Part shown: in pieces, positions 1 to 41,359 of the stretch | Layout: each line of letters begins with the position of its first letter | How positions within the stretch are numbered: the first letter of the stretch is position 1 | From: a virus | Reading direction: 5' to 3' (one strand) | IMG/VR virus record: IMGVR_UViG_3300023110_000072 | Span: 1-41,359 of that record | Length of the DNA: 41,359 bases | Notes under the pieces: model-generated | Told to the model about the DNA's origin: nothing | Databases searched by the model: none | What the model saw: the letters and a program-made list of their open reading frames with translations, nothing else | Position numbers and translations under genes: made by a program

Positions 1-539
1 GTTTTTTCAAAGTAGATATGTTTAATCATATCAGTTGGAATATGTCCACCTGTCGGAAGTACTTCGTGTCCTTCATCAAATACTAACTCCACAGTTACAG
101 TTAAGTTTGATTCATCATCCCACTCTCTTTCTTGTTCTTCCAACAATCTCCACTCACCACGATTTAAATATTGGTCTTGTAGAGCACAGTTTAGAAAAGA
201 AAAAGTTTGTCTTAGATTTTCGTAAGAATCAGAATATGTTGCCGCTGGTGCAAGATGTCCTTTATCCCAAACATTTCTATAATAATCTGCATTATCAGAT
301 GTGTGAACATCTTTTTCTGTATAAAAGTTCATTGAACCTCTATCTACATTCTTAACTCTATTAGTTGATGTATAAACCAACTTCATAGGTTGTTCGTAGA
401 TTTCATTGTACCAAACTTTAAAGACTGGATTTTCAACAATTACTTCCGCTCTTAATTCTTTTTGGGGTTCTTGAGCAAAACCCTCTTTCTCACATCCATA
501 TAATGCTAAAGATATGATTAAAATTTTCCATAGTTTCAT
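1..539 (-). CDS. DNA/RNA non-specific endonuclease, secreted lipoprotein (partial, 3' end outside window)
   Basis: I translated this by hand from the ATG at 537-539; 180 residues are visible and the frame is still open at the window edge. Residues 1-16 form a lipoprotein-type signal (MKLWKILIISLALYGC), with Cys16 as the likely lipidated residue; Tyr at -2 makes the lipobox imperfect. The mature part matches the NUC family (Serratia nuclease/NucA): DKGHLAPAATY at 92-102 corresponds to the catalytic DRGH motif with His95 as general base, and LNRGEW at 125-130 carries the metal-binding Asn126. Family members cut DNA and RNA without sequence preference using Mg2+. A signal sequence implies action outside the cytoplasm, perhaps in the periplasm. 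A GGAG ribosome site and a late-type promoter motif lie just upstream. The nuclease assignment is strong; the lipoprotein assignment is moderate. Confidence 0.88.
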   Translation of the reverse strand, partial: MKLWKILIISLALYGCEKEGFAQEPQKELRAEVIVENPVFKVWYNEIYEQPMKLVYTSTNRVKNVDRGSMNFYTEKDVHTSDNADYYRNVWDKGHLAPAATYSDSYENLRQTFSFLNCALQDQYLNRGEWRLLEEQEREWDDESNLTVTVELVFDEGHEVLPTGGHIPTDMIKHIYFEK

Positions 540-559
540 AAAAACTCCTTTTGTTAATA

Positions 560-569
560 TATAAATATT
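560..569 (-). promoter_or_regulatory. Late-type promoter motif for the nuclease gene
   Basis: The coding strand reads AATATTTATA, nine of ten matches to the TATATTTATA motif found before the structural genes. It ends 20 bases before the nuclease ATG, with AAAGGAG between. No other function is evident in the 59-base intergenic gap. Confidence 0.5.
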
Positions 570-598
570 AGATTTTTGAGGATATCAAATAAGTAAAG

Positions 599-1153
599 TT
601 ATAACATATTTTTTTCTTCTTTCTGTATGAAAGATAGTGATAGTATCACTCTTGATTTATTGCCTATTATTTTATCTGTTTGATGTACAGTATGATATGG
701 AGCAAAAACTACCATATCACCTTCATCCATAGGAAATTCTACACCATTGAATTTATAAACACCACCTTGTTCTGGTTTTTCAAGTAATACATTAAATCTA
801 AATTCTTTTGGATTGTGTGCATCTATGTGTTTTATTAAGTAATGGCCTTCTTTGAATTGTAGTAAAAAATCTCCCCAATATAATCCTTTTAAGTTTTCAA
901 AACCTTCATTTAACTTATTTTCAATACCAAATTCGTCTTTCCATTTTTCAAAAGCATATTTTCTCCATCTTTCTCCTAACTCGGTATTATAAATTTTTGG
1001 CCCTTCATATAAGATACCATACTGGTTATTATTAGGCAATCGAATCCAATCTTCATTTGGATAATTTAACAACTCCATAAATTCTTCTTTCCACTCCATA
1101 GGGAAAGCGTTTTTTATAAGAGTTATATCCCTTATGTATTTAAATTTCTCCAT
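599..1153 (-). CDS. 2-oxoglutarate/Fe(II)-dependent oxygenase
   Basis: A 184-residue protein starting at the ATG at 1151-1153. The frame is open further upstream to a TTG, but that part is the polymerase 3'-end remnant read in another frame, so I use the ATG preceded by GGGG. The double-stranded beta-helix iron site is complete: His109-x-Asp111 (KHIDAHNP), distal His157 (YHTVHQTD) and the 2-oxoglutarate-binding Arg168 (GNKSRVILS). This arrangement is typical of the prolyl-4-hydroxylase-like 2OG-Fe(II) superfamily, which hydroxylates proteins, nucleic acids or small molecules using O2 and 2-oxoglutarate. The substrate cannot be read from sequence. It lies after two glycosyltransferase-like genes and before the nuclease, suggesting an accessory or modification module. 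It appears full length for a compact phage oxygenase. Confidence 0.85.
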   Translation of the reverse strand: MEKFKYIRDITLIKNAFPMEWKEEFMELLNYPNEDWIRLPNNNQYGILYEGPKIYNTELGERWRKYAFEKWKDEFGIENKLNEGFENLKGLYWGDFLLQFKEGHYLIKHIDAHNPKEFRFNVLLEKPEQGGVYKFNGVEFPMDEGDMVVFAPYHTVHQTDKIIGNKSRVILSLSFIQKEEKNML

Positions 1154-1226
1154 AAGTTTTACCCCAATCGGCTTTGACAGGAAATCCAAAATTTTCGAGA
1201 ACGCATTTAATCTTTTTAATTGTTTC
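1140..1226 (-). pseudogene. Displaced remnant of a DNA polymerase 3' end
   Basis: Twenty-eight codons plus TAA encode ETIKKIKCVLENFGF followed by PVKADWGKTYGEI, almost the same as the last 28 residues of the polymerase encoded at 3751-5046 (21 of 28 residues identical; 75 of 87 bases by hand count). No polymerase body precedes it: directly upstream are a GGAG site, a late-type promoter motif and the end of another gene. The mostly conservative or synonymous differences suggest it came from a related polymerase allele or an old duplication rather than a recent copy. As in the intact gene, the next gene starts at an ATG inside the TAT-GGA-GAA codons (ATG at 1153). Confidence 0.85.
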
Positions 1227-1243
1227 TCCTTTGTTTGTTAGTA

Positions 1244-1253
1244 TATAAATATA
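1244..1253 (-). promoter_or_regulatory. Late-type promoter motif upstream of the polymerase remnant and oxygenase
   Basis: This is an exact coding-strand TATATTTATA. It is followed by AAAGGAG at 1226-1232, but no ATG lies at normal spacing; the position where a start would be expected is the beginning of the polymerase remnant. The oxygenase ATG is about 90 bases downstream. The promoter and ribosome site look as if they were cut off from their original gene by recombination. Confidence 0.5.
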
Positions 1254-1254
1254 G

Positions 1255-2457
1255 TTAAATTAATTCTTTCGAAGAATTTAAAACTATATCCAGATACGAG
1301 TTATTTGAGTAACAAATATCAATTAAATTTACTCGTGTTGTTTCAACCCAAGCTTTTAATTCTTCCTTCAATGATTCCCATTTGGTTTCATTAGAAACTG
1401 ATTTTTTTATTAACTCCATTAGTTCTTCAAATGATTCATAGGTAAAAGAAAGTGGATATGGGGTTTTATTATATTTTCTCTGAATTTCATTATAAAAATC
1501 AAATACCTTAAATGAAGCTGGTAAAAATAATTTACCACTTAAAATTCTAATTACTGATTTTTCACTAATATAATCCATCTCCATCCATTCATCAATTATC
1601 TCTACTTCCGCAAGAGGAAGTATTTTATAATACATTTCATGAATATTGTTTTTATTTGCTTCATTACCCCAATCGTGAATTCCATATCCTCTTTTATTGA
1701 TATAGTTTTCTTTTATAGAACTTTGAATATATTTTCTAAAATCATCTATTTCTTTATCAATTCCACTATCAACACTATCTTTAGTAAAACAATATGATGA
1801 GTATGTTATATAAACTTCTGGTATTTCTAAAAGAGAGTTTATTTGTTTAATCTTTTCTCCAATAATTCTTCTAACCGAATAACTTAATTTGTGTCGTGGT
1901 TTTATTTCTTTTAAATAATCATATAAAAAGTAAGAATGTTTTATATCTAAATTCGAATCGTGAATATATGATAAAAAATTATTTGTAAAAACATAGTGTC
2001 TATTTTTAAATTTTTTGTTTTTTAAAATTTCATCAACAAATATGTTTGAATTTTTAATTTCGTATAAATCATGTGAATGACTTATACCTTCCCAATCTAT
2101 ATAAAAAATATTTAACTTTTCACCAAGTAAATTTCCTTTTTCAATTAAATCTTTTTTTAAGGTGTATTTAAAATAATTTACTGTTTTATAGCTATATCCC
2201 CTATCTGTAATAATTCCGTTTTGCATAAGATAAGTATGTACATCAAATATATGATTCCCATCTATCTTATCCCAATCACCATCACCACAGAAATTTATTT
2301 CTAATGGAGTTTCTTTATAATTTGTATGTAAAGTTATTTTTTTATGTTGTTCTTTAAAGAAAAAAGCAGGTACATCTTTTACATCTAAATCAGTACCATG
2401 GAAAAAGTACCAAAATAAATCATTGGTGTAATTATGATGTACATAAAATTTTTTCAT
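1255..2457 (-). CDS. Glycosyltransferase-like protein, second tandem paralogue
   Basis: A 400-residue protein whose ATG overlaps the stop of the preceding paralogue (ATGA), so the two are probably translationally coupled. It aligns end to end with that neighbour: both begin with a Y(V/I)HH.YT..LFW.F.HG block, share WDK.DG.H.FD and .DRG(Y/F), both have NYINKRGYGIHDWG, and both end with a NNSY.D block. The ISEKSVIRILSGKLFLP segment corresponds to the ITEKS...GKPFIP motif of the paralogue, which resembles a motif common in glycosyltransferase-like proteins of marine phages and surface-polysaccharide clusters. No transmembrane segment or signal peptide is visible. The enzymatic role is inferred; I cannot identify donor or acceptor. 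Confidence 0.55.
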   Translation of the reverse strand: MKKFYVHHNYTNDLFWYFFHGTDLDVKDVPAFFFKEQHKKITLHTNYKETPLEINFCGDGDWDKIDGNHIFDVHTYLMQNGIITDRGYSYKTVNYFKYTLKKDLIEKGNLLGEKLNIFYIDWEGISHSHDLYEIKNSNIFVDEILKNKKFKNRHYVFTNNFLSYIHDSNLDIKHSYFLYDYLKEIKPRHKLSYSVRRIIGEKIKQINSLLEIPEVYITYSSYCFTKDSVDSGIDKEIDDFRKYIQSSIKENYINKRGYGIHDWGNEANKNNIHEMYYKILPLAEVEIIDEWMEMDYISEKSVIRILSGKLFLPASFKVFDFYNEIQRKYNKTPYPLSFTYESFEELMELIKKSVSNETKWESLKEELKAWVETTRVNLIDICYSNNSYLDIVLNSSKELI

Positions 2458-3764
2458 AATAAACTTGGAGTTTTAATTTCATTTTTTGTAATAATGTAAT
2501 CAAAATATGAATTATTTTCGTGAATTATTTCAACAAGTTGTTTTCTTAGATTTTGTACATATAATGTAAGCTTATCTAAAAACTCTTTCCATTTTACTTC
2601 ATCTTTTGTAATTTCATCTATATAATCAAGTTTATCTAATACAAAATCATATTCTAATGGAAATTCTAAAGTAGGTTTATTATAATTTTTCAACCACTTA
2701 TCATAAAAATCAATAGTAGCTCTATAAAATGGAATGAAAGGTTTTCCTACCAAAATATGTGATATTGATTTTTCAGTTATGTAATTATCTCCACTATTAG
2801 CTTTATTATTAGTTTTTTCAGAATGATGCTTTGGTGAGTGTTCGAATAAAATACATACATCTGAAATACCAAACATTTTCCACATATTTTCATTCATATT
2901 ATTTGAATTCCACTCACCACCCCAATCATGAATACCATATCCTCTTTTATTGATATAGTTTTCACTTGGCATAGAATCTAATAATTTTTTTCTAACATCA
3001 ACTTCTTTTTGTGTTTTAAATTTATCGATTTGTAACGATGATTGAAATGAAGAATTTGTTATAGATATGTGTGGGTTATTTAGTTCTAAAACTTTATCTG
3101 TTAATAATTCTTTATCACCATACAATCTTCTAATTGGAATATTAATTTTATATTTGTAATCATTTTTATATTTTAGATAATCACCAAAAAAATAATAATC
3201 TCTAATACCTAATGTATTTGGATATATAAATGACCAAATTAAGTTGGTAAATACAAAATGATGGTTTTTTACATTTTCTGCATTTGGACTAACTTCATCA
3301 ACAAAAAATTGTATATTTGGATTTAGATTTTTATACCATCCTTCCATTATATAAGGGTCATGTCCTTCCCAATCTATATAAAAGTAATGAATATTATCAG
3401 AAAGTATTGAAGCTTTTGAATTTAAAAATTTTAAATTTTTTTGATTTATTTCAACCATTATGTTTGAATTAAATCCTCTATCGGAAACTCTATTATCTTC
3501 TAATAAATTTATACTATAATCAAACAAATGAAAACCATCTGTTTTATCCCAATGCTTTTCATTACAAAAAATTACCTCGATTTTTTTTCCTTTATACTTT
3601 CCATTTAAAATTACATCATCGTTTACTTTTATATTCTTATTATGTTGATTCCATTCTTTAAACCAAGTTGGAACGGATTCAGGTTCTATTTCTAACCCAT
3701 GACAAAATAACCAAAATAATTCATAGGTATAATAATGATGTATGTAAACTTTAAACTTCTCCAT
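2454..3764 (-). CDS. Glycosyltransferase-like protein, first tandem paralogue
   Basis: A 436-residue protein starting at the ATG at 3762-3764, which lies inside the last codons of the DNA polymerase gene (TATGGAGAA). A longer frame to 3800 exists but is polymerase sequence in another frame. Residues 269-282 (NYINKRGYGIHDWG) and 329-344 (ITEKSISHILVGKPFI) are the best-conserved blocks with the tandem paralogue. The ITEK...GKPFI block followed by an aromatic-rich segment resembles the C-terminal part of fucosyltransferase/GT-B-like proteins in phage and surface-glycan clusters. It is an intact, soluble-looking protein. It could modify capsid or fibre proteins, or host surface glycans; the evidence does not choose between these. 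Confidence 0.55.
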   Translation of the reverse strand: MEKFKVYIHHYYTYELFWLFCHGLEIEPESVPTWFKEWNQHNKNIKVNDDVILNGKYKGKKIEVIFCNEKHWDKTDGFHLFDYSINLLEDNRVSDRGFNSNIMVEINQKNLKFLNSKASILSDNIHYFYIDWEGHDPYIMEGWYKNLNPNIQFFVDEVSPNAENVKNHHFVFTNLIWSFIYPNTLGIRDYYFFGDYLKYKNDYKYKINIPIRRLYGDKELLTDKVLELNNPHISITNSSFQSSLQIDKFKTQKEVDVRKKLLDSMPSENYINKRGYGIHDWGGEWNSNNMNENMWKMFGISDVCILFEHSPKHHSEKTNNKANSGDNYITEKSISHILVGKPFIPFYRATIDFYDKWLKNYNKPTLEFPLEYDFVLDKLDYIDEITKDEVKWKEFLDKLTLYVQNLRKQLVEIIHENNSYFDYIITKNEIKTPSLL

Positions 3765-3837
3765 AATTTTTACCCCAATCTGCTTTGACGGGAAATCCAT
3801 AACTTTCGAGAACGGATTTAACTAATTTAATCGTTTC
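3751..3837 (-). repeat. Direct repeat copy A (polymerase 3' end); copy B at 1140-1226
   Basis: These 87 bases, the last 28 codons and stop of the polymerase, recur in the same orientation at 1140-1226 with 75 of 87 positions matching. The two copies bracket the pair of glycosyltransferase-like genes, giving a 2.6 kb segment flanked by direct repeats. Confidence 0.85.
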
Positions 3838-5046
3838 TACCTCAGATTCATCAAACTCGAAAAGGAATGAATCATAGGTATATAATATAGGTAGAGGCAA
3901 TTGTAATTTTCTTAACTTTTCCATCACTTCAATATTAAACTCAGTTTCAGTCGCTTGAAGAAGATAATTAAAGAATTTTTGTGATGTTGGTTTTTCAATC
4001 CAACCTAAAGGAATTTTTCTTCCTTTTGGAGTTTGTAAATAACCATTTTTCACACCATCTTCTTGTATCTTTCTAATAAACTTATCAACCTTATCAAAGA
4101 ATGGAATCTTTCTATCTTCATCACTCACACCACCATAAAGGATTCTAAAGGTTCTTCCTTTGGATTCATCGTAATCACAACCATATTGGTCTGCTAACCA
4201 TTGGTGTACCGATGTATCGGGTAGTTTGTGTTTAATCAACTTACCAATAATTCGAACATGATAAGCATCGTAATCAAATTGTAAGAACAACTTACCATCT
4301 CTTGGAATAAACGATTCTCTCGAACCATCTTTCTTGTTAAGAGCAGAAAAGTTAACACCACCATGTCTATTGGATGGTCTTGAAGTTATCGTATAAGGAT
4401 TATATTCGGTGAATATATTCCCTAAAAGTAATGAGTTTTGGTGATTAGGCCATCTATCAAGAAATTTTTCCGTATCGACCCGAATACCCTTTCGTTCAAT
4501 CTGAGAAAGGATAGGAATCATCGTATTATCAATCCAAGTTGTATTGTCTTTAAGAAATTCTCTAAGATAATTTGGATGTGAAGGAGAAATATCTCCCCAT
4601 TCACCAACAATCTCTCGTAGAACCTCACCCCACTTCATTATAGGGATACTCTTACCTAAGTCATCTCTTATACCCAATCGGTAATAAAAGTTCGTTAGAA
4701 CCTCTAATTTATCACCAAAGGGGTATATTTGGTTTTGTTCAAAGAATAATGCAGTTTGAACATCTTTTAGCTTTTCAATATTGATATCGGTTTGTAAAAA
4801 ACCTTTTTTATTCCAAATCCACTTGTTTTGAGTGGAAAGAGATAAATCAATAGTTAGAGGTTCACAATCATTATGATTAAAAGGTAAGATAAAATCTATA
4901 TTTGAAAATCGGACATACAAAAATGACAACCTATTATTCATAGGATGTTTTTCTAAATCTTCCCAAATTGGAATAATCGTTGATTGTTCGTTATTCCAAT
5001 ATTCAAGAAATTGGTCTTTCTCTTTATTGGTTTCTACTATAACCAC
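3751..5046 (-). CDS. Family A DNA polymerase, short form
   Basis: A 431-residue polymerase. The family A palm/fingers motifs are visible: a TSRPSNRHGGVNFSAL block near 221-236, motif A QFDYDAYHVR with catalytic Asp258, motif B K296-x3-F300-x3-Y304-G, and motif C YTYDSF with catalytic Asp392. Compared with Pol I or T7, the motif B arginine four residues before the lysine is a tyrosine, and the motif A glutamate is a histidine. The N-terminal 150 residues resemble an exonuclease fold in outline but show no DxE catalytic pair, so proofreading is probably absent or supplied separately. The size resembles split polymerases such as that of Rhodothermus phage RM378 (recalled, not searched). Its last codons overlap the following glycosyltransferase-like gene and are duplicated at 1140-1226. 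Confidence 0.85.
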   Translation of the reverse strand: MVIVETNKEKDQFLEYWNNEQSTIIPIWEDLEKHPMNNRLSFLYVRFSNIDFILPFNHNDCEPLTIDLSLSTQNKWIWNKKGFLQTDINIEKLKDVQTALFFEQNQIYPFGDKLEVLTNFYYRLGIRDDLGKSIPIMKWGEVLREIVGEWGDISPSHPNYLREFLKDNTTWIDNTMIPILSQIERKGIRVDTEKFLDRWPNHQNSLLLGNIFTEYNPYTITSRPSNRHGGVNFSALNKKDGSRESFIPRDGKLFLQFDYDAYHVRIIGKLIKHKLPDTSVHQWLADQYGCDYDESKGRTFRILYGGVSDEDRKIPFFDKVDKFIRKIQEDGVKNGYLQTPKGRKIPLGWIEKPTSQKFFNYLLQATETEFNIEVMEKLRKLQLPLPILYTYDSFLFEFDESEVETIKLVKSVLESYGFPVKADWGKNYGEV

Positions 5047-5068
5047 TTATTGGTCTATGTTTAAGTTA

Positions 5069-5314
5069 CTATCGTGTATTTCTTTTTACGATTTCTATGA
5101 ATTGAGATAAATCTAAATATCTATCAAACATAATACTCGTATCTTGAAATATTTCCACATACCACTCATCGTTTTCTATTTCATCCGAAGTTGGTGAAAT
5201 GAATGATACGACTCCGTTATTTCCAAGGTCTAATGTATAGTAGTAGAAATTATCTCCTTCATCGTTTTCATCAAATCGTTGAAATCCTAATGATATTAAA
5301 TCTTGTTCTCTCAT
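5069..5314 (-). CDS. Small acidic hypothetical protein
   Basis: An 81-residue, acidic, aromatic-rich protein (MREQDLISLGFQRF start; WYVEIFQDTS near the middle). I do not recognise a family with certainty; its look, with alternating beta-strands and a C-terminal helix, is typical of small phage proteins of unknown function. The start overlaps the stop of the preceding 44-residue gene by ATGA, and the polymerase follows 22 bases downstream, so it belongs to the HNH-to-polymerase operon. No signal peptide or membrane segment is present. Confidence 0.7.
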   Translation of the reverse strand: MREQDLISLGFQRFDENDEGDNFYYYTLDLGNNGVVSFISPTSDEIENDEWYVEIFQDTSIMFDRYLDLSQFIEIVKRNTR

Positions 5315-5445
5315 ACTACACCTGCATTGTATTCCATAAGTATTAGTTCTGCAGTTTCTTCATCTACATACCCACTCCCATCCATATCGATGAGGTGTCC
5401 TACATAATACATTCCATCTAATTGTGTTAAATCTGTTTTTTTCAT
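5311..5445 (-). CDS. Tiny protein with an EF-hand-like loop
   Basis: A 44-residue frame beginning MKKTDLTQLDGMYYVGHL. It joins its neighbours by ATGA overlaps at both ends (with the HNH gene stop at 5442 and the next start at 5314), which is strong evidence that it is translated. Residues 20-31, DMDGSGYVDEET, fit a calcium-binding EF-hand loop: Asp at 1 and 3, Ser at 5, Gly at 6, a hydrophobic residue at 8 and Asp at 9; position 12 is Thr instead of Glu. Short flanking segments could form helices. Calcium binding is inferred from the motif alone. Confidence 0.7.
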   Translation of the reverse strand: MKKTDLTQLDGMYYVGHLIDMDGSGYVDEETAELILMEYNAGVV

Positions 5446-5900
5446 TTTATAAATCCAAGTTTTCTTTTTATATCTAACCAAGTCTCTTCATCACAATCAT
5501 TTTTCATTCTATTAAAACAAGTTAGAGTTAATTGACAGTTACCTGGTATATATCCTTTCGAACTATCTATTCTATCTACTGATATTTGTAATGAGTGATT
5601 TGGAATTAAGTTAAATCTTTCATCCATATCCCAACCACTAATTGCACACTTACCTCCTTGTAGTAACCAAAGTTTTTGAATGTATTGTTTGTCAATGGTT
5701 AATTCATGACCAAATAATTTTTGGTATTCGGCTGACGAGTAAGCTTCAAGACCTTCTTCTATTCTTTGTTTGTTTTTCTTAGTAAAGGTTTTACCACCTC
5801 CTGCTCCAAATCTAGCAGAGGTTCGTACTTTATCCCAAAGTTTATCTTCTACTATTTTGGAAATTTTTGTAATTGTTTCTGTGAAAAATGTGTTTGTCAT
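5442..5900 (-). CDS. HNH-type endonuclease
   Basis: A 152-residue protein. Residues 85-133 show an HNH/beta-beta-alpha-metal pattern: CAISGWDMD, then SVDRIDSSKGYIPGNCQL, then N130-RMK. The first His of classical HNH is Asp109 within VDRID, as in many phage HNH proteins; Asn121 and Asn130 are the other motif positions. The N-terminal 80 residues are basic and helical and probably bind DNA. Phage enzymes of this kind act as homing endonucleases or in DNA metabolism. It heads an operon (own host-like promoter at 5916-5946) with two tiny genes and the DNA polymerase, a common location for homing endonucleases. Confidence 0.8.
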   Translation of the reverse strand: MTNTFFTETITKISKIVEDKLWDKVRTSARFGAGGGKTFTKKNKQRIEEGLEAYSSAEYQKLFGHELTIDKQYIQKLWLLQGGKCAISGWDMDERFNLIPNHSLQISVDRIDSSKGYIPGNCQLTLTCFNRMKNDCDEETWLDIKRKLGFIK

Positions 5901-5915
5901 AATTTTAATTTTTTA

Positions 5916-5946
5916 CAAATATACGAAAAATATTTTAAATTACCAA
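5916..5946 (-). promoter_or_regulatory. Bacteroidota-type promoter for the HNH-polymerase operon
   Basis: On the coding strand TTG (5944-5946) is followed after exactly 20 bases by TATATTTG (5916-5923), a full match to the TAnnTTTG -7 element with a TTG -33 element. It sits over the end of the upstream gene and 15 bases before the HNH start. Two other promoters in this window have the same boxes and spacing, and the stretch TTTTTCG just before the -7 element is also shared. Confidence 0.75.
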
Positions 5947-6512
5947 ATTTCAAACCCACCACATTCTCTGAGGAATGAAATAAATCTTTGTAAGTGTGCT
6001 TTATCAACTGAATGTGATGATTTTACTACCATACCATCTTTAGTTACGATTGGTGTTGTGATAAGTTTACCATAGTATTCTTCATTCAAATCTTCTTCGA
6101 CTTTTGATGTAGCAAATTTACCATCTAAGGTTGTCCAACTACCCATACAAAGTTGTAGTTCATCTACATCTTCCACATCGAAGAACTCTTTACCGATTTC
6201 TTCTAATGCATCAGCAAGTTTGTTACACTCTTCTTGAGTTTCCAAACCTCTACCATCATTTGAACCCCAATAAGATAAATCAAGACCTAAATCTCTCATA
6301 TCATTTACCATTTCTGATAACATGACGATTGGTCTCCATCCCCACCAATTGGAACGAAAGTAATCACCAGGATTATTTTCTCTAAATTCTCTATCTAATT
6401 GCCAAAACTCATCTTTGGCAGTTTCACTCATTTCTTTCCATACTTCATTTGATGGAAATTTAGGTTTTTCTGAACGAATGATTGGGTTTTTACCCGAAAT
6501 ATCTACTCCCAT
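5940..6512 (-). CDS. Conserved phage protein of unknown function (MGVDISGKNP family)
   Basis: A 190-residue protein beginning MGVDISGKNPIIRSEKP, with a tryptophan-rich core (NWWGWRPIVMLSEMVND near 55-71) and a C-terminal FLRECGGFEIW. I recall phage proteins with this start, this WW-WRP block and a closing CGGFEI-type tail; their function is unknown to me. The protein is acidic and soluble, with no signal peptide. It follows the SWIM protein with an 18-base gap and its 3' end contains the -33 box of the next promoter. Confidence 0.75.
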   Translation of the reverse strand: MGVDISGKNPIIRSEKPKFPSNEVWKEMSETAKDEFWQLDREFRENNPGDYFRSNWWGWRPIVMLSEMVNDMRDLGLDLSYWGSNDGRGLETQEECNKLADALEEIGKEFFDVEDVDELQLCMGSWTTLDGKFATSKVEEDLNEEYYGKLITTPIVTKDGMVVKSSHSVDKAHLQRFISFLRECGGFEIW

Positions 6513-6530
6513 AATTTTATAATTTAAATT

Positions 6531-6722
6531 TTATATTGTTAAGTGTGTTAATTTTTCATTTAATCGTTTCATATGTTTACAAGGTGAATGTCTACGAAAT
6601 TCTCTTGCCTTACAATCACAATCATCGATTTTATAATCTGTTACTCTTACTCGATAGTAAGATAACTTACCTGTCTTTTTGTTACGAGAACCCATTTCTC
6701 GATAATACCAACTATTTGTCAT
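6531..6722 (-). CDS. SWIM-type zinc finger small protein
   Basis: A 63-residue protein from the ATG at 6720-6722, which overlaps the end of the upstream gene by 11 bases; a longer start at 6773 would overlap it much more, so I prefer the internal ATG. Cys35-x-Cys37-x10-Cys48-x-His50 is an exact SWIM zinc finger (CxC...CxH), preceded by SYYRVRVTDYKIDDCDCKA. SWIM domains bind DNA or protein partners. The small size, basic charge and early-operon position suggest a nucleic-acid-binding regulator or host-takeover factor; this is inference. Confidence 0.75.
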   Translation of the reverse strand: MTNSWYYREMGSRNKKTGKLSYYRVRVTDYKIDDCDCKAREFRRHSPCKHMKRLNEKLTHLTI

Positions 6723-7038
6723 AACCAACAAAATTGTAAGGAATTGGTTTAACCAATCCTTGTTTAACTGCATATGGATATTCTTCGTTCAACCAATAGT
6801 TTTGAACATTATCCACTTCATCATGTATATCTTGGTAAAGGTCATTGATATCATACCCACTACCATACTTAATACCACCACAAAGAACCATTAGTTCATT
6901 GAGTTTATTGAAATCGTTTTGGTATTTAACTATTGATTCGATGATATTTTCTTTCATCATATCAGCAACCTTGTCATTGTAATCATACATTTCTTTTGAC
7001 CAAGGTTTTGTTACTTTAGGTTTTATTAGTACTTTCAT
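6712..7038 (-). CDS. Hypothetical protein, 108 aa
   Basis: This protein starts MKVLIKPKVTKPWSKEMYDYND. It is mostly helical and acidic, with a motif-like LMVLCGGIKYGSGYDINDLY in the middle and an aromatic-rich end (NYWLNEEYPYAV). No family recognised. It lies two bases after the preceding gene and overlaps the SWIM gene, so it is cotranscribed from the promoter at 7351-7381. Confidence 0.65.
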   Translation of the reverse strand: MKVLIKPKVTKPWSKEMYDYNDKVADMMKENIIESIVKYQNDFNKLNELMVLCGGIKYGSGYDINDLYQDIHDEVDNVQNYWLNEEYPYAVKQGLVKPIPYNFVGYDK

Positions 7039-7040
7039 AA

Positions 7041-7313
7041 CTATGAATTTAAAGTTAACATTGAAAGAGGAACATTATAAGAACCAAATCCATTTAGAAC
7101 TTCGATTACAGCCTTAGTTCGGTTAATTTTCTTAACTCTACATTGTTTACCATTCAACTTAGGATGGTTAACATTTACATTAGCTCCAATATAAAGTTCA
7201 TTCTTTATATCCCAAGCTAATTCGGATTTTTTAATTTTGATTACTTCAACTACTTTAGAGTTCAACTCTCGTAGTTCTTCAAGGGAAAGGTTTTTTAATT
7301 CTGAATAATTCAT
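7041..7313 (-). CDS. Small phage protein with N-terminal helix and SH3/KOW-like end
   Basis: A 90-residue protein. The first 35 residues (SLEELRELNSKVVEVIKIKK) form an amphipathic helix. Residues 43-87 (GANVNVNHPKLNGKQ, CRVKKINRTKAVIEV) look like a small KOW/SH3-type beta barrel: glycine, valine-rich strands, a basic K-I-N-R loop, and a final NVPLSML. I recall similar unnamed phage proteins. The barrel may bind nucleic acid, but no experiment is known to me. It is the first gene after the promoter at 7351-7381. Confidence 0.65.
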   Translation of the reverse strand: MNYSELKNLSLEELRELNSKVVEVIKIKKSELAWDIKNELYIGANVNVNHPKLNGKQCRVKKINRTKAVIEVLNGFGSYNVPLSMLTLNS

Positions 7314-7341
7314 ATCTTTTATCTTTTAATGGTTTAACTTA

Positions 7342-7381
7342 TTTACATAGTAAATATACGAAAAATATTTCATATATCCAA
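7342..7381 (-). promoter_or_regulatory. Bacteroidota-type promoter with overlapping palindrome
   Basis: Coding strand: TTG (7379-7381), exactly 20 bases, TATATTTA (7351-7358), then a TTTACTATGTAAA inverted repeat (7342-7354) over the expected transcription start. The -7 region and palindrome are identical to those of the promoter at 7999-8038 over about 25 bases, suggesting shared control by a repressor or activator. Confidence 0.7.
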
Positions 7382-7399
7382 GCATTTTTTTACTTTTTT

Positions 7400-7630
7400 T
7401 TAAAGAAATTGATAATTGTATTGATATCCACAATCATCATCATACCACTCATCTTCTTTAACCTGATTTAAAGGATTTAGGATTTCGTTTAACTTATCAA
7501 CATCAACTTGTTTCCAATATCCAAATCGAAGATAGATTGGATTTCCACCGCCAAAGGTTTGACCTACTTCGAACTCACCAATTTCATTGTTGATTTTTTC
7601 AAGGGTTTTAAAATCAATTTTATTTCTCAT
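7400..7630 (-). CDS. Hypothetical protein, 76 aa
   Basis: A small acidic protein (MRNKIDFKTLEKINNEIGEF start) with a central glycine-rich turn (QTFGGGNPIYLRFGYWKQVD) and an acidic, tyrosine-rich C-terminus (DEWYDDDCGYQYNYQFL). No family recognised. It follows the 118-residue gene by 12 bases and probably shares its promoter; an 86-base gap holding the next promoter comes after it. Confidence 0.6.
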   Translation of the reverse strand: MRNKIDFKTLEKINNEIGEFEVGQTFGGGNPIYLRFGYWKQVDVDKLNEILNPLNQVKEDEWYDDDCGYQYNYQFL

Positions 7631-7642
7631 ATCTTTTAGGGT

Positions 7643-7999
7643 TTAAATTCCACTTTCCATTCGTTGAACCTTATTGTGATGTTCAGCCTCTGAATACTCC
7701 ACTATCGAAAGTACAGGATTGAACTTAGTCATCAACTTACCACTAGCGAATCGCCAGATTACATTATCAATGAAATCTTTTATCATAAATGTTCCATCAG
7801 AAGAACCAAATCCTTGGTCCTCATCCCAATCGTTTGTCCATTCAGTAGCAACTTCAGTTGCAATATCCAATAAATCCCATTGGTGGATTTTTAAATCACC
7901 AATCATTTTGGTGAAACCATTAACTCGATGAGAGTTGAAAAGAAGGGTTGTGGGGTCAATCAAATAATTCATACTTTTAAGGTTTATATTATCACTCAT
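7643..7999 (-). CDS. Hypothetical early phage protein, 118 aa
   Basis: Soluble protein starting MSDNINLKSMNYLIDPTTLLF, with a conserved-looking acidic block DWDEDQGFGSSDGTFMIKDF near 77-96. No catalytic motif or domain recognised. It is the first gene after the promoter at 7999-8038, whose palindrome touches the start codon, so its expression is likely directly controlled at that site. Confidence 0.65.
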   Translation of the reverse strand: MSDNINLKSMNYLIDPTTLLFNSHRVNGFTKMIGDLKIHQWDLLDIATEVATEWTNDWDEDQGFGSSDGTFMIKDFIDNVIWRFASGKLMTKFNPVLSIVEYSEAEHHNKVQRMESGI

Positions 8000-8038
8000 T
8001 TACATAGTAAATATACGAAAAAAAGTTGAGATGACCAA
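7999..8038 (-). promoter_or_regulatory. Bacteroidota-type promoter with overlapping palindrome
   Basis: Coding strand: TTG (8036-8038), exactly 20 bases, TATATTTA (8008-8015), followed by the inverted repeat TTTACTATGTAAA (7999-8011), which ends at the start codon of the 118-residue gene. The leader would be only a few bases long. The same element recurs at 7342-7381. Confidence 0.7.
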
Positions 8039-8050
8039 GCAAAAAGTGAA

Positions 8051-8737
8051 TTATTTTTGCAAAAAATTAAATATTTTTTTAGCTAATTTTTCATGACCTT
8101 CTTGTGATAAATGAAAATCACCATTATCGTGAATATTATTTTCTGTAAGTTTGTTTTCTAAAGACCAATTCATAATATTTGATAGTTCATTTGGTATGTA
8201 CTTATCAAATGGTGATTTAATTTCTGGCCATGCTAACATTTGAAAATCAACATTTTTAATCGATGAAGAAATAAGTTTTAAAATTGAATAAGTTGAAAAT
8301 ATATCATCAAACATTATATAGTGTTCACCAGATAATCGTGCTCCATATGTATCCGAAAATTGTGTAAACTCATCATCTCTATTATCATCATCTCTATTAA
8401 ACATACCAGGTAGAATATGTATAATATTATCAACCTTACCCCAATTACCTTCTAAATAAAATTCAGAATCACTTCTTTTATCTAAAAGTTCAAAAGATTT
8501 TCTATGATAATCTGTAAGTTGGAATAGTATTAATGAGTTTTTTCGTATTTCTTCATTTAAAAAAGCAGTAATTAAAGATTTTCTTAAAAATTCATTTCCT
8601 GCACTATTTCTTGAATAATCAAATATTTCAGATATATTCAACTCATGGGCCACTATGCGAGAAAATGGGATGTTTTGTCCTTTATGAGAAGTACCAGATG
8701 AATGAGAACATCCAAATATATAAATGTTTGAGTACAT
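8051..8737 (-). CDS. SGNH/GDSL-like hydrolase
   Basis: A 228-residue protein with the layout of SGNH hydrolases: block I FGCSHSSG with candidate nucleophile Ser11, RNSAGNEFL (Gly47, Asn48) as oxyanion-hole blocks, and a C-terminal GDFHLSQEGH with Asp207 and His209 as the remaining acid and base. SGNH enzymes are esterases, including carbohydrate deacetylases and acyltransferases. No signal peptide is seen, so it would act inside the cell or on virion components. It overlaps the upstream dioxygenase-like gene by one base (TAATG), suggesting translational coupling and related roles. Substrate unknown. Confidence 0.7.
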   Translation of the reverse strand: MYSNIYIFGCSHSSGTSHKGQNIPFSRIVAHELNISEIFDYSRNSAGNEFLRKSLITAFLNEEIRKNSLILFQLTDYHRKSFELLDKRSDSEFYLEGNWGKVDNIIHILPGMFNRDDDNRDDEFTQFSDTYGARLSGEHYIMFDDIFSTYSILKLISSSIKNVDFQMLAWPEIKSPFDKYIPNELSNIMNWSLENKLTENNIHDNGDFHLSQEGHEKLAKKIFNFLQK

Positions 8738-9489
8738 TATATTTTTGCTGAACCAACATCAATTGGTTCTCTTTTCATATGATTACCTGTTGAGAAATCT
8801 GAACCTTCTTTTACATATCCTGTTAAGAATGCTTTTCTAAATCTTGTAGAATTGTTAGCTTCAGACCCATGCACTACATTAGAATGCAATAATGCTACTT
8901 GACCTTTTCGTAGATACCCATCTATTTTTTTAAAACCATGGTCTGGTGGTAATACACAAGGTTTTCCTCTTTCGTTTTTCCAATTCTTTGGATTTGATTT
9001 TGTTCTTTCATCATCAATTTCAATAGGCAATCTTCCTAATAAGTGAGAACCTTCTAAATACCAAACAGAACCATTGTTAGGGTCATGGTTATCAAAAGCA
9101 AGAGAAATATTTACAATTTCATTTCTATTACATTGGGTATAAAATATATTTTGGTGTTGGTCTCTACCTAATTGTCCTGGTGGTTTAAAATAAGCCCATG
9201 TTTGTACAGCAAATATTTTACCTTGCATTAAAAATTCACAAGCTTCTATAATTTTAGGATGTTTCATTAATTCAGAAAGTTTATCTGAATCTTTATGTGG
9301 ATACATATATGGGTCATATTCTCCCCACTGTCCATCTGTATCATTTTCTTGTCTTTGGACTCTGATTCGTTCTAATTCCTCAGCATAAAAATCTACTTCT
9401 TCCTCTGTTAATAGATTTAAAATAGATACTCCTTTGTATCTCCAATCAAAAAGTAGTTGTTGTTTTTCTTCGTGTGATAAATAACCCAT
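8737..9489 (-). CDS. Phytanoyl-CoA dioxygenase (PhyH)-like protein
   Basis: A 250-residue protein of the PhyH branch of 2-oxoglutarate/Fe(II) oxygenases. Visible blocks are FKPPGQLGRDQHQNIFY at 101-117, FDNHDPNNGSVWYLEGSH at 132-149 (typical NG.. ..GSH strand), and HSNVVHGSEANNSTRFRKAF at 202-221 with distal His207 and an Arg at 216 or 218 for the co-substrate. The first iron-binding pair reads His112-Gln-Asn114, not HxD, so one canonical ligand is altered or the pairing is shifted. It forms a pair with the SGNH gene. A role in modifying a sugar or lipid on the virion or host is possible but inferred. Confidence 0.75.
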   Translation of the reverse strand: MGYLSHEEKQQLLFDWRYKGVSILNLLTEEEVDFYAEELERIRVQRQENDTDGQWGEYDPYMYPHKDSDKLSELMKHPKIIEACEFLMQGKIFAVQTWAYFKPPGQLGRDQHQNIFYTQCNRNEIVNISLAFDNHDPNNGSVWYLEGSHLLGRLPIEIDDERTKSNPKNWKNERGKPCVLPPDHGFKKIDGYLRKGQVALLHSNVVHGSEANNSTRFRKAFLTGYVKEGSDFSTGNHMKREPIDVGSAKI

Positions 9490-9521
9490 GTAACCTAATT
9501 TTTAGTTTATATCTATATATA

Positions 9522-9917
9522 TTACGATTTGTAAAATTGTAATAAATTTGGTAAGTATAATTTTAAATTTGGAATTTCTTTTGATAAAAGTTGTATTGCT
9601 ATTCTATTTGATTCTGATACTGATTTATCAAGAATATTTCCCTTATCATCATATTGTGTTTCTTTAGGTCCTTTTATTCTCCAATCTAAACTTACTACTC
9701 TATAAAATGGATTTGTTAGATAGTTACTAAATTGAATTGAATTTATCTCATAAATAGGAGAACCTTTATCATTTGATTTTTGACAAAAAAACCGCGTTAT
9801 ATATCCTCTTGTATAATCAATTTCATTTGGAGTAGGTATATGAGTTTTTACTCTTATCCTATTAAAAGAGTGTTTTTGATTTGTCAACTCATTATATTTA
9901 TCTACTATATTTTTCAT
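9522..9917 (-). CDS. Putative virion-associated protein, 131 aa
   Basis: I do not recognise the family. The protein starts MKNIVDKYNELTNQKHSF and contains a beta-rich segment (YTRGYITRFFCQKSND, FYRVVSLDWRIKGP) and a C-terminal helix that ends LPNLLQFYKS. Its start codon overlaps the end of the hub-like gene by one base, placing it as the last gene of the tail operon. A structural or tail-assembly role is inferred from position only. Confidence 0.6.
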   Translation of the reverse strand: MKNIVDKYNELTNQKHSFNRIRVKTHIPTPNEIDYTRGYITRFFCQKSNDKGSPIYEINSIQFSNYLTNPFYRVVSLDWRIKGPKETQYDDKGNILDKSVSESNRIAIQLLSKEIPNLKLYLPNLLQFYKS

Positions 9918-12322
9918 TATGAGAAATTTCTTAACTTTCCTTTAACTTTAGTTTTCCATAAACCACCCCCAAGTTCGTGTCCTACTTCTACCACTTGAAA
10001 GGCACTTTGTTTAAATTTCGCAGGTAAATCTTTTATCTTAAATATTTGACCTGTTACAATTCCTGTTATTCCAAATGTTTCAAATTCAAAACTTATTGGA
10101 ATAAGTACATTTGTAGATGATTCAGTTGTTGCTTTTGATAATAATTTAAATAAAGCTCTATCAGTCCAACCAGCTACCAGTAAAACGGATTCCGCTTCTG
10201 CATTCGCAGTATTAAAATTTATCCAAGTACTTCCTTCGGTAATATCATAATCACCATTTCTATCTTTTACTCCAGTAATTACTTTTCCATATTGTAAAAA
10301 TAATTCAAAATTAGCTTTTCTTATTTCATCCTCATCTGGTGTTTCTTCTTCATCACCTGTTTCATCAGCTGGTTCTTTTTCAGGTTTAAATGAATTTAAA
10401 ATTGATAAGACAGGGTCTTGTTCTACATTGAAAATATTTGATAACTTTACATTAGTTGCACCATCACTATTCGTATTAACACTCGTTGAATTTCTTTGAC
10501 CTATTATTGAATTTTTCATCGCAGCTGGTAAATCCATATCAAAGTTTGAAGTTAAAAATGGTGTGTCTACTCCACTTGACACAAATTTAGGACATTCATC
10601 AAATAAACTTCTATCAGGTGAACAAAGTGTATTATCATAAACTTCAAGTTGATTATCTGCATCTTGTTTATTAGGAGTTTGAGCTATTTCAAAATACCAA
10701 TAATTATCAACTGCGGATGCAATACCATTTAAAAGTTCTAAATATATATCTTTTATAACAACATTATTTCTTCCCAATACTTCACAGAAAAATTCAAAAT
10801 TAACAAACAAGTCTTTTAAATATCCGTAAGTATGTGCTTCAAAATCTTGAGTTATTGTACCATCTGGCCATTTATATTCATTTAAGGGTTTGACCTGTGG
10901 AAAACACATATCATCCTCTATGTCAAATTGGTCTAAATCCGCAGTTTCTTCAGGTACTCCATTTTTTATCGAAAGAAATGGTGAATTTCCTTCAACCTCC
11001 GATGTTGATGATAATGCCTTTATCAAATCAAATGCAGGTGTATTTCTATTTGGTATAAATACTTTAGAAACATCAGTAGAAAACATATGTTTAAATCCTC
11101 TACACAATGTGTAATTGGTTTCTATTTTAAAATTCATAGGTTTTACACCAGAACAAGGTGGTGCGTTATCTGTACGCTCTGTTAAATCTACTGCATAAGA
11201 ATTTAAAATTTCAAAAGCAAGTTCTAATCTTATAAAACTCGAAGTATCAAAAATTTGGATACCTGATGGAATTTTAGCATTATAATCATTTTTTTTAGAA
11301 TTTATACTTTGTCCTTCTAATTTTTCTGTTAAAGTTTCTCGGATTTTTTCATCCATATTAATAAAATTACCTTTATGGGCCCAACCCTTTCCCCTACTAT
11401 CTTTACCCACAGTCAATAAATTTTTAACTTTTTGTGTTTGTTTTTCTTGAGGTAATCTATTAAACATTTGCATAAAAAGAGAACGGCCAATAAAATAATC
11501 AATTCCTTTAGCATAAAACCGTTGTTGTGCTTTAATTTTTGATTTTGAAAATTTTAATCCTCCTTTTGGTTTGTTATCCGCATCAACATCACCACCTTTA
11601 TGTTGTTGTAAAAATGCTGGTATTTCTCCTATTGTTGTAAGTTCAACATCTAATATATAAGTTTCACCCTCTGAATTTTTTAAACCACTCTTGGTTATAA
11701 AACCAAGATATCCACTATATTTGTAATCTGAGTTTTGTTCCTTTTCTTTAACATGAATAAAATTATTATACTTTGCCATTTCACATGCACCATTACTAAG
11801 AGTTAAAGATGCCTTTTGTTGAAGTGATTTTGGGTGATTCCAACCATATTCAACTAATACTGTATATCCTGGTTCTGCAAAGTATTTCTGAAGTGTTTCA
11901 GCTTGTTTTAATGTAAAGGCCTTGATAGAAAAATTAGTTTTTCTTGATAATCCACCTGCACCAAATGTTAAACTTAAAGCATCAATTGTAGGTGATGGTC
12001 TAAATATTCTATCTGTTTCAGGTGTTCTTTGAACTGAATATGATTCTTTTTTACCAGCCTTTGTTGTTGTAACTGATTCTGAAAATGCATAAACATTGTT
12101 TCCTCCAAAATCTACACCAACTCTACCAGATTTACCACTATCACCGTAAGTATCCACAAAGGCATTTGATGAATTAATAGATTCAAGTATCAATCCATTA
12201 TTATAAGCAGATGCAATTCTTAACCACGGCATATATTCACTTACTTCTCTATTATTACCGCTTCGGTCGTTTAATAGTTTAGTAACACCTGGTTCGAAAT
12301 TTGATAAGTTTGGAAATAACAT
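9917..12322 (-). CDS. Putative baseplate hub protein
   Basis: An 801-residue protein, last large gene of the tail block. The N-terminal region is beta-rich (LILESINSSNAFVDTYG; FTLKQAETLQKYF; YTVLVEYGWNHP), and the C-terminus, KIKDLPAKFKQSAFQVVEVGH then LWKTKVKGKLRN, resembles the end of hub proteins such as T4 gp27/P2 gpD, where a strand VxxVxH..... W.T is conserved. A Glu/Asp-rich linker (DETGDEEETPDEDE) lies near 655-670. Position after the LysM protein agrees with a hub or hub-attached baseplate role. It is longer than gp27 (about 390 aa), so it could be a fusion. Moderate confidence in the name. Confidence 0.5.
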   Translation of the reverse strand: MLFPNLSNFEPGVTKLLNDRSGNNREVSEYMPWLRIASAYNNGLILESINSSNAFVDTYGDSGKSGRVGVDFGGNNVYAFSESVTTTKAGKKESYSVQRTPETDRIFRPSPTIDALSLTFGAGGLSRKTNFSIKAFTLKQAETLQKYFAEPGYTVLVEYGWNHPKSLQQKASLTLSNGACEMAKYNNFIHVKEKEQNSDYKYSGYLGFITKSGLKNSEGETYILDVELTTIGEIPAFLQQHKGGDVDADNKPKGGLKFSKSKIKAQQRFYAKGIDYFIGRSLFMQMFNRLPQEKQTQKVKNLLTVGKDSRGKGWAHKGNFINMDEKIRETLTEKLEGQSINSKKNDYNAKIPSGIQIFDTSSFIRLELAFEILNSYAVDLTERTDNAPPCSGVKPMNFKIETNYTLCRGFKHMFSTDVSKVFIPNRNTPAFDLIKALSSTSEVEGNSPFLSIKNGVPEETADLDQFDIEDDMCFPQVKPLNEYKWPDGTITQDFEAHTYGYLKDLFVNFEFFCEVLGRNNVVIKDIYLELLNGIASAVDNYWYFEIAQTPNKQDADNQLEVYDNTLCSPDRSLFDECPKFVSSGVDTPFLTSNFDMDLPAAMKNSIIGQRNSTSVNTNSDGATNVKLSNIFNVEQDPVLSILNSFKPEKEPADETGDEEETPDEDEIRKANFELFLQYGKVITGVKDRNGDYDITEGSTWINFNTANAEAESVLLVAGWTDRALFKLLSKATTESSTNVLIPISFEFETFGITGIVTGQIFKIKDLPAKFKQSAFQVVEVGHELGGGLWKTKVKGKLRNFS

Positions 12323-12324
12323 AA

Positions 12325-12615
12325 TTATTTATTAAAATTATTTATAATTTCTAAATAGTCTTTAGGTATTCTAAGAATAGTACCATCTTCAAATGCAAAT
12401 GGAGCATCGTGTATATTGTTTGCCGCTAATATAATCCAATGTAATGAAGAATCTCCATAGAACTGATTTGCAAGAGTATCTAATCTATCTCCTGTTTGAG
12501 TAACGATATAGATATCATTATCCTTTAATGGAATATTTGGATATATCTTTGATTTATATACCTCTCTACCATCTTTGAGTTTTTGAGTTTTGTTATTTGA
12601 ATATCTACTTGCCAT
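12325..12615 (-). CDS. LysM-domain baseplate protein (gp53/gpX-like)
   Basis: A 96-residue protein that is nearly all LysM: NDIYIVTQTGDRLDTLANQFY at about 33-53, then LHWIILAANNI and a closing DGTILRIPKDY. In contractile tails, short LysM proteins (P2 gpX, T4 gp53 with a LysM-like domain) stabilise hub or wedge joints rather than bind peptidoglycan from outside. The location between a large baseplate protein and the hub-like gene, with gaps of 2 and 8 bases, fits this role. Confidence 0.8.
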   Translation of the reverse strand: MASRYSNNKTQKLKDGREVYKSKIYPNIPLKDNDIYIVTQTGDRLDTLANQFYGDSSLHWIILAANNIHDAPFAFEDGTILRIPKDYLEIINNFNK

Positions 12616-12623
12616 AATTTATA

Positions 12624-15425
12624 TTATCCTACTTTATATACTCCACCGTTAGCCTTTCTATTAGCTTCTCTTTCTTCTCTTTTCTGTTTGAGCTCTTGTG
12701 CCTTTATTTTATCTCTTTCTTCTTTTTTCTTTAAGTTTTCTTCTCTTTGTTTTTTTAGTTTTTCTTCTCTTTCTTTTGCTCTTCGTTCTTTTTCTAATCT
12801 AATGTTTTCTTCTTTTTCTAATCTTGCATCTTCTGCATCTCTTGCTAATTGTAAAGCATCAGGTTGAGTACCAATTGGGTCATCTATATTCTGTTTTACC
12901 CAATCAAGATATTTTTTATTTCCGATTATTTCACCAGTAGCTGCATTATATAATCCTGTTTGATAACAAACATATTCATATTCAGTCCCTCTAACTTCAT
13001 TTACTTTTTTATAATAATATCCAACATTACCATCTATATCTGTTACTTTTCTAACATCTTTTGGATTTCTATATTTTATTTCTCCAATGGCCCAATCTTC
13101 AACTCCTTGAGATTTCAATTCTTCTGCCTTTTTATCAGCATCACTTAAAACTTTAGATTCTGTTGTTTCTTTTGTTTGTTCTTTTCCTGTATCCTTTGGT
13201 GTATCAGTTGATTCTTTACCAGTATTTAAAGATTTAGGAGTAGAATTAGTACCTGAATTGTTATTTTCTTTAGAATTTTGTTCATCTTGTACAATTCCTC
13301 TATTATCTACTTTAGGTGGTGATTTGGAGAAACTATCAGAATTAGCAGATGAACCACCTCCTATATTAGAAGTACCTCCACCTGTTTGTGAATCTCCACT
13401 AAATGAACCTCCTTGAGCCCCTCTTTTTTCATTTACAAGTTTAATAGCCTCATCACTTCTCTTATATGAATATAAAGTTTGTTCATCTCCAACTTGTTCA
13501 ATAAATTTAAAAGTAATTGAAACATCCACTAACTTTGGTAATTGCAATCCATCTATATCAATTTCCCAATTACTATTATCTGGAACTGTGTATGAAAGTG
13601 ATTCTATAAATGATGTTTTATTATTATACATATCTCCTAACCTAAATTCGATAATTGGTGGATTTGCATATTTTATATCATTATGAGTTGATATTTTTGG
13701 ATATGCTTGTTTTGATAAAAATTCAATTTTTTGCCACATAGTAGCCAACTCAGTAGGATTGTAACAAAACATTTGAAGTGTAAGTGCTAAGTTACGCTCT
13801 ACCCCATCGTATGTATAAAAACTAAAAGGATTTCCAAAAAATTTAGATGTACTCCATTGTGGTGAAACTGTTTCTGTTATACCAGTTACACTTGTTCTGA
13901 AATGTACAGATTTTCCTCCTTTTGGTTGTATCCAAAACGGAATTAAATCTAATCTTTCTAATTCTTCAGTATTACCAGTTAATCCTTCAGAGTTTATCCT
14001 ATCTCCACCATTTGTAATCCCATATAAGGATTCCATATTTTCAGAAGTACCACTTTCACCACTATTCTTTGGATATTTATTTTCAGAAGTATATGGATTT
14101 TTTGAATACCCCTTTAATCTAAAAAACTTACTTTCTCTTGAACTTGCATTTTGTGGTAATACACTTAAATCTATTCTTGTGAAATTACCACTTTGGTCAT
14201 CATCTGTTGCTTCTTCTCTAACAATATCAGAATATTTTAATTCATTTGAATAGTTAGTGTTGGTAGATTTACCTTCTCCTAATTTTTTATTGTTTTCTTG
14301 TGATAAATCTGTTTTTCTTTGTAATTCATTTTCAGTTTCTGCAGTTGGAGTTTGTATATCTGTATCTACACTCTCTTCTGTAATGTAAGTATCTGTATAT
14401 GATGTATATGTAGAATTAGGTGAATAATTTCTTTGATTATTTGAACTTATACTATCACCAAGAGTTTTTTTCTTATTTAATTTTTCAGCAACATCCTTTT
14501 TTAAATCTACCTCTTTTTCTGAATCAGGAAGTGATAGTTGTGTTTCTCTACTATCATTTTCTGTAAATGGTAAATTAACAGTTGAATATTTTTCTGTATC
14601 TGTATATTCAATAGAAGGAGTTACTTTTCCTACTTGTTTATTTTTATTGAGTAAATTTTTTGTTTTACTTTTTAACTCATCAATTTTATCTGTTGCTTGA
14701 GATTCTAAAAGTTGAAGTTTATCGTTCTCAGGTTCATTATATTGATTATTTCTAATTGTAGTTGAATATGGATTTACAGAAGAATATTCATACGAACCAT
14801 TTGTTGGTTCATTTTCTCCTAATCCAGCAGGTGAACCAAATAGTTTATCTCTTAACTTATCTTTAACAAGTGAAATACCCTGTCCTAAGATATTTCTACC
14901 GATAGTTCTAAAATTACCACCACCAGTTTGTTTTAAGAATTTTCCAAATTCAGTTCCATTAGCATCATTTCTTATTTTACCAAGAGTAATCATTGTATCA
15001 GGTTCAATTCCGGCCTGTAAACCTCCATGACCATCAACATAAGTTGGAATCATTGCATTGGGAATACCTAATCGAGAATTAATACCATCTCTTGCTTGAT
15101 TTAAAGAAGTTACTTTGCCACCAAATACAAATTTACCAAACTTACCTTCTGTGATTTTCCCTAAACCTTGTCCAATTAACCCACCATCACCGGCAGAACC
15201 ACCAGTTGCCTGTTTCATCTTCTCAACTGATGATGTACTTCTATTAGCAATTCTTACAGATTCATTACCATATATTAAAGGATTATTTAATTCTACTGCA
15301 GACTTAATTCTAATACCTGTTGCTTCTTGTTCAATAACAGTATCCTTATCAGGCTTTACTGAGGTATAATTAGTACCAAAAACCCAATTTGATTGTCCTT
15401 CGTATATTTCCTTTAATGTTGGCAT
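12624..15425 (-). CDS. Large baseplate/tail protein with disordered middle and charged C-terminal helix
   Basis: A 933-residue protein directly after the tape measure gene. Three parts are visible: an N-terminal globular part with many NxxxG turns (1-200), a long Ser/Thr/Asn/Glu-rich low-complexity stretch (about 230-480), and a folded domain (about 490-670) containing RTSVTGITETVSPQWSTSKF and RNLALTLQMFCYNPTELATM, similar in style to tail-tube-initiator or baseplate-cap proteins. After another low-complexity linker, the last 70 residues are almost entirely Glu/Lys/Arg repeats, likely a single charged helix. Position suggests the baseplate-tube junction (gp48/gp54 role), which is inference. 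Confidence 0.55.
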   Translation of the reverse strand: MPTLKEIYEGQSNWVFGTNYTSVKPDKDTVIEQEATGIRIKSAVELNNPLIYGNESVRIANRSTSSVEKMKQATGGSAGDGGLIGQGLGKITEGKFGKFVFGGKVTSLNQARDGINSRLGIPNAMIPTYVDGHGGLQAGIEPDTMITLGKIRNDANGTEFGKFLKQTGGGNFRTIGRNILGQGISLVKDKLRDKLFGSPAGLGENEPTNGSYEYSSVNPYSTTIRNNQYNEPENDKLQLLESQATDKIDELKSKTKNLLNKNKQVGKVTPSIEYTDTEKYSTVNLPFTENDSRETQLSLPDSEKEVDLKKDVAEKLNKKKTLGDSISSNNQRNYSPNSTYTSYTDTYITEESVDTDIQTPTAETENELQRKTDLSQENNKKLGEGKSTNTNYSNELKYSDIVREEATDDDQSGNFTRIDLSVLPQNASSRESKFFRLKGYSKNPYTSENKYPKNSGESGTSENMESLYGITNGGDRINSEGLTGNTEELERLDLIPFWIQPKGGKSVHFRTSVTGITETVSPQWSTSKFFGNPFSFYTYDGVERNLALTLQMFCYNPTELATMWQKIEFLSKQAYPKISTHNDIKYANPPIIEFRLGDMYNNKTSFIESLSYTVPDNSNWEIDIDGLQLPKLVDVSITFKFIEQVGDEQTLYSYKRSDEAIKLVNEKRGAQGGSFSGDSQTGGGTSNIGGGSSANSDSFSKSPPKVDNRGIVQDEQNSKENNNSGTNSTPKSLNTGKESTDTPKDTGKEQTKETTESKVLSDADKKAEELKSQGVEDWAIGEIKYRNPKDVRKVTDIDGNVGYYYKKVNEVRGTEYEYVCYQTGLYNAATGEIIGNKKYLDWVKQNIDDPIGTQPDALQLARDAEDARLEKEENIRLEKERRAKEREEKLKKQREENLKKKEERDKIKAQELKQKREEREANRKANGGVYKVG

Positions 15426-15428
15426 ATA

Positions 15429-18311
15429 TTATTTCTTCGCAGTTAATAATGTTGCACCTTGATTACCACCTCCATCTGAATTTGCTCGTACAAAATCAGT
15501 TAGAAGTTGACCATCTAAGTAAACATTCATATTTTTATTATTAATAGCATCTCTAACTTCTGTTAATCCTGTTAAAACCATCATTTGATATTCTGAAATG
15601 GATTCTTCATCTTTCTCTTCGGATTCTTTACTTGAACCTCCACCAAATAATCCAGCAATCGCACCTAAACCAATTCCTACTGCACTAAGTGCAATTAATG
15701 TTGGTAGTGCTGCTATTCCAGCAATACTTAATAATCCAAGTGAACCAGCTAATAGTGTAAAAGCACCTGCAAGTGATAATATACCACCTACTAATGGAAC
15801 TAAGTTAGTTACCATGTTAGTTAAAGAATCTAAAACATCGACTGGTATTAAACTTAAACCAGCCCCAAATACTCCTAACCCAGCTCCAGCTATTCCAAGA
15901 GCAATACCGGCAAGTGTTAGTGAGAAGATATATTTACCAAGAGATGAAAGAGATATAGCAAAACCCACTATATCCTTCCCAAGTTGTGCAAAATCAATAC
16001 CAGTTGGAAATGTACTTACACCTTTACCAAATACTGCCATACCAGCACCTAATATACCCAATGATAATGCTGCCAGACTCAATGGTATGAATAATAAACC
16101 TAAAGGTGAAATTAAAGCTCCAAATGCCAATAGTTGTTTTCCAAGAGAAACAAAATCAAAATCTGGTACTTTTGCAATTTCTTGTAATGCTTTACCAAGA
16201 ATGTACATAGCTCCTGCTATTAAAATCATAGCACCTGCTCCTGCTAAAATCCAAGGTCCTGCAAAATTCATAATCGCACCAACAGCCGCTAGTGATAAAG
16301 TTAACCCTAAAAGAGCTAAACCTGCAATACCTAATGTATCCAATCCTATTCCTTGAAATTCTTTTAATGCTTTACCAAGAACATACATTGCTCCAGCTAT
16401 GATAACTAAAGCAGCTGCCCCTTTTAAAACATCATTCATTTTTATTTTACCAATAGATTTACTTAATTTAGATGCACCATCTCCTGCTTTAGGGTCTATT
16501 GTTGATGAAGCGGAAGGTTTATTTCCACCACCTACACCGGCCATCAATCTATCTTTAAGTTTACCAGCCCCTCGTCCTACTTTTGAGGTTTTAATCCATT
16601 TACCTGCTTTGCCCATCATACCTCCAGCAGCACTCATAGTGCCAGAACCAAAAAGTTTTTTAGCGGCCAACGCAGCACCTTCTTTAACCAACCCCATCAT
16701 GTTTTTAAGAATTTGACCTGTTGATTTTACAGCTCCTCCTAAATTTATTCCCATATCTTTTAAGAATGGTGTTGCTTGACCAGCTGCAACTGCAATACTA
16801 CCCAATCCTTTAAGTGTTTTACCCATTGGACCACTTGCAAATGCGGTTAGTGATTGACTCCATGTATCAAATGTTGAAAGTTGCATTGAACCATCATCAT
16901 TTAACTTATCCATGTTCTTAGCCATCTTATCTAACTCATCAACTGATAAACCTAATGCTTCAGCTGCTTGTCTCCTTTGGATAACATTCATCTTTTCAAA
17001 TGCAGCTGCACCACCAAGTTGTTTTATGGTTTCTTTAACCGCTGCTCCAGTCTTACCTTCAAACGCCAATCCTCTTGCTCTGTTAAGATTAATGTTTCTA
17101 CCTAACATTGCGGATAATTCTAATTCTTTTGTAATTGATGATTCAAAATCAAGTAATCCATCGGTTACTTTACCAAGTGTACTCATAGATACACCAAGTT
17201 TTGCGGCTTGAACTGCTGATTTAGCTAATTCTTCTGTTGCTGATGCTCCATATGATGCGAATAATTCTGAGTTTTGAGCAATATCTTCCATCGCTTGAGA
17301 TGGTATTACTCCTTGTTGTTTCGCAAATTGTTTTGTTTGTTCGGCCAAATCCATTGCTTGTTGAGCAGTCATTCCACCAGTTCTTGCAAGTGTACCAACA
17401 AGTTTCGCAGCTGATTCACCACTAATACCCATATTAACAGCCATCAAGTTGGTGTTTAATCGAGTTCTAAAAGTACTACCTTCAACTCCACCAAATTGAT
17501 TTGCTAATTCTTTAGTAACTGCAGATGCATCCTTGAATGCTAAACTTAATAATGTTGTTTGACCAGTTGCTCCTGTCAATCCTCCAACAAATCCACCAAA
17601 TTCTCTTGTAGTTTTACCAACTTCAGTAGCAACAGCTCCTATTCCAATTAATAAAGAACCCGCAATACCACCAACAGTAGATGTAAGTAATGATGCCGTT
17701 TCAAGAACACCAGCTATACTATCTTTTATACCTTCATATACTGCAAGTTGTTTATTGAGAAACTTTTGTTGTTTCTCTGTCATATTTGCAATACCTTGTG
17801 CTTTATCTCTTTGTTCTCTTAAATTTTTTGCTATCTGTCCATGAATTCCCAAAGTAGGCCCTAAAGACTCATAATGGTCATCTAACTTTTTATTTATTGC
17901 AGCTTGAGTTACTACATCTTCTGATGATGTATTTAATAAATCGTTTTGTAAAGAAGCTATAGATTCAAATGTTTTTCTTTTTTCAGCATCAAGATTTTGG
18001 GCATTAGCCATTATCTGAATTCTTGCCCTATCTTTATCTACTAAACTTGCTTGTAATCCCGTTAATCCTTTTAATTTAGCTTCTTGTTGAATGTAATTAT
18101 CTATTAATTCTTTATTTTGTTCTTTGGCTTCTTTTATTTCTGAATTTACATTTTTTATTTTTTCAACAATAGCCTTATATTCTTTATTGGTTTTTTTATA
18201 GCTGGCAACCGCTTCCGCACTCTTTAGATTTTGCTGATTAAGCAAATTAAGAGCTTCTTTTTTTAAAGCATTAGCCTCTTTAAGTGCAGCGTTTATTTCT
18301 TTTTGATTCAT
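15429..18311 (-). CDS. Tail tape measure protein
   Basis: A 960-residue protein. Residues 1-200 are coiled coil (KEANALKKEALNLLNQQNLK), followed by Ala/Gly-rich helices and at least five hydrophobic segments between about 620 and 880 (for example VLKGAAALVIIAGAMYVLGK and ILAGAGAMILIAGAMYILGK, two near-repeats). This layout is that of tape measure proteins, which set tail length and pass through the host membrane at DNA entry. At about 0.15 nm per residue the tail would be near 140 nm. It is after the sheath, tube and chaperone-like genes as expected. The hydrophobic repeats may form the membrane pore. Confidence 0.85.
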   Translation of the reverse strand: MNQKEINAALKEANALKKEALNLLNQQNLKSAEAVASYKKTNKEYKAIVEKIKNVNSEIKEAKEQNKELIDNYIQQEAKLKGLTGLQASLVDKDRARIQIMANAQNLDAEKRKTFESIASLQNDLLNTSSEDVVTQAAINKKLDDHYESLGPTLGIHGQIAKNLREQRDKAQGIANMTEKQQKFLNKQLAVYEGIKDSIAGVLETASLLTSTVGGIAGSLLIGIGAVATEVGKTTREFGGFVGGLTGATGQTTLLSLAFKDASAVTKELANQFGGVEGSTFRTRLNTNLMAVNMGISGESAAKLVGTLARTGGMTAQQAMDLAEQTKQFAKQQGVIPSQAMEDIAQNSELFASYGASATEELAKSAVQAAKLGVSMSTLGKVTDGLLDFESSITKELELSAMLGRNINLNRARGLAFEGKTGAAVKETIKQLGGAAAFEKMNVIQRRQAAEALGLSVDELDKMAKNMDKLNDDGSMQLSTFDTWSQSLTAFASGPMGKTLKGLGSIAVAAGQATPFLKDMGINLGGAVKSTGQILKNMMGLVKEGAALAAKKLFGSGTMSAAGGMMGKAGKWIKTSKVGRGAGKLKDRLMAGVGGGNKPSASSTIDPKAGDGASKLSKSIGKIKMNDVLKGAAALVIIAGAMYVLGKALKEFQGIGLDTLGIAGLALLGLTLSLAAVGAIMNFAGPWILAGAGAMILIAGAMYILGKALQEIAKVPDFDFVSLGKQLLAFGALISPLGLLFIPLSLAALSLGILGAGMAVFGKGVSTFPTGIDFAQLGKDIVGFAISLSSLGKYIFSLTLAGIALGIAGAGLGVFGAGLSLIPVDVLDSLTNMVTNLVPLVGGILSLAGAFTLLAGSLGLLSIAGIAALPTLIALSAVGIGLGAIAGLFGGGSSKESEEKDEESISEYQMMVLTGLTEVRDAINNKNMNVYLDGQLLTDFVRANSDGGGNQGATLLTAKK

Positions 18312-18334
18312 TTAGCCAACTCCGTAGTAATATA

Positions 18335-18544
18335 CTATTCTAAATCTTTTAACATCTTTTCTAATTCTTTAGATGCCTTTTCAATTTGTGTCATTTTATT
18401 AACAATAGCAACAGGTACTTTTTTGTTTTTCTTTGCTGCCTGTAACGCTCTATTTGTTGCATTTGTTTTTAATCCATCGAAAAATGAATTTGAAAACTTT
18501 TTTGCAGCTCCAAATAGGCCTTCGTTTATTTTTTCTTTTGACAT
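18335..18544 (-). CDS. Small basic helical protein ahead of the tape measure
   Basis: A 69-residue basic protein (MSKEKINEGLFGAAKKFSNS) rich in Lys and Ala, with a C-terminal amphipathic helix (QIEKASKELEKMLKDLE). It has its own late-type promoter motif and a strong GGAG site (AAAGGAGAAATCTAATG) directly after a terminator, so it begins a new transcription unit that continues into the tape measure. No family recognised. Tape-measure-linked chaperone or structural roles are possible. Confidence 0.65.
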   Translation of the reverse strand: MSKEKINEGLFGAAKKFSNSFFDGLKTNATNRALQAAKKNKKVPVAIVNKMTQIEKASKELEKMLKDLE

Positions 18545-18573
18545 TAGATTTCTCCTTTATACTTTTATACTAC

Positions 18574-18583
18574 TATAAATATA
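18574..18583 (-). promoter_or_regulatory. Late-type promoter motif for the tape measure operon
   Basis: This is an exact coding-strand TATATTTATA, 29 bases before the start of the 69-residue gene. It stands immediately downstream of the terminator at 18588-18617, marking a clean transcription-unit boundary. Confidence 0.65.
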
Positions 18584-18587
18584 GGGT

Positions 18588-18617
18588 AAAAAAAAAGTGA
18601 GGAATTATTTCCTCACT
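18588..18617 (-). terminator. Intrinsic terminator after the chaperone-like pair
   Basis: On the coding strand a nine-pair stem AGTGAGGAA / TTCCTCACT with a four-base loop is followed by nine T. The stop codon of the second-frame product (18605-18607) lies within the loop region. Confidence 0.85.
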
Positions 18618-18844
18618 CTTACTGATGGTCCTTTTGGTGAACCTTTTTTGTTTGCCTTTTTATATTCTTCAGCTTCTTTTTTCTTAGCCTCTAATAATTT
18701 TTTGAAATAGAAGTTTCTCCAATGAATTGGCATGGAATAAACTTCTGACCAAGTGAATCCATTACCATAGTTAACCATTTCCCAAATTTGGTTATGAAGT
18801 TGGATTGAGTACTCACTCGGAAGGGTAAAAAAACCCAACCCCAA
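18605..18844 (-). CDS. Second-frame extension of the gp26-like protein (candidate frameshift product)
   Basis: Seventy-nine codons in the +1 frame relative to the gp26-like gene; the only upstream start is TTG inside that gene, and no good ribosome site precedes it. The frame encodes TLPSEYSIQLHNQIWEMVNY, GNGFTWSEVYSMPIHWRNFY and then a Lys/Glu-rich basic tail. A shift at the seven-T run (18827-18833) would fuse 252 residues of the upstream protein to 73 residues of this frame, giving 325 residues. This is the arrangement of tail assembly chaperones G and GT in lambda, and the position between tube and tape measure is the same. The alternative is independent TTG initiation. Confidence 0.65.
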   Translation of the reverse strand: MGLGFFTLPSEYSIQLHNQIWEMVNYGNGFTWSEVYSMPIHWRNFYFKKLLEAKKKEAEEYKKANKKGSPKGPSVRVRK

Positions 18845-19583
18845 AGGGGATATCGAGAGCCTCCGTTTCTCCCGTAATATCAGATGTAAACTGATATTTT
18901 AAATCTAAATCTGGTGAGATTTCTCTGATATAATCTCTAATAAACTTAGATTCTCTTGCTAAAAGGTTATTTTTTACATAATTGTTGATAAATCCTCTAT
19001 CAGTATTACCATCTATTTCTTGAATGATATATCTTAATCTTGTAGACATTTCTTGTGAAACAGCATCTTGACCTTTTTTCTGTAATCTTTGTAGTGCTTG
19101 AATTTCAGAATTAATATCTTGTTCATCTTTGTGTGTTAGTAATTTTAACACCACCTCTTTCTTAGATACAGGTAAAGTAATTGAATATCTATTATCAGAT
19201 GATAATAAGTTTTCATTTACTTCTTTAATCTGAATTTGTGATAAATCGATTACTTCTTTTTGGGTTTCTCCTGTAAATGGGTCGGTAACTTCTACTTGAT
19301 AATCTTTTCCATATCCTAAGATACGAGTTGCAAGTAAAATAGCGTTTTTATCACCGATGAAAATATCACCAATATCTAAACCTTCTTCTACTACAACAGA
19401 TTCGAACAACTTATCAAGCACCACCCCCTTTCTTATCAAATTTTGGGAAGCAAGTATATCCTCTTCACGAGCTGTCATATACTTAATCTCCACCGTACCC
19501 TTTGATAACGGGTGTCCTTCTGGATATAGTTTACCTTTTGATGGTAAATCTACGATTTCGGTTGGAAAATCAAATTTTGCCAT
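18813..19583 (-). CDS. T4 gp26-like baseplate/tail assembly protein
   Basis: A 256-residue protein. The opening FDFPTEIVDLPSKGKLYP, then EIKYMTAREEDILASQNLI and a C-terminal DIPFGVGFFYPSE, are the hallmarks of the T4 gp26-type family (T4 base plate protein family). The middle is acidic and helical. In T4 gp26 takes part in hub assembly; in related phages the gene directly before the tape measure acts as tail assembly chaperone. Its end overlaps a second frame by 32 bases at a seven-T run. It has a late-type promoter 24 bases upstream, although no clear GGAG precedes the ATG. Confidence 0.75.
   Translation of the reverse strand: MAKFDFPTEIVDLPSKGKLYPEGHPLSKGTVEIKYMTAREEDILASQNLIRKGVVLDKLFESVVVEEGLDIGDIFIGDKNAILLATRILGYGKDYQVEVTDPFTGETQKEVIDLSQIQIKEVNENLLSSDNRYSITLPVSKKEVVLKLLTHKDEQDINSEIQALQRLQKKGQDAVSQEMSTRLRYIIQEIDGNTDRGFINNYVKNNLLARESKFIRDYIREISPDLDLKYQFTSDITGETEALDIPFGVGFFYPSE
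18827..18833 (-). promoter_or_regulatory. Candidate frameshift site (run of seven T)
   Basis: The coding strand in the zero frame reads GGG TTT TTT TAC CCT TCC GAG TGA. Moving by +1 (or -2) on the T run gives TTT TTT ACC CTT CCG AGT GAG and continues into the 73-codon extension. The run is only four codons before the zero-frame stop. A -1 shift would not enter that frame. Confidence 0.55.
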
Positions 19584-19607
19584 ATAACTTTAATTTAAAT
19601 TGTTTTA

Positions 19608-19617
19608 TATAAATATA
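19608..19617 (-). promoter_or_regulatory. Late-type promoter motif for the gp26-like gene
   Basis: This is an exact coding-strand TATATTTATA, 24 bases before the ATG at 19583 and just downstream of the terminator at 19647-19676. Confidence 0.65.
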
Positions 19618-19646
19618 TACTTTTTAAAAAGTTGGAATATAGACAC

Positions 19647-19676
19647 AAAAAAAGTTCTCACTAAGAGAACTTTTTT
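19647..19676 (-). terminator. Strong terminator hairpin after the tail tube gene
   Basis: An inverted repeat of AAAAAAGTTCTC and GAGAACTTTTTT around a five-base loop. The flanking A and T runs make it symmetrical; on the minus strand it ends the tube transcript. Confidence 0.9.
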
Positions 19677-19702
19677 CTTTATAAAAATATTGTGGAGTTG
19701 TA

Positions 19703-20194
19703 TTAGAATTCTAAAATTGCGTAATCATAAGAAAGTGTTAGAGTGATTTCTGCTGGGTCTGTGGCATTAGCCCAATCTAAATCGTTGAACACTGCATTGT
19801 TGATGAAAGCACCTTTTAGAGTCCATTGTTCAATTTTATCACCAACAGGTCCTAACATATAACATTGAATATCTTTTTTATAGAAATCTGCATATCCATC
19901 TCTACCAGTTAGAGATTCGTGAGATAATCTAACCCATTCCATCACTGCTTGAGCACCACTTGGAACGATTGGGTCATAAAGACTGATTTCAACATCTTGC
20001 CATTCACCCTTACCTTTAAGTTTTCTCTTAACGTTGATATGGTCAAGTGTTACAGTTTCAAACTGAATTGAAGGTCTGTTAGCTGTTTTAATAAGATATG
20101 AAGGAATACCATCGATTTCCATGATGAATCTATTCTTCATCTTTGGTTCGAAATTGGTATAGAACATATCGTTAAATTCTAATACTTCTGCCAT
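19703..20194 (-). CDS. Tail tube protein (T4 gp19-like)
   Basis: A 163-residue protein of the usual tube-monomer length. Typical segments include NFEPKMKNRFIMEIDGIPSY, FETVTLDHINVKRKLKGKGE, WQDVEISLYDPIVPSGAQAV and the closing ITLTLSYDYAILEF. These match the gp19-type fold, in which hexamer rings stack into the inner tube through which DNA passes. It follows the sheath gene, as in T4-like phages, has a late-type promoter and GGAG site upstream, and a strong terminator downstream, so it forms a single-gene unit suited to high expression. Confidence 0.92.
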   Translation of the reverse strand: MAEVLEFNDMFYTNFEPKMKNRFIMEIDGIPSYLIKTANRPSIQFETVTLDHINVKRKLKGKGEWQDVEISLYDPIVPSGAQAVMEWVRLSHESLTGRDGYADFYKKDIQCYMLGPVGDKIEQWTLKGAFINNAVFNDLDWANATDPAEITLTLSYDYAILEF

Positions 20195-20220
20195 TTTTTA
20201 TTTCTCCTATTTTGTACTAT

Positions 20221-20230
20221 TATAAATATA
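20221..20230 (-). promoter_or_regulatory. Late-type promoter motif for the tail tube gene
   Basis: This is an exact coding-strand TATATTTATA, 26 bases before the tube ATG, followed by TAGGAG as ribosome site. Confidence 0.65.
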
Positions 20231-20252
20231 GTTCTTTTTTATTTTTATTTAA

Positions 20253-22625
20253 TTATGCCGAGAACGAAGCTCCTGTTGGTAGAATGTTGAAATCTAACAC
20301 GATGAATTCAGCAGTTTTCGTTGGTTGTAAGAAAATCTGTCCAGCCAAGATGTTTCTATCGATTACATCAGGTGTGTTATTAGTTTCATCCATTACTACT
20401 CTAAAAGCATAAAGTCCTTGTCTTTGTTGTATTCCTTCTAAATAAGGGTTAACAGTATTCAAGAATCTACTTCTTGTTTGAGAAGTATTTTGTTCGAATA
20501 CTAAGTATCTTGAAGTTGAAGCAATATACTTCTTAACTTTAATCATTAATCTTCTAACATTGATTCTATCAAGTGCGGATGCCTTATCTTGTAAAGTTTT
20601 TTGTCCAAAAGCAACGATACCTTCTCCAGGGAACGAAGCGATTGGGTTAACTTTTCCTTCATATAGTGTATCTCTTTCAGCATGTGTTAATCTGTTTAAT
20701 ACAGATACCGCACCTACGATACCACCTCTATTTAAACCAGCGGGTGCGAACCATTCAGCAGCAACAGCATCGTTAGCAGCATATATTCCAGGCATCAATA
20801 CTGATGGTGGAACTGCAGTTAATCTGTTAGTTCTTGAATCGATTGTTTTAACCCATGGGTAGTAAGTTCCAACATAGTTAGAATCTAAGTTACCAGCCTG
20901 TTCAACAGCCTGTGAAATAGTATCTGTTGAAACTTGTCCATTTGCAGAGTTGTAAGTTACACCAACTACATCACCGATGAAGAAAGCATCTTCTCTAGCC
21001 TCTACCATATCAACAATCTTATCAAATACATAAGAGTGGTGTCTACGAACAATACCAGGTGCAGTTACTAAGTTGATATCGAAATCATCTGGGTTAGATA
21101 CTGCGTTGATTGCTCTTACATAAGCAACTGAACCAACTGCTGTTGAAGTTGATAAATCAAATCCTTGTGAGTTACCACTACCAAAGTTAGCAGATGAACC
21201 AGCAAGTGCCTTTTCAGTAGTTGGTGATTCACCATCAAATCCTTCTTGGAATCCAACTACGAATTGTCTTTTATTAACATCAGTTGCATTTGAACCTGTT
21301 AATTCAAATCCGAATGAGTATGTTCCATTATTGATAGATACTGTTCCATCAAATGCAAACACATCATTTGAACCATATCCTGCAGATACAGGTATTGGTG
21401 ATAAGAAATGTCCATTATCAACTTTTACTAATGTTGATTCTAAATCAATACCACTATACTTAACACCACTTGATGAAGTGTTATCAGCAGAACCAGTTGA
21501 GAATACAACCGATGGAGTTATTGAATCTGAACCTGAGATTGGTGATAGATACTTAGCATGTCCAAATGGTCCTGCCACGATTGGGAACGAACCTTCTGGT
21601 TTACATTCTACTCTAATGTGTTTAGAACGATTTGTATAATCACCATTTTCTGTTTGTTTTCCATTTGCATCGATAACAAGATTTCTATCACCGATTACTT
21701 TTTTAATGTAGTTTGGAGATGCAGGGTCTAAGTTCAAGTTATTGAATGTTTCTAAGATTACTGGTCTCTTATCTGTATCAGAGTATCCTCTAACTGCGAT
21801 TGAGAAAGTTGAGTAATCAGTAGAATTATTTGAACCTGCCGCCTTTACATTAAATAATGAAATTTTATATTCTTTATTATAGTTTGAACCATCACCTAAA
21901 GTATGGAATCTAAATAAATCATGTCTTTCACCTGAAATCAACTGAGATTTAATCCAAGGAGTTGATGCGTGTTGAATATCGTTTGTGAAAACTTGGTTTC
22001 CTAAATCCACTAATACTACTTGTGAACCACTTGAAGTGATGTTACCAGATTCGTTAGTTGCTGCATTTTCAAAGTACTTGTATGCATATGCACCTTTAGA
22101 ACCTCTTGGAGATTCTCCAAATACATCTGATAAATCATTTCCTGCAGTTGGAAGTACAGATGCTGATACTGATGTATTGTAAGCTGAATCTGAACCACTT
22201 AGTTCAATTGAAAAAGCTGATTGAGATATTTGTGAATCAATAGATGCTGTTACACCGGTTGCACTATCCCATAAGTGAGTGGTATTTAAAACTCCTACTA
22301 ACTTCTCTCCTCCATTAGAACCACTAACAACAATTGCTGCCGGTCCAACTTCAGTATATCCACCAGTATTACCAACTCTTACGATAGTAACAGTTCCTGC
22401 TTCTCTTAAATAATTTTGTACGGTATATCCTGTATAGTAAGTTCCATCAGGTGTACCGAATATTTCTTCAAATTCTGATTGTGTATTGACAACGGTTGGT
22501 ACGAATGCAGGTCCTTTATGGAAAGGTCCAATTACGGCTGCTCCGATTTCTCCAATCCCTTGTGCTAAGAAAGATAAATCATTTTCTCTCGTAAATACAC
22601 CAGGTGATACAATTTTTTCTGCCAT
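20253..22625 (-). CDS. Contractile tail sheath protein
   Basis: A 790-residue sheath protein, longer than T4 gp18 (659 aa). The N-terminal handle region is present (IVSPGVFTRENDLSFLAQGI, AAVIGPFHKGPAFVPTVVN) and the C-terminal conserved domain is intact (ALDRINVRRLMIKVKKYIAS, QNTSQTRSRFLNTVNPYLEG, closing TAEFIVLDFNILPTGASF). The extra length is a Ser/Gly-rich middle insertion (about 140-480), probably the surface-exposed domain. Sheath subunits surround the tube and contract at infection. It is flanked by its own promoter motif, a clear AAGGAG site and an AT-rich hairpin upstream. Confidence 0.93.
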   Translation of the reverse strand: MAEKIVSPGVFTRENDLSFLAQGIGEIGAAVIGPFHKGPAFVPTVVNTQSEFEEIFGTPDGTYYTGYTVQNYLREAGTVTIVRVGNTGGYTEVGPAAIVVSGSNGGEKLVGVLNTTHLWDSATGVTASIDSQISQSAFSIELSGSDSAYNTSVSASVLPTAGNDLSDVFGESPRGSKGAYAYKYFENAATNESGNITSSGSQVVLVDLGNQVFTNDIQHASTPWIKSQLISGERHDLFRFHTLGDGSNYNKEYKISLFNVKAAGSNNSTDYSTFSIAVRGYSDTDKRPVILETFNNLNLDPASPNYIKKVIGDRNLVIDANGKQTENGDYTNRSKHIRVECKPEGSFPIVAGPFGHAKYLSPISGSDSITPSVVFSTGSADNTSSSGVKYSGIDLESTLVKVDNGHFLSPIPVSAGYGSNDVFAFDGTVSINNGTYSFGFELTGSNATDVNKRQFVVGFQEGFDGESPTTEKALAGSSANFGSGNSQGFDLSTSTAVGSVAYVRAINAVSNPDDFDINLVTAPGIVRRHHSYVFDKIVDMVEAREDAFFIGDVVGVTYNSANGQVSTDTISQAVEQAGNLDSNYVGTYYPWVKTIDSRTNRLTAVPPSVLMPGIYAANDAVAAEWFAPAGLNRGGIVGAVSVLNRLTHAERDTLYEGKVNPIASFPGEGIVAFGQKTLQDKASALDRINVRRLMIKVKKYIASTSRYLVFEQNTSQTRSRFLNTVNPYLEGIQQRQGLYAFRVVMDETNNTPDVIDRNILAGQIFLQPTKTAEFIVLDFNILPTGASFSA

Positions 22626-22667
22626 TTTATATTACTCCTTGTTAATTATCTTGTGTAAATGTACACA

Positions 22668-22677
22668 TATAAATATA
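22668..22677 (-). promoter_or_regulatory. Late-type promoter motif for the sheath gene
   Basis: This is an exact coding-strand TATATTTATA, 42 bases before the sheath ATG. A short inverted repeat GTGTACATTTACAC-like lies between it and AAGGAG. Confidence 0.65.
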
Positions 22678-22678
22678 A

Positions 22679-22698
22679 AATACTTTTTCTAAAGTATT
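22679..22698 (-). terminator. Weak AT-rich terminator hairpin
   Basis: Coding strand AATACTTT, loop AGAA, AAAGTATT, then TTTTATATTT. Eight AT-rich pairs follow the stop of the 103-residue gene and lead straight into the next promoter motif. Confidence 0.45.
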
Positions 22699-22705
22699 AT
22701 TTTAT

Positions 22706-23017
22706 TTAATTAGTAACCGATTCTTCTACCGATTCTTCAGATTTTTCAGATTTTTCAGTAGGAGTGAATGTATTTGTAGCTGGGTCATAATTTCCATCAC
22801 CATATTTTTCATTCAATCCTTTGAATAATTCTTCTTCTGTTTGTTGTAACTCTTTGTGTTTGTTTAGAAGTTGTTCTTTAAACCCATCAAGTTCACTAAT
22901 TCTTCTTTCTTTTTCAATTTGAAGTTGTCCTAATTGTGTAAACACATTTGAAACATCTTGTCTTAATTGATTAATCTGTGAAACTTCTTCTTCTGTAAAC
23001 TGAATTGTGTTTGCCAT
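22706..23017 (-). CDS. Coiled-coil protein of the tail region
   Basis: A 103-residue protein. The first 75 residues form a heptad-containing helix (EEVSQINQLRQDVSNVFTQL, RRISELDGFKEQLLNKHKEL), and the end is an acidic Ser/Glu tail (EKSEKSEESVEESVTN). I recall comparable short coiled-coil proteins beside structural genes in marine myophages, with unknown roles. It has its own promoter motif 34 bases upstream and a weak terminator after it. Confidence 0.65.
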   Translation of the reverse strand: MANTIQFTEEEVSQINQLRQDVSNVFTQLGQLQIEKERRISELDGFKEQLLNKHKELQQTEEELFKGLNEKYGDGNYDPATNTFTPTEKSEKSEESVEESVTN

Positions 23018-23051
23018 TTTGATATATTTTATTTAATGTTTTGTTTATATA

Positions 23052-23061
23052 TATAAATATA
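23052..23061 (-). promoter_or_regulatory. Late-type promoter motif for the coiled-coil gene
   Basis: This is an exact coding-strand TATATTTATA, 34 bases before the ATG at 23017. The gene itself lacks a clear GGAG. Confidence 0.6.
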
Positions 23062-23087
23062 TGATTTTTTCTCAAACATAAAAAATA

Positions 23088-24389
23088 TTATGCCGTAAAT
23101 GAGAATGATGCCCATGAAGATTTTAATCCATGGTCAATCGCTCTTACTCTAAAATAATATGTAGTACCTGGTGATAATGAATATCCAACTAATACTTCAA
23201 CCGAAGTTGAACTCCACTCTGAAACATCTGCAATAAGTGAACCAAAGTTAGAATCGTTATCAATTTGGAAATCATAACCTGTAATACCAGTATCACCTGT
23301 TGATGATGGAGCTGTCCATGATACAGATGGTGATGAATATGATAATCCAGTAGGTGCTGATGATGCTCCTAAATCAGTATGAGAACCACTTGTACCTTTA
23401 TTATGTGAAATATATCCATTAACTAAATAAGTATCTTGTTCTTCAACATCAATTGATACAATCTCTGTTGTTTCATTTACAGCAACTTTAGATATTACCT
23501 CTACTTCTTCGATACCACTTGTTCCTTGTTTAATAAGTTTATCACCTTCTTCTATTGTAATAATTTCTTTAAATTTATAATCACCACTTATAACATCTTT
23601 TACTAAAAATGGATGTTCACCAGTTGCAGTGATTTCACCATCATTAATATTATAGTATCTTTGAGCAAAAGAATAAATAACACTAACTACTGTAACTTCT
23701 TTTGGTGTTGCATCAAGCGTTTCAGCATTCCATTCTAAGAAATCTCCATCAGAATCAGATGATAATCCTGCTAATGCATATCCATCTAAAATATCTCCTT
23801 CTTCTAATTCACCCGCCTCTACAATTGTTCCATCTGCTTTTAATATTGGTGAATCTGAAGTTAAACATAATGCAGTGTTTCCATCATATGTATCAATTGA
23901 ATATACTGCCTTTGTTCTTGGAACATTATATCCATTACCACTTCCAATATGGTCGTTATATCCATCAGCAAAAGTAGCAGATATGGTATGTGATTGTGCA
24001 GATAATAATGATGTTTGAGAACTTGGAGATTGTGGGTTCATAGCTCCTGCTGATAATGTAGCTCTAAATGTAGGTGTTCCACTTACAGAAATGTAACTAC
24101 CACCAGTTACTCCCCATGTAAAATTACCCGAAGAGCCGGATATTATTCCAAAGTTTGTTCCAGGACTTGTAAAAGTCATATCATATGTATCTGAAGTAGA
24201 TTCTACTAAATAGGTATATCCAGTTACTGAATCTACTGAATCTACTGCGAATGTTGATAATCCAATATCATCACCAGCAGATGGTGAACCTTTAATTGTT
24301 CCCAATGATACATTAGCTCCTTGAGTATTTCCAGTTGCTCCTGCTAAATTATTTAAACTAAGTGTATCTCCAGATGTAAGTGTTGGCAT
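23088..24389 (-). CDS. Structural protein with intein-like Hint domain and fibronectin III domain
   Basis: A 433-residue protein. Residues 1-174 are a Ser/Thr/Gly-rich beta region typical of phage fibre or decoration proteins. Residues 175-330 form a complete Hint domain (see 23400-23867). Residues 345-433 are a fibronectin III domain (APTGLSYSSPSVSWTAPSS ... GTTYYFRVRAID). FN3 domains in virion proteins often aid binding to surface glycans. The gene follows the glycosyltransferase by one base and has a late-type promoter motif within that gene's 3' end plus TAGGAG before the ATG. If the Hint domain cleaves or splices, the mature protein would differ from the frame; this is not shown by sequence alone. 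Confidence 0.75.
   Translation of the reverse strand: MPTLTSGDTLSLNNLAGATGNTQGANVSLGTIKGSPSAGDDIGLSTFAVDSVDSVTGYTYLVESTSDTYDMTFTSPGTNFGIISGSSGNFTWGVTGGSYISVSGTPTFRATLSAGAMNPQSPSSQTSLLSAQSHTISATFADGYNDHIGSGNGYNVPRTKAVYSIDTYDGNTALCLTSDSPILKADGTIVEAGELEEGDILDGYALAGLSSDSDGDFLEWNAETLDATPKEVTVVSVIYSFAQRYYNINDGEITATGEHPFLVKDVISGDYKFKEIITIEEGDKLIKQGTSGIEEVEVISKVAVNETTEIVSIDVEEQDTYLVNGYISHNKGTSGSHTDLGASSAPTGLSYSSPSVSWTAPSSTGDTGITGYDFQIDNDSNFGSLIADVSEWSSTSVEVLVGYSLSPGTTYYFRVRAIDHGLKSSWASFSFTA
23400..23867 (-). other. Hint (intein/BIL-like) domain, residues 175-330
   Basis: Splicing-type blocks are all present: Cys175 opening block A (CLTSDSPIL...EAGELEEGDIL), block B TATGEHPFLVKD with His259, and the C-terminal block DVEEQDTYLVNGYISHN ending in His329-Asn330. 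The residue after Asn is Lys331, not Cys/Ser/Thr, so normal protein splicing is not expected; this matches bacterial intein-like type A domains, which often cleave at one or both ends. No homing endonuclease is inserted; 156 residues is a mini-intein size. Confidence 0.85.
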
Positions 24390-24390
24390 A

Positions 24391-25395
24391 TTATTCTCCT
24401 AAACTATTATAAATATGTAATAATGAATCAATCCAATAATCTTTATCAGAAAATTCATCAATCATATATTCTTTTATGTGTAAAAACCATTTATTTTTTT
24501 CTTCATAAGAAGAGTTTACTATCTTAATATAAATATCATCAAATTCTTTTTTAGTCGAAGCTCTATAAGGATACTTCAATTCTCTACACCATTCTTTATG
24601 AATAATAGGTAATTTACCCCTATCAACTGCTTCAAATATACCATATCCAAAAGGTTCTACCGAAAAACATGAATGAGATATTCCCCAATCCATATTATAA
24701 AATATATCTTTAAATTCAGAATCATAATGATATATTTTTGATTTACTAACATCTACCTTTACTCCATTTTTCCAAATAATTTTAAATTCAGATGAATTTG
24801 TAAAAATAAAAGATTCTTTTCTGTCTAAATAATGTGGATTTTTTCTACCTTCGCATCTTGAAGCAAATCCTAATTTAGTTGATTTACTTAAAAGTTTGTT
24901 GTGTTTAAACTCATAGAAATTTTTAATGTTTATATTATCATATGGTATTTTATATAATCCAATCCATATATTTGTTTTGGCCCAATCTGATACTTGTTGT
25001 TCCCAACTTGAATCAATAAAAGGATGCCAACCTAATGAAGCATCTGTAAATGTTTGTGATTTTAAAACATGGTCTACCGAATTATGTAATACATTTGAAT
25101 GAATTTTATCTTTATTATCTTCTATACATCTCATTGGAGTATAATGTCCATGTAATATATTAATTCGTCTTGCACCCCTACATAGTTCTTCAAACTTTTC
25201 TATATTTTCACCATGCCAATATGTTTCAATTGGAAATTGATAATCTTCATGACCTTTGGGTTTGTTTCTATGAATTAAAAGAATTGGTTTTACATCTAAT
25301 TTAGGTGCAACCAATTCCATCCATAGATTTACCCAAGTATCAGTTCCGGCGTTTACCCATGGGCCTCCACCAGTTGTGTAATAAACATCGTACAT
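24391..25395 (-). CDS. GT4-type glycosyltransferase in the tail gene cluster
   Basis: A 334-residue protein with GT-B features: an N-terminal glycine loop (YYTTGGGPWVNAGTDTWVN), LGFASRCEGRKNPHYLD at 175-191, like the GRL..KN strand of GT4 enzymes, and EPFGYGIFEAVDRGKLPII at 247-265 with the E-x7-E pair Glu247/Glu255, which contacts the nucleotide sugar in this class. No membrane segment. Its start overlaps the LamG-protein stop by one base (TAATG) and the Hint protein follows after one base, so the three genes are one unit. A role in adding sugar to a fibre or virion protein is likely from context; the sugar and target are unknown. Confidence 0.72.
   Translation of the reverse strand: MYDVYYTTGGGPWVNAGTDTWVNLWMELVAPKLDVKPILLIHRNKPKGHEDYQFPIETYWHGENIEKFEELCRGARRINILHGHYTPMRCIEDNKDKIHSNVLHNSVDHVLKSQTFTDASLGWHPFIDSSWEQQVSDWAKTNIWIGLYKIPYDNINIKNFYEFKHNKLLSKSTKLGFASRCEGRKNPHYLDRKESFIFTNSSEFKIIWKNGVKVDVSKSKIYHYDSEFKDIFYNMDWGISHSCFSVEPFGYGIFEAVDRGKLPIIHKEWCRELKYPYRASTKKEFDDIYIKIVNSSYEEKNKWFLHIKEYMIDEFSDKDYWIDSLLHIYNSLGE
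24408..24417 (-). promoter_or_regulatory. Late-type promoter motif for the Hint/FN3 gene
   Basis: Coding-strand CATATTTATA, nine of ten matches, inside the end of the glycosyltransferase gene, 18 bases before the ATG at 24389 and followed by TAGGAG. Confidence 0.45.
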
Positions 25396-26168
25396 TAACC
25401 TCTATTAAATTTTAATTGAAATACTTTATGATTTTGGTCTAATTCTGCAGTTGATAGTGCTTTGTTATAAAGTAATAAACCACCAAATCTCCAAGTTCCA
25501 CCTCTATCTCCACCACCACTACCTGTTGAAGTAGAACCTATCGTATTATATGAGAATACTGAATTAGTTGCCATTGCATAAGATGAACCTACATTTGAAC
25601 CATTTATATAATTTTGTGCATTACCACCACTCCATACAACAGTCCAATTGTTCCAACCACCAAATATTAAACTTTCACCATTTGCAAAGTAATCATGGTT
25701 TCCATCAACTCCACCATTAGTTTCTGCTTCAGTAATGTAAGAAGTAGCTGAATTGTTTTTTACTGCCCAATAGTTTGTGTATTTTCCACCAAAAAGTGCA
25801 TGAGATGATGAATATTGACCAGTTGAATCGTAATCTGACCAAAACCAAACTGACATTGTACTGTTGTTACTATCTGTATCTAATGAAATTGTAGAACTTA
25901 ATGCTATTCTTTTAAGATTTGCACCATCATCTGTTTCAATTTGAATATATGGATGTTTATTTGCTGGTGTTTGTACCATTGATGAGTTATCCAAAGTACC
26001 ATTAACTCCATTAGATGAAATACTTGGAGCCATATTAGTAAGTGTTGTACCACTTACATATGAATTTCGATTACCAACATCATAATATAATTGTAAAGAA
26101 TCAAGTGTGATTGATGGATTTATTTTTGTACTATGGTGTATTGTACTACCTTTTACTGTTACTGACAT
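25395..26168 (-). CDS. LamG/concanavalin-like virion protein
   Basis: A 257-residue protein with the signatures of LamG/concanavalin A-like sandwiches in phage appendages: SLQLYYDVGNRNSYV near the start, STMSVWFWSDYD strand, WNNWTVVWSGGNAQNYING (the typical W..V......INGS strand) and FGGLLLYNKALSTAELDQN near the C-terminus. Such domains bind carbohydrate or form capping domains on fibres. It follows the 497-residue fibre protein by two bases and is coupled to the glycosyltransferase. No signal peptide. Confidence 0.78.
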   Translation of the reverse strand: MSVTVKGSTIHHSTKINPSITLDSLQLYYDVGNRNSYVSGTTLTNMAPSISSNGVNGTLDNSSMVQTPANKHPYIQIETDDGANLKRIALSSTISLDTDSNNSTMSVWFWSDYDSTGQYSSSHALFGGKYTNYWAVKNNSATSYITEAETNGGVDGNHDYFANGESLIFGGWNNWTVVWSGGNAQNYINGSNVGSSYAMATNSVFSYNTIGSTSTGSGGGDRGGTWRFGGLLLYNKALSTAELDQNHKVFQLKFNRG

Positions 26169-26170
26169 TT

Positions 26171-27664
26171 CTATACCTTTATAACGATAACACCAGAAAA
26201 ATTAGATGTAAATTCTAATTCAACAACATTTGAATTTACCGAAGTTATGTTTTCTGGTATTACCTGCTCTTTACTTGAGTTATATACCTGAACTATTGGG
26301 TACTCTTCGTTCAAACTATGAGTAATTATGTGTTTTGATGCAGATGAAACTGTTTCTTTATAAAAAGTTGATTCTGATTTTGCATCACCTGATGTTGAAT
26401 CTTCAAACTTTACTTTATTATTATCATCAAGTTTTAGTTTTACTTTATTATCACCTTCTCCTATTTCAAGTTCTTTAATTTTAAGTGTTTTAAGTGCATC
26501 GGTTTGGGAATCTTTAAATTCTACATTTCCATCGGTATCTCTCTGTAATAATGTTCCACCTAAATCAATAGTAGAACCACTTAAATATAAATCCCTCCAT
26601 CTAAATGTAGATGAACCTAAATCATAGGTTACATTTTGTGATGGAACAAGGTGAGTTGATGCAGTAATAGCATTGTTAACTTGAAATATTGGTACACCAG
26701 ATATATCGTTAACAGTAAATACATTACCAGTATTATCGTCATCTACTGATAGTAATTCACCATTTGAACCTGATACTGTAAATACAGTATTTCCGTTATT
26801 ATTATGAGTAATTACTGTTTCTGATGTAACAGATGTGATGGGTGAATTTACAATTGTATGTGTGTCACTAAATACAGATAAACTTCCACTTGTACCACTA
26901 CCACTTACAGTTACTGCAGAAGCAGTGAATGTATTTAATGATTCATTTGATACTGATGTATTTGCTAATTGTAATGAACTACTTATAATTCCACTTGGAA
27001 TGTTTTGTAGGTCATTATAATCAGTAGATAGTCCAGCAAAATCAGAAGCAACAGATTGAGAAAATTCAGTAAATGTTTCGTTTGATGATGAAAGTATTCC
27101 ACTTGGAATGTTTGTAAAATTATCATAATCTAAATAATATGAAGCAGGTTGTCCATTTAAGTTTGAGGCATCATCCGCAGAACCACTAACAACATGACCA
27201 CCTTTTGCAACCACAACAAATCCACTTTGAGCAGATGATAAAACTACTTGTACGGTATCTTGGTCTGTTAAAGATACAGTTTGTGGTATAATTTGGTTAT
27301 CATTGTTATCATATACAGATACAATTACATTTTTAGAATTGAAGTTGTGTCCAACATTTATTGTAGATGAATTATCAAAAGAAGATGTTACAGTTGCAAC
27401 TTCTCCGATATCTGTACTAATGTTTGTTAATCCACTACCATCACCAAAGAAATATGATGCAGTTACATTACCATTAACATTTATTGAACCTGTGGTTTGG
27501 GAATTTGTAGTAACAACTTGTTCTATGGAAGGTGTACCGGAATCCTTTTCGAAGAATATTCGACCATCATAGGTATTAATAGCTAATTCTCCGAGTTCTA
27601 AATTACTCGTAGAAGGAACTTTACCAGATACTGCTGTTCTTTTTAGTTTTACTACTTGTGCCAT
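26171..27664 (-). CDS. Modular tail fibre protein, 497 aa
   Basis: It begins MAQVVKLKRTAVSGKVPSTS..LELGELAIN, an N-terminal module shared with three other fibre genes here and probably the attachment part. A beta-sandwich module (NVGHNFNSKNVIVSVYDNND ... SGFVVVAKGGHVVSG) at about 95-165 is repeated in diverged form at the very C-terminus (ITHSLNEEYPIVQVYNSSKE ... SGVIVIKV), and also occurs in the 211-residue protein. The middle is Ser/Thr/Asn-rich beta repeat with FRWRDLYLSGSTIDLGGTL. Low Cys, high Ser/Thr/Gly agrees with a trimeric fibre. No chaperone domain is present. Unlike other late genes it has no TATATTTATA before the start. Confidence 0.72.
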   Translation of the reverse strand: MAQVVKLKRTAVSGKVPSTSNLELGELAINTYDGRIFFEKDSGTPSIEQVVTTNSQTTGSINVNGNVTASYFFGDGSGLTNISTDIGEVATVTSSFDNSSTINVGHNFNSKNVIVSVYDNNDNQIIPQTVSLTDQDTVQVVLSSAQSGFVVVAKGGHVVSGSADDASNLNGQPASYYLDYDNFTNIPSGILSSSNETFTEFSQSVASDFAGLSTDYNDLQNIPSGIISSSLQLANTSVSNESLNTFTASAVTVSGSGTSGSLSVFSDTHTIVNSPITSVTSETVITHNNNGNTVFTVSGSNGELLSVDDDNTGNVFTVNDISGVPIFQVNNAITASTHLVPSQNVTYDLGSSTFRWRDLYLSGSTIDLGGTLLQRDTDGNVEFKDSQTDALKTLKIKELEIGEGDNKVKLKLDDNNKVKFEDSTSGDAKSESTFYKETVSSASKHIITHSLNEEYPIVQVYNSSKEQVIPENITSVNSNVVELEFTSNFSGVIVIKV

Positions 27665-27713
27665 ATGTATGACTTACCGTTTTCAAATTATATAATTATT
27701 AAAAATAAGAAAA

Positions 27714-27729
27714 TCCCTTATATAAGGGA
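27714..27729 (-). terminator. Terminator hairpin after the 942-aa fibre gene
   Basis: Palindrome TCCCTTATATAAGGGA followed on the coding strand by TTTTCTTATTTTT. It lies 11 bases after the stop and before the 497-residue gene. Confidence 0.75.
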
Positions 27730-27739
27730 ATTAACTTTC

Positions 27740-30568
27740 TTATTGTATTTTTGACTTTAATTCGTCAATTTGTTTTTGTTGTTCCTTAATAGCTTCTATC
27801 AAGAGACCGGTAAGTTTGGCATAATCTACACCTTTAAAACCATTATCTCTATCAGTTACTAATTGTGGAAGAACTTTCTCTACATCTTGTGCAATCACAC
27901 CAACATTTGGTAAAGATTGTTGTAATTCATCTGCATTTTCGTTCCAATTCCAAGTTACACCTTTTAGAGATTGAACTTTTTCTATTGGGTTAGAGATAAG
28001 TTCTATATTATCTTTTAATCTTTCATCTGATGATGCGTATGCTACAACATCACCACCTACATTCAATGCCCCACTAATACCAACACCACCAGTTACTATA
28101 AGAGCTCCTGTTGTTTTAGTTGTTGAAGCGGTTGAGTCAGAAATATTAACTGCTGCTGAGAATGTTTTAGCTCCACTAAATGTTTGTGTTCCACTTAGGT
28201 GTGCTGTATTTGATGATAAGTAAGCATCTGCAATTGCCGTACCTTGCCAAGTACCTGTTGAGATTGTTCCTAACGTAGTTAAGTTTGTTGAACCAGCCCA
28301 AGTTGATACCGCAGTGTTTTCAACATTTCCTAATCCAATATCTGATTTTGTAAGGTTTCTTGTAGATACACTTGCATTAGCATCTGTAACGTGTCCTAAA
28401 GTATCAGTTGTAATATTGAAATCTAAATCAGAAATTACAGTTGCTCCTGTCAACGGAGTTGTATCAATATCTATATCATCACCGGCATGAGTAGGGTGAG
28501 TATAATTTGAAGTACCCGCGACATCTACTCCAATTAAACTTCTAACTTCAGCCGCTGTAATTCCAGTATTTAATGAAGGGGTTGAACCATTTGAAGTAAT
28601 TGCTGGAACTGAGGTATCAATAGCGTTCCAAGTAGCGGCTGATGCAATATATGAATCTGCAATTGCCGTACCATTCCATGTACCAGTTGTAATTGTACCT
28701 AATGTAGTGATTGAAGTATTACCAGCACCTATTACGATTCTTTCTTCAGAACCCGCTAAACCAGCAACCCAATAATCATTTGATTCATCCCAAAGTAAAG
28801 CTGAGTTGGTAGAACTTCCTCTTTCGATTTCGATACCACCATTTTGTGAAGGAGTTCCTGCCTCATCTGAGTTAAGTACAAGAACATTATCACCAATATT
28901 TACGGTATTTGAATTTACAGTTGTTGTAGTACCATTTACGGTTAAGTTACCTGTAATTGTTACGTTGTTTGAGAATGTTCTATCACCTGCAATTGAATCT
29001 GCTAAACCGATAGTTACAGTTCCACCACTACCAAGAGTAATTGAATCACCACCATCGATTGAAATTTCATTTGAAGTTCCTGCAAAAGATAATGTAGTGT
29101 TACCTTGAACTGCTGTATTTGCAGATGAACCATAATTAACTGCAATAGTTGGAGTTGAACCTTCTCCTGTGTTTGAACCAATAGTTACACCTGTTCCACT
29201 TCCAAGAGTTGCAACATAATTACCACTTGTTTGTGTTCCTAATGCGATATCACCTGTAATTGAACCAGCCTGAACTTGACTTGAACCTGAAATAGTACCT
29301 GATGGTAAGATTGCCTGAACATCACCATTTGTTACAGTACCTAAAGTTGTTATATTAGATGAACCTGCCCAAGTAGAAAGAGCAGTATTTTCAACATTTC
29401 CTAAACCAACTTGTGATTTTGTTACTGAGTGTGGGTTGGAGGTTGATGCAATGTGAGAATCAACTGAAGAAGTATAAGTTTCTAATGTATCAAATTTATC
29501 ATCAGAGGTAGCCCAAACCAAATCATTAGAACCAGTATAAGTTTCTAAATATGTTAATCTACTATCTTGAATAGATTGTTCTGTTGTTATAGAACCTGTT
29601 TCAGTTGAAAGTTGGTCTAATCTACTATTTTGAGTTGTATTAGTTGTATCGTTTGATGCAGTATAAGAGTTTAATGAACTTAAAACATCAGTAATCTGAG
29701 CTGAACCAGAAACTACACCACCTTTTAAATTTGCTGATAGTGTATTTGAACTTAAAATTAAATCAACTTGTGATGTATCAGTAATAGATAATGTTGGTTG
29801 ATATGAAGAAGTTGCTGCTTCAATATTTGATAATCTCGAATCTTGATTAGTATTTGTTGTATCATTAGATGATGTATAAGAGTTAAATGTATTTTTAAAT
29901 CCACTAACGTCTATACCATCAACAGTACCCGTTACCGCAATTGAACCAGTAACTCCTAAACCATTACCAAATTGTATTGCGTTTCCATCAGATGATAAAA
30001 TTTTCTTATGTGCTGCTACTTGAACAGGTGCATCTAACTCAATATTACCATTTCCATTTGAACTAAGAGTGATATCTCCATTTGCAGTTTCTAATGTAAT
30101 AGTATCATTTCCAGTTTCTAATACTTTAAACGACTCACCCGCATCAGTTTGAATAGTAAGGTCTGTACCATCTGTTGAAATTACTTGAGTTCCATTTATA
30201 TAAAGAGAAGCGGAAGAAATATAAACATCTCTAAATGGATTTTCTGCTGTTCCAAGGTCAATGTTAGTTGCCGATGGCACCATACTTTTACTTAGTGTTA
30301 CAGAACTATCACTTTGTGATAATGGGTTATTGTTGATATCATTAAATTCAACTTGTGATGAAGCACTAAATACTCCATCAAGATTAAATAAATCATCAAT
30401 TTGTGCAGAGGATGAAACAATACCTGTTCCACCAAAGGTTAGATTTGAACCTTCACCCTGAAATGACCCACTAAATGAACCACTATAAACACCACCTTCT
30501 GGGTATGTTACAGAAGCTCCATCTGCGAATGTCATTGAACCTGAAATTATGGGACTGTGTATAATCAT
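27740..30568 (-). CDS. Tail fibre with C-terminal intramolecular chaperone (peptidase S74), 942 aa
   Basis: A long fibre of Ser/Thr/Asn-rich beta repeats and short coiled-coil segments (QDSRLTYLETYTGSND). Two fibre-type repeats LGNVENTA(L/V)STWAGS, as in phage-fibre-repeat proteins, are present, together with one copy of the NLTV.GTTTT...IGDN...NGGI...LLWDESNDYW module. Residues 845-942 are an endosialidase-type chaperone: ASSDERLKDNIELISNP, VGVIAQDVEKVLPQLV, and a closing helical KEQQKQIDELKSKIQ. This domain trimerises the fibre and is released by self-cleavage before the conserved Ser-Asp. A late-type promoter motif and AAAAGGAAG site precede the ATG. Confidence 0.82.
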   Translation of the reverse strand: MIIHSPIISGSMTFADGASVTYPEGGVYSGSFSGSFQGEGSNLTFGGTGIVSSSAQIDDLFNLDGVFSASSQVEFNDINNNPLSQSDSSVTLSKSMVPSATNIDLGTAENPFRDVYISSASLYINGTQVISTDGTDLTIQTDAGESFKVLETGNDTITLETANGDITLSSNGNGNIELDAPVQVAAHKKILSSDGNAIQFGNGLGVTGSIAVTGTVDGIDVSGFKNTFNSYTSSNDTTNTNQDSRLSNIEAATSSYQPTLSITDTSQVDLILSSNTLSANLKGGVVSGSAQITDVLSSLNSYTASNDTTNTTQNSRLDQLSTETGSITTEQSIQDSRLTYLETYTGSNDLVWATSDDKFDTLETYTSSVDSHIASTSNPHSVTKSQVGLGNVENTALSTWAGSSNITTLGTVTNGDVQAILPSGTISGSSQVQAGSITGDIALGTQTSGNYVATLGSGTGVTIGSNTGEGSTPTIAVNYGSSANTAVQGNTTLSFAGTSNEISIDGGDSITLGSGGTVTIGLADSIAGDRTFSNNVTITGNLTVNGTTTTVNSNTVNIGDNVLVLNSDEAGTPSQNGGIEIERGSSTNSALLWDESNDYWVAGLAGSEERIVIGAGNTSITTLGTITTGTWNGTAIADSYIASAATWNAIDTSVPAITSNGSTPSLNTGITAAEVRSLIGVDVAGTSNYTHPTHAGDDIDIDTTPLTGATVISDLDFNITTDTLGHVTDANASVSTRNLTKSDIGLGNVENTAVSTWAGSTNLTTLGTISTGTWQGTAIADAYLSSNTAHLSGTQTFSGAKTFSAAVNISDSTASTTKTTGALIVTGGVGISGALNVGGDVVAYASSDERLKDNIELISNPIEKVQSLKGVTWNWNENADELQQSLPNVGVIAQDVEKVLPQLVTDRDNGFKGVDYAKLTGLLIEAIKEQQKQIDELKSKIQ

Positions 30569-30591
30569 TTTTTATTCTCTTCCTTTTATAT

Positions 30592-30601
30592 TATAAATAT
30601 A
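30592..30601 (-). promoter_or_regulatory. Late-type promoter motif for the 942-aa fibre gene
   Basis: This is an exact coding-strand TATATTTATA, 23 bases before the ATG at 30568, with AAAAGGAAG between. Confidence 0.65.
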
Positions 30602-30608
30602 TATTTTT

Positions 30609-31244
30609 TTAAATAGAACCACCATCAACTGAACTTATCACGGTTGCATCAGCAGTACCAGTAACATCACCTGCCATTGTGATTTGATTAGAACTACTAA
30701 ATACTCCTAAATTATTAATTTCTGTTGTAACTGCCGTATCCAAACCATCAATGTTATCTGATGAGATAGAACCACTAACTATATGACCACCTTTTGCAAC
30801 TACAACATATCCGCTTTCAGCACTTGAGAATGTTACTGTGATTGTATTGTTATCAGTAACTCTTAAAGTCTGTGGAATAATTTGATAGTTTGCATTATCA
30901 TATACTTGAGCAATTGGATTTGGTGTATTTAAGTTGTGATTTACAACCCATGTTGATGAATTTGTAAATGAACGTTGGACGGTTGCAGATTGGTCAACGG
31001 TAATATTCGTTAGTTGAGAACCATCTCCTACAAAGTAAGATGCAGTTACAGAACCACTAATTTCAACTGAGCCGGTATAAACATTTCCAACTAATTCTTG
31101 TACAGTATCACCCTGTGAACCACTTCTTCTTAGAAATACTTTACCATCATCAACGTTTATTGCTAATTCGCCAATCGATAAATCACTTGTGGTTGGTTTG
31201 GAACCAGGAGTGGTGCTTCTTTTAAGTTTGATAATTTGAGCCAT
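30609..31244 (-). CDS. Short modular fibre protein, 211 aa
   Basis: It is made of the shared N-terminal module (MAQIIKLKRSTTPGSKPTTS, LSIGELAINVDDGKVFLRR), the SVTASYFVGDGSQLTNI strand and the beta-sandwich module (VVNHNLNTPNPIAQVYDNAN ... SGYVVVAKGGHIVSG), all close to the first 165 residues of the 497-residue protein. It ends DATVISSVDGGSI, a DGG-x-aliphatic tail also seen in two other fibres. It sits six bases after the 1438-residue gene. It may be an adaptor or short fibre; the truncated look could also mean that a longer distal part was lost. Confidence 0.7.
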   Translation of the reverse strand: MAQIIKLKRSTTPGSKPTTSDLSIGELAINVDDGKVFLRRSGSQGDTVQELVGNVYTGSVEISGSVTASYFVGDGSQLTNITVDQSATVQRSFTNSSTWVVNHNLNTPNPIAQVYDNANYQIIPQTLRVTDNNTITVTFSSAESGYVVVAKGGHIVSGSISSDNIDGLDTAVTTEINNLGVFSSSNQITMAGDVTGTADATVISSVDGGSI

Positions 31245-31250
31245 ATTTAT

Positions 31251-34200
31251 CTATTCCAATCTATTTTTTAAAGATGTAACTTCTTTTGATAATTCTTTAA
31301 TTCCTTCTATAAGTAATGATACTATCTTATCATATTTTACGGCTTTATACCCATTTTCTCTCGTTTGTACCAATTCTGGTAAAATTTCTTCGATTTCTTG
31401 AGCAATTACTCCATAATCCTTACCTTTATAAATATTTTGTTTTTCTTCATTCCATACAAAACTGTTACCAGAAATTTGGTTTATTTTTTCTAATGGGTTA
31501 GAAATTGGTTGAATATTATCTTTTAATTCTCTATCTGATGATGCATATGCAACAATATCATCACTTGATTTTATTGAACCACTAAAGAAAGTATCTTGAT
31601 TTATAAATAATCTACTATTTGAATTATCCCAAGTGAATGAAGCATTTGCTCCAGCAATTTCAATACCACCACCATCGGCAGCTGCTGAATTTGATGAACC
31701 ACTTGCAACGGTTATTAACTTATCTTCAATTCTTAATTCACTTACTTGGATTTCAGCAGATGTTCCTAATACTTCTAAATTTCCAGTTACAGTTAAGTTA
31801 CCTGTAAATGAACCTGTTTTAAATGTTACATCAGATGTAGTTGAAAGGTTTTGATTTATAGTATCAAGATTTGCTTTATTTGAATGAGTATGAGAATCAG
31901 TTTCTAATGAATCTAAACGAGTATCTACTGATTCGGAATATTGTGTACCTACAATTAAAGTATTGATTTGGGTTGAACCAGAAACTACACCACCAGAAAG
32001 GTTTGCAGAAATACTACCACCATTGATAATCATATCAACATTAGAAGTATCACTTGATGCTGAAATTATATTATTTGATATTCCACTTAATTCTGTAAAG
32101 TTTACTTGTGAAGAACCTGATACTACACCACTTGGTAGTAAAGAAGTTAAATCACCAAAACTTAAAACACCACTACCATTTGTAACAAGTGCTTGTCCAT
32201 TTGTTCCATCCGATGTTGGGAATTTATATGCGTTGTTGAAAGTAATAGCTCCACCATCATTACCATCAATCTTAAACTGTCCGTTATTACTTGAAGGGTC
32301 TGCACCTGTTCCATCGGTATCAACAGCAACTGAAAACTGTGTTCTAGCAGCATTATTTGTATTATCAAAAGCAAACGCACCACCTACAAGTAGTGATGTA
32401 CCATTATAGTATTCGTGGTTACTTCTAAATAGATAATCACCTGATTGTACTGCAGAAGGTGAACCACTTGAACCTCTGTATCTTCTTGTTCTAACATCAG
32501 GTGCATCTGAAGTATCGTTATACTGCTCCATTCTAATTTGAGCAGTTTGTGCACCCTCACCTGTCATGTGAAGTGTAACTTCTGGGTTGGATTGATTGAT
32601 ACCTAAGTATTTATTTACGGTATCTAATGCAAGAATATTTGAAGAAGTTACTGAATTTGTTCCTGTTGCAATGATTGTTTCATTAGCGGTAAATCCACCA
32701 CTTGCTGATACAAATCCTTCTAATTGAGTTGAACCACTAATAACACCTTCTACATCTAATTTGGTTTTTATTGTCGTATCAATAGATGAAGTAAATGATT
32801 CAATTGAATCAATTCTACTATCAAATGAAGAAGTTGTAGAATGAATATTTGTAATGTTTATATCATTAGATGCAGTATATGCATTAATTGAAGTTAAAAC
32901 ATCAACAATTTGTTCCGAACCACTAACTACACTATCTCCATTGATTTCTAAGTATCTTAAATCTAAAGATGAAGTTACTTGGTCTGAACCCGATACTATA
33001 CCATCAATATTAAATAAATCATCAAATTGTGCTGAAGATGAAAGTACTCCATCTGCATCTAATTTTGCTTTAATACCTCCTAAGAAGTGTGTTGAACCTG
33101 TTGCCAGTGTAAGTACAACATCTCCCACATTACCATAATATCCACTTCCATCTGTTGTACCACTACCATTGTGTGATATACCAGTAATATTTTCCGAATA
33201 CAGATTGGATGAGTTTATAGATGTGATATCACCCGCACCAGCATCAATCAACGCTTGGTTTACTGCGTAGTTTGTTGGAATTACATTTTGGTCATTATCA
33301 ATTGAGTTAGATACATTTAAGAATGCTGCTGTACCTAAAACTCTATATCCTACTGAACCAGCCGAACCACTAACAAGTGCATTTAATTCACCACTTCCTA
33401 ATTCGGAAAGAGATGAAAGTGATAAACCACTAAATGTTGGTGAATCTGATTCTTTTAATCCTAAATCTACGTTTGTATCTGTATCGTTTATACTCGCGGT
33501 TAATACACCTTGATGATTTGATACAAATGATGAACCTGAAATTACATCATCTCCGTTGATTTCTAAGTATCTTAAATCCAATGATGAGGTTACTTGAGAT
33601 GAACCACTTACAATTCCATTTCCAACTACCTCATACCTTAAATCTAATGATGAGGTTACTTGAGATGAACCGGAAACAGTTCCTTCTGGTAGAAAATCAA
33701 CTACTTGTTGTGAACTACTTACTAATGTATGGGTTGAACTTGCTATCTCTTCATATCTTAAATCTAAAGAAGATGTTACCTGGTCTGAACCCGAAATTAC
33801 ATCATCTCCATTGATTTCTAAATATCTTAAATCAAGTGATTGTGTTACTTGAGATGAACCAGAAATTACCCCACCATATAAATTAGCAGTTATATTGCCA
33901 TTTGTAATTGTAAAATCAATATTGTTTGAATCTGTTGAAGATGATACTATATTCGAAGGTATAGATGAGATATCTCCATAAACTATTTGTTCTGAACTAC
34001 TAACTACGCTATCTCCATTGATTTCTAAGTATCTTAAATCTAATGATTGTGTTACTTGAGATGAACCGCTAACAATATTACTACCACCAAAATTTATATT
34101 TCCATGTTGAATATCTGTTAATTCAGAACCATCTCCCTTAAATCCTACCGATGAAGTTACTTTGGCATCTAAAACAAATGAAGTTGTATTATGGTCCCAA

Positions 34201-35567
34201 GTTATTGATTTATTAGCACCATCAATATAAATACCAGCACCATCAGCGGTTGTTGAATCTGTTGAACCACTTGCTAAAGTAATTAATTTATCTTCGATAC
34301 TTAATTCTGTTGTAGAAATTTCGGTTGCAGAACCTAAAACAGTTAAGTTTCCATTTACAATTACATTCCCAGTAAACGAACCTGTATTAAATGTTACAGT
34401 TGAAGTTGTTGCTAAATCTTGGTCAATTGTATCAAGATTTGCTTTATTTGAGTGTGAGTGTGAAACATCACTTAATAAATCTAATCTACTTTCATGTGAT
34501 GCAGAAGTTAATTCTAAGTTATCTAATCTTCCATCTTGTGAACCACTATCCGATTCTAACTGATTTAATCTATCTTCATATGATGCAGTTAAATTGGTAA
34601 GTGTTGTACTTTTTTCTTCTTCTACATCTAATCTACTACTTAAAGAACCTGTTTCAGTTTCTATTTGAGATAATCTATCATCATGTGATGCAGAAGTTAG
34701 TTCTAAACTTGTTAATCTTCCATCTTGTGAACCGCTATCAACTTCTAACTGGCCCAATCTATCATCATGTGATTGAGAAGTTAGTTCTAAGTTATCTAAA
34801 CGATTATCTTGTGAACCAGTATCAGTTTCAAGTTGTGTTATTCTATCATCGTGTGATTGGGAAGTTAATTCTAAGTTATCTAAACGATTATCTTGTGATG
34901 CAGAATCTAATTCTAAGTTTGTTAATCTTCCATCTTGTACACCTTGTTCATCTTCAATAGAACCTGTTTCAGTTTCTAATTGTGATAATCTATCATCATA
35001 AGATGCTGTTAGTGTTTGTAAAACAACACTTTTTGCTTCTTCATCATCCAATCTCAAATCCAATGATGATGTTTCAGATTCTATATTTGTTAATCTATTT
35101 TCAACAGATGATGTATAATCGGAAAAATCTGTATTTGATGATGATAAAATTCCACTACCTGGTAATTTAATATCTTCAATTGAAGCAGATACAACAAAAA
35201 GATTATTGTATCTTTTTGATAATGAACCTAAATCATACTCAGCATCGTTATCAGGTATAAGAGAACCACTAAGAGATGAATTTACAATAATTTCATCACT
35301 TGCATCTCCTGTTCCTAAAAATATACTACCACCAAGAACAATATTACCATCAATTGTTGCATCACCACTTAACTTTAAGTTAGATGCAGTTATATTACCA
35401 TTTAAAACAATATTACCATCGATTAATCTATCTAATGGTAGTAAAGAATAAACAGAAGAACCACTTGCATATTGAATTGAACCTGTTGTGTAATTAAGAA
35501 ATATTTCACCATCTGTCAATGCTGGTGATGCTGAAGTACCTCTTCTTAGTTTTAATATTGCTGCCAT
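31251..35567 (-). CDS. Giant tail fibre with coiled-coil repeats and C-terminal chaperone, 1438 aa
   Basis: N-terminal MAAILKLRRGTSASPALTDGE is the shared attachment module. About residues 160-370 are a run of at least ten degenerate repeats of the type (D/N)RL.(N/Q)LE..(T/S)(G/A)S(Q/H)D, predicted parallel coiled coil. Next come two NLTVLG-type modules and several VSGSSQVTQSLDLRYLEING repeats. Residues 1342-1438 form a peptidase S74 chaperone (ASSDRELKDNIQPISNP, YGVIAQEIEEILPELV). It is probably the long host-recognition fibre; the repeats give length and the region before the chaperone the tip. It has a late-type promoter motif 26 bases before the ATG. Confidence 0.82.
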   Translation of the reverse strand: MAAILKLRRGTSASPALTDGEIFLNYTTGSIQYASGSSVYSLLPLDRLIDGNIVLNGNITASNLKLSGDATIDGNIVLGGSIFLGTGDASDEIIVNSSLSGSLIPDNDAEYDLGSLSKRYNNLFVVSASIEDIKLPGSGILSSSNTDFSDYTSSVENRLTNIESETSSLDLRLDDEEAKSVVLQTLTASYDDRLSQLETETGSIEDEQGVQDGRLTNLELDSASQDNRLDNLELTSQSHDDRITQLETDTGSQDNRLDNLELTSQSHDDRLGQLEVDSGSQDGRLTSLELTSASHDDRLSQIETETGSLSSRLDVEEEKSTTLTNLTASYEDRLNQLESDSGSQDGRLDNLELTSASHESRLDLLSDVSHSHSNKANLDTIDQDLATTSTVTFNTGSFTGNVIVNGNLTVLGSATEISTTELSIEDKLITLASGSTDSTTADGAGIYIDGANKSITWDHNTTSFVLDAKVTSSVGFKGDGSELTDIQHGNINFGGSNIVSGSSQVTQSLDLRYLEINGDSVVSSSEQIVYGDISSIPSNIVSSSTDSNNIDFTITNGNITANLYGGVISGSSQVTQSLDLRYLEINGDDVISGSDQVTSSLDLRYEEIASSTHTLVSSSQQVVDFLPEGTVSGSSQVTSSLDLRYEVVGNGIVSGSSQVTSSLDLRYLEINGDDVISGSSFVSNHQGVLTASINDTDTNVDLGLKESDSPTFSGLSLSSLSELGSGELNALVSGSAGSVGYRVLGTAAFLNVSNSIDNDQNVIPTNYAVNQALIDAGAGDITSINSSNLYSENITGISHNGSGTTDGSGYYGNVGDVVLTLATGSTHFLGGIKAKLDADGVLSSSAQFDDLFNIDGIVSGSDQVTSSLDLRYLEINGDSVVSGSEQIVDVLTSINAYTASNDINITNIHSTTSSFDSRIDSIESFTSSIDTTIKTKLDVEGVISGSTQLEGFVSASGGFTANETIIATGTNSVTSSNILALDTVNKYLGINQSNPEVTLHMTGEGAQTAQIRMEQYNDTSDAPDVRTRRYRGSSGSPSAVQSGDYLFRSNHEYYNGTSLLVGGAFAFDNTNNAARTQFSVAVDTDGTGADPSSNNGQFKIDGNDGGAITFNNAYKFPTSDGTNGQALVTNGSGVLSFGDLTSLLPSGVVSGSSQVNFTELSGISNNIISASSDTSNVDMIINGGSISANLSGGVVSGSTQINTLIVGTQYSESVDTRLDSLETDSHTHSNKANLDTINQNLSTTSDVTFKTGSFTGNLTVTGNLEVLGTSAEIQVSELRIEDKLITVASGSSNSAAADGGGIEIAGANASFTWDNSNSRLFINQDTFFSGSIKSSDDIVAYASSDRELKDNIQPISNPLEKINQISGNSFVWNEEKQNIYKGKDYGVIAQEIEEILPELVQTRENGYKAVKYDKIVSLLIEGIKELSKEVTSLKNRLE

Positions 35568-35593
35568 TTAATTCTGCTTCCTAATTTATTACA

Positions 35594-35603
35594 TATAAAT
35601 ATA
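35594..35603 (-). promoter_or_regulatory. Late-type promoter motif for the 1438-aa fibre gene
   Basis: This is an exact coding-strand TATATTTATA, 26 bases before the ATG at 35567, downstream of the terminator at 35671-35702. Confidence 0.65.
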
Positions 35604-35670
35604 AAATATGAGAATTTGTTGTTCACTAAACACTCTATCACTTATATAAGTATAAGAAAGTTAAAAGTAT

Positions 35671-35702
35671 AAAAAAAATCCCCAACCTTTCGGAAGGGGA
35701 TT
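35671..35702 (-). terminator. Terminator after the 1103-aa fibre gene
   Basis: Coding strand AATCCCC, TT, CC-GAAA-GG, TT, GGGGATT followed by a run of T. The stem is capped by a GNRA-type GAAA loop and has a two-by-two T/T internal mismatch. It lies about 25 bases after the stop at 35727. Confidence 0.88.
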
Positions 35703-35726
35703 TCTTAATTTATAAGTAAATTCTTA

Positions 35727-38700
35727 TTAGAATGTACCTCCATCAATTTCGTTACTTGCAACGAATGATGAACCATTCCATTGAATTACATCTCCAGCGT
35801 TTGAAGGAGTAACTGCCTCAAGTGATTTATTTGAATCGAAATAAACGAATGAGTTAGCAGATGCCGCATTGATTCTCAACTCAGCAGTTCCACTAATTGT
35901 TACATTTGTTCCATCATCAGTAATCAATGAGTCAACTAATAATCCATTAGAATCAGCCTTAAGTACTGTATTAGAAGTTGGAGAAGAATCTAATCTCGCA
36001 AATTCTTTTTCAGAACCAAGAGGTCCACCTTTCCAATAGTCATTAGTACCATCCCATAGTAATGAACCACTAACTGTGTTTCCACCAGTAGAATCAGTAA
36101 CTTGTAAACCAGCAGTAGATTGAGCACCACCGATGTTAAGTTCTAAGATGTTATCACCAATTTGAACAGTAGTTGAGTCGATTGTAGTAGTTGTTCCTAA
36201 TACTGAAAGGTTTCCAGTAACAGTTACATTACCAGTAACACCTAAATCATTAGTAACTGTCAAATCATTTCCGATTGTTACATCATTTGGTAAACCAACA
36301 GTTACAGTTCCACCACTACCTAAAGTTACTGAACCACCACTAACTTCAATTTCGTTAGAAGTACCTTGAACTGTTAATGAAGTGTTACCTTCAACAGAAG
36401 TTCCTGCAGTTGAACCATAATCAACTTCTACTGAGTTATCAACACCATTAAGTGAGATACCTGTACCAGCAACATCAGCATTAAGTGCGGAAGCGGGAAC
36501 TCCACCTGATTTGATTGATACATTTCCACTTGTTACACCAAAGTTAGTTGATGAGAATGAAGCGATACCTTTTTGTGAAGTTGAACCATCTTGTACTGAA
36601 ACAGTTACAGTATCAGTAGCAACAGTTGCGGATACTCCAGTACCACCAGCGAATGAAAGTGCCCCATCTAATAAAGATACGGTATCATTTGAACCATCAG
36701 AACCACTAACAGTAAGTGTAGTTGATAATCCTGTAATTCCACTACCATCTCCAAAGAATGAACCACTAAATGAACCAGTAACACTAACATCAGCAGAGTT
36801 ACCAATTGTAGTTCCATCTAATTGAGATGAACCAGAAATTACACCATTAGTTGCGTTGATTTGACCAGTTACATTTCCTGTTACATTTCCTGTTAAATCA
36901 CCATACAAGTTAGTTGCGTGTACTTCAGCAAATTTATCAGTAGATGAACCTAAATCGTAAGTGTTAGTTGCAGATGGAATAATATCTGAAGAAACTTCAC
37001 CACCGAAAGAGATTGTATCAGAAGATGCATCTCCAATTGTGATGTTACCTCCAAGAGTAATATTACCATCAATCTTAGCATTTCCAGTTAAATCAAGTGT
37101 AGAACCTGAAATACCTCCTAAGTTTACATCTTGTCCATCTAATAAATCAACGATTTGAGTTGAACCAGAAACTAATGTATGAGAAGCAGATGCCTTTTCT
37201 TCAAAAGTTGCCGATAATGAAGCTGTATAAGTTTCAATATTACTTAATCTTCCATCTTGAACACCTTGTTCAGTTGCAATAGAACCAGTTTCAGTTGCAA
37301 ATTGGTCTAATCTTGTATCTTGTGCAGATTGTTCAGTTGCAATTGAACCAGTTTCAGTTTCAAGTGAACTTAATCTTGCATCTTGTGCAGATTGTTCAGT
37401 TGCGATAGAACCTGTTTCAGTTGCAAATTGGTCTAATCTTGTATCATGAGCTGAATCAGCTGATTGTAAGTTTGAAATATCAGTATCATTAGATGAAGTA
37501 TAAGAGTTTAATGAATCTAAGATTCCAACTACTTGAGCTGAACCAGAAACAACATCATCACCACCAGCTAAAAGAATTTTAATTTCTGAATCTTTAACAC
37601 CAGCTTTCCAATAGTCATTTGTTGAATCCCAAACTAATGAACCAGTATCAGTAGTAGGTGCAGTAGCATCTTTTACATAGATACCACCATTAGTAGCTCC
37701 TGTTCCATTTAATTCGATGATATTATCACCAATTTGAACAGTTGTAGAATCAACAGTTGTAGTTGTTCCTTGTACATCTAAGTTACCAACAACAGTTAAG
37801 TTGTTTCCAATTGTTACATCATTTGGTAATCCAATTTGAATTTGGTTGTCAGTTACTGCAGTTTCAATTTCGTTTGCAGTTCCAATAACAGAAAGTGAAT
37901 CTGTTAATAAATCAACTTCATCATTACCAGTTGAACCACTAATTTTTAAGTTAGTTGCTAAACCAGTTAATCCACTACCATCACCTTCGAATGAACCAGT
38001 GAAAGTTGAACCACCATCTGCATCACCAAAATTATCACCACTTACTCGGCCTGAACCGAAATCAGTAGCAACATTTAATAATTGTCCTGAACCACTAAAT
38101 ACATTAGTTCCACCAAATAAAGTTTCATCAGTAATTGAACTACCTAATGATACTGAAGTACCACTAATAGTGATTGAAGAATTACTTAATGATGAATTAC
38201 CAATATTTGATAGAGTGTTGTTTCCACCATCAATAGTTTTATTAGTAAGAGTTTCAGTTGCTGAAGCATGAGAACCAGTATATGATTCTAAATTAGATAA
38301 TCTGTTATCTTGTGCAGATTGTTCTGAAGCAATTGAACCAGTTTCAGTTGCAAATTGGTCTAATCTTACATCTTGTGCAGAATCTTTAGTTTCTAAAGCT
38401 CCTGTTGCAGCTGCTAATTCAGATTCAGATACGAAATCATCATCTAAAGATGATGTAAATGATTCAATACTTGATAATCTAAGATTTTGTGCTACATCAG
38501 TAGATGCTAAAGATGAACTGAATGTAGAATATCCATCAGTATCAGAAATTGTAATTTGTCCTGAACCACTAACTACTGTTTCAGCATCTAATTTTAATTT
38601 TACTCTTGCATCTGTATAATATAAGTTTGAACCTTCACCAACATTATCTGTGGTAAAAGAACCACTATCTGTGAAAGCTAATTGAATTTGTGAAGAACCA

Positions 38701-39038
38701 GATACGATTCCTGTTCCACCTGTCTGTGCCGATGCTTTTACTTCAACATTACCTGCCTTATTAAGGATGTAAAGTTTTTCTTCTGCGGTATCATAAAATG
38801 GAATACCGTCAACCGAAGTATCATAATCACCACCAGTTAAATTAGGAACAGAAGTACCTTGAAGTACTTTGTTTGCTGGAGTTACCGTAGAACCATCTAC
38901 CCCAAGAAACAATAATGAATCTCCGTTAGCAGCAGTAATGCCTGATGAACCTGTTACAACGAGTAATTCACCTGCTCTTTTGGTAGCACTAGCAACAGAT
39001 TCTAACGAACCCCGTCTATGTTTTATAATTTGTGCCAT
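35727..39038 (-). CDS. Giant modular tail fibre, 1103 aa
   Basis: It starts MAQIIKHRRGSLESVASATK, the shared attachment module. Coiled-coil repeats of the form QD.RLDQFATETGSIA(S/T)EQSA appear six or more times. Two complete NL.V.GTTTT(V/I)DSTTVQIGDN ... LLWDGTNDYW modules are present (DNA about 37570-37800 and 36000-36230). It has no S74 chaperone and ends ASNEIDGGTF, the DGG tail shared with two short proteins, so its folding may depend on another factor or it may be capped by a partner. The upstream gap carries a promoter motif 103 bases before the ATG; a GC-containing terminator follows. Confidence 0.78.
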   Translation of the reverse strand: MAQIIKHRRGSLESVASATKRAGELLVVTGSSGITAANGDSLLFLGVDGSTVTPANKVLQGTSVPNLTGGDYDTSVDGIPFYDTAEEKLYILNKAGNVEVKASAQTGGTGIVSGSSQIQLAFTDSGSFTTDNVGEGSNLYYTDARVKLKLDAETVVSGSGQITISDTDGYSTFSSSLASTDVAQNLRLSSIESFTSSLDDDFVSESELAAATGALETKDSAQDVRLDQFATETGSIASEQSAQDNRLSNLESYTGSHASATETLTNKTIDGGNNTLSNIGNSSLSNSSITISGTSVSLGSSITDETLFGGTNVFSGSGQLLNVATDFGSGRVSGDNFGDADGGSTFTGSFEGDGSGLTGLATNLKISGSTGNDEVDLLTDSLSVIGTANEIETAVTDNQIQIGLPNDVTIGNNLTVVGNLDVQGTTTTVDSTTVQIGDNIIELNGTGATNGGIYVKDATAPTTDTGSLVWDSTNDYWKAGVKDSEIKILLAGGDDVVSGSAQVVGILDSLNSYTSSNDTDISNLQSADSAHDTRLDQFATETGSIATEQSAQDARLSSLETETGSIATEQSAQDTRLDQFATETGSIATEQGVQDGRLSNIETYTASLSATFEEKASASHTLVSGSTQIVDLLDGQDVNLGGISGSTLDLTGNAKIDGNITLGGNITIGDASSDTISFGGEVSSDIIPSATNTYDLGSSTDKFAEVHATNLYGDLTGNVTGNVTGQINATNGVISGSSQLDGTTIGNSADVSVTGSFSGSFFGDGSGITGLSTTLTVSGSDGSNDTVSLLDGALSFAGGTGVSATVATDTVTVSVQDGSTSQKGIASFSSTNFGVTSGNVSIKSGGVPASALNADVAGTGISLNGVDNSVEVDYGSTAGTSVEGNTSLTVQGTSNEIEVSGGSVTLGSGGTVTVGLPNDVTIGNDLTVTNDLGVTGNVTVTGNLSVLGTTTTIDSTTVQIGDNILELNIGGAQSTAGLQVTDSTGGNTVSGSLLWDGTNDYWKGGPLGSEKEFARLDSSPTSNTVLKADSNGLLVDSLITDDGTNVTISGTAELRINAASANSFVYFDSNKSLEAVTPSNAGDVIQWNGSSFVASNEIDGGTF

Positions 39039-39119
39039 TATTTTTTTTTCCTTTGTTAAATATGTTTAACCGAAAACCTTTATTTTGTTCAACAGGACAT
39101 TTGCCTAAATATTTTTAAT

Positions 39120-39137
39120 AAGCACTATATAGTACTT
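39120..39137 (-). other. Palindrome at the start of the 1103-aa fibre leader
   Basis: AAGTACTATATAGTGCTT on the coding strand is a near-perfect inverted repeat beginning right after the promoter motif at 39142-39151. It could form a 5' hairpin that protects or regulates the message, or act as an operator. Confidence 0.45.
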
Positions 39138-39141
39138 CCAA

Positions 39142-39151
39142 TATAAATATA
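39142..39151 (-). promoter_or_regulatory. Late-type promoter motif for the 1103-aa fibre gene
   Basis: This is an exact coding-strand TATATTTATA, but 103 bases from the ATG, giving an unusually long leader that contains the palindrome at 39120-39137. Confidence 0.6.
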
Positions 39152-39168
39152 AAAAAGTTTTAGTTTAT

Positions 39169-39687
39169 TTAAATTCCACCACCATCAATGGTAGATTTAC
39201 CCACACCTTCGGTAAAATGTACCGAACCCGTATCGAGAGATACTCCATTTGAGTTAACAATGATTCCACTTGATGCTCTTACTGAAATAGAATTAGAACC
39301 AGTAATGATACCATCACCTTGTCCTATATCTAATTGAGCTGTTCCACTAAATGCACCACCTAATAAACCACTACCAGCAATTACTGCAGTGATATCACCA
39401 GTACCAGAACCACCACTTCCTCCAAATCCACTAAATTCAGACCACGATACTGTTGGAGTAAATGTAGAAATAAAATCTGGTTGAGTTACTGTTGCTTGAT
39501 AAGTAGATTCAGCATCTTCAACCCATACAACTTGTTTATCAGAAATACGAGCAATAGGAATGTTAGCTAAATCTGTGTATTCAGCTACAGTATAAAAGGC
39601 ACCTTTGATAAATTCAATATCTGCGAGGGCCGTTCCCGAACCGGATGCTGCCGAGGTTAATTCAACCTTACTACTAAATGATGGCAT
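39169..39687 (-). CDS. Short fibre-associated protein, 172 aa
   Basis: The N-terminal 90 residues (MPSFSSKVELTSAASGSGTA, FIKGAFYTVAEYTDLANIPI) form a small folded domain ending in a Gly/Ser linker (FGGSGGSGTGD). The rest is fibre-type beta repeat (ITAVIAGSGLLGG, GDGIITGSNSISVRASSGI). It ends GKSTIDGGGI, the same type of DGG tail as two other fibre proteins. A promoter motif and AAAGGAG are upstream. It is probably a collar, linker or short-fibre component. Confidence 0.65.
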   Translation of the reverse strand: MPSFSSKVELTSAASGSGTALADIEFIKGAFYTVAEYTDLANIPIARISDKQVVWVEDAESTYQATVTQPDFISTFTPTVSWSEFSGFGGSGGSGTGDITAVIAGSGLLGGAFSGTAQLDIGQGDGIITGSNSISVRASSGIIVNSNGVSLDTGSVHFTEGVGKSTIDGGGI

Positions 39688-39713
39688 TTACTTTTCTCCT
39701 TTATTCTTTATTA

Positions 39714-39723
39714 TATAAATATT
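39714..39723 (-). promoter_or_regulatory. Late-type promoter motif for the 172-aa gene
   Basis: Coding-strand AATATTTATA, nine of ten matches, 26 bases before the ATG at 39687 and followed by AAAGGAG. It overlaps the stop codon of the upstream adhesin gene. Confidence 0.5.
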
Positions 39724-41359
39724 ATGGTGCAGAACCACTCGAAGGAATTAACCTTACTTCATAAGAAGCCGCGGTGTTTACACTATTTCTACCTATTATA
39801 TTCCATCTTGTATAACCATCCACTGCCGAATCTACATCGAACATATGGATTTGTGTTCCAGCGGCGGTGAATGATGATTCACCAGCTGCTTTTAGATATA
39901 GTACATATTCTCCATTTGTACTACCACCCAAACTATCTGTCATAGATGTTGGAATACCATCCATATCAGACCCACTTGGGAATATTATCATAATTTGTTC
40001 AGCAGTTGAACCATTACCATTAAATGAACTTGAAATAATAGTATCTAAGTTCGAACCACTAACTGTGTTTCTTAAAGTCATTGTTCCACCACCAACTGTG
40101 ATTGATGAACTACCTAATTCACCAGTTTTAAGTTCATAAATTGGAGAAGGTCCAACACTTTGATATCCTGTAATTAAATCTGGTTCAAAAGATGTATCTT
40201 CTGATGTGATACCCATTAAACCATCATAGTTACCATCAGATAATGTACCAGCACCAGTTCTTGTGTTTGTGTAGATATAAACTTTTCCATAATCTGCTGC
40301 TGCCGATACCACTATTGATTCATTTGTTAAGGTTACACTTTCTCCATAACTATCAGTTACAGTTATATTAATTGAATACGAACCTGCTGATAATGAACCT
40401 GTTGGTTCTATTGTGAATGGAGATGAACTACCACTAACATCAAACTTACCACCATCCGTTCCCGCGAGCGTGATTGTAAATGGTGAGTTGTTTTCTGTAT
40501 CTGTTACAGTTAATGTACCAATATCAGAACCACTAATTGCCTCATCTGAATTTAATCCATTATCAGTAAAGTTTGCAGATGGAGATGAGTTACCAAATAC
40601 AGTTGCAGTTACTGAACCACTACCAATATTTCCATATTGGTCATCAAATGTTATAGTTGATGTAAATGTATCGCCACTTTGAGTTACTGAACCACTTATA
40701 TCTACACCAAGAGTTAAATTACCACTTGAATCAACAACGATTGCCTCGTTTGATGAGGTAAATGATTGAACTACTGCTGTACCATAATTTGGTGAACCAT
40801 ATGAAACGGTTAATTGAGCAGGACTTCCTTGATTAAATCCTGTTTGGTCTCTAAATACAGAACCATTTTCTGCAGATTCTATAATATAAATTGCAGTATC
40901 TCCACTAAGTGTACCATTACCTGCTTGTATGATTGTTACAGAACCACTATGTACTCTTGTTTCGAATCCATGTTCATCTTCGATTGAAGCTGTATAAGGA
41001 TAACTACCTGCTGGTATTGAAGTTGAGTTTACTAACAACTTCATTTGTGGTGTTGAGATACTTGGGGTAAAATAAGTTGAATTATAGTTTGTAAAACTTA
41101 AAGAACTATTTGGAATAGTATCACCTTCAGTATCAGATAAATTTAATCTTACTATTTCCGAAGAACCAGTTGCCTGATTTGTATTTGTATTAAATGTTTG
41201 AGTAGATGAAACACTTGGTGCGTTGTTTTTAGCAACATTTACTGTAATTGTATCACTACCCACATTTCCATATTGGTCTGTCCAACCAATTGTTGATGTA
41301 ATTGTATCACCATTTACATTTCCACTACCACTAATATCAGTACCAACTGATAATACACC
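39722..41359 (-). CDS. Cadherin/Ig-like repeat adhesin (partial, 5' end outside window)
   Basis: The frame remains open to the window edge, so at least 545 residues are present and the GTG at 41263 is not the true start. Tandem beta-sandwich repeats are visible: LSVGTDISGSGNVNGDTITS near the edge and LTLGVDISGSVTQSGDTFTS inside are clear copies, each followed by DQYGN(V/I)GS. Cadherin-like strands such as DTEGDTIPNSSLSF and DTENNSPFTITLAGTDGGKF carry Asp/Asn motifs that could bind calcium. The C-terminal 170 residues form a different domain (YGKVYIYTNTRTGAGTLSDG). Proteins of this type serve as phage appendages or decoration that bind host surface or glycans. Function inferred. Confidence 0.7.
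   Translation of the reverse strand, partial: GVLSVGTDISGSGNVNGDTITSTIGWTDQYGNVGSDTITVNVAKNNAPSVSSTQTFNTNTNQATGSSEIVRLNLSDTEGDTIPNSSLSFTNYNSTYFTPSISTPQMKLLVNSTSIPAGSYPYTASIEDEHGFETRVHSGSVTIIQAGNGTLSGDTAIYIIESAENGSVFRDQTGFNQGSPAQLTVSYGSPNYGTAVVQSFTSSNEAIVVDSSGNLTLGVDISGSVTQSGDTFTSTITFDDQYGNIGSGSVTATVFGNSSPSANFTDNGLNSDEAISGSDIGTLTVTDTENNSPFTITLAGTDGGKFDVSGSSSPFTIEPTGSLSAGSYSINITVTDSYGESVTLTNESIVVSAAADYGKVYIYTNTRTGAGTLSDGNYDGLMGITSEDTSFEPDLITGYQSVGPSPIYELKTGELGSSSITVGGGTMTLRNTVSGSNLDTIISSSFNGNGSTAEQIMIIFPSGSDMDGIPTSMTDSLGGSTNGEYVLYLKAAGESSFTAAGTQIHMFDVDSAVDGYTRWNIIGRNSVNTAASYEVRLIPSSGSAP

Follow-up and report, generated by a model that had tools for sequence, protein, structure and literature searches.

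Why should the 3' end of a DNA polymerase gene be present twice in a phage genome, with two glycosyltransferase-like genes between the copies? This question is raised by the window analyzed here, i.e. the whole stretch of 41,359 nucleotides of the IMG/VR record IMGVR_UViG_3300023110_000072. An earlier note, made from the sequence alone, had taken the arrangement for a cassette that entered at the end of the polymerase gene and supplied it with a new 3' end while leaving the old one stranded, similar in effect to integrative elements that restore the gene they enter.

The duplicated polymerase tail

The 87-bp duplicate described in that note is a real copy. The two tails form an ungapped repeat pair of 89 nt with 87% identity and a spacing of 2611 bp, and over the last 28 polymerase codons and the stop they agree at 75 of 87 positions; a blastn search of the region of the second copy against the whole 41-kb record retrieved only itself and positions 3741-3838 (E = 2.1e-26), which excludes chance. 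The identical arrangement is found in a second IMG/VR record, IMGVR_UViG_3300022939_000017 (L003), which overlaps the window over 13,046 bp with 3 mismatches, thereby arguing against misassembly. It was likewise correct that the next gene starts, at both copies, at the ATG within TAT-GGA-GAA, and both products begin with MEKFK. The strand has to be amended, given that every gene concerned lies on the minus strand (Table 1).

What had been called the polymerase matches a DNA polymerase family of PHROG but comprises only the family A-like C-terminal part, its Pfam match (DNA_pol_A) being below the cut-off; the oxygenase is recognized by its PHROG profile and weakly by Pfam (2OG-FeII_Oxy_3). GT1 and GT2 are paralogues belonging to a small family, with no meaningful match when compared with Pfam. 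The structure model of a GT (pLDDT 76.6, pTM 0.81) has its best PDB matches among GT-B-type proteins, with E about 1e-5 but TM of only 0.3-0.4, and resembles, with modest scores, trehalose-6-phosphate synthase and viral RfaG/exostosin types; glycosyltransferase-like appears to be a fair label. Sequence searches of solved structures with the GT profile, the oxygenase and the L018 protein described below gave nothing useful.

The stranded tail differs at 7 of 88 positions from the tail of the relative L009, at 9 from that of L026 and at 12 from that of the window's own polymerase, and it shares with L009 and L026 a KKIK block that is absent from the window's own polymerase. Five of the seven differences from L009 are amino-acid-changing. 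This divergence is as expected for a tail that would have been copied from another allele and released from selection on the polymerase.

Table 1. Features of the polymerase-nuclease region of the window
Feature	Position	Strand	Basis or remark
DNA/RNA non-specific nuclease, truncated by record end	3..539	-	PF01223 4.2e-17; synteny
TATTTATATA element ahead of nuclease	558..567	-	
2OG-Fe(II) oxygenase-like gene, MEKFK start	599..1153	-	PF13640 E 0.015; PHROG_13746 2.8e-10
Stranded polymerase tail (repeat copy 2), without joined polymerase	1139..1227	-	contains oxygenase ATG
Orphan TATTTATATA element	1242..1251	-	counterpart is the nuclease promoter after GT2 in L008
GT2, paralogue of GT1 (36% identical)	1255..2457	-	
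GT1, glycosyltransferase-like (GT-B-like predicted fold)	2454..3764	-	MEKFK start inside polymerase tail
Functional polymerase tail (repeat copy 1)	3750..3838	-	repeat comparison; includes GT1's ATG
DNA polymerase (family A-like, C-terminal part), 431 aa	3751..5046	-	PHROG_17 1.8e-17; Pfam DNA_pol_A 7.6e-5
Endo VII/HNH-like endonuclease gene	5442..5900	-	PHROG_3322 4.3e-20

The polymerase-nuclease junction in relatives

A search of IMG/VR with the polymerase gave 57 loci at 58-100% identity, in a group of mostly marine phages. Where the downstream region is present, the order is, by direct observation, polymerase, optional cargo, TATTTATATA element and non-specific nuclease (about 49 relatives), the one clear exception being L024, in which no nuclease was found; synteny thus makes the nuclease gene the right-hand border of the cargo site. 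The distance from the polymerase stop to the nuclease start is 14-40 nt in most genomes, also behind polymerases that are only about 43% identical, so that the empty site is most likely the basic state and the genes found in between have been inserted. Bacterial genomes scanned with the polymerase yielded one fragment, from a Flammeovirgaceae MAG, in which the site is empty. The host of the phage is likely to belong to the Bacteroidota.

Cargo occupies the junction in 16 of the 49 relatives that retain the polymerase end. It consists of one to three GT-like genes (L007, L008, L009, L055), sulfotransferase-like genes (L020, L021 and L026, and together with GTs in L006; assigned by sequence inspection, with no Pfam match), a QueC-like gene (L022), GT8-like genes (L030, L033 and L036, by sequence inspection), an SGNH hydrolase (L038), a LamG protein (L052), an HNH endonuclease with a radical SAM protein (L032) or a GIY-YIG-type protein (L018). 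These are directly observed, independent alleles, gained or lost at least five times on a tree of the polymerase body from which the last 40 codons had been left out, and the junction appears to act as a site of cargo exchange. A search for more stranded tails, up- or downstream in the other relatives and in more distant polymerases, found none.

An occupied and an empty site in nearly the same virus

An independent case is provided by L018 and L118, in which a 594-aa gene starts 6 nt past the polymerase stop and takes its TAA stop codon from the opening triplet of a 70-nt copy of the polymerase tail that lies stranded behind it (11043-11112 in L018), after which come the normal promoter and the nuclease; L115 covers the right side of this structure. 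Nearly the same virus with an empty site is represented by L093, which is identical at 295 of 295 positions on the left and at 99.2-99.4% on the right, so that presence and absence are polymorphic at a fixed site in near-identical genomes. The tail copies of L018 differ at 2 of 70 nt (97% identical); the proximal copy equals the empty L093 tail, whereas the stranded one changes S to Y and P to R at conserved positions. The part of the cassette proposal according to which an insertion strands the old 3' end is borne out directly by this pair of occupied and empty genomes.

For the L018 protein, the match to GIY-YIG is weak (PF01541, E = 0.0023, under the curated cut-off), and there is also a match to PHROG_20046; its single-sequence structure model was unusable (pLDDT 38). 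Relatives of the protein occur in jumbo and Rhizobium phages, where some are annotated as GIY-YIG and are found at as many as seven positions in one genome, a multi-copy occurrence that resembles the behavior of homing endonucleases; the insert is a probable homing endonuclease gene. In the window, about 0.4 kb separate the polymerase from an upstream Endo VII/HNH-like gene, which occupies that place in no other relative and is a possible free-standing homing endonuclease.

Tails and cargo

Where a cargo gene starts inside polymerase codons, its transfer to a genome with a different tail requires that the tail be transferred too, and the tails of cargo-bearing genomes often do differ from those of their closest empty relatives. 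L009, with three GTs, and the empty L016 are sisters in the polymerase body with 100/100 support, but their last 30 nt are 73% identical as against 83-98% over most of the rest; the same 30 nt of L009 are 100% identical to the functional tail of the window and of cargo-bearing L003, and 97% identical to L026. Tails ending in YGE are found in 8 of 10 cargo-bearing and in 1 of 14 empty genomes (Fisher p = 0.0005), figures that comprise only about four independent contrasts, with three pairs for, none against and a sign test that is not significant. A reason for such an association can be read from the sequence, in that GT translation starts at an ATG within the tail and the empty-type tail TACTCAAAA has none.

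The notion that the polymerase tail is an unusually DNA-conserved recombination anchor was not borne out when it was compared with the rest of the gene; the tail stretch from -60 to -30 is 93-100% identical in nearly all compared pairs.

Origin of the second tail

Relevant to the window is L008, in which the same GT1-GT2 pair is followed directly by promoter and nuclease, both the second tail and the oxygenase being absent, and in which the spacer after GT2 (TTAATCTATATTTATATATTAACA) matches that of the window (TTAACTATATTTATATACTAACA). The TATTTATATA element occurs five times in the window, always on the gene strand, as compared to 0.92 expected in shuffles; four of these promoter-like elements are followed within some tens of nt by a gene start, and the fifth, an orphan directly visible between GT2 and the stranded tail, precedes that tail only. 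A MEKFK start read from the tail is shared by GT1, the oxygenase and an unrelated SGNH protein of L108, and GT2, which does not adjoin a polymerase tail, lacks it; the tail-derived start of the oxygenase suggests that this gene probably once stood directly behind a polymerase. Given that the segment ends in an orphan nuclease promoter, a fusion fits better than the arrival of a free cassette, and we regard the window as the probable outcome of a fusion between two cargo alleles at a cargo-exchange site.

Such a fusion may be pictured as follows. Ancestrally, no more than about 14-40 nt would have lain between the polymerase stop and the nuclease gene with its promoter, and optional genes would have been inserted between this stop and the nuclease promoter, several of them starting in the last polymerase codons. 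Allele A, of the type directly observed in L008, would have comprised polymerase, GT1, GT2 and the nuclease promoter/leader, and a postulated allele B the polymerase tail, oxygenase, promoter and nuclease. The leader of A (TATTTATATACTAACAAACAAAGGAG) would then have been joined, near 1227/1228, to the polymerase gene of B 28 codons ahead of its stop. This recombination would have needed little or no homology and would presumably have taken place at co-infection, through either a single crossover or a one-sided repair or gene conversion, which would look alike. The scar visible at 1140-1226 would be the remnant of B's polymerase end, no longer polymerase-coding but with last bases that still give the oxygenase its start. 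Homing-endonuclease breaks near the polymerase end might promote such exchanges, as L018 suggests. Several observations count against the fusion. The relative with polymerase followed by oxygenase and no GT pair, for which the earlier note had advised a search, would correspond to allele B, and an IMG/VR search with the oxygenase yielded the twin record only; the window's polymerase body has no clear grouping with L008, so that the parent lineages cannot be named; the microhomology at the junction, judged by eye, is 2-3 nt only; and no endonuclease was found within the duplicated segment.

The possible driver of a fusion leads to a reading that is compatible with it, namely a homing-type element as in fungal mitochondria, whereby a free-standing endonuclease cuts the polymerase tail in a genome with an empty site, repair copies the donor's tail together with the cargo and the cut end of the recipient is attached behind them, so that its tail is stranded, the window's endonuclease having acted in trans or been lost. 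L018/L118 display such an outcome around a GIY-YIG-type gene, an HNH gene occupies the same site in L032, a sporadic Endo VII/HNH-like gene lies upstream of the window's polymerase, and carboxy-terminal duplications behind endonuclease ORFs are on record (PMC3630166). We consider it a possibility to be taken seriously although not the expected one, because the window's inserted segment has no endonuclease, the breakpoints are unequal (70 nt versus 86-89 nt from the end) and the L018 tails are so similar that donor and recipient are not separable. If, conversely, the phage had merely duplicated its own polymerase tail in tandem with later drift, the repeat would be direct and in register, as it is, and the mere 2/70 differences between the L018 copies would be accommodated; this is nonetheless very unlikely for the window, where the stranded copy shares KKIK with L009/L026 rather than with its own polymerase, an orphan promoter-like element precedes it and the gene that follows it is absent from all other relatives.

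Hardly credible is a discrete integrative cassette with a replacement 3' end, like the islands that an integrase moves and that reconstitute their target gene. The direct-repeat architecture and the different tails of cargo-bearing and empty relatives are what it would predict; however, the identified cargo includes no integrase or other recombinase in any relative, cargo, break position and repeat length are unequal between the window and the L018 cases, most cargo alleles lack a second tail and the GT pair stands directly ahead of the nuclease in L008, so that the likeness drawn in the earlier note does not hold. A different proposal, that the second tail is retained because the oxygenase needs it as a leader or for the initiation of translation, draws on the position of the oxygenase ATG inside a tail that itself follows a promoter-like element. 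It is rather unlikely, in that the start needs only the last 12 nt or so and most differences from L009 alter the amino acid, and it would account for the retention of the tail but not for its origin.

Relation to known systems

Extra genes located between conserved core genes, brought there by recombination with little homology, are familiar from moron and mosaic exchange in tailed phages. What sets the present site apart is that it is tied to a single gene end and recurrently reused, and that the start codon of the cargo may sit in the core gene.

The nearest known parallel of the phage scar appears to be the gene hybrids of fungal mitochondria (atp6 in Allomyces; atp6, atp9, cox2 and nad3 in Glomus), which arose from mobile endonuclease ORFs and carry a carboxy-terminal duplication behind the inserted ORF that gave the new C-terminus (PMC3630166). 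In the phages, too, an essential gene carries an insertion at its 3' end, which would have supplied a new C-terminus and left the native one stranded behind it, and the duplicated C-terminal part lies beyond the insertion in the window as well as in L018; the latter, with a GIY-YIG-type ORF between its tail copies, fits the pattern closely. For the window, a comparison of foreign and native tails is limited to 87 bp, too few for an assignment, and has no close empty relative to draw on. In contrast to the fungal hybrids, the genes between the copies in the window are two GT-like, modification-type genes with no endonuclease ORF, the target is a phage DNA polymerase gene and the second tail also supplies the start of the gene behind it. 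The window thus resembles the product of a hybrid-type event in sharing its scar without an endonuclease in the segment, a resemblance that falls short of identifying it as one.

In a literature search that was not complete, no account of this arrangement in phages came to light. We tentatively suggest that the polymerase 3' end might serve as a homing-driven exchange platform, where endonuclease genes and auxiliary genes would be rivals for a single site, each bringing its own replacement tail, and where selfish breaks would carry auxiliary cargo through the phage population and sometimes stack two alleles, as in the window. The locus is likely to be a phage counterpart of mitochondrial C-terminal replacement elements, with the benefit of a near-identical pair of occupied and empty genomes; it offers a concrete test system for how homing endonucleases and auxiliary genes share a landing site, and the stranded polymerase tail offers a recognizable scar by which cargo exchange may be spotted in other phages.

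In T4-like and other phages, HEG islands and genes of free-standing homing endonucleases are also located next to essential genes such as that of DNA polymerase, flanking DNA being exchanged by break repair, and the portions of these accounts considered here describe no stranded duplicates of the target's end (PMC2988022, PMC10448857); unlike those islands, the present phages use the same site for cargo that is not an endonuclease. A tandem rearrangement at short homology linked to a homing endonuclease is likewise known from the segmental amplification associated with SegB in phage T6 (PMC13096335), which consists of copies of one unit, whereas the window would combine two different cargo alleles.

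Conserved and repeated sequence elements

The polymerase gene contains a 30-nt block, GTCGATANNRAAAAATTTNTTGATAGATGG, that exhibits almost no variation, wobble positions included: within an eight-codon window of the block the same codon is used at 96%, against a mean of 59% for the polymerase gene. Exact matches to it are present in 82 IMG/VR stretches. Each of the newly retrieved loci that were checked has the block at the same codon position of its polymerase gene, even where the proteins are only about 40% identical. This conservation at the nucleotide level suggests that the block is a DNA-level element.

A second sequence, TATTTATATA, is present five times on the gene strand of the window (0.9 expected), with a gene starting shortly downstream of four of the five copies, and is probably a phage promoter element.

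Coordinates of the two elements in the window
Element	Positions	Strand	Location
GTCGATANNRAAAAATTTNTTGATAGATGG (30 nt)	4450-4479	minus	polymerase codons 190-199
TATTTATATA	558-567, 1242-1251, 19606-19615, 23050-23059, 39712-39721	gene strand	

Neighboring genes

An Endo VII/HNH-like endonuclease gene lies near the polymerase (window 5442-5900), and no such gene was found at that position in any other relative. In the relative L032, an HNH endonuclease (9282-10352) immediately follows the polymerase stop and is itself followed by a radical SAM gene. Long genes of varying length (clusters c4 and c10) stand between the nuclease and cluster c1 in L047, L023 and L044, suggesting a second variable region downstream of the nuclease.
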